In this document: positions 1 to 62,960 of the stretch, piece after piece
Layout: the number at the start of each line of letters is the position of its first letter
Numbering within the stretch: position 1 is the first letter of the stretch
Source: a bacterium
Lineage (GTDB): Bacteria; Myxococcota_A; UBA9160; UBA6930
DNA length: 62,960 bases
Direction of reading: 5' to 3'
NCBI GenBank assembly: GCA_024226235.1
Contig: JAAELW010000228.1
Coordinates: 1-62,960, forward strand
The notes under the pieces: generated by a model
Databases searched by the model: none
What the model saw: only the letters and a program-made list of their open reading frames with translations
What the model was told of the DNA's origin: nothing
Made by a program: the position numbers and the translations under genes

Positions 1-765
1 CACGTCAAGTACTACGCGGATGGCGCCATCTTCAGCCAGCTGATGCAGATGAGCGAGCCCTATCTCGATGGTCACGAGGGCGAGTGGATGATGCCGCCGG
101 ACCAGCAGCGGGCCGTACTCGAATCCTTCTGGACCCGAGGCTGGAGCATCCATATCCACGTGAACGGTGACGCCGGTCTCGACCTGGTCCTCGATCAGAT
201 CGAAGAGATGGAACGAATCCATCCCCGGGCCGCGGATCAGCGCGTGGTGCTGGAGCACTACGGATATGCGCGTGAGGACCAACACCATCGAGCGCACCGC
301 CTGGGAGTGGATGTCTCGAACAACTCCTACTACACCCACGAGCTGGCGCCCATCTATGCGGACAACGGGTTGGGAGTGGAGCGCGCGGAGGACATTTCAC
401 CGCTGGGCGGGCTGGCACGAGCGGGCGTTCCGATCTCGTTCCACTCCGACTACCCGATGGCGCCCGCCGAACCGCTGCGCCTGGCCTGGGTCGCGGTGAA
501 TCGCATCGGAAGTGATGGTCGCACCTGGGGAGAAGACCAGCGTCTCTCTCTCGATCTCGCTCTAAGGGCAATCACGATCGAAGGGGCGCGAAGCCTGGGG
601 CTGGAAGATGAAATCGGGAGCCTCGAAGTCGGAAAACGGGCGGACTTCACCATCTTGGATCGCGATCCCTACGACACGCCTCCTGATGAACTCGCCGACA
701 TCCCGATCTGGGGCACCGTTCTCGGCGGACGACCACACCCCATCACCACGCGCTCGATCGAGTAG
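1..765 (+). CDS. Amidohydrolase family protein (YtcJ-like), C-terminal part, truncated by window start
   Basis: Frame open from base 1 (HVKYYADGAIFSQLMQMSEPY...), amidohydrolase-3 C-terminal pattern ending in SLEVGKRADFTILDRDPYD. Confidence 0.85.
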   Translation, partial: HVKYYADGAIFSQLMQMSEPYLDGHEGEWMMPPDQQRAVLESFWTRGWSIHIHVNGDAGLDLVLDQIEEMERIHPRAADQRVVLEHYGYAREDQHHRAHRLGVDVSNNSYYTHELAPIYADNGLGVERAEDISPLGGLARAGVPISFHSDYPMAPAEPLRLAWVAVNRIGSDGRTWGEDQRLSLDLALRAITIEGARSLGLEDEIGSLEVGKRADFTILDRDPYDTPPDELADIPIWGTVLGGRPHPITTRSIE

Positions 766-815
766 GAGTAGCGGCAGGAACCACAGCACGCCGCCAACCA
801 TCTGGAGAGGATACC

Positions 816-1694
816 GTGAAACCGATCACCCAACTTGCTGGCGAACGCATTTCCGTTCGCGCCTACGATACCGGGCGTCCCGTACCGGCCGAACTAAGGA
901 CGAGTCTACAAGAAGCGGTGGCGGCGAGCTGTCTTGGGCCGCTTGGAAACCAGGTGCGCATCGAGTTGGTCGACGTCGACGAACTGGCCACGGGGGAGGC
1001 CCGCCGGCTTGGGACCTATGGGATCATCTCCGGCGCCCGGCTCTATCTCGTGACGGCGATCGAAGACACGGCCTCCGCACGTGTGGATCTAGGGTACTGC
1101 CTCGAAAAGATCATCCTGGAAGCCACGCGACTCGGACTGGGGACATGCTGGATGGGCGGGACTTTTCGTCGGGCAAACTTTGCCCAGAGCATCGAAGTGA
1201 AGGACAGCGAAATCGTCCCCGTAGTGACTCCAGTGGGTCATGCGACCAAGCAAAAGAGCCTGCGCGAGCGAGTGATGCGAAGGCTCGCGGGCTCGGATCA
1301 GCGCCAGCCCTGGGAGTCGATGTTCTTCCTCGAGGGCCGCGACACTCCGCTTCCCCGAGGCGGGCGTTTCGATACTGCGTTGGCCTGCCTGCGCTTGGCC
1401 CCTTCTGCGAGCAACAAGCAGCCTTGGCGGATCGTCGAGCAACGCGGCGAAGAGCGCTTCGATTTCCACCTCGAACGCACGCCGCGCTACAACGAAATGA
1501 TGCGTGGCATCGATCTGCAAATGGTCGATATGGGCATCGCAATGTGCCACTTCGACCTGGCTGCCACCGAGGCGGGCTACAAAGGCGAATTCTCCAGGCA
1601 CTCACCGGCGCCGAAGCTGGATCAAACGGAGTACATCATCAGCTGGCAGATGCGACCGGATTCGGATGCGGAAGTGAACCCTGACCAGCCCTGA
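816..1694 (+). CDS. Nitroreductase family protein
   Basis: 292 aa; nitroreductase-like RISVRAYDTGRPVP and C-terminal ASNKQPWRIV motif. Confidence 0.8.
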   Translation: MKPITQLAGERISVRAYDTGRPVPAELRTSLQEAVAASCLGPLGNQVRIELVDVDELATGEARRLGTYGIISGARLYLVTAIEDTASARVDLGYCLEKIILEATRLGLGTCWMGGTFRRANFAQSIEVKDSEIVPVVTPVGHATKQKSLRERVMRRLAGSDQRQPWESMFFLEGRDTPLPRGGRFDTALACLRLAPSASNKQPWRIVEQRGEERFDFHLERTPRYNEMMRGIDLQMVDMGIAMCHFDLAATEAGYKGEFSRHSPAPKLDQTEYIISWQMRPDSDAEVNPDQP

Positions 1695-1741
1695 TCCGGG
1701 ATTCAGTTGAATCCGCATCGGCCTGCGCCAAGTCCGTCGCA

Positions 1742-2527
1742 CTAGCCGATCGCGACTTCGCGCTTCCGGTCGATCCGCCAGCGGTGAAGGCCGCCCGCTT
1801 GATAGGCCACCACGAAGACGCGACGGCTGGTCTGGGTCCGGTTCGTCTGGGAGCCATGCACGAGATCACGATGGAAGTAGAGCACGCTGCCTGAGGGCAG
1901 CTCGGTTGCAACGGCCTCGCCATCGATCAGGTCGGTATCGGTATACAACGCCCCCAGCACGCCGCGATCTTCGAGACCTTTCAGGTTGCCGTGCTTGTGG
2001 CTACCAGGGATCACCCACAGACATCCGTTCTCCTTGGTCGAATCGTCCAGATAGGTGAGGGTGCTGACCAGGGATTCGAGGTCTTCGGCTCCGTTCTCCC
2101 AGTACAAGCCCTCCTGATGCCAGGGAAACGGTGCTCCACCGGGGCGCTTCACGTTGAGCTTGTCGCTGAAGACGCTGAGGGCGTCACACTGATTGATCGA
2201 CTGGACCGGTTGATAGAGGCGCGGATCGTCGAGCAGGACTTCCAGGCGTGCATCGAGGTGTCCGGTCGGCTCCATCGAGCGAACCGCCACGAGATCATCG
2301 CTCCATTCCCATTTGATCGTCGAGCCCAGCACGGTCTGGTACTTCTGGTTGTCGACCTGGTCGATCGGCCCGGCGTCACTTCGGCCGGCCGCTTCCACGA
2401 TCTGCGAGTGAACGTGCTCCGCGCCCGCCCGCATTCCTTCGAGTTCCTGATCGGTGAAGACCTTCTCCCTGATGAAGAAGCCGAGCTCATCGTATTGCTT
2501 CAATTCCGCGTCTGTCGCTCGATACAC
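1742..2527 (-). CDS. Phytanoyl-CoA dioxygenase family protein
   Basis: 261 aa; PFPWHQEGLYW and GSVLYFHRDLVHGSQTNRT (HxD...H Fe/2OG site). Confidence 0.85.
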   Translation of the reverse strand: MYRATDAELKQYDELGFFIREKVFTDQELEGMRAGAEHVHSQIVEAAGRSDAGPIDQVDNQKYQTVLGSTIKWEWSDDLVAVRSMEPTGHLDARLEVLLDDPRLYQPVQSINQCDALSVFSDKLNVKRPGGAPFPWHQEGLYWENGAEDLESLVSTLTYLDDSTKENGCLWVIPGSHKHGNLKGLEDRGVLGALYTDTDLIDGEAVATELPSGSVLYFHRDLVHGSQTNRTQTSRRVFVVAYQAGGLHRWRIDRKREVAIG

Positions 2528-2733
2528 GATCTTCGCCTCCGCTGGCGTTCTGGATTGGGGCTGCGCCGCACATTACTGAATTCTCCAGTGGAGCGAATCC
2601 AGAACCCGGCGCTACTGGGGCAAATTGACCCAGTACTGGTGCCAGACCCCTGGATCGTCCTCGCCAGGCAGTTGGATGCGATACCTTGCTTGCACCGAAT
2701 TGCGGCGGGGCGGGCCGAACGAGGAGGTCGATC

Positions 2734-3447
2734 ATGGCAGATCGGAACCGATTGCATCCCCTGGTGGCCAGACGTGCGATGCGCGCGCTTCGCCAGGATC
2801 CCGACAATACGGCGGCTGCGATTCAGGTCATCGGAGCACTCTCGGGAGATTCGGGCAGACGGGCCTTCAGACGCTTCCAGCGCTCCCCCCAGGGCGAGCG
2901 GATCCTGCGCGAGAAGCAGGACTTGTTCGACGTGCTGACGGATCACGAGCGGCTCCACGCAATGCCAGAAGGTTCGCTCGGCCGGACGATCGTCGATTGG
3001 TTCGAACGCGAAAACATCAGTACGGCCGGGCTGGCGCAGGCCAGCGCGGCCGCACGCGACGGTGCGGTTCGGGAGATTGGTGCGGACGAGGCGATCTATG
3101 GCTTGCGCATGCGCAACCTGCACGACGTGTTTCACGTGGTGGCCGGCTACGACCGCGATCTGCGAGGCGAGGCTGCGGTACTCGCGTTCACGGTCGCCCA
3201 GAGCTTCAACATGGGTGTCGCCTACCTGGTCTGGTCTGCGCTGCGTGCCTCGGGTTGGAACTCAGAGGGCGGCAGATTGATCCGCCAGGGGTTCCGCCGC
3301 GGCAAACGTGCGAAGCAATTGGTGGAGCAGGATTGGGAGGCCCTCTTCGAGCGCCCGATCGATGAGGTGCGTGAGGAGCTCGGCGTCGGAGCGCCGCCGA
3401 TCTACGAGCAGCTCCGTTCGGCAGGAGCCCCCGCGCTGAGCACATAG
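2734..3447 (+). CDS. Coq4 family protein (ubiquinone biosynthesis-like)
   Basis: ATG after gaggagg; RNLHDVFHVVAGYDRDLRGEAAVLAFTVAQ matches the Coq4 HDxxH-type region. Confidence 0.75.
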   Translation: MADRNRLHPLVARRAMRALRQDPDNTAAAIQVIGALSGDSGRRAFRRFQRSPQGERILREKQDLFDVLTDHERLHAMPEGSLGRTIVDWFERENISTAGLAQASAAARDGAVREIGADEAIYGLRMRNLHDVFHVVAGYDRDLRGEAAVLAFTVAQSFNMGVAYLVWSALRASGWNSEGGRLIRQGFRRGKRAKQLVEQDWEALFERPIDEVREELGVGAPPIYEQLRSAGAPALST

Positions 3448-3550
3448 CGCAGCCGCCCTCGAAGCGAGGCGGCTCCAGTCTTCCACCCATGCATTCCCGG
3501 GTATCCGCCCGGACCGGGCCCGACTCCGTCGCCGTTTCCGCCCGGCGAGG

Positions 3551-3610
3551 ATCTTCGCAGTGAGCCTGAAATCTTCGCTGTGAGCCTCAGATCTTTGCAC
3601 TGGGCCGCTC
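3551..3610. repeat. Three imperfect 20-bp direct repeats upstream of the EPS operon
   Basis: ATCTTCGCAGTGAGCCTGAA / ATCTTCGCTGTGAGCCTCAG / ATCTTTGCACTGGGCCGCTC, exactly 20-bp period. Confidence 0.85.
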
Positions 3611-3632
3611 ATCCACACTGCCCGTCGGGACG

Positions 3633-5225
3633 ATGGGGGAGCGTGGAATCTGCGCGGCCCTCTCGATCATGAAACGTTGTGGAGTACCCATCCTAGACGA
3701 CTCCCTGGGAGGTCTGTCTCCGGAGCTCCCGACCACCGTCATCGGTCCGTCGGGAGCCGGGCGCACTGTGCTCACGCTCGAGCTGCTGCATGCCACGATC
3801 TCCCGCGGCGAGACCGCGGCGCTGATCACCGGAGAGCCTCCGGAGCTCCTTCTCCGTCAGGCGGCAAGCCTCGGATTGACCCTGGAACATGCGATTCAAA
3901 GCGACCTGCTGACGATCCTCGAGCTGGATGCACGTGCCGCAATGCTCGTACGCGTGCACGGCGTCGACGCATTGATCGAAGCCATCGTCGAGGCTGCAGG
4001 CACCCCTGGCACACTCGTCATCGAAGACATCGGCAAACTGACCCAGGAAATCCTCGATGAAGTGACTCTGCGAGGCGTCGTGCGCCGATTGCTCGAGGTC
4101 ACACGGGGTTCGGGCGGAACGACACTGGTCACATCCAGCACATCGCGACTTCGTGGCACATCCGCTCTCGAGCAGGTGCTTGGCGACATGTCGGGAGCGA
4201 TCATCCAGCTGGATCGGGACGACGACGGCGAGAGGACTCTCCTCGTCAATAAATGCCGAATGGGCCGGCCCTTGGCAGAGAACCTCCGGTTCGAGATCAC
4301 CACCGGAGGGCTTCGGCAGTTGGAGCTCCATCCGGCCGTCCGAGAGGCGATCGGGAATGAAGTGGGGGAAACAGCCGAACCGACTCCCGAGTCCTTCGAC
4401 GTCGAAACCCGCCCCCGTATCCTGATCGCCGAAGATGAGCACTTCGAGCGCGAGCGCATCCAGGACATTCTCGGCGACGAGTACGACATCCGCTTCGCCG
4501 AAGACGGATTCGAAGCCCTCTCGGCTCTTCTGGTCGAAACCCCAGACCTCCTGCTGCTCGATCTCGTGATGCCGAGAGTGACTGGGGAAGAAGTGTTGCG
4601 CTCGCTCCGGGCCTCCGGCTCGACCCTTCCTGTCCTCGTCACGTCGAGCCGAGTCGGACGGGCAGCAGACCGGGTCCGCATGCTCTTCCAGGGTGCAGCT
4701 GACGTGATGGCAAAGCCCGTGAATGCCGTCGAGCTCAGAAGCCGGGTCACGACCCTGCTTGCCGCCTCTGCGGGTGGAACTCCGAAGTTGCAGGAGAACG
4801 ATGTCGCCGGTCTCCTGGCGAGGGGCAAGTCTTCGCATTGCCTGGACGAGGATGCCTTCGCGTTGCTCGTGGAACGTGCGAGCGAGTTTGCACGTGCCTA
4901 CCAGATGACATCGGCGCTGATGGCAGTGGAAGGCGAGCCGCAGATCATCGATGCCCTCGTATCCGTCGCAGACGAAACACTCCGCGGAGACGACGCCATC
5001 CTCGCGCTCTCCGAGGGACGAGTGTTGATGCTGCTCGTGTTGACGCCACCGACCACCGCGCAGGTCACTACGCGCCGGCTCGGAGAAGCCTTGGGACGCG
5101 CCAGGATCTCCCGCAAGGCGTTGAAGATCGGGCTCCAACCAGTGAACGGCGAGCCCCTCGAGCCCTTCAAAACCTTCTTCGACAACCTCTCACCCTGGCT
5201 CTCCGTAGAAAAGGGAAGAAAGTGA
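3633..5225 (+). CDS. KaiC/RecA-like ATPase domain, receiver (REC) domain and degenerate GGDEF-like C-terminus
   Basis: GPSGAGRT degenerate P-loop, LVIEDI; REC with EDE, LLLLDLVMP, VTSS, MAKP; C-terminus LRGDDAILALSEGRVLMLLVL resembles a GGDEF domain without the signature. Alternative start ATG 3669. Confidence 0.8.
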   Translation: MGERGICAALSIMKRCGVPILDDSLGGLSPELPTTVIGPSGAGRTVLTLELLHATISRGETAALITGEPPELLLRQAASLGLTLEHAIQSDLLTILELDARAAMLVRVHGVDALIEAIVEAAGTPGTLVIEDIGKLTQEILDEVTLRGVVRRLLEVTRGSGGTTLVTSSTSRLRGTSALEQVLGDMSGAIIQLDRDDDGERTLLVNKCRMGRPLAENLRFEITTGGLRQLELHPAVREAIGNEVGETAEPTPESFDVETRPRILIAEDEHFERERIQDILGDEYDIRFAEDGFEALSALLVETPDLLLLDLVMPRVTGEEVLRSLRASGSTLPVLVTSSRVGRAADRVRMLFQGAADVMAKPVNAVELRSRVTTLLAASAGGTPKLQENDVAGLLARGKSSHCLDEDAFALLVERASEFARAYQMTSALMAVEGEPQIIDALVSVADETLRGDDAILALSEGRVLMLLVLTPPTTAQVTTRRLGEALGRARISRKALKIGLQPVNGEPLEPFKTFFDNLSPWLSVEKGRK

Positions 5226-6631
5226 CGCTTCGCCCCATTGCACACGCGCTCCTTGTGATGCTCTTGTGGGCCGGAATGGGCATGGCGGAAGGGACTGCGG
5301 TCGAGGAACGGCTCACCCAGGCCAATCAGTGGCTCGCAGATCGCGAACGTTGGGACGACGCGATCGAAATCTACCGCGATGCACTACGCCAGGACCCGAC
5401 CCTGACGGATGCGAGCATCCGACTCGCTCGGGTGCTCGCCTGGCAGCTCCGCTACGACGAGGCCCTTGCCGTACTCGATACGCTGATCGGCGAAGCCGGA
5501 AACCCGGAATACCTGATCGAACGAGCAGAGATCTACTCCTGGGCGGGCCAGCTCGACGCAGCCGAGAGGGACTTCGACGCAGTCCTCATGCAGGACCCGA
5601 ACCACGCCCGCGCCTACCGGGGCCTTGCCCGCGTCTTCATGTGGTCTGAGCGAAAGAGCGAAGCTGATCGCGCATTTCGCCGGGCTCTCTCTCTCGAAGA
5701 GAACGAGGAAGCGAGACGCGATTGGGACCAGCTCCGATCGAACGACCGTCCCTCCCTGGAACCCAGCATAGAATTCGTGACGGATTCATACGACTTCGAT
5801 GCATTGCGAGTCGGTGCGATAGCCACCTTCTCTCCCGATTTCGAAACCACGCTTTCGATTCGGACAAACTGGTTGAAGATCGACCATCTCGCAGAGCCCG
5901 AGTTTCTCCGTGGCGATACGAGCGAGAAGGGAAGAGAGCTCGGCATCGATCTGGAGCGTGGTCTTTCCGAATTGTGGTCCGGCCGTCTGTCCCTCGCCGG
6001 CCGTTCCTGGCGCGACGCACCGGATCGACTCATCGGCGAGCTGGAATTCGACTATTCCGGGTGGTCGGACATGACATTCCAGATCGCCGCAGGCCACCGC
6101 GATCAATGGGAAGACGCCCACTCCCTGCCGGCGCTTCGGAACGCGATCCAGACTACATACGCACGTCTCGGTGTCTGGCGGCACCTCGGTGAGCGTTCGG
6201 AACTGTATGCAAACATCGAGGGTGGCCGCCTCACGGATGGGAACCGGCTCGTCGGCAGCTACATGGAGGTGGGCTTTGCACCCCTCGAGCAGACCGATGC
6301 GCAACTCGTCCTGTCCGGGAGTTTTGCCAGCTACCACCGCCACGAAGACATCTACTACAGCCCCGAACTCGATGGATCGCTCGGCCTCCTTGCACGCAAG
6401 GATCTGGCCCTCTCGCCGACTCTCGGCCTTCGGCTCGAAGCCGGTGCCGGAATGGGAAGTTCGAGGGAATTCGGTGCGTGGAGCAGCGGCTTGGCGTTGA
6501 GGGCCGCCGGAATCCTCGAATGGAAGTTCGACTCCTGGGCACTGCGCGCGGAAGGCAGATTCGACCAGTCACAACGTGCCGCCACCTACCGTACATCGAA
6601 GGTCGGGCTCGAGCTGAAACGGAGTTTCTGA
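5222..6631 (+). CDS. TPR plus outer-membrane beta-barrel protein (PgaA/YaiO-like)
   Basis: GTG start overlapping upstream TGA (GTGA); signal peptide, TPR repeats, then alternating beta-barrel sequence ending in ...SKVGLELKRSF (terminal Phe). Confidence 0.8.
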   Translation: MTLRPIAHALLVMLLWAGMGMAEGTAVEERLTQANQWLADRERWDDAIEIYRDALRQDPTLTDASIRLARVLAWQLRYDEALAVLDTLIGEAGNPEYLIERAEIYSWAGQLDAAERDFDAVLMQDPNHARAYRGLARVFMWSERKSEADRAFRRALSLEENEEARRDWDQLRSNDRPSLEPSIEFVTDSYDFDALRVGAIATFSPDFETTLSIRTNWLKIDHLAEPEFLRGDTSEKGRELGIDLERGLSELWSGRLSLAGRSWRDAPDRLIGELEFDYSGWSDMTFQIAAGHRDQWEDAHSLPALRNAIQTTYARLGVWRHLGERSELYANIEGGRLTDGNRLVGSYMEVGFAPLEQTDAQLVLSGSFASYHRHEDIYYSPELDGSLGLLARKDLALSPTLGLRLEAGAGMGSSREFGAWSSGLALRAAGILEWKFDSWALRAEGRFDQSQRAATYRTSKVGLELKRSF

Positions 6632-6633
6632 TC

Positions 6634-7941
6634 GTGAACCGGGCAACCTACGCCCTGGCAGTTTCCGGCATCGTCATCCTGCTCGTCGTGCTCTCGTTTC
6701 TGCTCTTCAGCATACTTCTGGACCTTCGCATCGAATTGCCGACGAGGTTCCTGCAGACATCGTTCCTGATGGTCCTGGGCTTCCTCGTGCTGTTGATCAT
6801 GCGCTACTTCGGCCTGCTCTGGTTCTCCTACCTGGCCCAGCTCGAAGGCGAACGGAGCTCAACGACGAAGACCCCCCTGGTGACGATTTTGGTCCCGGCC
6901 TACAACGAAGGCCTGGTGATCCAGGGCGCGATCCGGTCCCTCTTCGAGCTCGACTACCCGCGTTACGAAATCCTCGTAATCGATGATGGCTCGACCGACG
7001 ACACCTACCAGAACGCTCGGGCCTTCGAAGGCGACCACGGACGCGTCACCGTCCGGGTGATCCGCAAGCGCAATGGCGGCAAGTCCTCGGCGCTGAACAC
7101 AGGAATCGCCAATGCCAAAGGTGAGCTGATCCTCTGCATGGACGGCGATTCGCGGCTGTCTCCCGACACACTTCGGAAGGCCGTTCGCCACTTCTCCTCT
7201 CCCTCTATCGCTGCAGTGGCGGGAAGCGTGAAAGTCGCCAACCGGAACAGCTTGCTGGCTCGGCTTCAAGCACTCGAGTACGTCGAAGGCCTCAACATGG
7301 TCCGCAAGGCCCAGGGCTTCTTCCATGCGGTCAACATCATTCCTGGTCCGATCGGCATGTTCCGCCGCGGAGCGCTGGATAGCGCCGGGCGCTATGACTC
7401 GGACACCTTCGCCGAGGATTGCGACCTCACGCTCAAGATGCTGATCGGCGGCTGGCAGATCCACTACGAACCGGGCGCGGTCGCCTACACCGAAGCTCCT
7501 GAACATGCCCTGGACCTGCTCAAGCAACGCTACCGCTGGACCCGCGGCATCCTCCAGGCGATGAAGAAGCATCGACGCACGCTCGTATCCCCGTTCTCGA
7601 CACCGACTGCGTGCGCAACTCTCTGGTACATGGTCTTCGAGGGCATCGCCTGGCCGTTCATGAATGTCTTCGCTCACATCTTGTTCGTCTTCGTGGCCTA
7701 TTCCCATGGGAATGCCCTTCCATTGGTATTCTGGTTCTTGCAGCTCACGATTCTCGACATGGCAGCCGCTCTCTACTGCGTCTCCGCCGAGGAAGAGAGC
7801 ATCGGCCTCGTTCCCTACGCCATCTTCTACCGGATGTTCTTCGCCCTCTGCATCGATTTCGCCAAAGTGTTCGCGACTTTCGAAGAGTTGTTCGGTGTGC
7901 GAATGGGCTGGGGCAAACTCGAACGACTCGGGAGGATCTAG
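6634..7941 (+). CDS. Membrane glycosyltransferase family 2 (PgaC/poly-N-acetylglucosamine synthase-like)
   Basis: GTG start in frame; VTILVPAYNEG, IDDGSTDDT, MDGDSRLSPD, FAEDCDLTLKM, QRYRWTRG plus TM helices. Confidence 0.9.
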   Translation: MNRATYALAVSGIVILLVVLSFLLFSILLDLRIELPTRFLQTSFLMVLGFLVLLIMRYFGLLWFSYLAQLEGERSSTTKTPLVTILVPAYNEGLVIQGAIRSLFELDYPRYEILVIDDGSTDDTYQNARAFEGDHGRVTVRVIRKRNGGKSSALNTGIANAKGELILCMDGDSRLSPDTLRKAVRHFSSPSIAAVAGSVKVANRNSLLARLQALEYVEGLNMVRKAQGFFHAVNIIPGPIGMFRRGALDSAGRYDSDTFAEDCDLTLKMLIGGWQIHYEPGAVAYTEAPEHALDLLKQRYRWTRGILQAMKKHRRTLVSPFSTPTACATLWYMVFEGIAWPFMNVFAHILFVFVAYSHGNALPLVFWFLQLTILDMAAALYCVSAEEESIGLVPYAIFYRMFFALCIDFAKVFATFEELFGVRMGWGKLERLGRI

Positions 7942-8136
7942 ATGGACCTCGTTCCCGTACTATCCACCGTCATCTTCGTGGCAACGATCGCGACGATGAT
8001 TCTCGCCGTCTTCTCCTACGCGGCGTTCAAGCTCCGTGAGAAGCGAAAGCCGAAGGGATCGGATGAAAAGCCCGTCTTCTTCCATCACTTCAAACTCGCG
8101 GGAGCAGACGAGAATGCCGACGCGGGCCCGGAGTGA
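7942..8136 (+). CDS. Small single-TM protein, last gene of EPS operon
   Basis: 64 aa, begins directly after the GT stop; N-terminal TM helix then charged tail. Confidence 0.7.
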   Translation: MDLVPVLSTVIFVATIATMILAVFSYAAFKLREKRKPKGSDEKPVFFHHFKLAGADENADAGPE

Positions 8137-8178
8137 CGGGAACACCGCTCTACGAGCCCTGCCTGGCGATGGTCGAAG

Positions 8179-8991
8179 CTAGCGGCCGCTGAATTCGGGC
8201 CGCCTCTTCTGCAAGAAGGCAGCCACGCCCTCGCTGAAGTCACTCGAGTTGGTGAGTTCCCGCTGTGTTTCGCGCTCGAGATCGAGCTGGGTTCCGAGAT
8301 CCCCGTGCTCGGCGGCCGCAAAGAGACTGCGAAGGCGCGCGAGCGCACGAGTCGGGCCCTCGGCGAGGCGTCGGGCGAGCTGCATGGCCAGTTCCATCAG
8401 CTCATCGTCCGGAACACAGCGCCAGATCAAGCCCCACTCTTCCGCTTTCTCGGCCGACAGGGATTCACCCAACAACGAGAGCCCGAGCGCCCTGGCACGA
8501 CCCACCAGGTGTGGCAGGTAGTAGCTCGAACCGACGTCGGGCACGATGCCGAGTCTCGGAGCGAAGACGAGCTTGAAACTGGCCGAGCGCGCAGCCAGCA
8601 CGAGATCGGCGGATAGTGCCAGACCGACTCCGCCGCCGGCAGCCACGCCGTTCACAGCCGAAATGATCGGCACACGGAGTGCGAAGAGTTCGCGAGCAAG
8701 CGGATTGAACCTGACGTCCATGCTGTGCGCGACTCTGTCGCCCAGAGTCTCGCCTGGCTCCTCGACTCCCGCACCCAGGTCGGCTCCCGCGCAGAAGGCC
8801 CGGCCGGTGCCGGTCACGACGAGTGCGCGCAGCCGCAAATCGTCGCCCACGACGCGCAATGCGCTGCGCAGGTCGTCGATCAGGTCAGCATTCATCGCAT
8901 TCAGCACATCCGGGCGATCGAGGCTCAACAGAGCCACCGCCCCGTCCTGCTCGAGCTGCACGGTCTTCCAATCACCCAGCTTTTCGACCAT
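8179..8991 (-). CDS. Enoyl-CoA hydratase/isomerase family protein
   Basis: LSLDRPDVLNAMN, GRAFCAGADL, AVNGVAAGGGVGLALSADL. Confidence 0.9.
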   Translation of the reverse strand: MVEKLGDWKTVQLEQDGAVALLSLDRPDVLNAMNADLIDDLRSALRVVGDDLRLRALVVTGTGRAFCAGADLGAGVEEPGETLGDRVAHSMDVRFNPLARELFALRVPIISAVNGVAAGGGVGLALSADLVLAARSASFKLVFAPRLGIVPDVGSSYYLPHLVGRARALGLSLLGESLSAEKAEEWGLIWRCVPDDELMELAMQLARRLAEGPTRALARLRSLFAAAEHGDLGTQLDLERETQRELTNSSDFSEGVAAFLQKRRPEFSGR

Positions 8992-9164
8992 CGGATCCTC
9001 CCCAAGCACCCGGCAACCGGGGCCGAACGGGATATCCTCCTGGAACTGGCCCGGCCGGTCAACGAGGCCCGGATGGTTCCAGAGGCCCCGATGCGCGGTA
9101 CGCTACGGGCCCGCACGGCCGATCTCGGCCGATCTCACTGACACGAAGGGCGCTGACGGGAAGG

Positions 9165-10406
9165 ATGATGGCCAGTCTCGCCGAGCTGCTTCGCACCGCG
9201 AAGACCCATTTCGACCTGACTGACCCCGGGCATCGGGAGAGCCTCCATCGGCTCACGTCCGAACTACTCGAGCAGGGGCAGATTTCGACAGAGGATGTCG
9301 AAACTGCTGCGCTCGCACCGGAGGCTCCGCTCGAATTCCGGCTGGCGGCAAAGCTCGTGGACTCGCGCCGCTGGCTGCTCGAATGCTCCCGACCGGCGCG
9401 GGTCGGCGTCGTATTTGCGATGTGGGGTGAACATCATCGGTTGCTGCCGCGCGACGCTGCCAACCCCCACGGCGAGGACTCTTTGCATGTGAAGCTGGCC
9501 CAGCTCGAATGGGCGACCGCCGGCACTGCAATCGATTGGAAGTTGTACGCGGTGGACGATGGCTGCCCACATGGGAGCGCCAGGCTTGCCCGACGCCGGG
9601 CTGCCGAGCATTCAGCACGGGATCACGTCAAAGTGCTGGAGCTGGACGAGGCGCTACCAGCCAGTGGCGGCCCGCTGACCGGGCTCACCTCTGTCCAGGA
9701 TTCCCGCAAGGCGGGCGCGATCATTCTCGGCTGCATCCAAGCGCTCGAGGATGGCGTGGATGCGGTGATCTACACCGACGCGGACAACTCCGTCCATCTG
9801 GGGCAGATCGGACTACTGCTGCGACCCTGGGTCGATCGCGACTCAAAGGTGGTGCTAGGCGACCGCAAGCACCGGAAAGCAGTGCTCGTGAAACAGGAGG
9901 CCCGCTGGGGAGAGGGCATCGTCTTGCTGCGCCACATGCAGCGGATGATTGGCCGCGCGATCTATGCGCGGGGGATCCAGGACACTCAGGCAGCATTCAA
10001 ATTGTACGCGAGCGAAGTACTCGGAAGGATCCTGGAGCAGCCGACCGTCTACGACTTCTCGTTCGACAGCGATTGGATCCTGGCCAGCCTCGCGCAGGGT
10101 GTGGAACCGGTCCAGGTGCCGTTCGCATTCATCGATTCTGCAGCCGAGTCCGCCTCCATCGCCCAGGGCCCGATGACGACCTGGGAGGCGCTATTGAAGG
10201 GGCTTGCTTCCGCGGTCCGCCGCCATGGGGTCGAGCACGACCGGGAGATGGCGCGCGTTCTGGATGAAGAAATCCAATCTGCGGACGATCTCGATCGGAT
10301 CATCGATCATCTGCCTCCGGCACTCGCGAATGCCCCATCCGAACGCCTCGGAGACCCGGAGTTGATGTCCCCCTCCGAAATCCGCGATTGGATTCGAAGC
10401 CACTAG
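9165..10406 (+). CDS. Glycosyltransferase family 2-like protein
   Basis: VDDGCPHGSA and IYTDADNSV (DxD) motifs; start ATGATG after aagg. Confidence 0.7.
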   Translation: MMASLAELLRTAKTHFDLTDPGHRESLHRLTSELLEQGQISTEDVETAALAPEAPLEFRLAAKLVDSRRWLLECSRPARVGVVFAMWGEHHRLLPRDAANPHGEDSLHVKLAQLEWATAGTAIDWKLYAVDDGCPHGSARLARRRAAEHSARDHVKVLELDEALPASGGPLTGLTSVQDSRKAGAIILGCIQALEDGVDAVIYTDADNSVHLGQIGLLLRPWVDRDSKVVLGDRKHRKAVLVKQEARWGEGIVLLRHMQRMIGRAIYARGIQDTQAAFKLYASEVLGRILEQPTVYDFSFDSDWILASLAQGVEPVQVPFAFIDSAAESASIAQGPMTTWEALLKGLASAVRRHGVEHDREMARVLDEEIQSADDLDRIIDHLPPALANAPSERLGDPELMSPSEIRDWIRSH

Positions 10407-10457
10407 AATTCTGCCCGTCGTGCGTGACATCACACGAAGCGTGCTTATGCGTATGAT

Positions 10458-11237
10458 ATGGCTACAGGTCCGGACTGGGAAACAATCGGCCCACCTCCGC
10501 TCGGCTTGTTTGCGACCGAGCAGGTCCGGGCGCTGCGTGACCTTGCCTCCGGCCGGGAGCGCCGGAAAGTCGCCCGGCGGGCAGTACGCGGCGACGGGCA
10601 TGCAGTATTGGTTTTGCCCGGGTTGCTGGCGGGGGATTTCTCGACTGCGCCACTGCGCGGGTTTCTGCGCGATCTTTGTTACGACGCACGGGGCTGGAAA
10701 CTCGGAATCAATAGAGGACCGGAACCGGACAAGATTCGCGCGTTGGGCGATCGACTGGAGCATCTGTGCGACCGCCATGGACGCCGCATCAGCCTGATCG
10801 GCTGGAGCCTGGGCGGCATCTTCGCCCGTGAGTTGGCACGCGCTCGTCCGGATCGGGTGCGGCTGGTCATCAGTATGGGCTCACCGTTCCGCGATATCTC
10901 TGCAACCCACGCGACACGGCTCGTGCCGCTCCGCCGTGGCGACACGCCGCACGGTGAGAATCGCGACCTTCATACCTGGCTCCGCCAGCCCCTCGACGTC
11001 CCGACGACCTCGATCTACAGCCGCACGGACGGCATCGTCCATTGGCAGAGTTGCCTCGAAGAGGAAGGGCCAGAGCGCGAGAACATCGAAGTCGATTGCA
11101 GCCACACGGGCATGGGCTTCCATCCGACGGTGCTCGAAGTGATCGCCGATCGGCTGGGGCAGCCCGAAGGCGAGTGGCACCCCTATGCGGACCGGCCCAG
11201 CGGCCCGAAACGGCAGGCACACCGGCGCGCTTCCTAG
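10458..11237 (+). CDS. Alpha/beta hydrolase
   Basis: LVLPGLLAGD, LIGWSLGGIFARELA nucleophile elbow, late His (SHTGMGFHP). Confidence 0.8.
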   Translation: MATGPDWETIGPPPLGLFATEQVRALRDLASGRERRKVARRAVRGDGHAVLVLPGLLAGDFSTAPLRGFLRDLCYDARGWKLGINRGPEPDKIRALGDRLEHLCDRHGRRISLIGWSLGGIFARELARARPDRVRLVISMGSPFRDISATHATRLVPLRRGDTPHGENRDLHTWLRQPLDVPTTSIYSRTDGIVHWQSCLEEEGPERENIEVDCSHTGMGFHPTVLEVIADRLGQPEGEWHPYADRPSGPKRQAHRRAS

Positions 11238-11259
11238 CCTCTCGCGGTAGAATTCCGGG

Positions 11260-12414
11260 ATGACGACACGAACTCTCCGGACCCCGCTCTGTGATCTGCT
11301 CGGAATCGAGTACCCCATTCTCAGCGCAGGAATGGGCCCCAGCCTGATCGGCGAATCTACAGGCGCACCCGTCGAACTGGTCGTCGCGGTATCCGAGGCC
11401 GGGGGCCTCGGCGTGCTCGGCGGCGCCGGCTTCACCGTGGAAGAGATGCGCGACTCGATTCGCGAGATCCGCAAGCAGACGGACAAACCTTTCGGCGTGG
11501 ACCTGCTGCTCCCCGCGCAGCAGGTAGCCAGCGGCGACGCCCCCGCGGAGGACACACACGAAATTCCGCTGAAGGAGGTCCTCCAGAACCTTCCCCAAGC
11601 CCACCGCGAGTGGTTCCTGCATATCCAGAAGGAACTCGACCTGCCTGACACGGAGGCGGTATTGAGCAGCGGCACCACGACGGCCCGCCCCCACGCGGCA
11701 GTGGAGGCCTGCATCGATGAACGCGTACCCCTGTTCTGTGCGGGCCTCGGAAACCCGGGCTTCATGGTCGATGCTGCACACCAGGCGGGCATGAAGGTGC
11801 TCGGCATCGCCGGCAACTCGAAGAACGCGGGACGCATAGCAGCATCCGGTGCGGATCTGGTCGTGGCCCAGGGCCACGAGGCGGGCGGACATACCGGCCG
11901 CGTCGGATCGATGGCCCTGTGGCCTCAGGCGATCGACGCATCCGCCCCGACACCGGTTCTGGCAGCCGGCGGGATCGGCGACGGGCGCGGCCTGGCCGCG
12001 GCATTGGCGATGGGCTGTGTCGGAGTCTGGGTGGGCACGCGCTTCCTGGCCTCGAACGAAGGCGGCGCCCTCGACCTGCAGAAGGCTGCCATCGTCCAGG
12101 CCACCGACGAGGACACACGCCGCACCACGATCTACACGGGCAAGACGTCACGGGCGACCTACAACCGCTTTCACGACCTGTGGGATGAATCGAAGCTGGA
12201 ACCGCTGCGTTTCCCGGTGCAGGTCATGCTGGCCTCGGCCGTGGTGGACATGTTCAACAACGCCGGGAAGGTGGAATACGTGGGACCCTTCGCCGGCCAG
12301 GTCTCCGGGCTGATCCACGAAATCAAGCCGGCAGCGGAAATCGTGAATGACATGGTCGAGGAGGCCGTGGAGATCCTGACCCGCCGTCTGCCAGAGAGCG
12401 TGACCGCCTCATAG
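11260..12414 (+). CDS. Nitronate monooxygenase family flavoprotein
   Basis: LGIEYPILSAGMGP, GADLVVAQGHEAGGHTGRVGSM, VLAAGGIGDGRGLAAALAMGCVGVWVGTRF. Confidence 0.9.
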   Translation: MTTRTLRTPLCDLLGIEYPILSAGMGPSLIGESTGAPVELVVAVSEAGGLGVLGGAGFTVEEMRDSIREIRKQTDKPFGVDLLLPAQQVASGDAPAEDTHEIPLKEVLQNLPQAHREWFLHIQKELDLPDTEAVLSSGTTTARPHAAVEACIDERVPLFCAGLGNPGFMVDAAHQAGMKVLGIAGNSKNAGRIAASGADLVVAQGHEAGGHTGRVGSMALWPQAIDASAPTPVLAAGGIGDGRGLAAALAMGCVGVWVGTRFLASNEGGALDLQKAAIVQATDEDTRRTTIYTGKTSRATYNRFHDLWDESKLEPLRFPVQVMLASAVVDMFNNAGKVEYVGPFAGQVSGLIHEIKPAAEIVNDMVEEAVEILTRRLPESVTAS

Positions 12415-12474
12415 AAACGGTTTCCCGCCAACGAGGGGAAAGCCATGACGAGCCCGGCAGGACGCTCTGTGCTC

Positions 12475-13293
12475 CTACCCTGGCGCGTTTCCCGTGAACA
12501 CGAACTCACGCAGGGGGATTCGAAGAGGCGCCGGGCCGAAGTTCTGCTCCAGTTCATCGGCAAGAGCCCGGATGATCGTCGCTGGCGATGCGGTCGCCCG
12601 GTCGCGGATCTCCAAGATGCCAGGGTTTCCTTCGACGAACCCCCGGGCGACCTCCTCAGAGGACGGGCGTTCAATGGTCGCGTCGACGACATGGGCTTGC
12701 ATTGCCTCGAAACCCAGGGTCTCGAAGAGCCCCAGGGTGGAGTCCAGCGGGCAGGAGCCAAAAGGAACCTCGAGGAAGCCAGGCGGCTCCGAGGCGAAGT
12801 AGCGTGCGATGGTCTCATGGGCGATTCCTGCGACCCGGTTCGTCTCGAATGAATCCCAGACGTTGCACCCAAGGAACCCGCCGGGGCGAAGGACACGGAA
12901 CATTTCCGCCAGACCCTTGGCGATATCAGGAAAGAACATGATGCCGAACTGACAAACGACTCCGTCGAACGCCTGGTTCTCGAAAGGGAGGGAAAGGGCA
13001 TCGGCCAGTTCGTATCGCACTCCCGGAAACGCGCCCCGATGCTCCCTCGCGTACTCCAGCATGCCAGGATTGAGATCCGTCGCCACGATCTCCACGTCCC
13101 TCGAGAGTGCCTTGTGAAGAAATTCCGTTCCAATGCCCGTGCCGCAGGCTACTTCGAGAATGCGCCCATGGTCGATCGCATCGGTCACACGTTCGGCCAT
13201 GTCTGCAGCGGAAAACTCGAATAACAGAGGGCCCAGACAAGTGTCATAGACGGCCGGAATCGATCCGGTAAAGGAGGCGTGAGGGTCGCTCAT
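12475..13293 (-). CDS. Class I SAM-dependent methyltransferase
   Basis: RILEVACGTGIGTEFL, VATDLNPGML, FRVLRPGGFLG. Confidence 0.85.
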   Translation of the reverse strand: MSDPHASFTGSIPAVYDTCLGPLLFEFSAADMAERVTDAIDHGRILEVACGTGIGTEFLHKALSRDVEIVATDLNPGMLEYAREHRGAFPGVRYELADALSLPFENQAFDGVVCQFGIMFFPDIAKGLAEMFRVLRPGGFLGCNVWDSFETNRVAGIAHETIARYFASEPPGFLEVPFGSCPLDSTLGLFETLGFEAMQAHVVDATIERPSSEEVARGFVEGNPGILEIRDRATASPATIIRALADELEQNFGPAPLRIPLREFVFTGNAPG

Positions 13294-13722
13294 GCCGGAA
13301 CCGATCCGACATTGCATGCTAGGTTGAAACCCGGTGTCGTTTGCGATCGGTCCAAGATGTCCTCGATTCGGCTTCTTGCAGTGCCCGCATGTCTTCGCTC
13401 TGCGGATCCGACTTCAGCGACGGGGCTGCCTACTGGCCAATGCCGGTAGTGTGCCCGACCCTACCATGCCTGGACGCGGGCCCGCGTCCCGGCGATGGTC
13501 AGAGTGCTTGGGTCCGTTGCAGAAAGACACTCGCAACCGCAACTGACAAGAGGATGCCTATCCCGATCGTAGCCAGTAGCTGACGGAAAGCGACTCCACG
13601 AGCACACCGGGCTGCGCCAGGTCCGAGACCCCGCGCAGCTGAAGTCACGAAGCCTTGATCGAGTGGTCAGGCCCGCTATTGGATTCTGTTGGACTCCAGC
13701 ACACGCGTCAGAAAGGCAAATC

Positions 13723-14223
13723 ATGGCAACCCTCGACGACAAGATTCTGCAGCGATTCGACCCCGAGGTCGCCAGGACCTTCTTGAAGGCACCGGGTGGA
13801 TTCCTGACCGGCCTGCCCAAGTACCTGGGTGTCGACATCGTCGACGTCGGACCCGGCACCCTTCGCGCCGAGATGACGGTAAAGGACGAGTTGCGAACAC
13901 CTTTTGGCAACATTCACGGTGGTGTGCTCGCAGCCGTTTGCGACCACGTCCTGGGTTGTGTCTGCTACCCGCTGATGGAACGCGGTGCATGGGCAGCCAC
14001 CACCGAGTTCAAGATCAACCTTCTGGCTCCGGTCAGTAGCGGTGTGATCACAGCGGATGCGAAGATCGTCTCGATGACACGGTCGACCGCGGTCGTCGTG
14101 ATCGAGGCCGTGAACGAAGGACGCCTGGTCTGCGTGTCGCAGGGCACAGTGACGATCCGGCCTCCTCGCAAGAAGAACTCGCCCGCACCCGACGGCTCCT
14201 CTGCGCCTGGCAATGAGTCATAG
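13723..14223 (+). CDS. PaaI-type hotdog thioesterase
   Basis: TPFGNIHGGVLAAVCDHVLG and ATTEFKINLLAPV. Confidence 0.85.
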   Translation: MATLDDKILQRFDPEVARTFLKAPGGFLTGLPKYLGVDIVDVGPGTLRAEMTVKDELRTPFGNIHGGVLAAVCDHVLGCVCYPLMERGAWAATTEFKINLLAPVSSGVITADAKIVSMTRSTAVVVIEAVNEGRLVCVSQGTVTIRPPRKKNSPAPDGSSAPGNES

Positions 14224-14324
14224 CGGCGGCTGAAGCCGAGAGCGCGATGCAGCTGGCCGAAGAAGCCCTGCCCCCTGCCTGACCTTGCATGAATGCCGCC
14301 GGGGCTCTTCTTGTTCCGGTCGCC

Positions 14325-15323
14325 TCAGATCGCCGAGAACCATCCCATCGCCCCCCTCTCGGCCATATGGACCTGGTGGGGATGGAACATGTAGCGGCCG
14401 CGCTCGGGCAGGCGGAACTCGATGATCACTCGCTCTGCCTGAGCGAGGCTCACGACATCGGTGTGCTCGTCCGGCTCGAGGCGGGTTCCCGTTCGATACA
14501 CATCGAAGGTTTCGGCATGGAGATGGAAGGACGCCACGGGATCGCCACTCACCATGTTCAGCAAGTAGAGGCGCACGAGTTCTCCGACGGGGACCTTGAT
14601 CGGAAAACGCGCGAAGAAACCCGCGATGCCGTTCCACGCGTAGAGTTCGTTCTTCCCATCACCGTCCAGATCGAAGCCGCACAGCACCAGGCTGAACTCG
14701 TGGGCCGCCGGCCGCAGCGCGGGCGGATCCACGATCAACGCTCCGTAGAGCCCCTTCGCGATGTGCTGTGAGACCGGAAGCGCGTGGCAATGATAGGGAT
14801 GGAACCCAGCCGGGCCGGCGCGAAAACGATAGGTTTCGGATTCTCCGGACGGAATCGGCTGCCAGCCATCCTGACTCACCGCATGTCGTCCGTGGAAGTG
14901 CACATTGTGTGGATGCATCCCCCGATTCTGGAAGTGGATCGCGAGTTCGTCACCCTCGGTCGCCCGGATCAGCGGACCCGGCACGGTATCGTTGTAAGTC
15001 CAAGCGGCGAATTGCCTCCCACCCGCCACCTCGATCGGCCGCTCGTTGACCCAGATCGACACCTCGCGCACACGACCGGGCTCTGGCGGCTCAGCCGGCG
15101 GTGGAATCAACAGCGGATCGAGAGCGTTCGCGCCTAGCCGGTCAGGCGGATCCGCGTCTCCGCCATAGCCGGACTGGACGACGAATCCGGGCATCGGCTG
15201 CATCGGGGCGTCGCTGGCGTCCGGAGCCCTCTCTCCACGCGCCCGCGTTCCGGCCAGACCCGTGCTGGCCGCGACCCCTCCACCCAGGAAGAGCCGCATC
15301 AGATCACGGCGCTGTATGGGCAC
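14325..15323 (-). CDS. Two-domain multicopper oxidase
   Basis: HPHNVHFHG, HPYHCHALPVSQH, FHLHAETF, FHPHQVH; probable GTG start 15323 next to upstream stop. Confidence 0.85.
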   Translation of the reverse strand: MPIQRRDLMRLFLGGGVAASTGLAGTRARGERAPDASDAPMQPMPGFVVQSGYGGDADPPDRLGANALDPLLIPPPAEPPEPGRVREVSIWVNERPIEVAGGRQFAAWTYNDTVPGPLIRATEGDELAIHFQNRGMHPHNVHFHGRHAVSQDGWQPIPSGESETYRFRAGPAGFHPYHCHALPVSQHIAKGLYGALIVDPPALRPAAHEFSLVLCGFDLDGDGKNELYAWNGIAGFFARFPIKVPVGELVRLYLLNMVSGDPVASFHLHAETFDVYRTGTRLEPDEHTDVVSLAQAERVIIEFRLPERGRYMFHPHQVHMAERGAMGWFSAI

Positions 15324-15325
15324 GC

Positions 15326-17194
15326 TCAGAAGCCCGCCAGCAATTGGACGCCCATCATCAAGACGGCCCCGCTCACGATGAGCCCCACCACCAGAACACC
15401 GGCTCCGTAGCGCCACCGGCCGGAGAGCGCGATTCCCAGACCCACCAACACCGAGACCACCGGCAAATAGAAGGACCACCGCAACAGCAGTGAAACCAGA
15501 AGGCCCGGGGCTTCGACTCGGGCGTACTCGGGCAGTTCGACATCGGAACCATCTGCCTTCAGGTAGGCGGCGGCCTCCGGCGGAACTTCCGCCTGATCGA
15601 CGTCGAATTCGAGCCCGTCGAAGACATCGACTGCAGGCCGAACCGGAGCGGATGCGCCACCAGGCAGGGAGGGCTGAACCGGCGGTACAGGCTGCAACCG
15701 GTAGTCAGCGGATTCGAATTCGGGACCGTTTGCCCAACCGACACGGCGATAGATGGCCAGACTCGGGAGCATGTCCCACCCCAGCGGGAGGCGGAGCCCC
15801 TGACAGCCGTGAACGAGTTCCAGCCCGGGCGGAGCACTCGTCTCGAAATCGTTCGCCTCGAAGCAGTTGCCCGTGCTCGTGGGACCAGCGAGTGCGAGAT
15901 CCGCGCGTCCGGAACGTCGAATGAAGTTCTCCCGGACCACGTTGGTCTTTGCCGGCCAGAAGTTCTCGTGTTGGTTGGGCGTGACGAGGATTCCGTGATC
16001 CTGATGGCCCACGATGACATTGCGCTCGACGATATTCTCCACGCCACCCGCAAGGACAATGCCATTTCCGAGGACAGGCCAGGTCAGCGGCAGCGTCGGC
16101 GCGTCCGGGTTTCCGTTGGCCACGACCAGGTTGGCCACGATCGTGGTTAGCCGTTCCGGCGGCAGAAGCTCCGAATCGAGGGTGTTGGGGCCTATTCCGG
16201 CGATGTTGTATCGCCAGATCGAGCTGACGATGTACAGATCTCCACCCGAATTCGTACCGGAGTACCCGAGTGCGTTGTTCTCCGAGATGACGTGGCGAAT
16301 CACCATCTTGCAGGGCTGGCATTGTCCGACATAGAAGCCGGAATCCGGTGACCCCGAGGCCCATGAATGTTCGAAGAGGCCGTCGGTCGAGTCGAATGCG
16401 TAGACGCCGTACAACCCGTTGTTGTAGGCCGTCAAATAGGACGCCCGATAGCCCGTGATCCCGGTCCAGAAGAATCCGTTCTGCACCGCATTTCGCGCGG
16501 TCATGTTCTCGACCGCCACCCCATCCGCCAGAACGAGCACGCCATTGCCGCGCAGGAACTCTCCGTCGATGATGACTTCATTGCGATCCACTCCGCGGAT
16601 CACCAATGAAGGGGTCGTCACCAGGACCTCCTCGCGATACACGCCCTTGTCGACGAGCACGAGATCGCCAGGGTTCGCGGCGTCCACGCCTGCTTGGATC
16701 GTCGGGTAGTCCCCGGGGACATACCGGGTGACACCGGACGGCTCCACGACGACGGCTGGACCTGCGGCTTCTCCCTCCGCGTACTCGACGTCACCGACGA
16801 CGACGACGCCCGCCATCGCGATCCCGCCGGCCGCACCGTGGAATGTACAAAAGTACGGATAGACACCTTCGGCCGTGAAGACGACGGAGGCTTCGGATTC
16901 GGCTGGCATCGTCAGATCGCCGTAGTCCGCTTCGGTGGACCACGACCAGTCATCGGCAACCGCGTTGTGCGGATTGCGCCCGACGTTCACCCAGCTGACG
17001 ACTCCGCCGACGGGGACCCGGACCACCCGCGGATAGAACGTGTTGTCGTACATGTCGACGCGGGTCTCGATCGAATCGGGCGCCTGGACGCTCTGCCGGT
17101 CGGAGGGGTCGCAACCCAGCGCATGCAGGAAGAATCCAGCGAACAGTGCCGCCAAAGAGAGCTTCTTCGAACCCTGACAGACGCGGGATTTCAT
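15326..17194 (-). CDS. Lipoprotein: plastocyanin-like cupredoxin, NosD-like right-handed parallel beta-helix and C-terminal TM helices
   Basis: LHALGC lipobox; NPHNA...YFCTFHGAAGGIAM (His-Cys-His-Met); DYPTIQAGVDAANPGDLVLVDKGVYREEV; C-terminal TMs. Confidence 0.85.
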   Translation of the reverse strand: MKSRVCQGSKKLSLAALFAGFFLHALGCDPSDRQSVQAPDSIETRVDMYDNTFYPRVVRVPVGGVVSWVNVGRNPHNAVADDWSWSTEADYGDLTMPAESEASVVFTAEGVYPYFCTFHGAAGGIAMAGVVVVGDVEYAEGEAAGPAVVVEPSGVTRYVPGDYPTIQAGVDAANPGDLVLVDKGVYREEVLVTTPSLVIRGVDRNEVIIDGEFLRGNGVLVLADGVAVENMTARNAVQNGFFWTGITGYRASYLTAYNNGLYGVYAFDSTDGLFEHSWASGSPDSGFYVGQCQPCKMVIRHVISENNALGYSGTNSGGDLYIVSSIWRYNIAGIGPNTLDSELLPPERLTTIVANLVVANGNPDAPTLPLTWPVLGNGIVLAGGVENIVERNVIVGHQDHGILVTPNQHENFWPAKTNVVRENFIRRSGRADLALAGPTSTGNCFEANDFETSAPPGLELVHGCQGLRLPLGWDMLPSLAIYRRVGWANGPEFESADYRLQPVPPVQPSLPGGASAPVRPAVDVFDGLEFDVDQAEVPPEAAAYLKADGSDVELPEYARVEAPGLLVSLLLRWSFYLPVVSVLVGLGIALSGRWRYGAGVLVVGLIVSGAVLMMGVQLLAGF

Positions 17195-17270
17195 CGTCGG
17201 ATCTCCTCCGAGCCGGGCCAGTACCGTCTCGATTCGTCGGTGAGAACTCAGCGTTGTACTACTGTAACCG

Positions 17271-17287
17271 CTTCCCGGTACTGGAAG
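17271..17287. promoter_or_regulatory. MerR/CueR-type dyad CTTCC-N7-GGAAG in divergent promoter region
   Basis: CTTCCCGGTACTGGAAG; spacing as in CueR-type operators, between copper-protein genes (minus) and YceI (plus). Confidence 0.4.
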
Positions 17288-17376
17288 AATGGTGGGGCAC
17301 ATGCCCCAGGGAACAGAGGGTTCTCGGTGACATGGGATACGGTACGATGCCCGCCGAACCCTGGGAGGAGAAGAAT

Positions 17377-18024
17377 ATGAGGCTTCGTTCGGCCATTCTC
17401 GGCGCGATCGGACTCCTGCTCATACTGCCGGTCGGAGCCGCTGGAGAGGACGAGATCTTCGAGCCCACGGACCACTGCGTTGCCTACGAGACGATCAAGG
17501 ACATGTGGTTCGTCGTCGATACCAGGATCGTTGGCAAGAGCTGCGAGGTCACCGCGGCCCTCGCGGTGAATGCATCCGGTGGCGCTCCCCGGGTCTCGGT
17601 ATCCGTGCCGATCGAGAGTCTCGATTCGAAAAACAGATTCCGAAATGGCGCGGTTGCGGATCTGCTCGGCGTCGAGGCACAGCCCGACCTGCTCTTCGTT
17701 TCGGCACCCCTCGACGCTGAAGGACTGCGCGAGGCCCTCCCCAGCGGCCACTTCACGCTGCCCGGCACATTGAGCTTCGGCGGACGGGAGTACCCTGTCG
17801 AGTTCCCGGTCGAGCTCTCCAGCGACGGCGACCGGCACTACGCCTCCGGCATGCTGGATTCTACCTTCGCAGCCTTCGAAGTCGAAGTGCCGACCATCGC
17901 AGGCGGCTTGATCGCCCGTCCCCAGGAGGGCCTCGGACTGGCCTTCCAGCTCGAATTGGAGCGCGTCAGTGGCCTCGAAGCCTGGGCAGAGCAGGCTGGG
18001 CTGCGTCTGAGCGGTGCGGAATGA
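17377..18024 (+). CDS. YceI-like periplasmic protein
   Basis: Signal peptide; VSVPIESLDSKNRFRNGAVADLLGVEAQPDLLFVS and GTLSFGGREYPV typical of YceI. Confidence 0.75.
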   Translation: MRLRSAILGAIGLLLILPVGAAGEDEIFEPTDHCVAYETIKDMWFVVDTRIVGKSCEVTAALAVNASGGAPRVSVSVPIESLDSKNRFRNGAVADLLGVEAQPDLLFVSAPLDAEGLREALPSGHFTLPGTLSFGGREYPVEFPVELSSDGDRHYASGMLDSTFAAFEVEVPTIAGGLIARPQEGLGLAFQLELERVSGLEAWAEQAGLRLSGAE

Positions 18025-18159
18025 ACCGGCACGAGCCCTGGAGGCGTTGAGAGCTTCCGCCCCACCACCGACTCTTTCCTGGATTGATTCCAGCCAGGAA
18101 TCATGCAACCTCCATCCTGGCCGGCGATGCTGGCCAGCAACCAGAAACGATTGGATCCC

Positions 18160-18606
18160 ATGACGACCCTGCTCGAATTCATGACAGCTGCCCACCGGAA
18201 GTGCGACGAGATGTTCGCCTCCGCCGAAGAAGATGTTTCCGAAAAGAGCTGGACGCTCGCTTCGCAGAAATTCGCGGAGTTCAACGCGGCAATTGCGCGG
18301 CATCTAGCCCAGGAAGAAAACGTGCTCTTCCCCGCGTTCGAAGAGGCGACGGGCATGACGCAAGGGCCCACGGCGATGATGCGGATGGAGCACGAGCAGA
18401 TGCGGAGCTTGCTGGCTCAGCTCGCAGAAGCCGCGGGTACGCAGGATGCCTCGCGCTTCCTCGGCCTCTCCGAGACCCTGATGGTCTTGATTCAGCAGCA
18501 CAACATGAAGGAGGAGCAGATGCTCTACCCGATGTGCGACCAGGCGCTGGCAGAGACCGACGCCATCATCGCAAAGATCGAGGCCTTCAGCGGCGATCCG
18601 GTCTAG
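18160..18606 (+). CDS. Hemerythrin domain protein
   Basis: AHRKCDEM, HLAQEENVLFPAFE, MRMEHEQM, QQHNMKEEQMLYPM. Confidence 0.9.
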   Translation: MTTLLEFMTAAHRKCDEMFASAEEDVSEKSWTLASQKFAEFNAAIARHLAQEENVLFPAFEEATGMTQGPTAMMRMEHEQMRSLLAQLAEAAGTQDASRFLGLSETLMVLIQQHNMKEEQMLYPMCDQALAETDAIIAKIEAFSGDPV

Positions 18607-18635
18607 CCACGGCGCGGCCCGAGAGAAGCCAAGCG

Positions 18636-18935
18636 GTGACGAAGGAGCGTGTGTTGGATGTCAGCGAGCTCGAACCTCCGGAGCCCTTCCGGATGGCCCT
18701 CGCCGCGATCGATGCACTGGAAGAAGGCGAGTTCCTGCGTATGTGTCACCGCCGCGAGCCATTTCCGCTCTACCAGACGCTCGACCGGATGGGTTTCTCC
18801 TATCGCGTGCGCGCAGGAGCCCGGACCCGCTACGAGATCCTGATCTGGCCCAGCGCCGACGTGGAGCTGACTGCTCATTGCGGGCCCGCATCGACCCCGG
18901 GCGATCGCGCCGGACCGGAACGGGGCCCACGTTGA
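18636..18935 (+). CDS. DUF2249 domain protein
   Basis: GTG start; VLDVSELEPPEPFRMALAAIDALEEGEFLRMCHRREPFPLYQTLDRMGFSYRV. Confidence 0.75.
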   Translation: MTKERVLDVSELEPPEPFRMALAAIDALEEGEFLRMCHRREPFPLYQTLDRMGFSYRVRAGARTRYEILIWPSADVELTAHCGPASTPGDRAGPERGPR

Positions 18936-20257
18936 AGCTCACCGGCCTCTCCTTCGACGACATCCCGCCGCTCCACGTCCCCCTCCGTTTCCACATCACG
19001 GCACCGGTCTTCGGACTCCTCGCTGCGTTGTTCCTTCTATGGGAGGGCCCCGAAGCCTGGATGTCCCGTTGGACGACGGGGAGCCTCGGCGCCACACATC
19101 TGTTGACGCTCGGCTTCATGGCGATGGTGATGATCGGATCGCTCTTCCAACTCGTGCCGGTACTCACGGGTCGATCCATCCCTGCGACGAAGTGGGTCGC
19201 ACCCTGGGTACATCTGGGGTTGACCTGTGGCGTCATCGCGTTGACCGTGGCACTGGTTCGGGTCGATCCCGGGATGTTCATCACGGCGATCGCGTTGCTC
19301 GGGGCCGCCTTCGCGGCATTCGTTCCGGCGCTGGTATGGAGGCTCGCCCGCATCCGTGGCGGTGGAGATTCCATCTTCGCGATCCGGCTGGCAGCTGCTT
19401 CCCTGCTGGTGACGATCGGCATGGGCGTCTTCCTGGCCGTGGGACGCGCTTGGCCGGAACTCGAGATTCCATTCCGTAGCTGGACGGATACCCACGTTCT
19501 GTGGGCGCTCTTCGGCTGGGTCCCCCTCCTCGTGATGGGTGTGAGCTACCAGGTCATGCCGATGTTCCACGTCGCGCCGGCCTTCGATTCCCGACTGGCG
19601 CGAGGCATCCCGCTCACGGTCTTCCTTTCACTCGTGCTTCTGGCCCACGCCAGGAGCGACCACCTCGTCACACCCTTTGTCACATGTCTTTGCGCGGCCC
19701 TGCTCGCGTACGCCGCAACCGCATTGCGGGTGCTCGAGAATCGTCGCCGCAAGAGGGCCGATCCGATGATCAGCTTCTGGAGGATCGCGTTGGCCAGCCT
19801 CACGCTGGCGACCGTGACACTCTGGCTTTCGATGGCGACACCGGTCCGAATCACATTGTTGCCCGAGAGCGGCGCGCCTCTGCTGACGGGCGCACTGATG
19901 ATCTTCGGCTTCGCGTGCTCGATGATGATCGGAATGCTGCAGAAAATCGTGCCCTTCTTGATCTTCTTGCATCTCCAACGCCAGGCACTCGGAAAACCAG
20001 CCGCGATGATGCAGATCCCGGCCACGAACGAATTGATCTCCGATCGGGCTGCGCTCTGGCAGCTTCGGCTCCACCTCTGCGCCTGTGTCGGAATCCTGGT
20101 CGCATTGGCCTGGCCGACGATCGGCCGACTGGCCGCGCTCCTGCTCGCTCTCGATTTCGGCTGGCTGCTACGCAGCCTGATTCTCGCTGCGGGAGAGTAC
20201 CGGCGGCGGGCCAGCGCAATCGAGGCAGAGCCCGACCCGATGGCCTCCGGCACCTAG
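18932..20257 (+). CDS. Polytopic membrane protein, NnrS/heme-copper oxidase subunit I-like
   Basis: TTG start overlapping upstream TGA (TTGA); about 12 TMs with THLLTLGFMAMVMIGSLFQLVPVLTGR, TDTHVLWALFGWVP. Confidence 0.7.
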   Translation: MKLTGLSFDDIPPLHVPLRFHITAPVFGLLAALFLLWEGPEAWMSRWTTGSLGATHLLTLGFMAMVMIGSLFQLVPVLTGRSIPATKWVAPWVHLGLTCGVIALTVALVRVDPGMFITAIALLGAAFAAFVPALVWRLARIRGGGDSIFAIRLAAASLLVTIGMGVFLAVGRAWPELEIPFRSWTDTHVLWALFGWVPLLVMGVSYQVMPMFHVAPAFDSRLARGIPLTVFLSLVLLAHARSDHLVTPFVTCLCAALLAYAATALRVLENRRRKRADPMISFWRIALASLTLATVTLWLSMATPVRITLLPESGAPLLTGALMIFGFACSMMIGMLQKIVPFLIFLHLQRQALGKPAAMMQIPATNELISDRAALWQLRLHLCACVGILVALAWPTIGRLAALLLALDFGWLLRSLILAAGEYRRRASAIEAEPDPMASGT

Positions 20258-20319
20258 CAATAACGCGCCCCTCGAAGAAGGTCTGTTCCGGCCGCCGCGC
20301 GAGACCCATGTCGACGGCG

Positions 20320-21465
20320 TCAGGCTCCCCGATCCTGGAGCCATCCCGCCACCAGGTCCGCCACCACCTCTCGTGCATTCCCAGGCCTCTGCAGGTAGTG
20401 GTCTCCGGGGATGAACTCGAGGGTCTTGTCCTCGGCCGCCAGATTGTCGTGAAGAGTGTGAGCGTCCACCGGAAAGACCCCCGTATCCGCCATGCTCTGG
20501 ACGACCAACGAAGGCACCCGAATCCGCTCGAGATGCGGCACCGCCCGACATTGGGAATGCGAGAGGCTCCACATCGAGAGCCAGGTACGGATGGTGTTCG
20601 AATTGCCGATGCCGAACGGGCTGTAGTTGAAGACTTTCGGTGGCCCCAGGTAGCAGACCCCGACCTCCCGATCGTTCGGATCGAGGGATCCATCGAGCAA
20701 TCGCGGGTCTGCCCAGGCCCGGTGCAGGTTGAAGATCCGATCCAGGCAGCCCTCGGCACGGACCCGCTCCAGCTCTTCCAGGGCCCAGGCCGTGATGCGC
20801 TCGTTCCGCGCGACCTGGGCGGCCCGGTAGCGCTGGATGAAGGCCTCCGAATAGGGCGGACCGTTCTCCGGGTTGTACATGTCCAGCGCGGGATCCACCG
20901 AGGCCGGATCCGTCTCGTCGGTGACGGACGGATCGAACCAATCCGTCAGCACCTCGGGGCGGCCAGGGTGGGCATTCGTCGAGACGTAGAGATCACACGG
21001 CGAGAGATCCTGCACCGCGTCCGATACCGGTGCACCCAGCAGGGGCCTCAGGTTCGGATCTGCCGCCTGGGATTGATAGGCGGCCATCAGCGACCCGCCG
21101 CCGGAGTTCCCCAGCAACACCACCGTCTCGGCTCCCGCCTCCTCGCGGAGCCAGCGCACTCCGACGCCGATATCCACCAGCGCATTGTCCAGCGTGAAAG
21201 CGTATTCCAGGCCGCGAAATCGGGTATTCCAGCCGAGGAAGCCGTAGCCCCGAGCAGCCATCAGCTCGCCCATGTAGTGCTCGGAGAAGTCCACATTGTA
21301 ATGCGTGGCAATGATGGCGGTCCTGGGCCGACTCCCTTGCGCGTGGTGATAGACCCCTTGGGTGGGCATGTAGCCGGCGCCATTCCGACCCGCCGTAGGG
21401 GACGGAAGGGAAACGAATTGTCTTTCGATCGAATCCAACGGGGACTCCCGTGTCTGGCAACTCAT
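20320..21465 (-). CDS. Alpha/beta hydrolase
   Basis: AIIATHYNVDFSEHYMGELMAARGYGFLGWNTRFRG, VVLLGNSGGGSLMAAYQ; C-terminal PGDHYL. Confidence 0.8.
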   Translation of the reverse strand: MSCQTRESPLDSIERQFVSLPSPTAGRNGAGYMPTQGVYHHAQGSRPRTAIIATHYNVDFSEHYMGELMAARGYGFLGWNTRFRGLEYAFTLDNALVDIGVGVRWLREEAGAETVVLLGNSGGGSLMAAYQSQAADPNLRPLLGAPVSDAVQDLSPCDLYVSTNAHPGRPEVLTDWFDPSVTDETDPASVDPALDMYNPENGPPYSEAFIQRYRAAQVARNERITAWALEELERVRAEGCLDRIFNLHRAWADPRLLDGSLDPNDREVGVCYLGPPKVFNYSPFGIGNSNTIRTWLSMWSLSHSQCRAVPHLERIRVPSLVVQSMADTGVFPVDAHTLHDNLAAEDKTLEFIPGDHYLQRPGNAREVVADLVAGWLQDRGA

Positions 21466-21475
21466 CCGGGGAACT

Positions 21476-22141
21476 TCACTCGCCCAGAGGCTCGGCCTCC
21501 GCAAACATGCTCCGATACAGGACCCGAGCCATGGTCTCGATTGCGACCTCATCCGGCAGGGATACGCGATCCGCTTCCCCCCCTTCGATCAACCAGACGT
21601 AGCAGAAGTAGTCCATCATCGAGCCCAGCGCCGAAGCCGTGGCCTCGGGCTCGGGGTTGTGCGCCAGCCCTGCCTGCTCGAGGGCGCGGATGCCCGCAGC
21701 GATCTTCTTGCGCGCATCGAAGCGGATCTCTCGCCAACGTCGTGCGAAGTGCTCGTCCTGCATCGAAGCCTGGAAGATTGCCGCAAGCTCTGCAGAATGC
21801 GCCCTGCAGCTACTCCAGTGGACCGCACACATGTCCCGAATCACTTCGAAGGGTTCGGGCCGCGTCAAGTCGAGCTCGGTCAGGCGAGTCTCGATTTCTG
21901 TCTTGAAATCCTCGGCCATCTGCTCCAACACCTCTTGCTTGTTCGCGAAGTAGGTGTAGAAGGATCCCAGCGCGCGATCGGCTTCACGCGTGATGTCCGA
22001 GATCTTGGTATTCGCATAGCCCTGGCTCTGGAAGAGCCGACGCGCTGCGGCGAGCAGTGCCGCACGACTGCGAACGCCACGGGCAGTCAGCAGTGTTCCG
22101 TCCGCCGGAAGAGCCGGCGCGCCTCCACGTTCCGACGTCAT
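21476..22141 (-). CDS. TetR/AcrR family transcriptional regulator
   Basis: RAALLAAARRLFQSQGYANTKISDITREADRALGSFYTYFANKQEVL. Confidence 0.92.
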   Translation of the reverse strand: MTSERGGAPALPADGTLLTARGVRSRAALLAAARRLFQSQGYANTKISDITREADRALGSFYTYFANKQEVLEQMAEDFKTEIETRLTELDLTRPEPFEVIRDMCAVHWSSCRAHSAELAAIFQASMQDEHFARRWREIRFDARKKIAAGIRALEQAGLAHNPEPEATASALGSMMDYFCYVWLIEGGEADRVSLPDEVAIETMARVLYRSMFAEAEPLGE

Positions 22142-22166
22142 TGGATTCCCGAAACTCCCCGGCGGC

Positions 22167-22718
22167 CTAGACGAGCTTCCCGATGGAGTCCTCTTTACGC
22201 GTCTCTTCCGGAATCTCGCTGGCCGGCAGCCGAAGCAAGCGAAGGGCTTCTTCCTCGGATTGCTCGAAACCCTTCGGGTCCGTCGTGACGCAGTACTCCA
22301 CCATGATGCCGTTGGGATCCATCAGATAGATCGAGGTACACCAGCCGTGGTCGACCTGCATGATCTGCTCGATGCCACGCTCGTGCAGCTGTTTCGTCTT
22401 CACCTCGAGTTCTTCGATCGTGTCCAGGCGGAAGGCGATGTGGTTCACCCAGGGCGGGAGCCCGAGCCCCGTCGAGATGTCGGTCTTGAAGTCCGGCTCC
22501 TCTCCGACCCCTTCGACCTGGAAGAAGGCAAGGGCTTCACCGCCACCCATTCCGAAGAAGAAGTGCCGGAAGTGGCCATCGCCCTGCCGGTGGTTCTCGG
22601 TGCGAAGCAGCGGCATGCCGAGCTTCTGCGTGTAGAACTCATAGGTCGCTTCCGGGTCGCGCGTCGCATACGCCACATGGTGGGCACCCTTGGATTGGAG
22701 GTCGCTCGGACTCGACAT
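22167..22718 (-). CDS. VOC/glyoxalase-bleomycin resistance dioxygenase family protein
   Basis: GAHHVAYATRDPEATYEFYTQKLGMPLLRTE; YLMDPNGIMVEYC. Confidence 0.88.
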   Translation of the reverse strand: MSSPSDLQSKGAHHVAYATRDPEATYEFYTQKLGMPLLRTENHRQGDGHFRHFFFGMGGGEALAFFQVEGVGEEPDFKTDISTGLGLPPWVNHIAFRLDTIEELEVKTKQLHERGIEQIMQVDHGWCTSIYLMDPNGIMVEYCVTTDPKGFEQSEEEALRLLRLPASEIPEETRKEDSIGKLV

Positions 22719-22780
22719 GGACTTCTCTCCGATATTGAGGCTCGCCGCAGGCTCGAGCGGCCCCTGGACCCTACTCGGAG

Positions 22781-22818
22781 TTGAATCTGATTTCAATAAG
22801 AGTTGAAATTATGTTCAA
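22781..22818. promoter_or_regulatory. Two tandem TTGAA-N6-TTCAA dyads spaced 22 bp
   Basis: TTGAATCTGATTTCAA (22781-22796) and TTGAAATTATGTTCAA (22803-22818) in an AT-rich spot upstream of VOC-TetR-hydrolase genes. Confidence 0.6.
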
Positions 22819-23291
22819 TTCAAATCCTGTTCAATTCTATTGGACCCCGGGGCGGGATCCGTTTCGACCGGGAGTCCCTCCTGCTTCCAGCTCCCCATAT
22901 GGCCTTCCAGGAACAACACCTGGCGATCGCTGGCGAGCCAGAGCAGCGCTCGGGCGATCCGCGCGCGGGGTCCGTGCTCGCAGTAGACCACGACGGGCCT
23001 GCTGAGATCGTCGGATGCCTCGTCGATCTCATCCGCAGCACCGAGCAGGCTGTAGAAGGGAAGGTGAATCGCTCCGGGAACATGCGAAGCCTCGTATTCG
23101 CCTTGCGATCGCACGTCCACGATCTGCGGCGCACCGCCGGCCTGGATCTGCTCCCACAACTCGGTCCGGGCCAGATGGTCTGCGCATCCGATCGACACGA
23201 GAAGACAGGCCGAGAGCACCGCGACGGCCCCTCTGTTGCCCGGCGATCTCACGAGGGGCAGGTCTTCACCGCAAGAGGTCAGGAGCCGCAT
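22815..23291 (-). CDS. Rhodanese-domain lipoprotein
   Basis: LLVSIGC lipobox; QIVDVRSQGEYEASHVPGAIHLPF, VVVYCEHGPRARIA. Confidence 0.85.
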   Translation of the reverse strand: MRLLTSCGEDLPLVRSPGNRGAVAVLSACLLVSIGCADHLARTELWEQIQAGGAPQIVDVRSQGEYEASHVPGAIHLPFYSLLGAADEIDEASDDLSRPVVVYCEHGPRARIARALLWLASDRQVLFLEGHMGSWKQEGLPVETDPAPGSNRIEQDLN

Positions 23292-23848
23292 CAGTCGCCT
23301 AGAAACGCCCGAACGGCCTGTTCGATGGAAACCTTGGTGATTCCCGCTCGCCGTCCGACAGCGAGCGCTTCATCGACACTCATCTCGTGCCTGGCGGCCA
23401 GATGGGTCGCGAGCCAGCCCCCCACGCGGTTGGAGCTTGCGCAGTGCACGAGGATCTCCTCACTGTGGTGCTGCTTCACGAGGGATTCGATCTCATCGAA
23501 GACCGCTTTGTCGAAAGGCGCACCACGAACCGGAACGCTGTAGTAGGTCATGCCCAGTGCCTCGACCGCGGACTTCTCGTCCCAGGCGTGTTCGGATGGG
23601 TCGCGAAGGTTGATCACCACGGCGACACCCTCGGCCTTCGCCTTCTCCATCCCGGCTTGATCCGGCTGGCCGGCAAACCAGAGGTGGTGCAGATGCATCA
23701 CGTTGGAGACACTGCCCCAGGTCACCGGCCCCTCGACCTCGTCCGGCGATACCGTTGCCTCGGCAAGCGCACCGGCGCACAGCCAGACACTTGCGGTCAC
23801 GATCAATACAGCCCGGAGAACCCGGAGCTTTCGGGGACTCGGCTTCAC
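23291..23848 (-). CDS. Exported dual-specificity/tyrosine phosphatase-like (Blh-type) protein
   Basis: Signal peptide; WFAGQPDQAGMEKAKAEGVAVVINLRDPSE, ILVHCASSNRVGG; stop overlaps next ATG (TGATG). Confidence 0.8.
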   Translation of the reverse strand: MKPSPRKLRVLRAVLIVTASVWLCAGALAEATVSPDEVEGPVTWGSVSNVMHLHHLWFAGQPDQAGMEKAKAEGVAVVINLRDPSEHAWDEKSAVEALGMTYYSVPVRGAPFDKAVFDEIESLVKQHHSEEILVHCASSNRVGGWLATHLAARHEMSVDEALAVGRRAGITKVSIEQAVRAFLGD

Positions 23849-23987
23849 AATGGTCTCCTCGTGGTTCGAAGCAACGAGTTTAATCTACGAAATCGGGCCA
23901 GACCCATCGTGACTCCCGATTGGGCTAGCCTGCAGGTCCACCAGCCTCAACCCACCGGCGTCTCCGGCCGGACACAGGAAGAAACCC

Positions 23988-24401
23988 ATGAAGAATGTGA
24001 TCGGCAAGAAGAACATCCTCTTCGGGCTCGTCTATTTTCTCGCCACGCTGGGGGCCGGATTGTTCCTGGCGAACAAGGGACAAGCCGGCGACCCCGCATG
24101 GGCAGAGAGTACGACCAAGCATCTGCTGGCCGTCGCCCATTCGCACGGGAATCTCGAATCCCTTCTCAACATCATCTTCGGCTACCTGATCTGCCGCCTC
24201 GCCGACCCGGGGCTCGGCCTGGCCAAGGTCGGCTCGGTGCTGCTGATCGCCGGCGCGGCGCTCCACTCGGGCACGATCTACCTCGGCGCCGCGGGCCTGG
24301 CGTTCGCCCTGAACTTCACCCCGATCGGGGCCATCTCGATGGTGTTGGGCGTAGCGGTGATGATCCCCATCGTGGCCAAGGGGATCCGCGAGGAAAACTG
24401 A
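23988..24401 (+). CDS. Small polytopic membrane protein, unknown function
   Basis: 137 aa, four hydrophobic segments, good codon bias. Confidence 0.65.
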   Translation: MKNVIGKKNILFGLVYFLATLGAGLFLANKGQAGDPAWAESTTKHLLAVAHSHGNLESLLNIIFGYLICRLADPGLGLAKVGSVLLIAGAALHSGTIYLGAAGLAFALNFTPIGAISMVLGVAVMIPIVAKGIREEN

Positions 24402-24445
24402 ACCGGGGGCGGAAAGGGACGGGATTCGCCGAAATCATCCACGCC

Positions 24446-24946
24446 TCAAGTCCGGGTTTCGCAATGCTCCCGAATCGCCTCGAGGGAGTGCCGTACCACG
24501 GAGGCGGCGGTCGGGCGCCCGATCCATCGCGTGAGAAACCCGCCCAGCAGCCGGACATCACTCCAGAGCAGGAGTTTCGCCGTCAGCTGCGTCCCCGGGG
24601 TTCCATCGGCCTGGGCGCGTTGGTCCAGGCTGTAGGTCTCGTCGAAGCCAAAGGGCCCCAAGCGGATGCGCGAACGGAAGGTCTTGCCCTCGGCGACTTC
24701 CACTGGACAGTCGTGGAGGGTCAGGCGAATCGGCCCCAACTCGTAACGCCAGCGGGTCGTCTGACCGGGTTGCGGGTAGTCGGACGCGATCTCGATGGGG
24801 CCGGCGACCCCGGTATCCCAGACGACGACTTCAGACGGAACCGTCAGTGCACGCCAGACACGGGCAGTGTCGGCTGCAATCGCAACACTCTCGGAGAACT
24901 CGACCACGCTATCCGAAGGGGCTTCCGAATGTTGCACCTGGCCCAT
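24446..24946 (-). CDS. SRPBCC/START-like protein
   Basis: ESVAIAADTARVWRALTVPSEVVVWDTGVAGPIEI. Confidence 0.75.
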   Translation of the reverse strand: MGQVQHSEAPSDSVVEFSESVAIAADTARVWRALTVPSEVVVWDTGVAGPIEIASDYPQPGQTTRWRYELGPIRLTLHDCPVEVAEGKTFRSRIRLGPFGFDETYSLDQRAQADGTPGTQLTAKLLLWSDVRLLGGFLTRWIGRPTAASVVRHSLEAIREHCETRT

Positions 24947-25122
24947 GGAGATTCCTTCCCAAGAAAGCCGATCGCACGGCTGGCAGGTCTTTCGGACGGC
25001 TCCGCCCTGAGCGCAGCGACACAGCATTCCGATCAGAACCAGCATACTGTGAATACCCGCGAGAACACGACTGGCCACCAGATCCGCGGCGCTTACAATG
25101 GGGCGGAGATCAGGAGCCCTGC

Positions 25123-25899
25123 ATGCCCACGAACTCCCCTTACGAAATCTCGGTGACTGAAAGCGGTGCGATCCCCCGCATGTGGGTGCTCGCGATCGGC
25201 GTCTTCTCCTACGTCCTGTTCCTGGGGATCTTCCTCTACCTGATCGGATTCATCGGGGGGTTCATCGTTCCCAAGACCCTCGACTCAGGCGCGCAGGGGC
25301 CCGTGCTCCAGGCGGTGCTGATCAACCTCGGGCTGCTTGGACTGTTCGCGATCCAGCACAGCATCATGGCGAGAACCGGGTTCAAGCAGTGGTTGATCCG
25401 TTTCATTCCGGCACCGCTCGAGCGCAGCCTCTACGTCCTGCTGACCAACCTGATCCTGATTGCGTTGGTCTGGCAGTGGCGCACGTTGCCGGGGATCGTC
25501 TGGGAAACGGAGGGAGCGGCGGCGACCCTGCTGCTGGGCCTGTTCTTCTTGGGCTGGGGCATCGTACTGCTCTCGACCTTCCTGATCGATCACATGGACC
25601 TGTTCGGGATGAAGCAGGCCGTCTTCTTTGCGACGGGACGGCCCTACACGAACCCCGAGTTCAAGGAGATCCTGCTCTACAAGGTCGTCCGGCACCCGCT
25701 GATGCTGGGCTTCCTGGTGACGTTCTGGGCGGCTCCGGTGATGACGATGTCGCGTTTCTTCTTCGCGAGCGTCTGCACCGTCTACATCCTGATCGCGCTG
25801 TACATCGAGGAGCGCACGCTAGTCGAATTGCACGGCGATGATTACCGCGCGTATCAGCAGCGCGTGCGGATGTTGCTACCGATCCCGAGGAGCAGATAG
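25123..25899 (+). CDS. mddA: Methanethiol S-methyltransferase (MddA/NnrU-related membrane methyltransferase)
   Basis: Seen: GFIVPKTLDSG, FAIQHSIMARTGFKQW, IPAPLERSLYVLLTNL, STFLIDHMDLFGMKQ, RHPLMLGFLVTFWAAPVMT, EERTLVELHGDDYRAYQ, as recalled for MddA proteins. Confidence 0.8.
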   Translation: MPTNSPYEISVTESGAIPRMWVLAIGVFSYVLFLGIFLYLIGFIGGFIVPKTLDSGAQGPVLQAVLINLGLLGLFAIQHSIMARTGFKQWLIRFIPAPLERSLYVLLTNLILIALVWQWRTLPGIVWETEGAAATLLLGLFFLGWGIVLLSTFLIDHMDLFGMKQAVFFATGRPYTNPEFKEILLYKVVRHPLMLGFLVTFWAAPVMTMSRFFFASVCTVYILIALYIEERTLVELHGDDYRAYQQRVRMLLPIPRSR

Positions 25900-25923
25900 C
25901 GAAGCAGGGATGGGGCCAGTAGC

Positions 25924-27201
25924 TCAGTCGGGAGCCTCTCCCAATAGATCTGAAGGCAGTCCTACCGAGACAGGGATCGGGCGGTAGAGCCCGAGTTCGT
26001 CGACCAGGCGGCCCAGCACCTCTCCCGCATCACCATCGGGCCCGGCGAACAAGTTGCATACGTAGGTGAACGTCACACGTCCCGGGGCTGACAGTTGGGG
26101 ATGGGCCTTGGCCGCATAGCAAGCGGTGTGCGGGTCGTAGCCACCTGGCTGACTCGGATCGAATTCCGGCATCCGGAACAGTGGGCGCCTGGGAGACCAG
26201 GGGCCGGATAGTGATGGCGCAGTCCGCACCCAGACCGTGTCGGACGCAAGACCCTCGGGAAAGTCGCCCTGCAGACTCGGATGGGCGTAGAGCGAGAGCC
26301 AGACACCTTCGCTCGGCAGGTAGTGCACGCTCATCTCCGTGGCGTCGTCCTGCATCAGGATCTTTGCTCCGAGCGGCCGCAAGCCCGCTTGCCAGTGGCC
26401 ATCGGTCGCCAGGGTTTCGAGACCGGACTCGAGATCCGACCTTCCGGACTCGAGATGGGCCAGGGGCAGGCGCACGAGAATTCGCGGGTAGGATCTCGCC
26501 TGGCGATCCAGGAAGGTGAAGAAGTAGACGTGCTCTTCGTGAACGACCATCGCACTCACGGGCAGCGCCAACGACCCGTGGCTCAGCCGGAGACGTTCGA
26601 ACCGCCACTCCGCGGGGTCCTGCTGCGGATTGGAAATACGGGCGAGTTCGACTCCGGTGAAGCCGAACGGCATCGCCAGGGGGCCGCGCGGAGGTGCGGA
26701 CTCGACTTCGAGCAAACCGATGTACAGGTCCTCCCGGTACGTGAAGCCGTCGAAGAGCCACCACCACTTCCCGGTTTCGCCGCGATCCAGGAACGCTGCG
26801 GCTCCGTCTGGTCCGGTGCCCCAGCGATAGTCAATGGACCAATGCCCCTCGGCATCGCAATGGGATACTGCAATCGAATTGCGGACGAACGCTGCACCGC
26901 GGCGACTCCGCTGATCCGGCTCCCCAACGAACGTGTCGCCGAACAGCCAGAGGCTCCGGCCGGGTGCGAGTGGCACGGAGAAAGCAGCATCGCCGCCGAG
27001 CCAGCCTTGCTGGTAGGGAAAGGCCGGATCGCAATGCGTCGTTTCGGGCGGCGGCAGCGGAGAGAGGCAGCCCGACAGGCCCACACAGGCGAGCGCGACG
27101 AGTGCCGGCCAGCCGATTGCGAATCGAACGTAGAGGGTTTTCACCGGCTCCGAACGTAGCGTGGGCGGGTAGACTGGCAGCATGCGGGTATCCGCCGACA
27201 C
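25924..27201 (-). CDS. DUF4185-like lipoprotein
   Basis: ACVGLSGC lipobox; GGDAAFSVPLAPGRSLWLFGDTFVG, FVRNSIAVS. Confidence 0.7.
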   Translation of the reverse strand: MSADTRMLPVYPPTLRSEPVKTLYVRFAIGWPALVALACVGLSGCLSPLPPPETTHCDPAFPYQQGWLGGDAAFSVPLAPGRSLWLFGDTFVGEPDQRSRRGAAFVRNSIAVSHCDAEGHWSIDYRWGTGPDGAAAFLDRGETGKWWWLFDGFTYREDLYIGLLEVESAPPRGPLAMPFGFTGVELARISNPQQDPAEWRFERLRLSHGSLALPVSAMVVHEEHVYFFTFLDRQARSYPRILVRLPLAHLESGRSDLESGLETLATDGHWQAGLRPLGAKILMQDDATEMSVHYLPSEGVWLSLYAHPSLQGDFPEGLASDTVWVRTAPSLSGPWSPRRPLFRMPEFDPSQPGGYDPHTACYAAKAHPQLSAPGRVTFTYVCNLFAGPDGDAGEVLGRLVDELGLYRPIPVSVGLPSDLLGEAPD

Positions 27202-28540
27202 CCTGGCGCGTCCGTTCGTCGCGTTCGTGGAGCGCTTCTATCCGGATTCGTTCGTATTCGCGATCCTGCTGACAGGCGCGACCTTCGCACTCACAATCGG
27301 GCTCACCGAGACACCGGGAGGGGAGGCGCTCGAAATCTGGGGGCACGGCCTGAAGGGCTTGCTGCCATTCATCACCCAGATCGCATTGACCTTGCTCTGC
27401 GCCCATTCCCTGGCCCACACGGATCTCGTGCGGGCCGCTCTCGAGGCAATGGCCCGCTGGCCGCGAAGCGAGCCCCAGGCCTATGCATGGGTTGCGGTGG
27501 TCGCGGGCGTGGGCAGCCTGATCGCGTGGTCGCTGGGCCTGGTCGTCGGCGCATTGATCGCGCTGGGAGTGGCCCGAGCCGGGCGAACGCGCGGCCTCCG
27601 GCTCCACTATCCGTTGCTCGTGGCCAGCGCCTACGCCGGATTCGTGGTCTGGCATATGGGTTATTCCAGCTCCGCGGCACTCTTCGTGGCCACTCCAGGG
27701 CACGCGCTCGAGGCGATGACCGGCGTCATCCCCGTCACGGAGACGATCTTCGCCCCGTGGAACCTGACCCTCGCCATCCTCACGATCGCCGCAGTCGCGG
27801 CTGTCTGCGCGAGCCTGACTCCCAGGGATGCGGCGCCGGTCGAGTCGGCACCGGTCGAGTGGATCGACACCAGCCCCACACCCGAGCCGAGCGCGCCCGA
27901 TCGCTCGACCTTCGGTCGCCGGCTCGAGCACTCCCGCTGGATCTCGACGGCGATCGGAGCGCTGCTGCTTGCCTATCTGTTCCGCTGGTTCCGAGCCCGA
28001 GGGCTCGAGCTGACGCTCGACGTGGTCAACTGGTCCTTCCTGGGGCTCGGTCTCGTGCTCGCCCGTTCGCCGATCCACTATGTGTCTCTGGTTCAGGGTG
28101 CCGGGCGGACCCTGGGGCCGATCATCCTCCAGTATCCGTTCTACGCCGGCATCATGGCGCTGATGACCGGAACCGATCTGGTCCACCTGTTCTCCGACGG
28201 CTTCGTCGCACTGGCCTCGCCGGAGACACTCGGATTCTGGGCCTTCCTCTCCGGTGGCGCTCTCAACTTCTTCGTACCCTCTGGAGGTGGCCAATGGGCC
28301 GTCCAGGGGCCGATCTTCCTGGAGGCCGCCCAGAAGCTCGGCGTGGCGGCGCCGGTCGTCGTGATGGGAGTGGCCTACGGCGACCAATGGACCAATCTGA
28401 TCCAACCATTCTGGACACTTCCCCTGCTGGCGATCGCGGGCCTCCGGGCCGGCGCCATCATGGGCTACTGCTTCGTGGTGTTCCTGGTGACGTTCGTGCT
28501 GTTCGGGGGCGGCCTGCTGCTGGTCGGGTCCGGAGGTTGA
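27182..28540 (+). CDS. Short-chain fatty acid transporter, AtoE family
   Basis: PDSFVFAILLTGATF, VVWHMGYSSSAALFVATPGH, NFFVPSGGGQWAVQGP, GVAYGDQWTNLIQPFW. Confidence 0.9.
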   Translation: MRVSADTLARPFVAFVERFYPDSFVFAILLTGATFALTIGLTETPGGEALEIWGHGLKGLLPFITQIALTLLCAHSLAHTDLVRAALEAMARWPRSEPQAYAWVAVVAGVGSLIAWSLGLVVGALIALGVARAGRTRGLRLHYPLLVASAYAGFVVWHMGYSSSAALFVATPGHALEAMTGVIPVTETIFAPWNLTLAILTIAAVAAVCASLTPRDAAPVESAPVEWIDTSPTPEPSAPDRSTFGRRLEHSRWISTAIGALLLAYLFRWFRARGLELTLDVVNWSFLGLGLVLARSPIHYVSLVQGAGRTLGPIILQYPFYAGIMALMTGTDLVHLFSDGFVALASPETLGFWAFLSGGALNFFVPSGGGQWAVQGPIFLEAAQKLGVAAPVVVMGVAYGDQWTNLIQPFWTLPLLAIAGLRAGAIMGYCFVVFLVTFVLFGGGLLLVGSGG

Positions 28541-28632
28541 ATCGCGTCGGGCTGGCTACCATTGCTTCCTGATCGGGCCATCGCATTGCGGTGCCCCCCC
28601 GGCAATACGGCCTGAACTGGAGCACCACCCCT

Positions 28633-30246
28633 ATGAGTCTACGAGGTACCGGCCAAGGCGGTCCCCTGCTCCGGACCCTGGAGATCTTCCAGGTCCTGGG
28701 CGATAGCGGCTTCTTGAGCCCGCGCTTCCTGGCAACCCTGCTTCCCGCGGCCAGGAAATTCGGCAGTACCACCGCCGCGGGCTTTTCGGCCGCTGCGGCC
28801 CGCAACCCGAACCAGCCCGCCGTGATCGACGAAGCGGGGACGATCACATTCAAGGAACTCGACGAAACGACCAACGCGATCGCACGGGGGTTGCACGCTG
28901 CCGGCGTCGGGCCGGGCGACGGCGTCGGACTCTTCGCGCGCAACCACAGGGGTTTCGTCCAGGCCCAGATCGCGTTGGACAAGCTCGGCGCCAACTCGTT
29001 GCTGTTGAACACGGGCTTCGCGCCGCCTCAACTGCAGGAGGTCTGCACTCGAGAAGGCACCAAGGTCCTCCTCTACGACGAAGAATTCCGCGCCATCGTC
29101 GAGGGTGGTGCCAGCGACCACGTGGGCTTCCTGACCTGGGCGGACTCGGAGGACGTGCCGGAGACAACGCTCTCCCAGCTTGCGGGCGCCCATCCCACGG
29201 GGCCCATCGACCCGCCGTCACAACCTGGCCGCACCACGATCCTGACTTCCGGAACCACCGGCACGCCGAAGGGTGCCCAGCGCACAGTGAAGAGCCAGGG
29301 CATCGACGGACTGATCGGGCTCTTTGGCCGCATGCCGCTGCGAACCGGGACCCGGAACCTGATCGTGGCTCCCACCTTCCACTCCTGGGGTGGCCTGCAC
29401 CTGCTTCTCGCGTCCCAGCTGGGATGCACAGCGGTCCTGCGCCGACGCTTCGATCCGGAAGACACCCTCGCCGCAATCCAGGAGCACCGGCCGGAAGTCC
29501 TGGCCGTGGTACCGGTGATGATGCAGCGCATCCTGGCGTTGGGTGACGACGTGATCGGCCGCTACGACACCTCGTCGCTCGAAGCCGTCTGCGCCAGCGG
29601 CTCCGCGCTACCCGGCGAGCTGGCCCTGCGTTGGATGAACACCTTCGGCGACAACATCTACAACCTCTACGGCTCGACAGAGGTGGCCCAGGCCTCGATC
29701 GCGATGCCCGACGAGCTGCGTTCGGCCCCGGGTACTGCCGGTCGCCCTCCTCGGGGCGTCACGGTGCGCATCCTCGACAGCCAAGGGCACGAAGTTCCCC
29801 AGGGTGTCACCGGACGTATCTTCGTCGGCAACGACAACCAGTTCGAGGGCTATACCGGCGGCGGAAACAAGGAGATCATCGACGGCCTGATGTCGAGCGG
29901 CGACGTCGGCCATTTCGATGAGAACGGTCTGCTCTTCGTCGACGGCCGCGACGACGACATGATCATCTCGGGCGGTGAGAACGTCTTCCCGCGCGAGGTC
30001 GAAGACCTGCTCGCGGACCACGAGGATGTCGTCGAAGCCGCGGTGGTCGGCGTCCCCGACGAAGAGTTCGGCCAGCGGCTGAAGGGCTTCGTCGTCCTCC
30101 GCGAGGGCGGCAGCGCCGACGAAGCCGCACTGAAGGACTACGTCAAGAGCCACCTGGCCCGCTACAAGGTGCCGCGCGAAATCGCGTTCCTGGACGCCCT
30201 ACCTCGAAACCCCACCGGCAAGGTTCTCAAACGACAACTGGATTGA
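28633..30246 (+). CDS. AMP-binding acyl-CoA synthetase
   Basis: ILTSGTTGTPKGAQR, NLYGSTEVAQ, MIISGGENVFPREVEDLL, PRNPTGKVLKRQL. Confidence 0.92.
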   Translation: MSLRGTGQGGPLLRTLEIFQVLGDSGFLSPRFLATLLPAARKFGSTTAAGFSAAAARNPNQPAVIDEAGTITFKELDETTNAIARGLHAAGVGPGDGVGLFARNHRGFVQAQIALDKLGANSLLLNTGFAPPQLQEVCTREGTKVLLYDEEFRAIVEGGASDHVGFLTWADSEDVPETTLSQLAGAHPTGPIDPPSQPGRTTILTSGTTGTPKGAQRTVKSQGIDGLIGLFGRMPLRTGTRNLIVAPTFHSWGGLHLLLASQLGCTAVLRRRFDPEDTLAAIQEHRPEVLAVVPVMMQRILALGDDVIGRYDTSSLEAVCASGSALPGELALRWMNTFGDNIYNLYGSTEVAQASIAMPDELRSAPGTAGRPPRGVTVRILDSQGHEVPQGVTGRIFVGNDNQFEGYTGGGNKEIIDGLMSSGDVGHFDENGLLFVDGRDDDMIISGGENVFPREVEDLLADHEDVVEAAVVGVPDEEFGQRLKGFVVLREGGSADEAALKDYVKSHLARYKVPREIAFLDALPRNPTGKVLKRQLD

Positions 30247-30262
30247 GAAGTGGGGCCGCTTC

Positions 30263-31180
30263 TCAGCTCTCCAGGCCGCCGTCGAAATCCATGCCGTTCA
30301 TTCCGGCGTTCTTGCGTGCTTGCTTCACCATGTCGCGCACGATTGGGCCAAGGGTCGTCGGATCGGAAACTGGCGGGACCGTCGGCCCGCGGTGCCAGCC
30401 CTCGGCGATCGCCAACACGCCACCGGAAGCCTCGAATATGCGACCGGTCACGTCGCGCGATTCGGTACTGGCGAGCCAGGTCACGATCGGTGCGATCCAA
30501 CGGGGGCTCTGCGCTTCGCGCATCTCGTCGGTGATCTCGCCGGGCTGGAGATCCTCGGTGAGCCGCGTGAGTGCGCCGGGTGCGATGCAGTTCACCGTCA
30601 CGCCATACCGCTTGAGCTCGCGGGAAGCGATGATCGTAAACGCGGCGATACCGGCCTTTGCCGCACCGTAGTTGGTCTGACCCGCGTTGCCGTAGATTCC
30701 GGAGACGGAGCTCGTGTTGATCAAGCGAGCGTCCACCGGGTTGCCCGCCTTGCTCTGCTCCCGCCAGTAGCCAGCAGCATGATGAGCGGGAGCGAAAGTA
30801 CCCTTCAGGTGGACCTGGATCACCGCATCCCACTCGCTCTCCTGCATGTTCACGAGCATGCGGTCGCGCAGGATTCCAGCATTGTTCACCAACGCATCGA
30901 GCCGGCCATAGGTATCGATGGCCTGCTGGATCATCTCCTTCGCCTGACCGAAGTCGCTCACATCGGATCCATTCGCCACGGCTTCCCCTCCGGAAGCCTT
31001 GATCTCGTTCACGACTTCGTCGGCCGGGCCGAGATCCGAACCGGTGCCATCACGGGCTCCGCCGAGATCGTTGACGACGACCTTGGCGCCGTGGTCGGCC
31101 AACATCAGTGCGTACTCACGACCGATACCTCGTCCGGCCCCGGTGACGATGACAACGCGATCTTCGCAGAAAGTACCCAT
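30263..31180 (-). CDS. Short-chain dehydrogenase/reductase
   Basis: VIVTGAGRGIGREYALMLA, LVNNAGILRD, TNYGAAKAGIAAF. Confidence 0.92.
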   Translation of the reverse strand: MGTFCEDRVVIVTGAGRGIGREYALMLADHGAKVVVNDLGGARDGTGSDLGPADEVVNEIKASGGEAVANGSDVSDFGQAKEMIQQAIDTYGRLDALVNNAGILRDRMLVNMQESEWDAVIQVHLKGTFAPAHHAAGYWREQSKAGNPVDARLINTSSVSGIYGNAGQTNYGAAKAGIAAFTIIASRELKRYGVTVNCIAPGALTRLTEDLQPGEITDEMREAQSPRWIAPIVTWLASTESRDVTGRIFEASGGVLAIAEGWHRGPTVPPVSDPTTLGPIVRDMVKQARKNAGMNGMDFDGGLES

Positions 31181-31245
31181 GGCTTTGCCTCCATTCGAGG
31201 GCGGGACGGTAGCGCGTCTTGCCGCGCCAGGCTGCCCCTCGCAAA

Positions 31246-32862
31246 TCAGGTGAGCGCCCCCTCGACCACCCCACGCGCCCACTTGTAGTCGGCTTTGCCG
31301 TTCGGCGCACGGCGCACCTGGTCGACCACGAAGATCTGTTTCGGAACCTTGTAGGCCGCGAGATTTCCCCGCGTGAATTCGCGCAGGGCTTCACCGTCGG
31401 TGCTGGCACCTGGACGCAATGAAGCCACCCCCGTGACTCGCTGACCGAATTTCTCGTCTTCGACGCCTACGACCAGACAGTCCACCACATCAGGGTGCTG
31501 CTTGACCGCTTCTTCCACCTCTTCCGGGTAGACCTTCTCACCCGCAGTGTTGATGCAATTCGAACCTCGACCGAGAAGTGTCAAACTGCCGTCTGCCTCG
31601 ACGATCGCCCAGTCACCGGGGAACGAGTAGCGTTTGCCATCGATGGTCTTGAATGTGGCGCGACTCTTTTCCTCGTCCTTGTAGTAGCCGATCGGAACAC
31701 TTCCACCGGCAGCCACCAACCCGGTCTCGCCCGAGCCCGGCACGACCTCTCGCCCGTCCTCGGTGAAGACCTTGGTGGTGGGGTTCATCGCAAACCTCGC
31801 GGTCTGGCCGATGTTTCCACGCGTGGTGACCTGCGTGCCCATGCTGCCCTCGCTGGAGCCCATCGCATCGATCAATACGAACGGGTGGTGCTCGAGCAGC
31901 TGCTCTTTCACTTCGGAAGTCCACATGACCCCTGACGAGACCACGAGCTTCACGCTGCTGGGATCGTAGGGTTGGCCCTTGTCCCTGGCCTCGGCAAACG
32001 CGCGCAGCATCGGCTTGGCAAATGCATCGCCGACGATCACCAACTGGCTCGCCTTCTCCCGCTGGGTGGTTGCCCATAGCTCGTGCGCATCGAATGAGCG
32101 CTCGGTCAGCATCACCACCCGAGCGCCAGTGCAATGGGGAACCATCACACCCAACCACATCCCCGTGCCGTGCATCAACGGGCAGGCAGGAATCGCGACT
32201 TCGCCAATTCCTTCTTCCCGCATCTTCGCCGCGATCTCGGGGATTTCCTGGACCTCGGGAATCCCCTGCGTGCCGAACGTGAATGCGTACCCGATGAAGC
32301 CTTGGAGCAAGCCCCCGATGTCATACATCACGCCCTTCGGCATGCCGGTCGTTCCGCCGGTGTAGAGCATGTAGACATCATCCGATGAGCGCGTGATGCG
32401 GGGTGCCGGATCGTTCCCCGCGACCAACGTCTCGAAGGGGATCGCTCCCTCGACGGATTCCCCGCCGTCATCGACTTCCACCCAGAGCTTCACCTTGGGT
32501 GCCTTGTCCTTCACGCGGGCCACGCGCTCGCCCAGACTCTTGTGGAAGAACAGTGCTTCGGCATCCGAATTCTCGAGCAGGTAGAGAAGTTCGTCGTCCA
32601 GGTAGCGGTAGTTGATATTGATGGGAACGTGACGACCCTTGAAGGCGCCAAACTGCGTCTCCAGGTACTCGGTACCGTTGTACAGATACAGGCCCACCTT
32701 CGAATCCGGCCCGAGTCCGGCGGCGGAGAGTGCGGAGGCAATTCGCGCGGCGCGGTCGTCGTACTTGCTCCAGGTGCGGCGGCTCTGGCCACAGACGAGC
32801 GCCTCGGCATCCCCGATCCGATCGGCGATGCCCTCCCAGAGCGTCGCGAAATGCATCTCCAT
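31246..32862 (-). CDS. AMP-binding acyl-CoA synthetase
   Basis: MLYTGGTTGMPKGVMYD, INTAGEKVYPEEVEEAVK, RRAPNGKADYKWAR. Confidence 0.92.
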   Translation of the reverse strand: MEMHFATLWEGIADRIGDAEALVCGQSRRTWSKYDDRAARIASALSAAGLGPDSKVGLYLYNGTEYLETQFGAFKGRHVPININYRYLDDELLYLLENSDAEALFFHKSLGERVARVKDKAPKVKLWVEVDDGGESVEGAIPFETLVAGNDPAPRITRSSDDVYMLYTGGTTGMPKGVMYDIGGLLQGFIGYAFTFGTQGIPEVQEIPEIAAKMREEGIGEVAIPACPLMHGTGMWLGVMVPHCTGARVVMLTERSFDAHELWATTQREKASQLVIVGDAFAKPMLRAFAEARDKGQPYDPSSVKLVVSSGVMWTSEVKEQLLEHHPFVLIDAMGSSEGSMGTQVTTRGNIGQTARFAMNPTTKVFTEDGREVVPGSGETGLVAAGGSVPIGYYKDEEKSRATFKTIDGKRYSFPGDWAIVEADGSLTLLGRGSNCINTAGEKVYPEEVEEAVKQHPDVVDCLVVGVEDEKFGQRVTGVASLRPGASTDGEALREFTRGNLAAYKVPKQIFVVDQVRRAPNGKADYKWARGVVEGALT

Positions 32863-32959
32863 GGTCGTTCCCTTCCCTTTCATGACTTGTGCGAAGCGGT
32901 CGATTGGACTCGACCTCTCCCTCGATGTCAACCTGCTCCATCAGGCGTACCCTCGGGTG

Positions 32960-33598
32960 ATGCACTCGGACGCGATCGACCAGCTCCTGAGCAGCTACTT
33001 GAAGCAGCCCGTCCGGATGAGCTGGAAAGGCGCGGTCGCGGACACGATACGGGGGAGCTTCGAACTGCCGCGGGTGGAGCTGGGTGGGATCGCGACCGCC
33101 TGGGTGCCCTTCGAGGAGGTCGTCCTGGAAGCGGATCGTGTGATCTTCCATCCGGGCATTCCAGCCAGGCTGGCGATCGAGGCCCCTCGAATCGAACTGG
33201 CCGTCGGCCAGATCGAAATCGACCAGTGGATGGACCGTCTCCAGCTCCCCTTCCGACTGGCGCTGGAAGAGACCTCCCTCGTCCTCAAATCGAGTATTGC
33301 TGGCTTCGCGGTCGGAGAACTCGAAGCCAGCCTCGATGTGGTTGGCGGATGGTTCGTACTGAAGCCTCGACGCGCCAGTGTCCTCGGAATTCCTGGATTC
33401 ATGGCACCCTTGTTCCGGACCTACCTTCCGCTGCCACCGCTTCCAAAGGACGCCCGCCTGCTCGCGATCGGGCACGAGCCGGGCCTGCTACGTCTGACCC
33501 TGGAAGCCGACGACTTCGAGGAGCGGATCACTCCGGGTATCGTGGGTCGCTTGCAGAGGCGGATGATGCCGACGATAGGGCTCGGCAGCCCGTTCTGA
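32960..33598 (+). CDS. DUF2993-like lipid-binding domain protein
   Basis: 213 aa, codon bias; repeated beta strands (IELAVGQIEIDQWMD, FEERITPGIVGRLQRRM). Confidence 0.5.
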   Translation: MHSDAIDQLLSSYLKQPVRMSWKGAVADTIRGSFELPRVELGGIATAWVPFEEVVLEADRVIFHPGIPARLAIEAPRIELAVGQIEIDQWMDRLQLPFRLALEETSLVLKSSIAGFAVGELEASLDVVGGWFVLKPRRASVLGIPGFMAPLFRTYLPLPPLPKDARLLAIGHEPGLLRLTLEADDFEERITPGIVGRLQRRMMPTIGLGSPF

Positions 33599-33648
33599 CT
33601 CCTCTGTCTCCTAGGATGAACACGCCCGCATCTGAACTCAGCCCAGGG

Positions 33649-34254
33649 TCAGGCGAGCAGCCGGCACAGCGTCCCTTGGATGACCACAGATGCACGTGCC
33701 CGACTCAGTCGTTGCTCGGATCGGAGCCGGTCCCAGGCCTCGAACGAAGTCGCCAGCTCGGCCGCGTCGACCAGCTCCGCGTCGACGCGTTCGAGCTCCG
33801 GGAGCCATCGCAGGAGATTCGCACGCAGCTCCCGCACGTAGGTTGCGTGGCTACCTCGAAGGTACTGGGAGTGCCAGCGTTGAAGCGCCGCCGAACGATG
33901 GTAGGGCGCAGCGCGCTCGAAGAGATCTGCCCGCCGCGCGACCAGTGCCTTTACCCGCTCCTCGACTCCGCCCTCGGGCTGGCCGGCTCTCACCAGCGGA
34001 CGAAGCTCCTCCCGCAATTCCGCATCCATCTCGGAGTAAAGGGTTTCCATGTCCGAGAAATGGCGGAATACGGTTCGGATCCCCACGCCCGCTCGCTCGG
34101 CCACCTGCTGCGCCGTGGGACGTGGACTGCCCTCCCCGATCAGCTCCATCAACGCCTGAACGATGGCCTTGCGGCTGCGCTCCGAGCGCCGGGCGCGACC
34201 ATCGGAGCGTTCGGCGTCAGAAGGCGGGGCCGTGTCGGGAGCGGTTCGGGCCAT
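33649..34254 (-). CDS. TetR/AcrR family transcriptional regulator
   Basis: RKAIVQALMELIGEGSPRPTAQQVAERAGVGIRTVFRHFSDMETLY. Confidence 0.9.
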   Translation of the reverse strand: MARTAPDTAPPSDAERSDGRARRSERSRKAIVQALMELIGEGSPRPTAQQVAERAGVGIRTVFRHFSDMETLYSEMDAELREELRPLVRAGQPEGGVEERVKALVARRADLFERAAPYHRSAALQRWHSQYLRGSHATYVRELRANLLRWLPELERVDAELVDAAELATSFEAWDRLRSEQRLSRARASVVIQGTLCRLLA

Positions 34255-34439
34255 GGACAAAAGATGGCAGAAACCATGCCATAACTCGACCCCGGATCCT
34301 GCGGGGGCCTTTCGCACGCTGGTCTGGCGGCCGTTGGATGATTCTCCCAATACGAACAGGAAGCCCGAACAGGAAGCCGGACCGATCCCGGATACCCATC
34401 TGCGCACGAGGTGCGTATCGGACACCCGCAACGCCTGAG

Positions 34440-34492
34440 CCAAGCATTCGAACGATCATCACATCCACGATTGTGATGACAGTCATGCTTGG
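34440..34492. promoter_or_regulatory. Nested inverted repeat in TetR/PilZ divergent intergenic region
   Basis: CCAAGCAT-N8-TCATCACA-N8-TGTGATGA-N5-ATGCTTGG; both arms perfect 8 bp. Confidence 0.65.
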
Positions 34493-34535
34493 ACACGGCC
34501 GCTCTTCCGTCGCATCCGACTGGAGGTAGTCGCCG

Positions 34536-35276
34536 ATGATGAAGCGTACTCAGCGGGCCGTGCTCCTGTTGGATGTGGGACAGGGCTCATTTGCGATCCT
34601 TGCCGGGCGCATCAGTAGGCTGGGCTTCCGCGTATTGCGGGTAAAGACACCGGAGGAAGCCATCCCCGTGCTGGCGGATCCGCGCTTTGCCGTGCATGCG
34701 CTGATCGTGCCGCCGGACCTGCCGGTCCCGGACCTGAGGACGACGCTGGCTGCGTTGCGTCTCCAATCGACCCGGGAGGCCCTCGCCATCCTGGTGAGCC
34801 TTCCGCGCAGCACACCGAAGCCGGAGCGCGAGTGGCTTGCCCGCGCGGGCATCGATCTTCCCTTGTTCGACCCGATCAATGCCCACTCGCTTCGTTTTCA
34901 GCTGAACCGCGCGATTGCGGGCGCGATTCCGGCGCGTCGCGAGCGGAACAAACGACGCGCGCCGGCCAGCCACGAGGTGACACTGCACAACCGCCGGCGT
35001 CGGCGGCCGGCGAGGCTCTACACGTTCTCTTCTCGGGGAGCCTTCCTCTGCTGCGAAGCGACCTTTCTCCGCAAGAGCCGCTTCGATCTCGAGCTCGGCA
35101 TCGCCGGGCTTCCTCGTCGTATTCCCAGCGAGGTCGTGATGACCAACGTTGCGGGCAATCTCTCACACAACGCCCTGCCCCACGGCATGGCCGTCCACTT
35201 CGGCGGCCTCGAATCAGAGCAAGAGACTGCGCTGGAGTTGCTCGTAGACAAGGTGTTGAGGCGCCTCGAGCTCTAG
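34536..35276 (+). CDS. Degenerate receiver-like domain plus PilZ domain protein
   Basis: REC-like N-terminus without the phosphoacceptor Asp; RRRRPARLYTFSSRGAFL and PHGMAVHFGGLESEQ as in PilZ. Confidence 0.65.
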   Translation: MMKRTQRAVLLLDVGQGSFAILAGRISRLGFRVLRVKTPEEAIPVLADPRFAVHALIVPPDLPVPDLRTTLAALRLQSTREALAILVSLPRSTPKPEREWLARAGIDLPLFDPINAHSLRFQLNRAIAGAIPARRERNKRRAPASHEVTLHNRRRRRPARLYTFSSRGAFLCCEATFLRKSRFDLELGIAGLPRRIPSEVVMTNVAGNLSHNALPHGMAVHFGGLESEQETALELLVDKVLRRLEL

Positions 35277-35532
35277 GCCCCGTGTTCGGGCCAGTGTCCG
35301 GTCGGTACCTCGTCGGATTCACTCCGACTTGCACTGGAACTGCGCATCAGGTGCGCAATACCTCGTGAAATTTCAGGAAACACGTGTTTTTGGGGTTAAT
35401 TCCACCCGGCGAATTGCCGAATTCATATGAAACCGAACAGACCTTTCGAGTTACCGCGCGGGCGGATCGGAGCTGAGGCGACAGACGTCTCTCCCGGGCC
35501 GGATCGGACGTGGACCGGAAAGGATTGCTCCG

Positions 35533-36183
35533 ATGTTCCGTCTCTTCCTCGCCTCGATGTTTCTGCTGGCCTCCTCTCAAGCCACGGCCGCAACGATCAT
35601 CACCAGCTCTCTCGATGCAGCACTCTCCGGTGCCACGCTGATCGATCTCGACGGAGAGCCGGATGGCACCGACTTCGTGAACACATCCGTCAGCGGCCTG
35701 ACGGTGCTGAGCAACGCCAACACGTTGCGCTTCGACGACGACTGGGCAAGCCAGTTCGGCACCACCGGAATCGCGCTCGAAACCCGCTCCGGTGGCGCCG
35801 CTGACGACCTCGAGCTGATCTTTGCCGCTCCGGTCACAGCCTTCGGCTTCGATATCAATGCGCTGGATATCGATCTGACGATGATCCTCTTCGATGCAAT
35901 GGACAACGTGATCGATTCGTTCACGATCGCGAACCAGCCTGGGCTGGGCTTGTCCGGCTTCAACCGTCGGGGCTACGCCGGTGCGAGCTCAGTGGCTCCG
36001 ATTGCGCGTGTGCAGTTGGTCAACGCAACGCAGCACGATTGGTTCCTGATCGACAACATCGCGCTGGTCACCGCGGTACCAGAGGCGGCAACCAGCGTAC
36101 TGCTGGCGACGGGCCTGATCGGACTCGCATTGGCCGGGCGCGAAAGATCCGGTGGAGTGCGACGAGAACACAGCAACGGCTGA
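35533..36183 (+). CDS. Secreted protein with PEP-CTERM-like sorting signal
   Basis: Signal peptide ...SSQATAA; C-terminus VPEAATSVLLATGLIGLALAGRERSGG (PEP-like motif, TM, Arg cluster). Confidence 0.7.
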   Translation: MFRLFLASMFLLASSQATAATIITSSLDAALSGATLIDLDGEPDGTDFVNTSVSGLTVLSNANTLRFDDDWASQFGTTGIALETRSGGAADDLELIFAAPVTAFGFDINALDIDLTMILFDAMDNVIDSFTIANQPGLGLSGFNRRGYAGASSVAPIARVQLVNATQHDWFLIDNIALVTAVPEAATSVLLATGLIGLALAGRERSGGVRREHSNG

Positions 36184-36217
36184 CCTGCGCCCATCGCTTT
36201 GAGCTACGCTCCCGGCG

Positions 36218-37075
36218 ATGGTTGTTGGACGCATCGCTTCCCTTCATCGTCACCCGGTCAAGAGCATGCGAGGAGAGGACCGCAGGTCGGTCTTCCTCGG
36301 TCTCGCTGGCATTCCGGGCGACCGCTCCTGGGCCGTGCGCGACGAGCAGCGCGGCGGCATCCAGGGAGCGAAGAAGATTCCGGCACTCATGGAGTGTGCT
36401 GCACGATTCCTCGAGGAACCGGAGGAAGGCGCGATCCCTGCGCCAGAGATCCAGCTACCGAGTGGCGAACCATTCCTCGCAGACGCACCCGACGCCGCGG
36501 ATCGGCTCGGAGCCTGCGTGGGCCGGGAGGTCACGCTTTGGCCGCTCGTGCCCGCGGAAGCCCTCGAACACTACCGCCGCGCAGCCCCGGATGACCCGGA
36601 CCTGGAGAAGGAGCTGCGCGCGATCTTCGGTCGCCAACCCGACGAGCCGCTACCGGATCTCGGGAAGTTTCCGCCCGAGCTCCTTCAATTCGAATCGCCC
36701 CCAGGAACCTACTTCGATGCGTTCCCTCTCACACTGATGACGACGAGTTCCCTCGCATCAATGCAGAAGGCGCATCCGGAATCGACCTACGACGTGCGGC
36801 GTTTCCGCCCGAATCTGTTGATCGAAACCAAAAGCGACGAGCCCTTCCCCGAGCTCGATTGGGCCGGCCAGCGGCTGCGCATGGGTAGCGCGGTGATCCA
36901 CGTCGAAATGGAATGCCCGCGCTGCGTGATGACGACCCATGGCTTCTCGGACCTGCCAAAGGATCCGGGCATCATGCGCGCGCTCGTCAGGGAAACGGGT
37001 GGAAACCTGGGTGCCTACGCGAGCATCGAAGAGCCCGGCGACGTGAAGGTCGGCGACGAGGTGACACTCCTCTAG
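36218..37075 (+). CDS. MOSC domain protein
   Basis: VGRIASLHRHPVKSMRGEDRRSVFLGLAGIPGDRSWAVRD; CPRCVMTT. Confidence 0.88.
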   Translation: MVVGRIASLHRHPVKSMRGEDRRSVFLGLAGIPGDRSWAVRDEQRGGIQGAKKIPALMECAARFLEEPEEGAIPAPEIQLPSGEPFLADAPDAADRLGACVGREVTLWPLVPAEALEHYRRAAPDDPDLEKELRAIFGRQPDEPLPDLGKFPPELLQFESPPGTYFDAFPLTLMTTSSLASMQKAHPESTYDVRRFRPNLLIETKSDEPFPELDWAGQRLRMGSAVIHVEMECPRCVMTTHGFSDLPKDPGIMRALVRETGGNLGAYASIEEPGDVKVGDEVTLL

Positions 37076-37911
37076 GCCTTCGTCTCCGCCTTGAGCTTGT
37101 CGACGCAGGGCTCGCAGAGCCCGTGCGTGAACTGGGCATCCGAATTCTTCTCGACGAAGAGCTCGAGCTGGTTCCAGTAACCGCGGTCGTCTCGGATGCT
37201 CTTGCATTGGGCACAGATCGGCAGCAGGCCCGACAGCGATTGCACCCGCGAAACGAGATGCATCGCGCGGAACAGTACGAGGACGGCCCCGAGGATTCCG
37301 CCCGTGGTGAGCAGACCGACGAGGAGGCTCGCCTGTTTCTCCTCCTCGCGAAGCCGAGTCAACTCGGCGTGTGCGCTCTCGGAGGCCTGCGCCAACATCT
37401 CGTCGAGGGCCGCCTGGAAGTCCACGCTGGCAGCTTCGGCGGCTGCGGCCTGGGCCTTTGCGTCTTCGAGATTCCCGGCGTTCAGAGCGGAGAACGCCTC
37501 CCGCGCTCGTGCTGCATAGAGGTTGTGCGCGGCATCCAGCTTCGCCACGGGCGGGAGCAGCCCCGCCGCCTCGCCCTCGCCGGGTGCTGCGGAGAGCTGG
37601 CCCCTCACCTGCTGAAGCCCTTCCCAGATGGTTGCCGCTCGCGCTTCGAAACGGCGTTCACCCGCTGACGGCCCGGCTTCGGGACGTGGCTCCCAGAGCG
37701 CTCGTTCCAGGGCCGCGGTCTGCTGGAGGTGACCCGCCGCCACCTGGCCCAACGTCTCGCTCACTTCGAGCTTCAGCGTCACAGCCACCTGGCTGCGCCG
37801 CGCCACCTGATCCAGGGCCCAGATCGAAACCCCGGACGAGGCCGAGCCGAGCACCGTGGCGCCGATCAGCAACACGATGATCCGGTCCTTCAGAGACAGC
37901 GGGCCCAACAT
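37072..37911 (-). CDS. Membrane sensor-like protein with C-terminal CxxC GYWxxxE zinc-ribbon-like motif
   Basis: N-terminal TM, helical periplasmic region, TM, then LLPICAQCKSIRDDRGYWNQLELFVEKNSDAQFTHGLCEPC. Confidence 0.75.
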   Translation of the reverse strand: MLGPLSLKDRIIVLLIGATVLGSASSGVSIWALDQVARRSQVAVTLKLEVSETLGQVAAGHLQQTAALERALWEPRPEAGPSAGERRFEARAATIWEGLQQVRGQLSAAPGEGEAAGLLPPVAKLDAAHNLYAARAREAFSALNAGNLEDAKAQAAAAEAASVDFQAALDEMLAQASESAHAELTRLREEEKQASLLVGLLTTGGILGAVLVLFRAMHLVSRVQSLSGLLPICAQCKSIRDDRGYWNQLELFVEKNSDAQFTHGLCEPCVDKLKAETKA

Positions 37912-37943
37912 GGATCTACAAATAGACGCAATGCGTCAAATGT

Positions 37944-37966
37944 CAACTCGTGATTTTCATGAGTTG
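37944..37966. promoter_or_regulatory. 10-bp-arm inverted repeat upstream of sensor gene
   Basis: CAACTCGTGA-TTT-TCATGAGTTG with one G-U/mismatch position. Confidence 0.6.
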
Positions 37967-38052
37967 TTACAGGGAATTGTGTAGACGCACCCTTCATCTG
38001 GTCGCACAGTGCGTCACAGCTTCCCCGGGGGATCGAGCCCACAAGTGAATTG

Positions 38053-38098
38053 TGAACTCCGGCCCCGCGGGTTCATGAACACCGGCCCCGCGGGTTCA
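38053..38098. repeat. 23-bp tandem direct repeat, 2 copies
   Basis: TGAACTCCGGCCCCGCGGGTTCA then TGAACACCGGCCCCGCGGGTTCA, one mismatch. Confidence 0.9.
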
Positions 38099-38106
38099 GT
38101 TGTGGG

Positions 38107-41100
38107 CTACCAGGTATCGATGCAGGGGCGTTTCTTGCCTGGCCGGGGGGGTGGAGGGGGAGCCGAGCGCAGTGCGCTCATCACCCAGGTGCGGGAGCTG
38201 GCCGGGTCGATGACGTCGTCGATCTCGAAGGTCGATGCGGTGTTGAGGGCCTTCCCGTGCTCGTACATCCGGGCAACCATTTCGTCGTAGAGGACGCGGC
38301 GTTTGGCCGGATCCTGTTCTGCGGCCAACTCTTTGCGGTAGCCGAGCTTCACGGCACCTTCGAGGCCCATGCCTCCGAATTCACCCGTCGGCCAGGCCAC
38401 GGTGAACAGGCCCGCTTTGAAGCTTCCGCCCGCCATGGCCTGGGCGCCCAGGCCGTAGCCCTTGCGCAGCACGATCGTGAAGAAGGGCACGCTCACGCTG
38501 GCGGCGGTCACGAACATGCGGCTGGCGTGACGGACCAGCGCCGTCTTTTCTGCCTCGGGGCCGACCATGATACCGGGTGTATCGCAGAGGAAGAGGATCG
38601 GCAGGTCGAACGCATCGCAGAGCTGCATGAAGCGCGCGGCCTTGTCGGCGCCATCGCTGTCGATGGCTCCTGCCAGGTGGGTCGGGTTGTTCGCAATGAT
38701 GCCGAGTGGGCGACCCTCTACGCGCGCAAGAGCAGTGACCATTCCGGGACCGAAGCCCCGGCGCAGCTCGAGCACTGAACCGGTATCGGCCAGTGTCTCG
38801 AGCACTTCGCGAACGTCGTAGATGCGTAGCCGGTTCTCCGGAATCGCACTGCGCAGCAGACGCTGATCGGCGCACTCCCAGTCTGCCAGTGAGCCCTGGA
38901 AGTAGGAGAGATATTGCTTGGCAACCCGCACGGCCTCGGCTTCGTCGGCGACGGGAATGTCGACGACACCGCTCGGCACCTGGTCGGACATCGGACCGAC
39001 TTCCTCGGGTCGGAACACTCCGAGTCCGCCACCCTCGATCATCGCGGGGCCACCCATCCCGATGTTCGAGCCCTCGGTCGCGATCACGACATCACAGCAG
39101 CCGAGCAGCGCTGCGTTGCCGGCAAAGCAACGACCCGAGGTGATGCCCACCAGCGGCACCAGGCCCGACAGCCGTGCAAAGAAGTAGAAGGCCATGCAAT
39201 CGAGGCCGGCCACCCCCACGCCGTCCGTATCCCCTGGGCGACCGCCGCCGCCCTCGGTCAGGATGACCAGGGGAATCCGCATGTCCTCGGCCAACTCGAA
39301 CATGCGGTCCTTCTTGCGGTGGTTCTGCAAACCCTGGGTCCCGGCAAGCACTGTGTAGTCGTAGGAGAGGGCCACGCAGCGCGAGGCCATTTCTCCGAAT
39401 TCGTCACCATTCACGCTGCCGATGCCCGCCACCATGCCGTCGGCGGGAGTGCGCCGGATCAGATCGTCGAGGCTTCGCCGCCGGCGTTGCGCCGCGATGA
39501 CGACCGCACCGTACTCGACGAAGGAGCCTGGATCGCACAGATCTTCCAGGTTCTCTCGGGCCGTTCGCTGCCCGGTCTTGCGCCGGCGAGCGACGGCCTC
39601 GGGCCGCGCCCCGTCGAAACCCAGCTCATGACGCTGTTGGGTCTCGGCCAGATCCGGCCGGACATGGTCGAGATCGATGGCCTCCGGCTGATCGACCACC
39701 CGATGATCGACATCGGCTTCTTCGAGAAAGAGCAGAGGGTGCCCCTCCAACACCGTGTCTCCCGGAGCCACGGCCAGCGCCCGCACGAACCCGCTGCGAT
39801 CGGACGCGATGACGTGCTCCATCTTCATCGCCTCCATCACCAGCAGCGGTTGCTCCCGGGCGATGGTGTCTCCGACAGCGACATCCACACTCACGATGGT
39901 GCCTTGAAGGGGCGCGGGAACAGGCTCGGAACCAAGCGGCCCGGCCGCGGATGGTTTGTGAACGGCAGGCTCGTCGCTCACTTGCTGCACAGACACGGGC
40001 ACCCCCTTGCCGTGCTCCAGCACAGCCAGGGGATCGTTGCGGTCGAGGCGAGCGCCGGCGAACCCGGCTTCCCCGACCTGCTGCAGGGAATCGGTCGCCG
40101 GGATCGCCGCCAGCAGCTCCGAAAGGTGCGCCTCGACGAAGCGGGTCGTCACCCGGTTCGCAGCGACCTCCGGATGCGACAGCAGGCTTCGAAGCAAAGG
40201 CAAATTGGTCCGTGTGCCCTCGATCCGGAACTCGCCCAGTGCGCGGAGAGCCCTCGCGACCACAGCCCCGAATTCGCCCGAAGGCGAATGGGCGACGAGC
40301 TTCGCCAGCAGGGAATCGAAACGCGGGTTCGTCGCGTAGCCGGTGTAGCCGTAGCCATCCACCCGGATGCCGGGGCCTGCGGGGGGCTCGTAGGCCGTCA
40401 ACACACCGCCCGATGGCCGCAGTGTGCCATCCTCGGCCAGGGTTTCCAGATTGACCCGCGCTTGAAGTGCGAAACCGCGGGGCGCCGGTACATCCTGCTG
40501 ACGAAGCCCCAGGTCTTCGAGCGTTGCGCCGCCGGCGATCCGAAGCTGCACCGCCACGAGATCGACACCCATCACCTCTTCGGTCACGGTGTGCTCCACC
40601 TGCAACCGTGGGTTGGCTTCGATGAAGGCCCAGCCGCCATCCGCCTCGGCATCGAGCAGGAACTCGAACGTGCCGAGGCTGCGGTAGCCGACTTCCCGGG
40701 CCATACGGACGGCAGCTTCGGCGAGCTGTGTGCGCAACCCATTCGACAGGGTCGGACTCGGTGCGATCTCGATCAGCTTCTGGTGCCGGCGCTGCAGGCT
40801 GCACTCGCGCTCGCCGAGCTGCACGATACCGCCCTGACCATCGGCCACGATCTGGATCTCCAGATGGCGAGCAGCGGGCATCAGCCGCTCGACGTAGAGC
40901 GCGTCGTTTCCAAAGGCCGCTCCGGCCTCGGACGCACAACGCGCCCAGACCGCTTCCAGGGCTTCGGCATCCTCCACCACGCGCATTCCGCGGCCGCCAC
41001 CGCCTGCGAGCGCCTTGACCATCACCTGCCCGCCCTCACCTAGCGAAGACAGGAATTCGCGTGCCTCGTCGAGACTGGTCGGCCCGCTGGTTCCGGGCAA

Positions 41101-41481
41101 GACGGGCACTCCAGAGCGCTCGGCCAGCGAACGGGCGGCGGTCTTGTCACCGAGGGCCAGCAGGGTTTCCGACCGCGGGCCGATCCAGACGATGCCCGCC
41201 TCTTCGCAGGCATGCGCCAGCTCCGCGCTCTCGCTCAACAGCCCGTAGCCCGGATGCAGCGCATCGCATCCCGTCTCACGAGCCGCTGCGACGAGCGCTG
41301 GGGCATCCAGGTACGCTGCCGGCCCGGTGCCCGACAGTGCGTGGGTCTCGTCGGCCATGCGCAAGTGAAGGCCGGATGCATCGTCCGGCGAAGCCACCGC
41401 AACCGATCGGATGCCCAGCTCTCCTGCAGCGCGCAGCACGCGCACGGCGACTTCGCCGCGATTCGCAACCAGCAGCTTCAT
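38107..41481 (-). CDS. Single-chain acyl-CoA carboxylase (biotin carboxylase-BCCP-carboxyltransferase)
   Basis: MKLLVANRGEVAVRVLRAA, ATP-grasp KALAGGGGRGMRVV, VMEAMKMEH biotinylation site, CT domain GGGGRPGDTDG and GGSFKAGLFTVAWPTGEFGGMGLEGAVKLGYRKEL. Confidence 0.93.
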   Translation of the reverse strand: MKLLVANRGEVAVRVLRAAGELGIRSVAVASPDDASGLHLRMADETHALSGTGPAAYLDAPALVAAARETGCDALHPGYGLLSESAELAHACEEAGIVWIGPRSETLLALGDKTAARSLAERSGVPVLPGTSGPTSLDEAREFLSSLGEGGQVMVKALAGGGGRGMRVVEDAEALEAVWARCASEAGAAFGNDALYVERLMPAARHLEIQIVADGQGGIVQLGERECSLQRRHQKLIEIAPSPTLSNGLRTQLAEAAVRMAREVGYRSLGTFEFLLDAEADGGWAFIEANPRLQVEHTVTEEVMGVDLVAVQLRIAGGATLEDLGLRQQDVPAPRGFALQARVNLETLAEDGTLRPSGGVLTAYEPPAGPGIRVDGYGYTGYATNPRFDSLLAKLVAHSPSGEFGAVVARALRALGEFRIEGTRTNLPLLRSLLSHPEVAANRVTTRFVEAHLSELLAAIPATDSLQQVGEAGFAGARLDRNDPLAVLEHGKGVPVSVQQVSDEPAVHKPSAAGPLGSEPVPAPLQGTIVSVDVAVGDTIAREQPLLVMEAMKMEHVIASDRSGFVRALAVAPGDTVLEGHPLLFLEEADVDHRVVDQPEAIDLDHVRPDLAETQQRHELGFDGARPEAVARRRKTGQRTARENLEDLCDPGSFVEYGAVVIAAQRRRRSLDDLIRRTPADGMVAGIGSVNGDEFGEMASRCVALSYDYTVLAGTQGLQNHRKKDRMFELAEDMRIPLVILTEGGGGRPGDTDGVGVAGLDCMAFYFFARLSGLVPLVGITSGRCFAGNAALLGCCDVVIATEGSNIGMGGPAMIEGGGLGVFRPEEVGPMSDQVPSGVVDIPVADEAEAVRVAKQYLSYFQGSLADWECADQRLLRSAIPENRLRIYDVREVLETLADTGSVLELRRGFGPGMVTALARVEGRPLGIIANNPTHLAGAIDSDGADKAARFMQLCDAFDLPILFLCDTPGIMVGPEAEKTALVRHASRMFVTAASVSVPFFTIVLRKGYGLGAQAMAGGSFKAGLFTVAWPTGEFGGMGLEGAVKLGYRKELAAEQDPAKRRVLYDEMVARMYEHGKALNTASTFEIDDVIDPASSRTWVMSALRSAPPPPPRPGKKRPCIDTW

Positions 41482-41493
41482 GACGCTAGGTCG

Positions 41494-42363
41494 TTACGTC
41501 CTTGCTTCTCGGCGTTTCTTCATCAGCGCGATGATCGGCGAGGGCTCGGCAGGATGCCATTTCGTCTGCTTGGGCTCCTCGTGCCAGACGAAGGGCAGGT
41601 GCTCGACGGTGCCCGGTTCTTTTGCGGTCTCGAACAGCGCAAGGCCTGCGCGCAGCACGCTCCCTTGGGTCTCGGTATCGCCCACATCACCGAAGGGGCG
41701 CCCGAACGGATGCTCGATGGCCGCGACCCGCGGCATTCCAATGGCGCGCTGGAACGGCCATAGCATGTTCAGCGTGACGGTCGGGATACCCCGCGCTTCG
41801 ATCTCTCGTGCGACCAGTCCCACGGACCGGCAACAATCGGGTCAAACCGGCGTGAGGAGCGCCAGGTCGACTTCCTCACTCCGCATGGCCTCCGCGATCT
41901 CAGGGGCACTCTTCTCCACCAGGTCGCTGGAATCGTTGCCCTGGAAACCCATAATGGAGTAGTGGCTCGGAGCGCTGGCACCCACGACGCCTTCGGCCAC
42001 GAGCTCTCGCAGCCGGTCGACCGGAAGCGCCACGTTCAGGTCCCGCTCCACGTACCCCGTATCGATGTGCAGATGGTTCGCATCGATCTCTGCAGCAGTG
42101 GCGTCCGCTCGCAGCCGACGCCAGCTGGAATCTCCCCGGGTCGGATTCTGGCGCTCGAACTCCATGTCGAAGGGTGTGTCTCCCTTCATCGAGAGGCCGG
42201 ACGTCGAAAGCAGCGCCACTTTCGACTGGGCGAGCGGCTTGGTCACCGGCGTCCATGGAATCGGCGGATGATTCGGCTCGTCTGGGATCCCTCCCGAGAG
42301 GATCCTCTCGAGGAACGAACCGGCGAATCGCCACGGATCGACTTCGCGGAGTGTGTTGTTCAT
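41494..42363 (-). CDS. Glycine/sarcosine/betaine reductase selenoprotein B (GrdB/PrdB)-like selenoprotein with in-frame TGA (Sec) at 41842-41844
   Basis: ORFs 41842-42363 and 41494-41823 share a frame with only TGA between: ...VDLALLTPV-U-PDCCRSVGLVAREIEARGIPTVTLNM...; UxxC motif and GrdB-family context. Confidence 0.82.
41809..41835 (-). promoter_or_regulatory. Candidate bacterial SECIS hairpin downstream of the Sec TGA
   Basis: mRNA sense UGUUGCCGGUCC-GUG-GGACUGGUCGCA; G-containing apical loop beginning 18 nt after UGA. Confidence 0.65.
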
Positions 42364-42391
42364 GACCAGAAGTTACCACGGCTGCGGCCGA

Positions 42392-43195
42392 TCAGTCTTT
42401 GAACTCCGGCTTGCGCCCTTCCTTGCGGGCCCGGGTGGCCTCTTCGAAGTTCTGGGTCGTGAGCCGCACGAAGAGCTGGGTGTGCTTCTCCATCTCGATC
42501 GCTGCGTCCAGGCTTCCGGTCTCGAGACCCGCCCAGATCATCCGCTTCGTGAGCTGCACGCCCTGGGTGCTCCAGCCGTTGATCTGATCGGCGAGGGCCA
42601 GGGCGGCGTCCATCAGCTCTGCGTCGGGGACGGTCTTCGACACCAGGCCGATCTCCGCTGCCTCTTGCGCAGAAACGTCCCGCCCGGAGAGCATGATCTC
42701 GAATGCGCGGCTGCTCCCGATGGCGCGCGGCAACAGGAAGCTCACGCCCAGCTCCGTGGCCGTGAGTCCGTTGTTGATGCCTGCGGCACGAAAGTAGGCC
42801 GACTCCGCCGCGATCCGCACATCCGCCCCCAGCGTGAGGCACATGCCGCCGCCGATCGCCGCCCCGTTGACCGCACAGATCACCGGCTGAGGCATGCGCC
42901 GCAGAGCCGGCACCAGGTCGGACAAGATCGTCATCGAGCGGGTGGCGATCCGTGTGAGCGTCATGCCTTCGATGTCCGGCGGGGGCTCGGTGCCCTGGGT
43001 GTCTGCCCCGGAGCAGAACCCGCGGCCCGTTCCGGTGAGAACCACGCACCAGGTGTCAGAATCCGCCGCCACCTCTTCGATCGCTTCGTGCAGCGGCATC
43101 GCCAGCTCGAAGGCCAGCGAGTTCATCCGCTCGGGCCGATCGAGGACGATCACGCTGGTATGGAGACCCGGTTTTTCGATGCGGACATGACTCAT
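42392..43195 (-). CDS. Enoyl-CoA hydratase/isomerase family protein
   Basis: IVLDRPERMNSLAFEL, GRGFCSGAD, AVNGAAIGGGMCLTLGADVRIA. Confidence 0.92.
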   Translation of the reverse strand: MSHVRIEKPGLHTSVIVLDRPERMNSLAFELAMPLHEAIEEVAADSDTWCVVLTGTGRGFCSGADTQGTEPPPDIEGMTLTRIATRSMTILSDLVPALRRMPQPVICAVNGAAIGGGMCLTLGADVRIAAESAYFRAAGINNGLTATELGVSFLLPRAIGSSRAFEIMLSGRDVSAQEAAEIGLVSKTVPDAELMDAALALADQINGWSTQGVQLTKRMIWAGLETGSLDAAIEMEKHTQLFVRLTTQNFEEATRARKEGRKPEFKD

Positions 43196-43204
43196 CGCCG
43201 CGGC

Positions 43205-43651
43205 CTAGAAGAGGATCGAAAGGGCCGAAGCCACTGCCATCCAGAGCGTGATCACGAAACCGATCGCCCAGGCTGCGGTTCGATGCGGCATCAGTCCCTT
43301 CATGTAGAGGACGAGATGCAGAATGCGCCCGATCGGAAAACCCGCGAAGCAGATCCATAGACCGAGTGTGCTCGGCTGGGTGAGTGCATAGACGAACCCC
43401 ACCAACACGAAGGGCAGACCCGCTTCCAGATCGTTCAGGTGCGCGCGCCGCGCACGCTCGACCTCTTCGTCGGTGGCAGTCTGGGGTTCGAGCTTCTGCA
43501 TCTCGTAGTCTTCGGGCGAGGCGAAGACATTCTTTCGGATTCGAATCGAGCTGACGACCATGCCCGTCACCAGGGTCTTCAGTGCCACCACGATGCACGA
43601 AAGCGCCCAAGCCTTGATGGCGGGGTTCGAGAGAAGCTGTTCCCAGAGCAT
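43205..43651 (-). CDS. MAPEG family membrane protein
   Basis: RARRAHLNDLEAGLPFVLVGFVYAL and FPIGRILHLVLY. Confidence 0.88.
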   Translation of the reverse strand: MLWEQLLSNPAIKAWALSCIVVALKTLVTGMVVSSIRIRKNVFASPEDYEMQKLEPQTATDEEVERARRAHLNDLEAGLPFVLVGFVYALTQPSTLGLWICFAGFPIGRILHLVLYMKGLMPHRTAAWAIGFVITLWMAVASALSILF

Positions 43652-43700
43652 GGACGATCCTCCTGCTGAGGGCGACGCTAGCACGTACGCTTGGCGCGAT

Positions 43701-43768
43701 GAATGTGGGTTCCGCTGGCTGCGGGGCTAGCAGGGAATGTGGGTTCCGCTGGCTGCCGGGCTAGCAGG
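43701..43768. repeat. 34-bp tandem direct repeat, 2 copies
   Basis: GAATGTGGGTTCCGCTGGCTGCSGGGCTAGCAGG twice, one mismatch. Confidence 0.92.
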
Positions 43769-43811
43769 ACCCGACCCGGACGAGGCATGCTCCCACTTGG
43801 AGGAACAAGCC

Positions 43812-44948
43812 ATGTCCGATATCCAACCCTTCCGGATCTCCGCGAGCGACGAACAGCTCGACGATCTGCATCGCCGTCTCCGAAACACCCGCTGGCCGGA
43901 GGCGGAGACACCCGACGATTGGTCCCAGGGCATCCCGCTTGCCTACACCCAGGAGGTCTGCGCGTACTGGGCCGAGAAGTACGACTGGCGTACCCGAGAG
44001 GCAAGCCTGAACCGGTTCGACCAGTTCAAGACCGGGATCGACGGTCTGGGCATCCACTTCATCCACCAGCGCTCACCTCATCAGGATGCACTGCCGCTCG
44101 TGATGACTCACGGCTGGCCCGGGTCGATCGTGGAATTCCAGAAGGTGATCGATCCGCTGACGAACCCGACGGCTCACGGTGGCAACGCCGCTGATGCATT
44201 CCACGTCGTATGCCCGTCCCTGCCTGGCTTCGGCTTCTCGGACAAACCGACCGGGCCCGGCTGGGGAGTTCCAAAGATCGCGGCAGCTTGGGCCGAACTG
44301 ATGCCGAAACTCGGCTATTCGAATTACGTCGCCCAGGGAGGCGACTGGGGCGCGATGGTCACGACCGCGATCGGCATCCAGGACCCGGAGAACTGCCGCG
44401 GCATCCACCTCAACATGCCGATCGTGGCCCCTGACCCGGAGACCATGACCGAGCTCACCGAACTGGAGCAGGCCGCGCTCGCGAGCATGCAGCACTACCA
44501 GGAAAAGGACTCGGGCTACTCGAAGCAGCAGAGCACGCGCCCGCAAACCCTGGCCTACGGGCTGACGGATTCCCCCGCCGGTCAGGCCGCCTGGATCCTC
44601 GAGAAGTTCTGGTCCTGGACGGACTGCGATGGCCATCCGGAGAACGCGCTGACCCGTGACGAAATGCTCGACAACGTGATGCTCTACTGGCTCCCAGCAA
44701 CGGGCGCGTCCTCTGCCCGCCTCTACTGGGAGAGCTTCAACCAGGTCAACATGGAGCCGGTCACGATCCCGGTAGGCTGCTCGATCTTCCCGAAGGAGAT
44801 CTTCCTCTGCTCGCGCCGCTGGGCCGAGAAGCGCTTCACGAACCTCGTCCACTGGAACGAGTTGAAACGCGGCGGCCACTTCGCCGCCTTCGAACAGCCC
44901 ACCACCTTCGTCGAAGAACTCCGGACCTGCTTCCGTCCCCTCCGTTGA
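43812..44948 (+). CDS. Epoxide hydrolase family protein
   Basis: RBS ggagg then ATG; IQPFRISASDEQLDDLHRRLRNTRWPE, MTHGWPGSIVEFQKVIDPL, AQGGDWGAMVTTAIG, GGHFAAFEQPTTFVEELR. Confidence 0.93.
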   Translation: MSDIQPFRISASDEQLDDLHRRLRNTRWPEAETPDDWSQGIPLAYTQEVCAYWAEKYDWRTREASLNRFDQFKTGIDGLGIHFIHQRSPHQDALPLVMTHGWPGSIVEFQKVIDPLTNPTAHGGNAADAFHVVCPSLPGFGFSDKPTGPGWGVPKIAAAWAELMPKLGYSNYVAQGGDWGAMVTTAIGIQDPENCRGIHLNMPIVAPDPETMTELTELEQAALASMQHYQEKDSGYSKQQSTRPQTLAYGLTDSPAGQAAWILEKFWSWTDCDGHPENALTRDEMLDNVMLYWLPATGASSARLYWESFNQVNMEPVTIPVGCSIFPKEIFLCSRRWAEKRFTNLVHWNELKRGGHFAAFEQPTTFVEELRTCFRPLR

Positions 44949-44964
44949 AAAGCGGCCCCGTTTC

Positions 44965-46848
44965 CTAGCGGCCCCGCTTCTTCACTACATCGAGGAGGCC
45001 TTTGCCGAAGCGGTCGGCCTTGGCGGGACCGATGCCGTGGGCAAGGAGGAGTTCTTCGCGGTTTCGGGGGCGGAGGAGTGCTATGTCGCGCAGGGTTCGG
45101 TCGCTGGCGACGACGTAGGGCGGGACACCAGCGGCACGGGCAACTTCCAGGCGGTGGTGACGCAGGGCTTCGAACAGGGCTTCCCCGGCTTCGTCGAGAG
45201 CGTCGGCGACGGCGGTTGCGCGACCCGCCACGGCCTTGCGCCTGGTGGGTGGACGGGCGGGGGGGCGGCCTGCTGCCGGAAGGACGAGCCGAGCGGGTAG
45301 CTCAGCGCGCATCACACGAGCGCCCTCCTCCGTCAGCACGACGACCGGGCGATCACCCCCGATGAAATCGACCCAGCCGGCGGTCACACAGCGGCGCAGC
45401 AGCTTCGTAATCCACAGCTCTGCGTGCTCGGAGAGCACCCCGAAGGTCGGAGTCTGGTCGAGACGGGTTTCGGCGAGTCGTTCGTCCCGGCTGCCGTGCA
45501 GGAGCTTGGCGGCCATCTGCAAGCCGAAGCGGCCGTGCAGCCGCGCGATTCCGGAGAGTGCCTTGCGAACGACCAGCGTGACGGTCTCCTCGTCATCCTC
45601 ACCGCGGGCCACCAGATCGAGGCAGACATCGCAGCGGCCACAGCCTGCCAGGGTCTCTTCTTCATCGCCGAAGTAGCGCAAGATGGCATCGTGGCGGCAG
45701 CTTCCCCCTTCTGCCCAGCGCATCAGCTCGAGAAACAGGTTCCACTTGTGGCGCACGATCTCAGGATCCGGAGCACCACCGCCTGCGTCACTCTCGATCA
45801 GGTATCGCCGCAACGGGAGATCTCCGGCCGAAACGAGCAGCTGGCCGCAAGCCGGGTCGCCATCGCGGCCTGCCCGACCGACCTCCTGGTAGTAGGCCTC
45901 GATCGAGCTCGGCGGTGCGAGATGCACGACAGCCCGCACATCGGAACGATCGATTCCCATTCCGAAGGCGTTCGTGGCAACGACGACCTCGGTCTGGCCG
46001 GCCGAGAAACGCGCGTGCACGGCCTCACGAACGGAACCGCGCAAGCCAGCATGGTAGGCCTCGGCCTGGTATCCGGCTCGGGTCAGGCGTGTAGCTTCCT
46101 GCTCCGTCGACTTCCGCGTGGGCGCGTAGACGATGGCGCAGCCCTCCACCTGACCCGGCGCACCCAACGCCTCGCGCAGGGTGGCATCCACCGATGCATT
46201 CTTGTCCCGCTTCGAAGCCACCTCCCGTGCACCCAACGCCAAGTTGGGCCGTGCAAAGCCTCGCACGAGCTGGGGCGTATCCGCGGGCAATCCGAGCCGC
46301 TCGAGGATCTCGTCGCGTACGACCGGTGTGGCCGTTGCGGTGCAAGCGAGCACCCGAGCATCCGGAATCGTTGCAATCACCTCACCGATCTGCATGTACT
46401 CGGGTCTGAAGTCGTGACCCCACTCACTGATGCAGTGGGCTTCGTCGACGGCGATCAGCGGACACTCGAGATCGGCCAGCAGCGAGCGGAACCCGTCGAA
46501 AGCCAGCCGCTCCGGTGCGACATAGGCAAGCTTGTAGCTCCCCCGGCCGAGCTCGCGCATACGGCGCCGAAGCTCGGCACCCTCGAGGGTCGCAGCCAGG
46601 AAGGTGGCAGGCACTCCGATGGTCTCGAGCGCGGATACCTGGTCTTGCATCAGCGAAACCAATGGCGAGACGATCAGGCTGGTGCCCGGCAAGCTGGCAG
46701 CCGGAAGCTGATAGACGAGGCTCTTGCCGCCACCGGTCGGCGCTACGAGCAGCAGCCTCCCCACGCGCAGCAGTGTTTCAACCGCCTCGCGCTGCCCCGG
46801 GCGGAACTTCTCGAGCCCGAAACGCTCGAGCGATCCATTCAGATCCAT
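44965..46848 (-). CDS. recQ: ATP-dependent DNA helicase RecQ
   Basis: APTGGGKSLVYQLPA, VDEAHCISEWGHDFRPEY, TATATPVVRDEI, GRAGRDG, zinc Cys cluster CRHDAILRYFGDEEETLAGCGRCDVC, HRDC-like C-terminus. Confidence 0.95.
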   Translation of the reverse strand: MDLNGSLERFGLEKFRPGQREAVETLLRVGRLLLVAPTGGGKSLVYQLPAASLPGTSLIVSPLVSLMQDQVSALETIGVPATFLAATLEGAELRRRMRELGRGSYKLAYVAPERLAFDGFRSLLADLECPLIAVDEAHCISEWGHDFRPEYMQIGEVIATIPDARVLACTATATPVVRDEILERLGLPADTPQLVRGFARPNLALGAREVASKRDKNASVDATLREALGAPGQVEGCAIVYAPTRKSTEQEATRLTRAGYQAEAYHAGLRGSVREAVHARFSAGQTEVVVATNAFGMGIDRSDVRAVVHLAPPSSIEAYYQEVGRAGRDGDPACGQLLVSAGDLPLRRYLIESDAGGGAPDPEIVRHKWNLFLELMRWAEGGSCRHDAILRYFGDEEETLAGCGRCDVCLDLVARGEDDEETVTLVVRKALSGIARLHGRFGLQMAAKLLHGSRDERLAETRLDQTPTFGVLSEHAELWITKLLRRCVTAGWVDFIGGDRPVVVLTEEGARVMRAELPARLVLPAAGRPPARPPTRRKAVAGRATAVADALDEAGEALFEALRHHRLEVARAAGVPPYVVASDRTLRDIALLRPRNREELLLAHGIGPAKADRFGKGLLDVVKKRGR

Positions 46849-46991
46849 CGACAAGATGTTCCTCGGAGGAGACCGGGGCCGAAGAACGTAGCCATTCGCA
46901 CCGACGGTGGCCCTCCCGGCGTGGAGATTGGTAGCGCACCGTTCGCGAGTGCTAGCTTGTCTGGCCGCCAGAACGCCCAAAGGAGGATCCG

Positions 46992-48227
46992 ATGATCGAG
47001 TGGAGCGAACAGCACGAGATGATCCGAGACGCGGTGCGCCGCTTCATCGAGGAGGAGATCGTCCCGAATCTGGAGGAGCTCGAGCACGGCGATCTCCCGC
47101 CGTACGACATCTTGCGCAAGCTGTACGCCACCTTTGGCATGGACGAGATGGCGCGCAGCCGTTTCGAGCGGCAGATCGCAAAGGCCGAGGCAGGCGAGGG
47201 CAAGGAGAAGAAGACCCAAGAGGGGGACGGCACCGGCGACGGCGCCGCGATGCAGCTGGTCCCGATCATCGAGCTCTGCCGCTACTGCCCCGGCATGGTC
47301 ACTGCCATGGGTGTCTCGGTGGGCCTCACCGGTGCTGCGATCATGTCGAAGGGCACAATCGAACAAAAGAAGCATTGGGGCCTCGACGTGCTCACGCTGG
47401 CGAAAGTAGGCGCCTGGGCGATCACCGAACCCGGCTCGGGTTCCGACGCGTTCGGCGGCATGAAGGCTTCGGCCCGCCGCGAGGGCGACGAGTTCGTTCT
47501 GAACGGCAACAAGACCTTCATCACCAACGGTCCGTATGCCGACACGATCGTCTTCATCTGCAAGCTCGAAGAAGAAGGCGTCGACTCACGGGATCGCAAG
47601 ATCCTGAACTTCGTACTCGATCGTGGCATGCCGGGCCTCGAACAGAGCAAACCCCTGCGCAAGATGGGCATGCACTCCTCACCCACGGGCGAGCTCTTCG
47701 TCAACGATCTTCGCTGCGGAATCGACCACCTGCTCGGCGGGGAGGACGCCCTGACAAAGAGCCGCGGCGCTGGCCGCGAGGGCGCCAAGGACACCTTCCA
47801 GACCGAGCGTTCGGGCGTGGCAGCGATGGCCTTGGGAATCATCTCTCGCTGTCTGGAGCTATCCGTCGAGTACTCCCGCGAGCGTGTGCAATGGGAGAAG
47901 CCGATCGGCGAATACCAGCTGATCCAGGAGAAGCTGGCGCGCATGGAAGTCGCGCGAATGAACGTCCAGAATCTGGTGTTCCGAACCATCGAGCTCTCCG
48001 CTCATGGCCGGAGCATGGGGCTGGCCGAAGCCTCCGCGATGAAGCTCTACTCAGCCCGAGCCGCGGTCGAAGTCGCGATGGAGGCAGTGCAGGTCTTCGG
48101 AGGCAACGGCTACATGGCCGAGTACCACGTGGAACAGTTGGCCCGGGACGCGAAGGTCTTGCAGATCTATGCGGGTACGGACGAGATCCAGATCCGTGCG
48201 ATCGCCCGCGACCTGCTGACCGGCTGA
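46992..48227 (+). CDS. Acyl-CoA dehydrogenase
   Basis: WAITEPGSGSDAFGGMKASARR, FQTERSGVAAMALGI, QVFGGNGYMAEYHVEQLARDAKVLQIYAGTDEIQ. Confidence 0.95.
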   Translation: MIEWSEQHEMIRDAVRRFIEEEIVPNLEELEHGDLPPYDILRKLYATFGMDEMARSRFERQIAKAEAGEGKEKKTQEGDGTGDGAAMQLVPIIELCRYCPGMVTAMGVSVGLTGAAIMSKGTIEQKKHWGLDVLTLAKVGAWAITEPGSGSDAFGGMKASARREGDEFVLNGNKTFITNGPYADTIVFICKLEEEGVDSRDRKILNFVLDRGMPGLEQSKPLRKMGMHSSPTGELFVNDLRCGIDHLLGGEDALTKSRGAGREGAKDTFQTERSGVAAMALGIISRCLELSVEYSRERVQWEKPIGEYQLIQEKLARMEVARMNVQNLVFRTIELSAHGRSMGLAEASAMKLYSARAAVEVAMEAVQVFGGNGYMAEYHVEQLARDAKVLQIYAGTDEIQIRAIARDLLTG

Positions 48228-48249
48228 CGACCAGACCGTCGACCCCGTC

Positions 48250-49515
48250 GTGAGCCAGACCGACGAGTCCCGCTCCGTTCTTCTACTCGCGGGGCTGATG
48301 GGCTATTGGGGCTTCGCCGACGTTCTGAATGCTGCGGCCGCGCCCTTTCTCGCACGCGAGTTCGGGCTCGACGATGTCAGCATCAGCCGCACGTTCGGTT
48401 GGATCTCGATCGGCGCCCTCGGCACCTATGCATTGGCGAGATGGGCCGATCGCAGGGGACGGCGCCGGGTACTGCTCTGGACGCTGCTGCTGATGAGCCC
48501 GCTCTGCATCCTCACCGCCCTGGCACCCGGGTTGAAGGGATTCATCGGCGTGCAGGTCTTCACCCAGGCGTTCAAGGGGCTGCTGGTCATCCTGGTACCC
48601 GTCATGGTGACCGAGAGCCTCTCCACGGAGACCCGGGCGCGCGGCCATGGCTGGGTGAGCCTCGCCGGCTCGTTGGGTGCCGGCCTGGGAATGATCCTGG
48701 TCGCTTCTTCCGAGAACGTCCCGGGAACTTGGCGTTGGGTGTGGGGCGCGGCGGCCGCGGGAATCTTGGGAGTACCGCTGCTGCGCCGGGTCCTGCCGGA
48801 GAGCCAGCACTTCGAACGTGCCTCCGCAGCGGGCGACACTGCAAGTGCGATGGTTCGTGACCTGTTGGGCCCGCGCTACCGACGTCGAACCATCGCCCTG
48901 CTGATCGTGTCCGGCCTGTTTCCGATGGTGATCGCCGCAACCCAGACCTGGTTGATCTACTTCCCAGTCCAGCACCTGGGTCTAGAGCCAGTGGTTGCCA
49001 CCGCAGTCGTCATCGGCGGCGGCGGGGTGGCCCTTGTGGGCTTCCCGTTGGGAGGCCACCTGTCGGAGCGCTGGGGGCGCCGGCCGACGTTCCTCGTCTC
49101 GTCCGTCCTCTTCACCGGTGCAACCTGGGGCTTCTATCACGTTTCCGGGGATTTCCCGGTCCATCCAGCCTTTGGGCTGGCCCTGGGCATGGTTGCGATG
49201 AGTTTGTGCTCCTCCGCAGGGGTCGTCCCGCTTCGCGCCGCAGTGACTGAACTCTTCCCCACCGCTCTTCGCGCAACGATCAGCGGTGGCGCTGCGATCG
49301 CTTCTGCACTCGGCGCCATCACCGCCTACTTCGCAACCTCCGTGCTCAGCGCCTGGCTCGGAGGCCTGCCCGCTGCAGCAAGCCTGCTATCCCTCGGAAT
49401 GCCGACGGCTGGAATCCTGTTCTTCCTCGCCCTGCCGGAAACACGCGGCCGGGCCATCGAAGATGAAGACTCCGCATTGTCGACCTCGAGAGAGCATCGG
49501 GAGCCCACACGCTGA
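48250..49515 (+). CDS. MFS transporter
   Basis: GTG start; 12 TM pattern, ARWADRRGRRRVLLW and GGHLSERWGRRPTFL loops. Confidence 0.9.
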   Translation: MSQTDESRSVLLLAGLMGYWGFADVLNAAAAPFLAREFGLDDVSISRTFGWISIGALGTYALARWADRRGRRRVLLWTLLLMSPLCILTALAPGLKGFIGVQVFTQAFKGLLVILVPVMVTESLSTETRARGHGWVSLAGSLGAGLGMILVASSENVPGTWRWVWGAAAAGILGVPLLRRVLPESQHFERASAAGDTASAMVRDLLGPRYRRRTIALLIVSGLFPMVIAATQTWLIYFPVQHLGLEPVVATAVVIGGGGVALVGFPLGGHLSERWGRRPTFLVSSVLFTGATWGFYHVSGDFPVHPAFGLALGMVAMSLCSSAGVVPLRAAVTELFPTALRATISGGAAIASALGAITAYFATSVLSAWLGGLPAAASLLSLGMPTAGILFFLALPETRGRAIEDEDSALSTSREHREPTR

Positions 49516-49537
49516 GCGTTCGAGAGGTGACCGACCC

Positions 49538-50656
49538 ATGGAGCCGTTGACCCAGGCGCTACTCGGGGCCTCCGTCGCCCGCGTAGCTGCTCCGAAGCTC
49601 GGCCGACGTGCGCTCTTCTGGGGGGCTGTTGTCGGCATGCTGCCGGATCTCGATGTGCTGCTCGCGCCACTCCATGGCGGCTATGGCGAGCTGCTCTACC
49701 ACCGCGGTTCGACCCACTCGCTGTGGTTCGGACCGGTGGTGGGCCCCGCACTCGGCTGGATCCTGTGGCGGTGGCGGGACCCGAAACGGGAAACAACCCT
49801 GCGCGATTGGGTCCAGGTCTGCATTCTCGCGCTGTTCACCCACCCGCTCCTCGATTGGTTCACGCCCTACGGCACGCAGTTGCTGGCGCCCTTCAGTCGC
49901 ATGCGCTTCTCGTTGAACGGGGTCGGCATCGTCGATCCGTTCTACACCGGCATTCTGGCCATTGGACTCCTCGCGCCTGCGGGGCTGGGCCTCGCTCGAG
50001 CCGCACCGCGCCGCATAGGCTTTGCACTCGCCCTCTCCAGCCTCTATCTGGTGGGGGGTGTCGGCCTGAACCAGCTGGCCCGCTCCGATGTAGCTCGCGT
50101 ACTCGAAGTGGCTCCGGCGGAGGTGCGCGTCTACCCGACTCTCCTGCAACCGCTGATGCGACGGGTGGTCGCGCGCTACGAGGGCAGGGTCTGGGCGGGG
50201 TGGCACACGACACTGGCACTCGGCTGCCCGTTCGGGGAGGGCTTCCCGGAGCCTGCCGCGACCCCGGAATCCCTGGAACTCGAGAGCACGTGGCAGGGCC
50301 AGCTGATGCGCTGGTTCGCGATGGACGACGTGGTCGTCCACACAACCCGACTGCCGAGCGGCGGGGCTCTCGTGGAGATGGAAGACCTTCGCTACAGCAT
50401 GCCGGGCCAGCCCGCAGCGCGAAGCCTCTGGGGAGTGCGGGCACGCTACGACGCAGAGGGACGACGGGTTGGAGAGGTCGAGCGTTTCCGCCGCGCTCCG
50501 GCGGAGCGCACGACGATTGCGGTCCTGGGCGATCTCACCCTCGGGCGTTTCGCTCGCATCGGCATCGAGGCCGATCGCATCGCCGGCTGCGATGGTTCCA
50601 GCACTGCGAACGAGCCGGCTGTGCCACCCTCCGGCAGGCATTCGTCGAACGAGTGA
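49538..50656 (+). CDS. YdjM-like membrane-bound metal-dependent hydrolase
   Basis: MEPLTQALLGASVARVAAPKLGRRALFWGAVVGMLPDLDVL, HRGSTHSLWF, FTHPLLDWFTPYG. Confidence 0.88.
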   Translation: MEPLTQALLGASVARVAAPKLGRRALFWGAVVGMLPDLDVLLAPLHGGYGELLYHRGSTHSLWFGPVVGPALGWILWRWRDPKRETTLRDWVQVCILALFTHPLLDWFTPYGTQLLAPFSRMRFSLNGVGIVDPFYTGILAIGLLAPAGLGLARAAPRRIGFALALSSLYLVGGVGLNQLARSDVARVLEVAPAEVRVYPTLLQPLMRRVVARYEGRVWAGWHTTLALGCPFGEGFPEPAATPESLELESTWQGQLMRWFAMDDVVVHTTRLPSGGALVEMEDLRYSMPGQPAARSLWGVRARYDAEGRRVGEVERFRRAPAERTTIAVLGDLTLGRFARIGIEADRIAGCDGSSTANEPAVPPSGRHSSNE

Positions 50657-50675
50657 AGCCAATAGGACGGAACCC

Positions 50676-51536
50676 ATGAATCGCGCACTGATTCTCTTCA
50701 TCCTCCCCGCATTCTTCGCGTGCTCCGAGCCCGATCTCTACGCCGGCATGCCCGACCACGTGAAGCAGCGCCACGTGGCGCTGGAGGGCGCCCACAACTT
50801 CCGCGATCTGGGGGGATATGCGACCCAGGACGGACGCAAGGTGCGCTGGGGCCGGTTCTACAGATCGGATGCACTCGGAGACCTGACCGACGACGACGTC
50901 ACGGCAATGGGTGAACTCGGCATCAAGCTGGTCTGTGATTTCCGCTCCGCCGAGGAGAAGGCCGAAGCACCAGACCGGTTACCGAGTGATCCAGCGCCCG
51001 AGGTCATGGAGCTTCCGATCAGCGTCGAGGGCGCTGATCTGAACGTGCTCAAGGATCGCATCCTGTCAGGCGATCTCGAAGGCGTGGACCTGGGCCAGCT
51101 GCTTGTCGACGGCAACCGTGCCTTCGTCACGAAGTTCGTCGATCGTTATGCCAGGTTGCTCGAGCGCGTGCAACACGAAGAGAGCCTGCCCGCGTTGGTC
51201 CACTGCACCGGTGGCAAGGATCGAGCGGGCATGGCCTCCGCGCTGATTCTCCGAACGTTGGGTGTTCCAGAGGAGATCGTATTCGAGGATTTCCTGCTGA
51301 CGAACCACTACACGAAGCAACACATCGAGCAGCTCCTCCTGATCATCCGCTTCGCTTCGCTCTTCCGGACCGACCCGGACGAAGTCCGCCCCATCCTCGG
51401 CGTGGAGCGCGCCTACCTGGAGGCCGGTTTCGACGAAATTCGCAAACAGTTCGGCAGCTTCGACAGCTTTCGCCGCGACGCACTCGGAGTGAGCGACGAG
51501 GAATTGGTGGTCTTTCGGGCCATGGCCCTCGAATAG
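50676..51536 (+). CDS. Tyrosine-protein phosphatase (SiwA/IphP-like), lipoprotein
   Basis: LPAFFACSE lipobox; GAHNFRDLGGYATQDGRKVRWGRFYRSDAL, LVHCTGGKDRAGMAS. Confidence 0.9.
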   Translation: MNRALILFILPAFFACSEPDLYAGMPDHVKQRHVALEGAHNFRDLGGYATQDGRKVRWGRFYRSDALGDLTDDDVTAMGELGIKLVCDFRSAEEKAEAPDRLPSDPAPEVMELPISVEGADLNVLKDRILSGDLEGVDLGQLLVDGNRAFVTKFVDRYARLLERVQHEESLPALVHCTGGKDRAGMASALILRTLGVPEEIVFEDFLLTNHYTKQHIEQLLLIIRFASLFRTDPDEVRPILGVERAYLEAGFDEIRKQFGSFDSFRRDALGVSDEELVVFRAMALE

Positions 51537-51669
51537 CCGGTGCTGGGTCCGTCGATTCGCGATGGATCAACCGTCGGGTGGGGGCAGATTGCCCCACTTA
51601 TGTCGACCCGGCCCCCAGAAGCCCAAGGATCACGGAAGCGGATCCGATGCCACATCCTCGGATTCGGGG

Positions 51670-51731
51670 GAAAAAGGGGGCATTTCGCAGCGGGGCCGGA
51701 TTCTCGCTTGTCCTTGGGGCCCCCATTTTTC
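51670..51731. promoter_or_regulatory. Long-arm inverted repeat in leader region of RRM gene
   Basis: GAAAAAGGGGGC / GCCCCCATTTTTC (one bulged base), 37-nt loop. Confidence 0.5.
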
Positions 51732-51829
51732 ACTCACCTGCAAAATGGCCTGTTGCGTTCCGTGGGCGAGCGTCTAGCGTATCTCCGGTCAGAGGCCCCC
51801 TTTCGTAGCGATCAGGCTCCCGGGTTACC

Positions 51830-51872
51830 CAGGTTCGTGCATCTCTCGATCGAAGCCTCCTTTACGAACCTG
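51830..51872 (+). promoter_or_regulatory. 5'-UTR hairpin adjacent to the RRM gene ribosome-binding site
   Basis: CAGGTTCGT / ACGAACCTG perfect 9-bp arms; loop contains CCTCCTTT; SD GGAG at 51878-51881. Confidence 0.55.
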
Positions 51873-51885
51873 AATCGGAGACCGA

Positions 51886-52191
51886 ATGAGCAAGAAGCTC
51901 TATGTGGGCAATCTGCCCTTCCGCACGAACGACGACGAGTTGCGCGACCTTTTTTCGCCCCATGGCAACGTGCTATCTGCACGCGTCATCACCGACCGTG
52001 AGACCGGTCGCTCCCGAGGCTTCGGCTTCGTCGAGTTTGAAAACGGTGAAGACGCCGACAAGGGCATGCGTGCCCTGGACGGCAGCGACATGGGGGGCCG
52101 CCCCCTGCGCGTCAACGAGGCGGAAGACCGCCGCGGTGGCGGCGGCGGTGGTGGTGGCGGTGGTGGTGGAGGCGGCGGCCGCCGCTTCTAG
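51886..52191 (+). CDS. RRM (RNA recognition motif) RNA-binding protein with poly-Gly tail
   Basis: RNP2 LYVGNL, RNP1 RGFGFVEF, C-terminal run of about 15 Gly then RRF. Confidence 0.95.
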   Translation: MSKKLYVGNLPFRTNDDELRDLFSPHGNVLSARVITDRETGRSRGFGFVEFENGEDADKGMRALDGSDMGGRPLRVNEAEDRRGGGGGGGGGGGGGGGRRF

Positions 52192-53855
52192 CCGCCTCTT
52201 CCGAGACTCATCAGGATTTCGAGGCGGACCCGCTCGCGCGGTTCCGTCTCGTCCTGCGTGCGAGCCCGGCGTGCCTCTTCGGCGCGTCGGGCTCGTTTGC
52301 GTTCGGTGCGGCGCCGTTTCACCGCATGAAACCCGTGGCCATCGATCTGGTCCTTCACCGGGCGCGTACCGTGATAGGCGAAGAGATCCGTGCGGCCGTC
52401 TCCATCCGCGTCGATCAGATCGTAGGCCAGCGTCGATTCGAACGGCACCTCCCGATCGGGTGAGCTCGAGTAGCGCGCGTCCGCGTTGCCCCAATAGATC
52501 CGCAGCTTGTCGCCGCCATCGTCCGCGACCAGATCCGCGAAACCATCGCCATCGATATCGGCCCGGAAATCGAGCAGCGGCGCGATGCGACCCGTCGGCC
52601 GTGCCTGGTTGCCGAACAACAGCTTGAGAATGTCGAGCTTGTAGTCGAGCACCACCCGTCGGTCGATCCGTGCGAACTCCTTGCCCTCTTCCTGGCTGTA
52701 GCGTCCGTTGCTTCCCAGCAAGAAGATGCGCAGCTGCCAACGCAAGGCGTTCTGGGTAATCACCTTCACGGCCTGGGACGGTGCGAAGTGGAAGAACGGA
52801 ACCACCAGGTCACGGGTTCCGTTTCCGTCCAGGTCCACCAGGTTGAAATCCGGCGTGACGCTTTCGGAACGCACCCGCTGATCGGGCAACTCCGGATAGC
52901 TGCCGTCGGGACGCGAGAAGAAGATGGCCCGATCCATCCGGGTACGCTCCTCCGAACTCCCCCACTTCGTGAGGATCAGGTCCGCCCGGCCGTCGAGATC
53001 GAGCTGGGCGAAGCTCGTCACTTCGCCGGTGAATGATGAGTCGAGTTCATTGCCGGCCAACGTGCTGCGCTCGATCGTCCGGGAAGGCTGGCTCGGCAGG
53101 CTTCCGACCTCATCCTGCAGGAATACGCGAAGGACATTGTCGAGTTGGGTCACCACGTCCAGGCGGCCGTCTCCGTCCCAATCGAAGACGTGCAGGTCGG
53201 GGGTATTCATCTCGCTGGTCACGCGGCTCTGGAAGCCGCTACGCAGCGCTGCATTCACATCCGCTCCGCGGCTGGCCAGGCGGTAGAGCACGATGGCAGG
53301 GCTCTCCAGCAATTGGGTGCTGCCATCCGGTTTCACCCAGGTGGGTCCATCGGAGCCGGGAAGGAGCAATTCGTCCCGCCCGTCGCCGTTGAGATCGAAG
53401 AGCAGATCGAGGGGGCGCGGAACATCCGGGTCGGTCGCAGTGAAGACGGACGAAACCTCCGTCATCAGGTGACGCGGGCCCAGCCGGCCTGCTTCGAATG
53501 CCGACCAGACGATGCCCGTGGCGGTGACCATCACCAGCTCGGAACCTGGCGCGGGATCCACATTCCCGACATCGAAGGCACGAACGTCCTCGGGGAGGTC
53601 GATGATTTCGCAGCCGTCGAACTTCTTCTCAGGTCGCTGGAAACAGACCGCTAAGTGGTAGTCGTGGCGGTCACCAGGAGCCGCGTGAACCACCAACACA
53701 TCGTGTCGACCGTCCCCGTCGACATCTGCCAGCAGATGATCCTCGATCTTGCCCGGAAACTCGATCTTCGAGCGTACGAAGAGATCCTCTGTTGAACCTG
53801 CAGCAGCACCAGTCACGACCATGAGTACGACGAGCAGTGCCCGTACGCCCGTCAT
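52188..53855 (-). CDS. Exported VCBS/FG-GAP repeat protein
   Basis: Signal peptide; repeated LADVDGDGRHDVLVV, LFDLNGDGRDELLLPG, VFDWDGDGRLDVVTQ, DADGDGRTDLFAYH. Confidence 0.88.
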   Translation of the reverse strand: MTGVRALLVVLMVVTGAAAGSTEDLFVRSKIEFPGKIEDHLLADVDGDGRHDVLVVHAAPGDRHDYHLAVCFQRPEKKFDGCEIIDLPEDVRAFDVGNVDPAPGSELVMVTATGIVWSAFEAGRLGPRHLMTEVSSVFTATDPDVPRPLDLLFDLNGDGRDELLLPGSDGPTWVKPDGSTQLLESPAIVLYRLASRGADVNAALRSGFQSRVTSEMNTPDLHVFDWDGDGRLDVVTQLDNVLRVFLQDEVGSLPSQPSRTIERSTLAGNELDSSFTGEVTSFAQLDLDGRADLILTKWGSSEERTRMDRAIFFSRPDGSYPELPDQRVRSESVTPDFNLVDLDGNGTRDLVVPFFHFAPSQAVKVITQNALRWQLRIFLLGSNGRYSQEEGKEFARIDRRVVLDYKLDILKLLFGNQARPTGRIAPLLDFRADIDGDGFADLVADDGGDKLRIYWGNADARYSSSPDREVPFESTLAYDLIDADGDGRTDLFAYHGTRPVKDQIDGHGFHAVKRRRTERKRARRAEEARRARTQDETEPRERVRLEILMSLGRGG

Positions 53856-54727
53856 AGCGTGAAGTCCCGCTTGCGGACGCCGATCGCCGAGATCGTGAAG
53901 AAGAGAGCGAGGTGACAGCCACATACCACCAACATCCGTTGGATGGGAGGGATCCACCAACTCTCGATGGCGACTCCTGTCGTCAAGTCATCGAGCACAC
54001 CCAGCGGAACCAGTGGCTGCTTCGGCAGGGAAAGGGAGCTGAACGACAGCAAGAAGGATTCACCACCCGACGAGACCGTCAATCCGAGACTCGCGGGAAT
54101 GACGGAGATCGCCCCGAGCACGAAGAAGAAGATGAGTCCGATGATGATGGCCCCGCCCATCGTGCTCGAAAAGGCCGAAACGGCCACGCCCATGGCCGCA
54201 ACGCTGGCGAAGCCAAGGATCAAGAAGAAGGTACCGAGGGCGAATTGTCCGAGTACGTAGCCACCGCTGAAGATCACGTAGCCGTTCTCGGTCAGATCGC
54301 CCAGTCCGTAGTAGGCGGCGCCACCACTGAGTGCCACCGCCCAGAGCAGGGCCACATTCAGTGTCACCATTCCCAGAGCCGTCACATATTTCGAAACGAG
54401 CAGCTCCATACGCGTTACAGGGCGGGTCAAGATGCACTTGACGGTGGAGTTCGACACGTCGATCGCGAACAGGATGCAGACGAGCACGTAGACGATGGGC
54501 ATCGATACGTCGACGAGCCGATTCACCACCGAGAGGGCGAAGTCGTAGCCGGAGTCTGCAGTGACGTTGGCCGTCTGCTCGATCCGGTAGAAGATCATCA
54601 TGCCGGAAACCGCGAGTATCGCGATCGCGACGAAGCCTGAGACCACTACCCAATAGCGTGAGAGTTTCGTCACGTCAGCGCGCACCAGCCGCGCCACGGT
54701 TCGAACAAATCCGAGAAGAGTCGTCAT
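53852..54727 (-). CDS. ABC-2 type transporter permease
   Basis: Six-TM ABC-2 pattern, SNSTVKCILTRPVTRMELLVSKY; ATGA overlaps at both ends. Confidence 0.88.
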   Translation of the reverse strand: MTTLLGFVRTVARLVRADVTKLSRYWVVVSGFVAIAILAVSGMMIFYRIEQTANVTADSGYDFALSVVNRLVDVSMPIVYVLVCILFAIDVSNSTVKCILTRPVTRMELLVSKYVTALGMVTLNVALLWAVALSGGAAYYGLGDLTENGYVIFSGGYVLGQFALGTFFLILGFASVAAMGVAVSAFSSTMGGAIIIGLIFFFVLGAISVIPASLGLTVSSGGESFLLSFSSLSLPKQPLVPLGVLDDLTTGVAIESWWIPPIQRMLVVCGCHLALFFTISAIGVRKRDFTL

Positions 54728-55659
54728 TGAATGTCCGACACCTCTCCCGTCAGCTCGACGAAGACCTGTTCGAGGCTGCGTCGCCGGCTGTGCAGGCCAT
54801 GCACGGCGAGCCCTTCCTCGACCAGGACGCGGTTCACCTCGGAAGCTCCGGCTCGACCGTCGACGATCAACTCGAGATGGCCACGGCGGATGCGGCGGGG
54901 CTCGATCTGGAAGCGACGCGTCAACACCTCGGCCGCTGCACTGGTGCGGTCGGGCTCGACCACCAGCTCCACCACACCATCATCCGCCCCGAGCAGTTCG
55001 TCGAGCGAACCCTCCCGAAGCATCCGCCCTTGGGAGATCACCGCAACCCGGTCGCAGATGCGTTCCATCTCGCCGAGCAGGTGGCTCGAGACGAGCACCG
55101 TGGTCTCTCCCTCGTCTCGGATCTGGCGCAGCAGCTCACGGATCTCACGGGTTCCCTGGGGATCGAGCCCATTGGTCGGCTCGTCCAGCACCAGCAGGCG
55201 CGGCTTTTCGAGCATCGCCAGGGCAATGCCCAGACGCTGGCGCATGCCCTGCGAGAAACCGCCGACCTTCTGGCCCGCGCGTCTGAGAAGACCGACCCGA
55301 TCGAGAATTTCGTCGACACGCGCAGCGGGTACACCCCCAGACAACCGCCCAAAAAGCTGGAGATTCTTGTGTGCGGTCAGGAAGGGGTAGAACGCGGGCC
55401 CTTCCACCATCGCCCCGACACAGCGGATCGCGAGCTTGAAGTCCCGGCGGATGTCGTGACCGAAGATCCTCACGCTGCCACCGTCCGGTGCGATCAGCCC
55501 AAGGAGCATCCGGATGGTCGTCGTCTTCCCGGCACCGTTGGGCCCGAGAAAGCCGTAGACCTTGCCTTCCTCGACGGTAAGGCTCAGATCTTCGACAGCT
55601 GAAACGGACCCGAAGCGTTTCTTCAGGTGCTCTGCGACGACCGGCGGGGCGGGGCTCAT
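54724..55659 (-). CDS. ABC transporter ATP-binding protein
   Basis: GPNGAGKTTTIRMLLGL, GGFSQGMRQRLGIALAML, LVLDEPTNGLDPQG. Confidence 0.96.
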   Translation of the reverse strand: MSPAPPVVAEHLKKRFGSVSAVEDLSLTVEEGKVYGFLGPNGAGKTTTIRMLLGLIAPDGGSVRIFGHDIRRDFKLAIRCVGAMVEGPAFYPFLTAHKNLQLFGRLSGGVPAARVDEILDRVGLLRRAGQKVGGFSQGMRQRLGIALAMLEKPRLLVLDEPTNGLDPQGTREIRELLRQIRDEGETTVLVSSHLLGEMERICDRVAVISQGRMLREGSLDELLGADDGVVELVVEPDRTSAAAEVLTRRFQIEPRRIRRGHLELIVDGRAGASEVNRVLVEEGLAVHGLHSRRRSLEQVFVELTGEVSDIQ

Positions 55660-55666
55660 GAAGGGT

Positions 55667-57259
55667 TCAAACCTTGCCCAGGGCTTTCTCGCGAAGAATG
55701 AACTTCTGGACCTTGCCGGTCGCGTTCATCGGCAGCTCCGCGACGAGTTCGATCCGCCGCGGAACCTTGTAGTTGGCCATGTGTTCCCGGCACCAGCTGC
55801 GGAGGTCTTCCGACTTGGGCTCGGTTCCCGGCTCGGGGACGACGACGGCCAGCCCGACCTCACCCATTCGTTCGTCGGGGATGCCGAGTACGGCAACCTG
55901 TGCGATCTGCGGGTGCTCGAACATCAACGCCTCGATCTCAGCCGGATAGCAGTTGAAGCCACCCATGATGAACATATCCTTCTTTCGATCCGTGATGTCG
56001 AGGTAGCCCTGCTCGTCCATCACACCGATGTCGCCGGTGTGCAGCCAGCCGTCGGCGTCGATCGCGTTGCGCGTCTCCTCGGCGTCCTCGAAGTAGCCCT
56101 GCATCACGTTGTAACCGCGCACGATCACCTCACCGGGCTGGCCCCGGGGCACCTCCTTGCGCTCGTCGTCGACACACTGAACCTCGACATCGGGAATCGC
56201 ACGACCCGAACTCCTGGCGATGATTTCCGGGGCGTCACCCTCACGGCACATCGTCGCGATGCCTGTCGATTCGGTGAGGCCGTAGCCTGTGATTACCGTC
56301 TCGAAACCCAGCTCGTCACGCATGCGCCGGATCAGCTCGACAGGCGTCGGTGCCGCGCCCGTCACGGCGAGCCGGAGATGCGAGAGGTCGTACTTCTTCC
56401 GATCCGGGTGCATCAGGATCGATTGGTAGAGCGACGGCACACCGGGGAGTGCACTGATCTGCTCTTCGCCCACGCGCCGGAGCACTTCCGGCACGTCGAA
56501 GACCTTGTGGGGCAGGCAGGTCGCGCCACGCATGATGCACGATAGCCAGCCCGCCTTGTATCCGAAGGCGTGAAAGAACGGGTTCACCACCAGGTAGCGG
56601 TCTCCCTCCCGCAGGCCAACCACCGAACTCCACGACTCGAAGCCGCGCAGGTTCTGCTCGTGGGTCGCCATCACGCCCTTCGGGTTTCCGGTGGTGCCCG
56701 AGGTAAACATGATATCCGCCAGATCTGTGGGTCGGGCAGCAGCGATCCGCTCGCGTGCTGCCTCCACGCTGACGGCATCACCCTCGACGAGAAAGGCGTC
56801 CCAGCTCCTGGCCTTTGCATGCGCGCCGGAAAACAACACGATGCTCTCGAGCGCGGGCAGATCCTGACTCGCCACCATTTCCGCATAGCGTTCGCCCAGG
56901 AACTCTTCGACAGTGAGCACCATGCGCGCACCGCTCTTGCGCAACTGGTAGCCGGCCTCGGAGGCCTTGAAGCGCGTGTTCATCGGTACGAGCACAGCAC
57001 CTGCGGACTGAAGCCCTACCGCCGCCAGCACCCACTCGAGCTGGTTCGGCGCCCAGATGGCCACCCGGTCGCCAGGCTCGAGGCCAGCTGCAATGAACGC
57101 CCTGGCGCTTCGGAGCGCGAGCTCGCCCAACTCGTCGAAGCGCGGCTTGCGATCGCCATCTTCGAAAGCGACGCGCTCAGCAAACCGAGAGGCCGAATCC
57201 TGGACGAGGCGCGGAATCGTGCCCACTGAGGAAGGGCGGAAATCAGCGAGTTCGCTCAT
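55667..57259 (-). CDS. AMP-binding fatty-acid-CoA ligase (FadD3-like)
   Basis: IMFTSGTTGNPKGVMATHEQNLR, TGYGLTESTGIATMC, MFIMGGFNCYPAEIEALM, MNATGKVQKFILRE. Confidence 0.93.
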   Translation of the reverse strand: MSELADFRPSSVGTIPRLVQDSASRFAERVAFEDGDRKPRFDELGELALRSARAFIAAGLEPGDRVAIWAPNQLEWVLAAVGLQSAGAVLVPMNTRFKASEAGYQLRKSGARMVLTVEEFLGERYAEMVASQDLPALESIVLFSGAHAKARSWDAFLVEGDAVSVEAARERIAAARPTDLADIMFTSGTTGNPKGVMATHEQNLRGFESWSSVVGLREGDRYLVVNPFFHAFGYKAGWLSCIMRGATCLPHKVFDVPEVLRRVGEEQISALPGVPSLYQSILMHPDRKKYDLSHLRLAVTGAAPTPVELIRRMRDELGFETVITGYGLTESTGIATMCREGDAPEIIARSSGRAIPDVEVQCVDDERKEVPRGQPGEVIVRGYNVMQGYFEDAEETRNAIDADGWLHTGDIGVMDEQGYLDITDRKKDMFIMGGFNCYPAEIEALMFEHPQIAQVAVLGIPDERMGEVGLAVVVPEPGTEPKSEDLRSWCREHMANYKVPRRIELVAELPMNATGKVQKFILREKALGKV

Positions 57260-57314
57260 GACTGGCTCCGATCGGAAGACGTCAGCTGAAAATGGACGCC
57301 AGACGCCCTCACCA

Positions 57315-58703
57315 CTACATGAACCGCTGCGCGATCCGCCGCTTCCGGTCGCTGTACGGTGGGTAGAGGAACTTGAGATCCATCCGGAAGCCGCGCTTCA
57401 GGACCGTCTTGCGGTGGCTGAATGTCTCGAAACTGTATCGGCCATGGTAGGCACCCTGTCCGCTCGGGCCTACGCCGCCAAAGGGAGCACGGGCATCCAT
57501 GATGTGCATCAGCGTGCCGTTCACACACGCGCCACCGGAACTCGTCTCTCGCAGCACTTTCTCGTAGACCGCTTCGTTCTCGGTGAAGACATAGAGGGCC
57601 AGGGGCTTGTCCCTTGTGTTCACGATGCGGATCGCCTCGTCCATGTCTTCCACGGCCAGGACAGGCAGGATCGGACCGAAGATCTCCTCCTGCATGATCG
57701 GTGAATCCAGGTCGACATTGCGCAGCACGGTCGGCGCGATGTAGTTCTGCTCGGCATCGACCTCACCGCCAAAGGCCGGGCTGCCGCTTTCGAGCAGTTT
57801 TGCCAACCGCTCGCAGTGACGCCCGTTCACCACCCGCGCATAATCCGGGGCAGCTTTGGGATCCTCTCCATAGAATCCACGGGTGACGGCCTCGAGCGCC
57901 CCCACCAGCTCTTCTTCGCGATCCCGATGGACGAGCACGTAGTCCGGGGCGATGCAGGTCTGACCCGCGTTCACGAACTTCCCCCAGGCGATCCGCTGCG
58001 CGGTGGTCGCGATGTCCACCTCCCGATCGACCAGACACGGGCTCTTGCCTCCGAGCTCGAGCGTGACGGGCGTCAGGTTCTTCGCTGCGGCTTCCATCAC
58101 GACGCGACCGACGTGACCGTTTCCGGTGTAGAAGATGTGGTCGAAATGCTCCTCGAGTAGTGCGGTGGTCTCGGGCACACCGCCTTCGACGAGAGCAATC
58201 GCTTCGGGGTCGAGGTAGTCCGGGATGAAGCGTGCGAGCGCGGCCGAGGTATGCGGAGTGACCTCCGAAGGCTTCAGCATCACCGCATTGCCCGCGGCAA
58301 TCGCCCCCACCAGCGGCGAGAGCAACAGACCGATCGGGTAGTTCCAGGGCGAAATGATCAACGCCACACCGAGCGGTTCGCGCAGCACGAAAGAGCGACC
58401 GATCAACGGGATCGGCCCGATCCGTTGCGGCCGTGTCCACTTCTTCAGGTTCCGAAGCGCACCGGCGGCCTCCGTCTTCCCCTGGTAGACGTCCATCGCG
58501 ATTGCTTCGAGAGGAGGCTTGCCGAAATCCGCACGCAAGGCTTCCACGAATTCTTCCGCACGATCGGTGCACATCGCCTTGATCCCCTCGAGCTGCTGGC
58601 GGCGCCAGGCGAGGGGACGGGTGCGACCGGAATCGTAGGCGCTGCGCAAGCGCGCCACCGCATCGGGTATCTCGGCGAGATCGGTATGGGGGGCTTCCCT
58701 CAT
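57315..58703 (-). CDS. Aldehyde dehydrogenase (coniferyl-aldehyde-type)
   Basis: IISPWNYPIGLLLSPLVGAIAAGNAVMLKPSE, VTLELGGKSP, FVNAGQTCIAPDYVL. Confidence 0.95.
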   Translation of the reverse strand: MREAPHTDLAEIPDAVARLRSAYDSGRTRPLAWRRQQLEGIKAMCTDRAEEFVEALRADFGKPPLEAIAMDVYQGKTEAAGALRNLKKWTRPQRIGPIPLIGRSFVLREPLGVALIISPWNYPIGLLLSPLVGAIAAGNAVMLKPSEVTPHTSAALARFIPDYLDPEAIALVEGGVPETTALLEEHFDHIFYTGNGHVGRVVMEAAAKNLTPVTLELGGKSPCLVDREVDIATTAQRIAWGKFVNAGQTCIAPDYVLVHRDREEELVGALEAVTRGFYGEDPKAAPDYARVVNGRHCERLAKLLESGSPAFGGEVDAEQNYIAPTVLRNVDLDSPIMQEEIFGPILPVLAVEDMDEAIRIVNTRDKPLALYVFTENEAVYEKVLRETSSGGACVNGTLMHIMDARAPFGGVGPSGQGAYHGRYSFETFSHRKTVLKRGFRMDLKFLYPPYSDRKRRIAQRFM

Positions 58704-58790
58704 GGGGGTCTCCTTCGGGTGCGTGGAATGTACCCAAAGCCGCGGCCCACGGGGTGAGGATGTTCTTTCCGGATCTGCGCTTCCGCTTCG

Positions 58791-60742
58791 CTACGCGCTC
58801 CAGATCCGGCCTTCCAGGAAGATCGCCAGCAGATCGGAATCAATGCGTCCCCGGCTTGCCTCATCCTGTAACACGTCGAGAGCCTTCTCCAATGGCAGTG
58901 CCTTCTTGTACGGCCGGTCGGCAGCAGTCAGGGCATCGAAGATGTCGACGATCGTCAGCAGCCGGGTCGGAATGGGGATCGCATCGGCCTCGAGACGACG
59001 TGGATAGCCACTGCCATCGAGCTTCTCGTGGTGGCCCCAGGCGATTTCCTCGACACCACGCAGATCCCGCGTCCAGGGGATCTGGGCCAGGAAGCGGTGC
59101 GTGTAGCTCACATGGGATTGGATCTCGAGGCGCTCCTCTTCGGTGAGGCTGCCGCGGGCGACGCCGAGAAACGCCATGTCATCCTCGTCCAGCAGCCGTT
59201 GCTCGCCGTCGCCGGTTCCGAGGAAGCGATAGGCAGCGACTCGTCGAAGCTCCGCCGGTGCCTCTTCCGGAAGGATCCGCGGCTCGTTCGCGCTCCGAAT
59301 CGCTTGTTCGAAACGATCCAGACGAGAGCGTTCCCCTGCCACTTCTGTTTCGAGTCGCTTTTCGAAGAGATCGAACCCATCGTGGCCCGAAGAGAGCAGG
59401 TAGTTCGCGCGTTCGCGGTGGAAACGCGCATCCAGGGCCTCGCGCGCTCTCGCGATGCGGCCGAATACCCGGACTTCGCGAGGCCGGGGGAGTTTGCGGT
59501 CCTTTCCGAGAACCTGCTCCGAAACGAATACCTTTCCGAAATCGTGAAGAAGTGCCGCATAGCGGAGCTCACGAAGCGACTCCCGACCGAAGCTCACCGC
59601 CGCCAGGCGCCCGCGGCTACAGCGGTCTACTGCGCCTGCGAACGTACAGCTGAGCTCGGCCACTCGAACGGAGTGGCCTGAGGTCCCCGGATCGCGCTGA
59701 TCGAGCGCATCGACCGAGGCTCGAACGAAGCCGTCCAGAAGCCGCTCGATCTCGGCCTGGAGGCGTCCATTCTCGATCGAGACTGCGGCTTGCCCGCCCA
59801 ACGCCGCGGCCATTTGTCGATCGCGGCTTCCGTAGCGTCCGGCAGCCGGATTGATCAGTTGGAGCACGCCCACCAGATCGCCGCGGGGGCTCTTCATCGG
59901 AACGACCAGCACGGCACCCGTCCGGTAGCCCGTGGCTTCATCCATTCGAGGGTCGAAGCGATGGGGCGAGTCGGCCGGCAGGGCGTAGGCGTCGTCGATG
60001 CACAAGATCTCGCCGCTGGCGGCCGCGCGACCCGCGAAGCTCGAGGCATCGATCGTCAGGCGGAGGTCTGGTTGCTCCAGGCCCGGAATCGAGGCGTTCT
60101 GGGTGAGCCGGAAGTGGAGTTCACCGTCTTCCACCAGGTAGAGGCTCCCGGCATCGCTGGTCGTCACCCGCCGGGCCTCGGCGAGAATCCGCGTCAACAG
60201 ATGCTCGGGGTCCCGGTCCTGCATCAGTGCGGCGCCCACCGCAGAGAGCTCGGAGAGATCGCGATCCGCCTGCTCGCGCAGCTGCTCCAGACGCCGCATC
60301 TCCGCGAGGCCCGATGCGTGGAGTGCGGCGGCGCGCAGAGCATCCTGCCAGCCCAGATCGGGTGTAGCACCGGGAAGAGTCAGGAAACGCCTGCCTGCTT
60401 CCGACGCCTGTTCCTCAGCCTTTCCCGGGCAGGCCAGCACCACCCAGGCTGCGGGGAGGGCCCGAAGCCACTCGGCTCCACCGGCTAGAACCAGCTCGGC
60501 ATCGAGCACAAGGACGGCCGGCCCTTCGAGAAGGCTCTGCTGGCTCGGGAGTTGCCGGTACTGGCTCGGCAGCACCTGGGGGCGGGGGCCTTCGGGCACG
60601 ATGGCCTCCAGGCCTGGAACGAGGGCCACAGACGCGAAGAGCTGCTGCTGGTCAAACTGCACGGGCCTGGCATCGGTCGAACCCTCGAGTCCCTGAAACA
60701 CCTGACAGGTCAAGCCAGCGAGGAGTTCGGACGATCGCGACA
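58791..60742 (-). CDS. GAF plus HD-GYP domain protein (candidate c-di-GMP phosphodiesterase)
   Basis: GAF-like region; YAALLHDFGKV, WGHHEKLDGSGYPRRL, IVDIFDALTAADRPYKKALPLEKAL. Start uncertain: TTG near 60742 or upstream ATG 60827. Confidence 0.88.
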
Positions 60743-60744
60743 AG

Positions 60745-62142
60745 ATGACGCCCCGCAATATCCGGAAGCGACAAGCCGCCGTCCGGAAGCTCAAGGACAA
60801 TGCCAGCAAGGCCCTTCGCAAGGGCAAGCTGAAGGATGCCCGGGATGCCTACGAAGAACTCGAGAGGATTGATCCTGAGGAGGGTCAGTGGCCCCAGCGC
60901 CTGGCTGATGCGCTGCGCCGCCTGAACGACCAGGAGGGCTGTGTGCAGGCTTTGGACCGTGCGGCCGACCGCTGGGCCGATGGTGGCTTCCTGTTGAAAG
61001 CGATCGCCGCCTGCAAGATGGTGCTCGATCTGGAGCCGGAACACACGCGCATCCAGGCGCGACTGGCGGAGCTGTATGCGAGCCGGGGGCACAGGCCGAA
61101 GGGCGCTGACGCACCGGAGGCTCTGTCCACAGACCTCGAACCGGGTCGGCCGCTCGAGGAGATCGTACTCACGGAAGTCGTTCCGACCCGCGAGCCGCTC
61201 GAACTCGAACTCGAAACCGACAGCAGCGCGGTCGAAGTCCTGCTGACCCCCGACGAGCTGGGTCTTCCGCCCGAACTCGAACTCAATCCGGCCGTCGAAG
61301 CCCGTTCCGAGATTCGCCGGACCTTGCCCCGCGTTCCGCTCTTCTCGTCCTTGAACGCGGGAAGTCTGCGGCTCCTGATCGACGGCACTGAACGGACGGA
61401 GCTCCGTGAAGGCGAGACGCTCTTCGAAGAAGGTGACCTGGGGGATGCGCTCTACATCGTGGCCGAGGGCGCGGTGGTACCCATCGCACGCGGCGAAAAC
61501 GGACAGCCGAAGCGAATGGCAGTGCTCGAAGAGGGTGCCTTCTTCGGCGAAACTGCTCTGCTTGCAGACCAACCGCGCAACGCGAGCATCGAGGCACTCG
61601 TCGACACCCAGCTGCTGGCCATCGACCGCCGCATCCTGAATGAGCTGCTCGAGCGCGATCCAGAGGTGCTCTCCACGTTACTCGGTTTCTTTCGCGACCG
61701 GCTGATGGAGCGACTGGCTCTGACGAGCGCGTTCCTCGGGCCGCTCGACACAGAGGCTCGTCGGGAGCTGCTCGCGAGCTTCCGCTTCCTCGAGGTCGAA
61801 GAGGGCGGAAGGTTGATTGCCCAGGGTCGGCCGGCACCGGCCCTCTTCGTGATGCTGGCGGGTGAGATCGAGACCGTAAAGCAGCGGGAGGATGCGAGCG
61901 GGCCCACGACACTCGCGACCCTCCAGGCCGGCCACGTGTTCGGCGAGATGTCGATCCTCGAAGACGGGCCAGCAATTGCCTCCTGCATCGCTTCACGGAA
62001 GTGCTGGGTCCTCGCCCTGGCTCGCTGTCACGTCACCGAGCGGATGGCCCGACATCCGGAGCTGCGCGACGCCGCGATCGCACTGGCCAAGCAGCGGCGG
62101 GCGGAGAACCAGACGTTGGCGAGTCGGCTCGAACTCGTCTGA
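60745..62142 (+). CDS. TPR protein with two cyclic-nucleotide-binding domains
   Basis: N-terminal helical repeats; FEEGDLGDALYIVAEGAVVPIARG...GAFFGETALLADQPRNASIEAL; second domain ...GHVFGEMSILEDGPAIASCIA. Confidence 0.9.
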   Translation: MTPRNIRKRQAAVRKLKDNASKALRKGKLKDARDAYEELERIDPEEGQWPQRLADALRRLNDQEGCVQALDRAADRWADGGFLLKAIAACKMVLDLEPEHTRIQARLAELYASRGHRPKGADAPEALSTDLEPGRPLEEIVLTEVVPTREPLELELETDSSAVEVLLTPDELGLPPELELNPAVEARSEIRRTLPRVPLFSSLNAGSLRLLIDGTERTELREGETLFEEGDLGDALYIVAEGAVVPIARGENGQPKRMAVLEEGAFFGETALLADQPRNASIEALVDTQLLAIDRRILNELLERDPEVLSTLLGFFRDRLMERLALTSAFLGPLDTEARRELLASFRFLEVEEGGRLIAQGRPAPALFVMLAGEIETVKQREDASGPTTLATLQAGHVFGEMSILEDGPAIASCIASRKCWVLALARCHVTERMARHPELRDAAIALAKQRRAENQTLASRLELV

Positions 62143-62200
62143 GCGTCGTGCACCATCGGGTCCACCTCTGCGGTACCGTTGGCTCCGCAAAGGAGACCCC

Positions 62201-62960
62201 ATGGGCGAATTCAGCCAGGTCGAGACAGAAGGACACCTCACCCTCGTCACCATCAACCGACCGGAGCGGATGAACTCATTGCATCCGGAGGCGAACCGGG
62301 AGCTCGCGGACGCGTTCGACGATTTCGCCAACGATCCGGAGCAGTGGGTAGCGATCATCACCGGTGCCGGGGATCGTGCGTTCAGCGCCGGAAACGATCT
62401 CAAGCACCAGGCCAGCGGCGGCGAGATGAGTGGCCAGCCAAAGAGTGGATTCGCAGGCCTGACCTCGCGCCACGATCTCGCCAAGCCCGTGATCGCCGCG
62501 GTGAACGGCGTCGCGATGGGCGGCGGTTTCGAGATCTGCCTGGCCTGCGATCTGATCATCGCTGCCGAGAACGCGATCTTCGCGCTGCCCGAGCCCCGGG
62601 TCGGCCTGGCCGCACTGGCAGGCGGACTACATCGGCTCCCCCGGCAGATCCCGCTGAAGCAGGCGCTCGGGATGATCCTCACCGGACGTCGCGTACCCGC
62701 AGCTGAAGGGCAGCAGCTGGGCTTCGTCAACGAAGTCGTCCCTGAAGGCGAAGCCCTGGCTGGCGCCCGCCGCTGGGCCGAGATGATCCTCGAATGCGCT
62801 CCCATCTCCGTACGCGCCAGCAAACAAGCCGTTCTCCAGGGTCTCGAGCTCGCCGGACTCGAAGCCGCCGCTGCCGGCCACTACGACCAGATCCGCCAGA
62901 TGATCAAGAGCGAAGACTTCATCGAAGGCCCGAGAGCCTTCGCCGAAAAACGCCCCCCCG
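62201..62960 (+). CDS. Enoyl-CoA hydratase/isomerase family protein, truncated by window end
   Basis: Open to window end so absent from ORF track; RBS aaaggag then MGEFSQVETEGHLTLVTINRPERMNSLHPEA...GDRAFSAGNDLK...AVNGVAMGGGFEICLACDLIIAAE. Confidence 0.93.
   Translation, partial: MGEFSQVETEGHLTLVTINRPERMNSLHPEANRELADAFDDFANDPEQWVAIITGAGDRAFSAGNDLKHQASGGEMSGQPKSGFAGLTSRHDLAKPVIAAVNGVAMGGGFEICLACDLIIAAENAIFALPEPRVGLAALAGGLHRLPRQIPLKQALGMILTGRRVPAAEGQQLGFVNEVVPEGEALAGARRWAEMILECAPISVRASKQAVLQGLELAGLEAAAAGHYDQIRQMIKSEDFIEGPRAFAEKRPP

Follow-up and report, generated by a model that had tools for sequence, protein, structure and literature searches.

A BcsE-like regulator at the head of a PgaC-like exopolysaccharide operon, a probable c-di-GMP-gated secretion system

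Descriptions of BcsE come from beta- and gammaproteobacteria with cellulose systems like that of E. coli, and a fusion of smaller proteins has been proposed as its origin (PMC7439463). The protein is composed of degenerate NTPase, receiver (REC) and GGDEF domains with an N-terminal part modelled on KaiC, binds c-di-GMP via RxxD motifs in both its REC and its GGDEF domain and is recruited by the single-pass peptide BcsF (PMC7439463, PMC11470070). In PleD the c-di-GMP I-site is made up of R359, D362 and R390 (PMC7288161). For the Pga system, residue R222 of the glycosyltransferase PgaC is reported to matter for c-di-GMP (PMC10333796), and pga-like operons without detectable pgaB and pgaD have been noted in environmental bacteria (PMC7112194). 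Here we compare these systems with a four-gene locus found in a window of 62,960 bases, the window being the whole stretch of DNA that was analysed.

Layout, recurrence and accessory genes of the locus

The locus spans positions 3633-8136 of the + strand and consists of four real and tightly packed open reading frames, in the order REG-OMP-GT2-SP:

3633-5225, + strand: REG, three-domain regulator of 530 aa (KaiC-like NTPase, REC, degenerate GGDEF)
5222-6631, + strand: OMP, 469 aa with a GTG start, TPR superhelix and 16-stranded beta-barrel, putative exopolysaccharide export channel
6634-7941, + strand: GT2, 435 aa with a GTG start, PgaC-like processive family-2 glycosyltransferase with membrane helices
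7942-8136, + strand: SP, 64 aa, single-pass membrane protein with a conserved motif in its cytosolic tail

REG and OMP overlap by the four bases GTGA at 5222-5225, OMP and GT2 are separated by 2 nt and GT2 and SP by 0 nt, so that all reading frames and junctions listed in the first-pass annotation of this DNA were confirmed. The start of REG is uncertain (ATG 3633 or ATG 3669), the KaiC-like domain beginning at about residue 16, downstream of both. A Coq4-like gene precedes the operon and an enoyl-CoA hydratase gene follows it on the opposite strand. No c-di-GMP riboswitch or other known RNA was found upstream, Rfam giving zero matches over window positions 1-14000. At 9159-10406 the window also encodes a glycosyltransferase-like protein with a weak GT2 match; in L029, the nearest relative, it likewise lies beside the enoyl-CoA hydratase gene.

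About 17 other loci have the order REG-OMP-GT2-SP while the flanking genes change, and the four-gene arrangement is therefore not due to chance. Of 61 nearby genomes, 10 have relatives of GT2 (E < 1e-80); three of these, the source genome among them, have two copies each. The loci around them preserve the arrangement of REG, OMP, GT2 and SP, in both order and strand. A sample of 237 genomes of the phylum provided five more loci from four further families, all with the four genes, some of these loci lying at contig edges and being therefore partly visible. The order was seen in all five newly fetched GT2 matches with E < 1e-160 (L075-L079); in the three fetched matches near 1e-80 GT2 is part of long open frames, and neither REG nor SP is present. 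Thus the order, whose conservation elsewhere had been named as a test of the operon, recurs across several families of the phylum, and the source genome itself has it a second time. Beyond the phylum, one contig scan yielded one intact relative and one fragment, and no REG homologs were found in a plasmid search. Two side observations concern GT2 relatives: open frames of 1100-1500 codons with a related GT2 domain (L080, L081, L082) are possible fusion proteins, and a GT2 fragment of 54-55% identity lies on a short contig labelled Actinomycetota (L041), possibly through a binning error.

Exceptions to the order were of three kinds. One locus is decaying (L035, 4660-7790), with two in-frame stops in REG, OMP missing and GT2 and SP intact; in another REG is relocated downstream of a deacetylase (L030/L093); and two tandem REG genes stand ahead of OMP in L034 (3601-7032) and also in L091. 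The second, paralogous operon of the source genome (G000) lies on contigs C371 and C101 (L028, L084), the ends of which share at least 80 identical bases, and contains REG, OMP, GT2, SP and a fifth gene together with a divergent putative hydrolase and a deacetylase. That C101 adjoins the left end of the window was ruled out, as the two do not overlap and their amidohydrolase end genes are different paralogs.

Most relatives add at least one of a polysaccharide deacetylase (PF01522), a 333-aa protein and a fifth gene whose membrane-anchored product has a part resembling DUF4350 or a deacetylase. The 333-aa protein is probably secreted and maybe a TIM-barrel hydrolase, on the basis of one weak TIM-barrel match that names no glycosidase family. 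Homologs of the deacetylase, the putative hydrolase and the fifth gene were not found across the 62,960 bases of the window, and the nearest relative (L029) likewise has none of them. Since the relatives and the second operon carry a deacetylase and a putative hydrolase, we consider the window locus a stripped core; the absence of a PgaB-type deacetylase, remarked on in the first-pass annotation, is true of this locus but not of the typical form. PF01522 has three matches elsewhere in the genome, two of them at the second operon, and the window operon might borrow accessory enzymes encoded elsewhere.

The regulator and its candidate c-di-GMP site

REG matches the Pfam families KaiC (PF06745, 3e-19) and Response_reg (PF00072, 1e-18), and its AlphaFold model has a pLDDT of 78. 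The following features were located in it:

3744-3767, + strand: P-loop GPSGAGRT, REG residues 38-45, Walker lysine replaced by Arg
4419-4748, + strand: REC domain, residues 263-372, phospho-acceptor motif LLLLDLVMP intact, D310
4659-4670, + strand: R343-A-A-D346 in REC, aligned by hhalign with R306-A-T-D309, the second BcsE I-site motif
4794-5222, + strand: GGDEF-like fold without the GGDEF signature, residues 388-530, from AlphaFold secondary structure
4983-4994, + strand: I-site motif R451-G-D-D454, kept in 17 of 17 REG proteins
5010-5024, + strand: SEGRV at the position of the GGDEF hairpin, active-site signature lost
5076-5078, + strand: R482, 31 residues after R451, kept in 17 of 17

The C-terminal region is modelled with the GGDEF-type order of elements and a beta hairpin at the position of the GGDEF motif, as expected from the initial reading of a GGDEF-like fold without its signature, and the signature GG[DE]EF is absent from all 17 REG proteins. 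R451, D454 and R482 have a spacing (3 and 31) identical to that of PleD R359, D362 and R390, and RxxD with an Arg at +31 is found in 17/17. The source genome has about 18 GGDEF domains. As a control we used canonical GGDEF domains parsed from it, where RxxD was scored in 10 of 14, one of the 14 (L098) having been misparsed and actually having the motif, and the whole triad in 6 of 14. Retention of RxxD can have structural reasons. At the level of sequence, the I-site residues that are invariant in all 17 proteins lacking GGDEF give strong support to the sensing rather than synthetic role first suggested for this gene.

A further resemblance is to PelD. The PelD_GGDEF profile (PF16963) scores 13.9 bits (0.05) on full-length REG and 15 bits on its REC-degenerate GGDEF part, below the gathering score of 27 bits, and has matches in 5 of 8 REG relatives (best 7.5e-4). 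A REC-degenerate GGDEF protein beside PEP-synthase-like and PQQ dehydrogenase genes (L092, 6009-11597) scores 25.7 bits (1.1e-5) with the same profile.

REG matches the KaiC ATPase profile, with Arg for the P-loop Lys, and has a single KaiC-type domain. It could be that REG is mainly a phosphorylation-dependent or ATP-dependent (KaiC/RecA-like) assembly factor, the degenerate GGDEF domain having given up c-di-GMP binding and acting as a scaffold for protein-protein contacts. Such a role would fit the receiver of class-1 REG proteins, which retains the acidic pair, phospho-Asp, Thr/Ser and Lys, and the intact P-loop (Walker A) of class 2. However, the P-loop lysine of class 2 is Arg in 8/8 class-1 sequences, the class-2 receiver is without the phospho-acceptor Asp, distant relatives have lost Walker A and the motif retained everywhere is the I-site, and we regard this role as improbable. 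The motif pattern of the two classes suggests that both decayed in parallel, starting from an active ancestor. As some REG paralogs occur by themselves next to unrelated genes, the idea that REG is always tied to polysaccharide genes was ruled out. Proteins of KaiC-REC-degenerate GGDEF architecture away from the synthase operon were recorded as L087, L089 and L090, some with an intact Walker A.

The closest architecture to REG is that of BcsE. In a Foldseek search of full-length REG against the PDB the top 50 matches were KaiC chains and three chains of E. coli BcsE (9fp0, 9fo7, 9fnn), the BcsE match (E ~7e-15, ~550 columns) spanning all three domains with a high rmsd. The rmsd is high because the domains are arranged differently, and the overlay therefore supports domain order and folds and not the same domain arrangement. 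A comparison of REG with BcsE by hhalign was collinear from end to end at a weak P of 0.005, against 0.17 and 0.68 for two controls, with a probability of 7%; it paired R343-D346 of REG with BcsE R306-D309 and R451 with BcsE R415. RxxD in the REC domain is found in about half of the REG relatives, distant ones included. The BcsE family profile (CBP_BcsE, PF10995) had no match in the genome and was positive on the E. coli control. With PF10995 absent and an hhalign probability of 7%, identification of REG as BcsE by direct sequence match is not significant alone. REG is thus not BcsE by family definition; by architecture and motif it looks BcsE-like and looks as if it works in the same way. The initial reading was supported, with the amendment that the regulator comes closest to BcsE in its architecture and not to any part of the Pga system.

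Synthase, small membrane protein and export channel

GT2 belongs to glycosyltransferase family 2 by profile and keeps the catalytic motifs DGD, ED and QRYRW. The best named model is PgaC_IcaA (TIGR03937), which at 205.9 bits does not reach its equivalog cut-off of 422.3 bits and leads other models by about 90 bits; models of NodC, CelA and hyaluronan synthase match too. Identity to E. coli PgaC is 33% over the catalytic domain, and the PgaC-like assignment made from the letters alone agrees with these values. The missed cut-off and the additional matches leave a sizeable chance, though clearly the smaller one, that the polymer is not PNAG-like and that GT2 produces a different sugar chain, as a member of the broad superfamily of NodC, hyaluronan and cellulose synthases. 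This view concerns the product and is compatible with the regulatory part of our explanation. The lead of PgaC_IcaA speaks against it, as do the polysaccharide deacetylases that accompany the relatives and fit an N-acetylated polymer. In GT2 a Gly is aligned to PgaC R222, and c-di-GMP sensing may therefore have moved to REG.

SP has one hydrophobic transmembrane helix and a tail with a PVFFRRY-like motif conserved in relatives. A single hydrophobic stretch was also counted in the SP of 14 relatives and in BcsF, and two in PgaD. Family profile searches with SP gave zero matches, the PgaD Pfam family included, and the comparison with the BcsF profile was not significant (P 0.27); homology of SP to BcsF or PgaD was thus judged unsupported for want of a sequence or profile match to either. 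At all intact loci SP is directly 3' of GT2, and it remains beside GT2 where REG is relocated (L093), which makes GT2 the likeliest partner of SP; SP might, like BcsF, serve to dock REG. What had been described as a 64-aa membrane protein in the place of PgaD therefore has its position after GT2 confirmed and its identity as PgaD unsupported, having one membrane helix rather than two and no sequence match.

These data also bear on whether the locus is simply a divergent pgaACD, in which SP would be a reduced PgaD, c-di-GMP would act on GT2-SP and REG would be an ordinary upstream regulator without a physical role at the synthase. The PgaC_IcaA match, the identity to the PgaC catalytic domain and the constant place of SP behind GT2, also where REG has moved, are all in accordance with it. 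We nevertheless find it rather unlikely, given a GT2 at 206 of the 422 bits and with Gly for R222, an SP with one helix instead of two and zero PgaD family matches, and a REG that is co-conserved with the synthase across families.

The AlphaFold model of OMP (pLDDT 90.8) contains TPR helices and a barrel of 16 strands, and the best five Foldseek matches of OMP in the PDB are BcsC (three), PgaA and PelB, with a TM-score of 0.81 to PgaA (normalised to PgaA). All are exopolysaccharide exporters, in agreement with the PgaA layout of TPRs and outer-membrane beta-barrel recognised initially.

Proposed mechanism and comparison with known systems

Taken together, we think it fairly probable that the locus encodes a c-di-GMP-gated, synthase-dependent exopolysaccharide secretion system with a sensor of BcsE architecture. 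Domain order, motifs, gene order and fold matches come from sequence and models; polymer type, c-di-GMP binding, contact between REG, SP and GT2 and the direction of regulation are what we infer. GT2 would polymerise an N-acetylhexosamine-type polymer and pass the chain across the inner membrane, and OMP would lead it through the periplasm by its TPRs and across the outer membrane by its barrel. SP would be a small membrane subunit on the synthase, and REG perhaps docks on SP. REG would be a cytosolic sensor, unable to make c-di-GMP, with the conserved I-site (R451, D454, R482) as its binding site for this messenger; binding would shift the arrangement of REC and NTPase and so lead REG to activate or assemble the synthase, in the manner of BcsE in cellulose secretion. 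Phosphorylation of the intact receiver domain may be a further input.

More speculatively, the KaiC-REC-degenerate GGDEF protein with a single-pass peptide could be a portable c-di-GMP control module for cellulose and PgaC-type synthases, and the relatives found here, with P-loop and phospho-receiver motifs partly intact, could be living cousins of the ancestor of the fully degenerate BcsE. A description of this combination was not found in our literature search. If our reading were correct, the three-domain order of BcsE, with its motifs intact or half-intact, would head a PgaC-type operon in a lineage other than beta- and gammaproteobacteria, and a second polymer system would be known in which the c-di-GMP sensor is separate. 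It would open a route to study how KaiC-like ATPases turn into scaffolds of secretion machines, and where c-di-GMP enters a synthase without PgaC R222 becomes a directly testable question.

Among known systems, PgaABCD shares with the locus a PgaC-like GT2 directly followed by a small membrane protein and a PgaA-type exporter of TPRs and 16-strand barrel. It differs in that GT2 here stays below the PgaC cut-off and is without R222, SP has one transmembrane helix and PgaD two, the PgaB deacetylase/hydrolase is missing from this locus and a cytosolic three-domain sensor heads the operon. In the Pel system PelD, which is a GAF-containing membrane protein, also has a degenerate GGDEF domain with RxxD that serves an exopolysaccharide operon, in line with the weak profile match, but REG has KaiC-like and REC domains instead of the membrane part and GAF. 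PleD-type cyclases have the same REC-GGDEF order and I-site spacing, whereas REG has lost the active site and has the extra KaiC-like domain. From the E. coli type II cellulose system the locus differs in its PgaC-like partner synthase, with no PilZ domain found in GT2, and in that BcsQ and BcsR are not seen in this locus. In relation to BcsE-BcsF, the receiver phospho-site of REG is intact and its P-loop less degenerate, and SP is neither a BcsF homolog by profile nor adjacent to REG. What REG and BcsE have in common is the order of a KaiC-like NTPase, REC and degenerate GGDEF domain within ~525 aa, RxxD and the absence of the GGDEF motif, and in both cases the protein leads an operon that also encodes a single-pass membrane protein of 63-64 aa and serves polysaccharide secretion.
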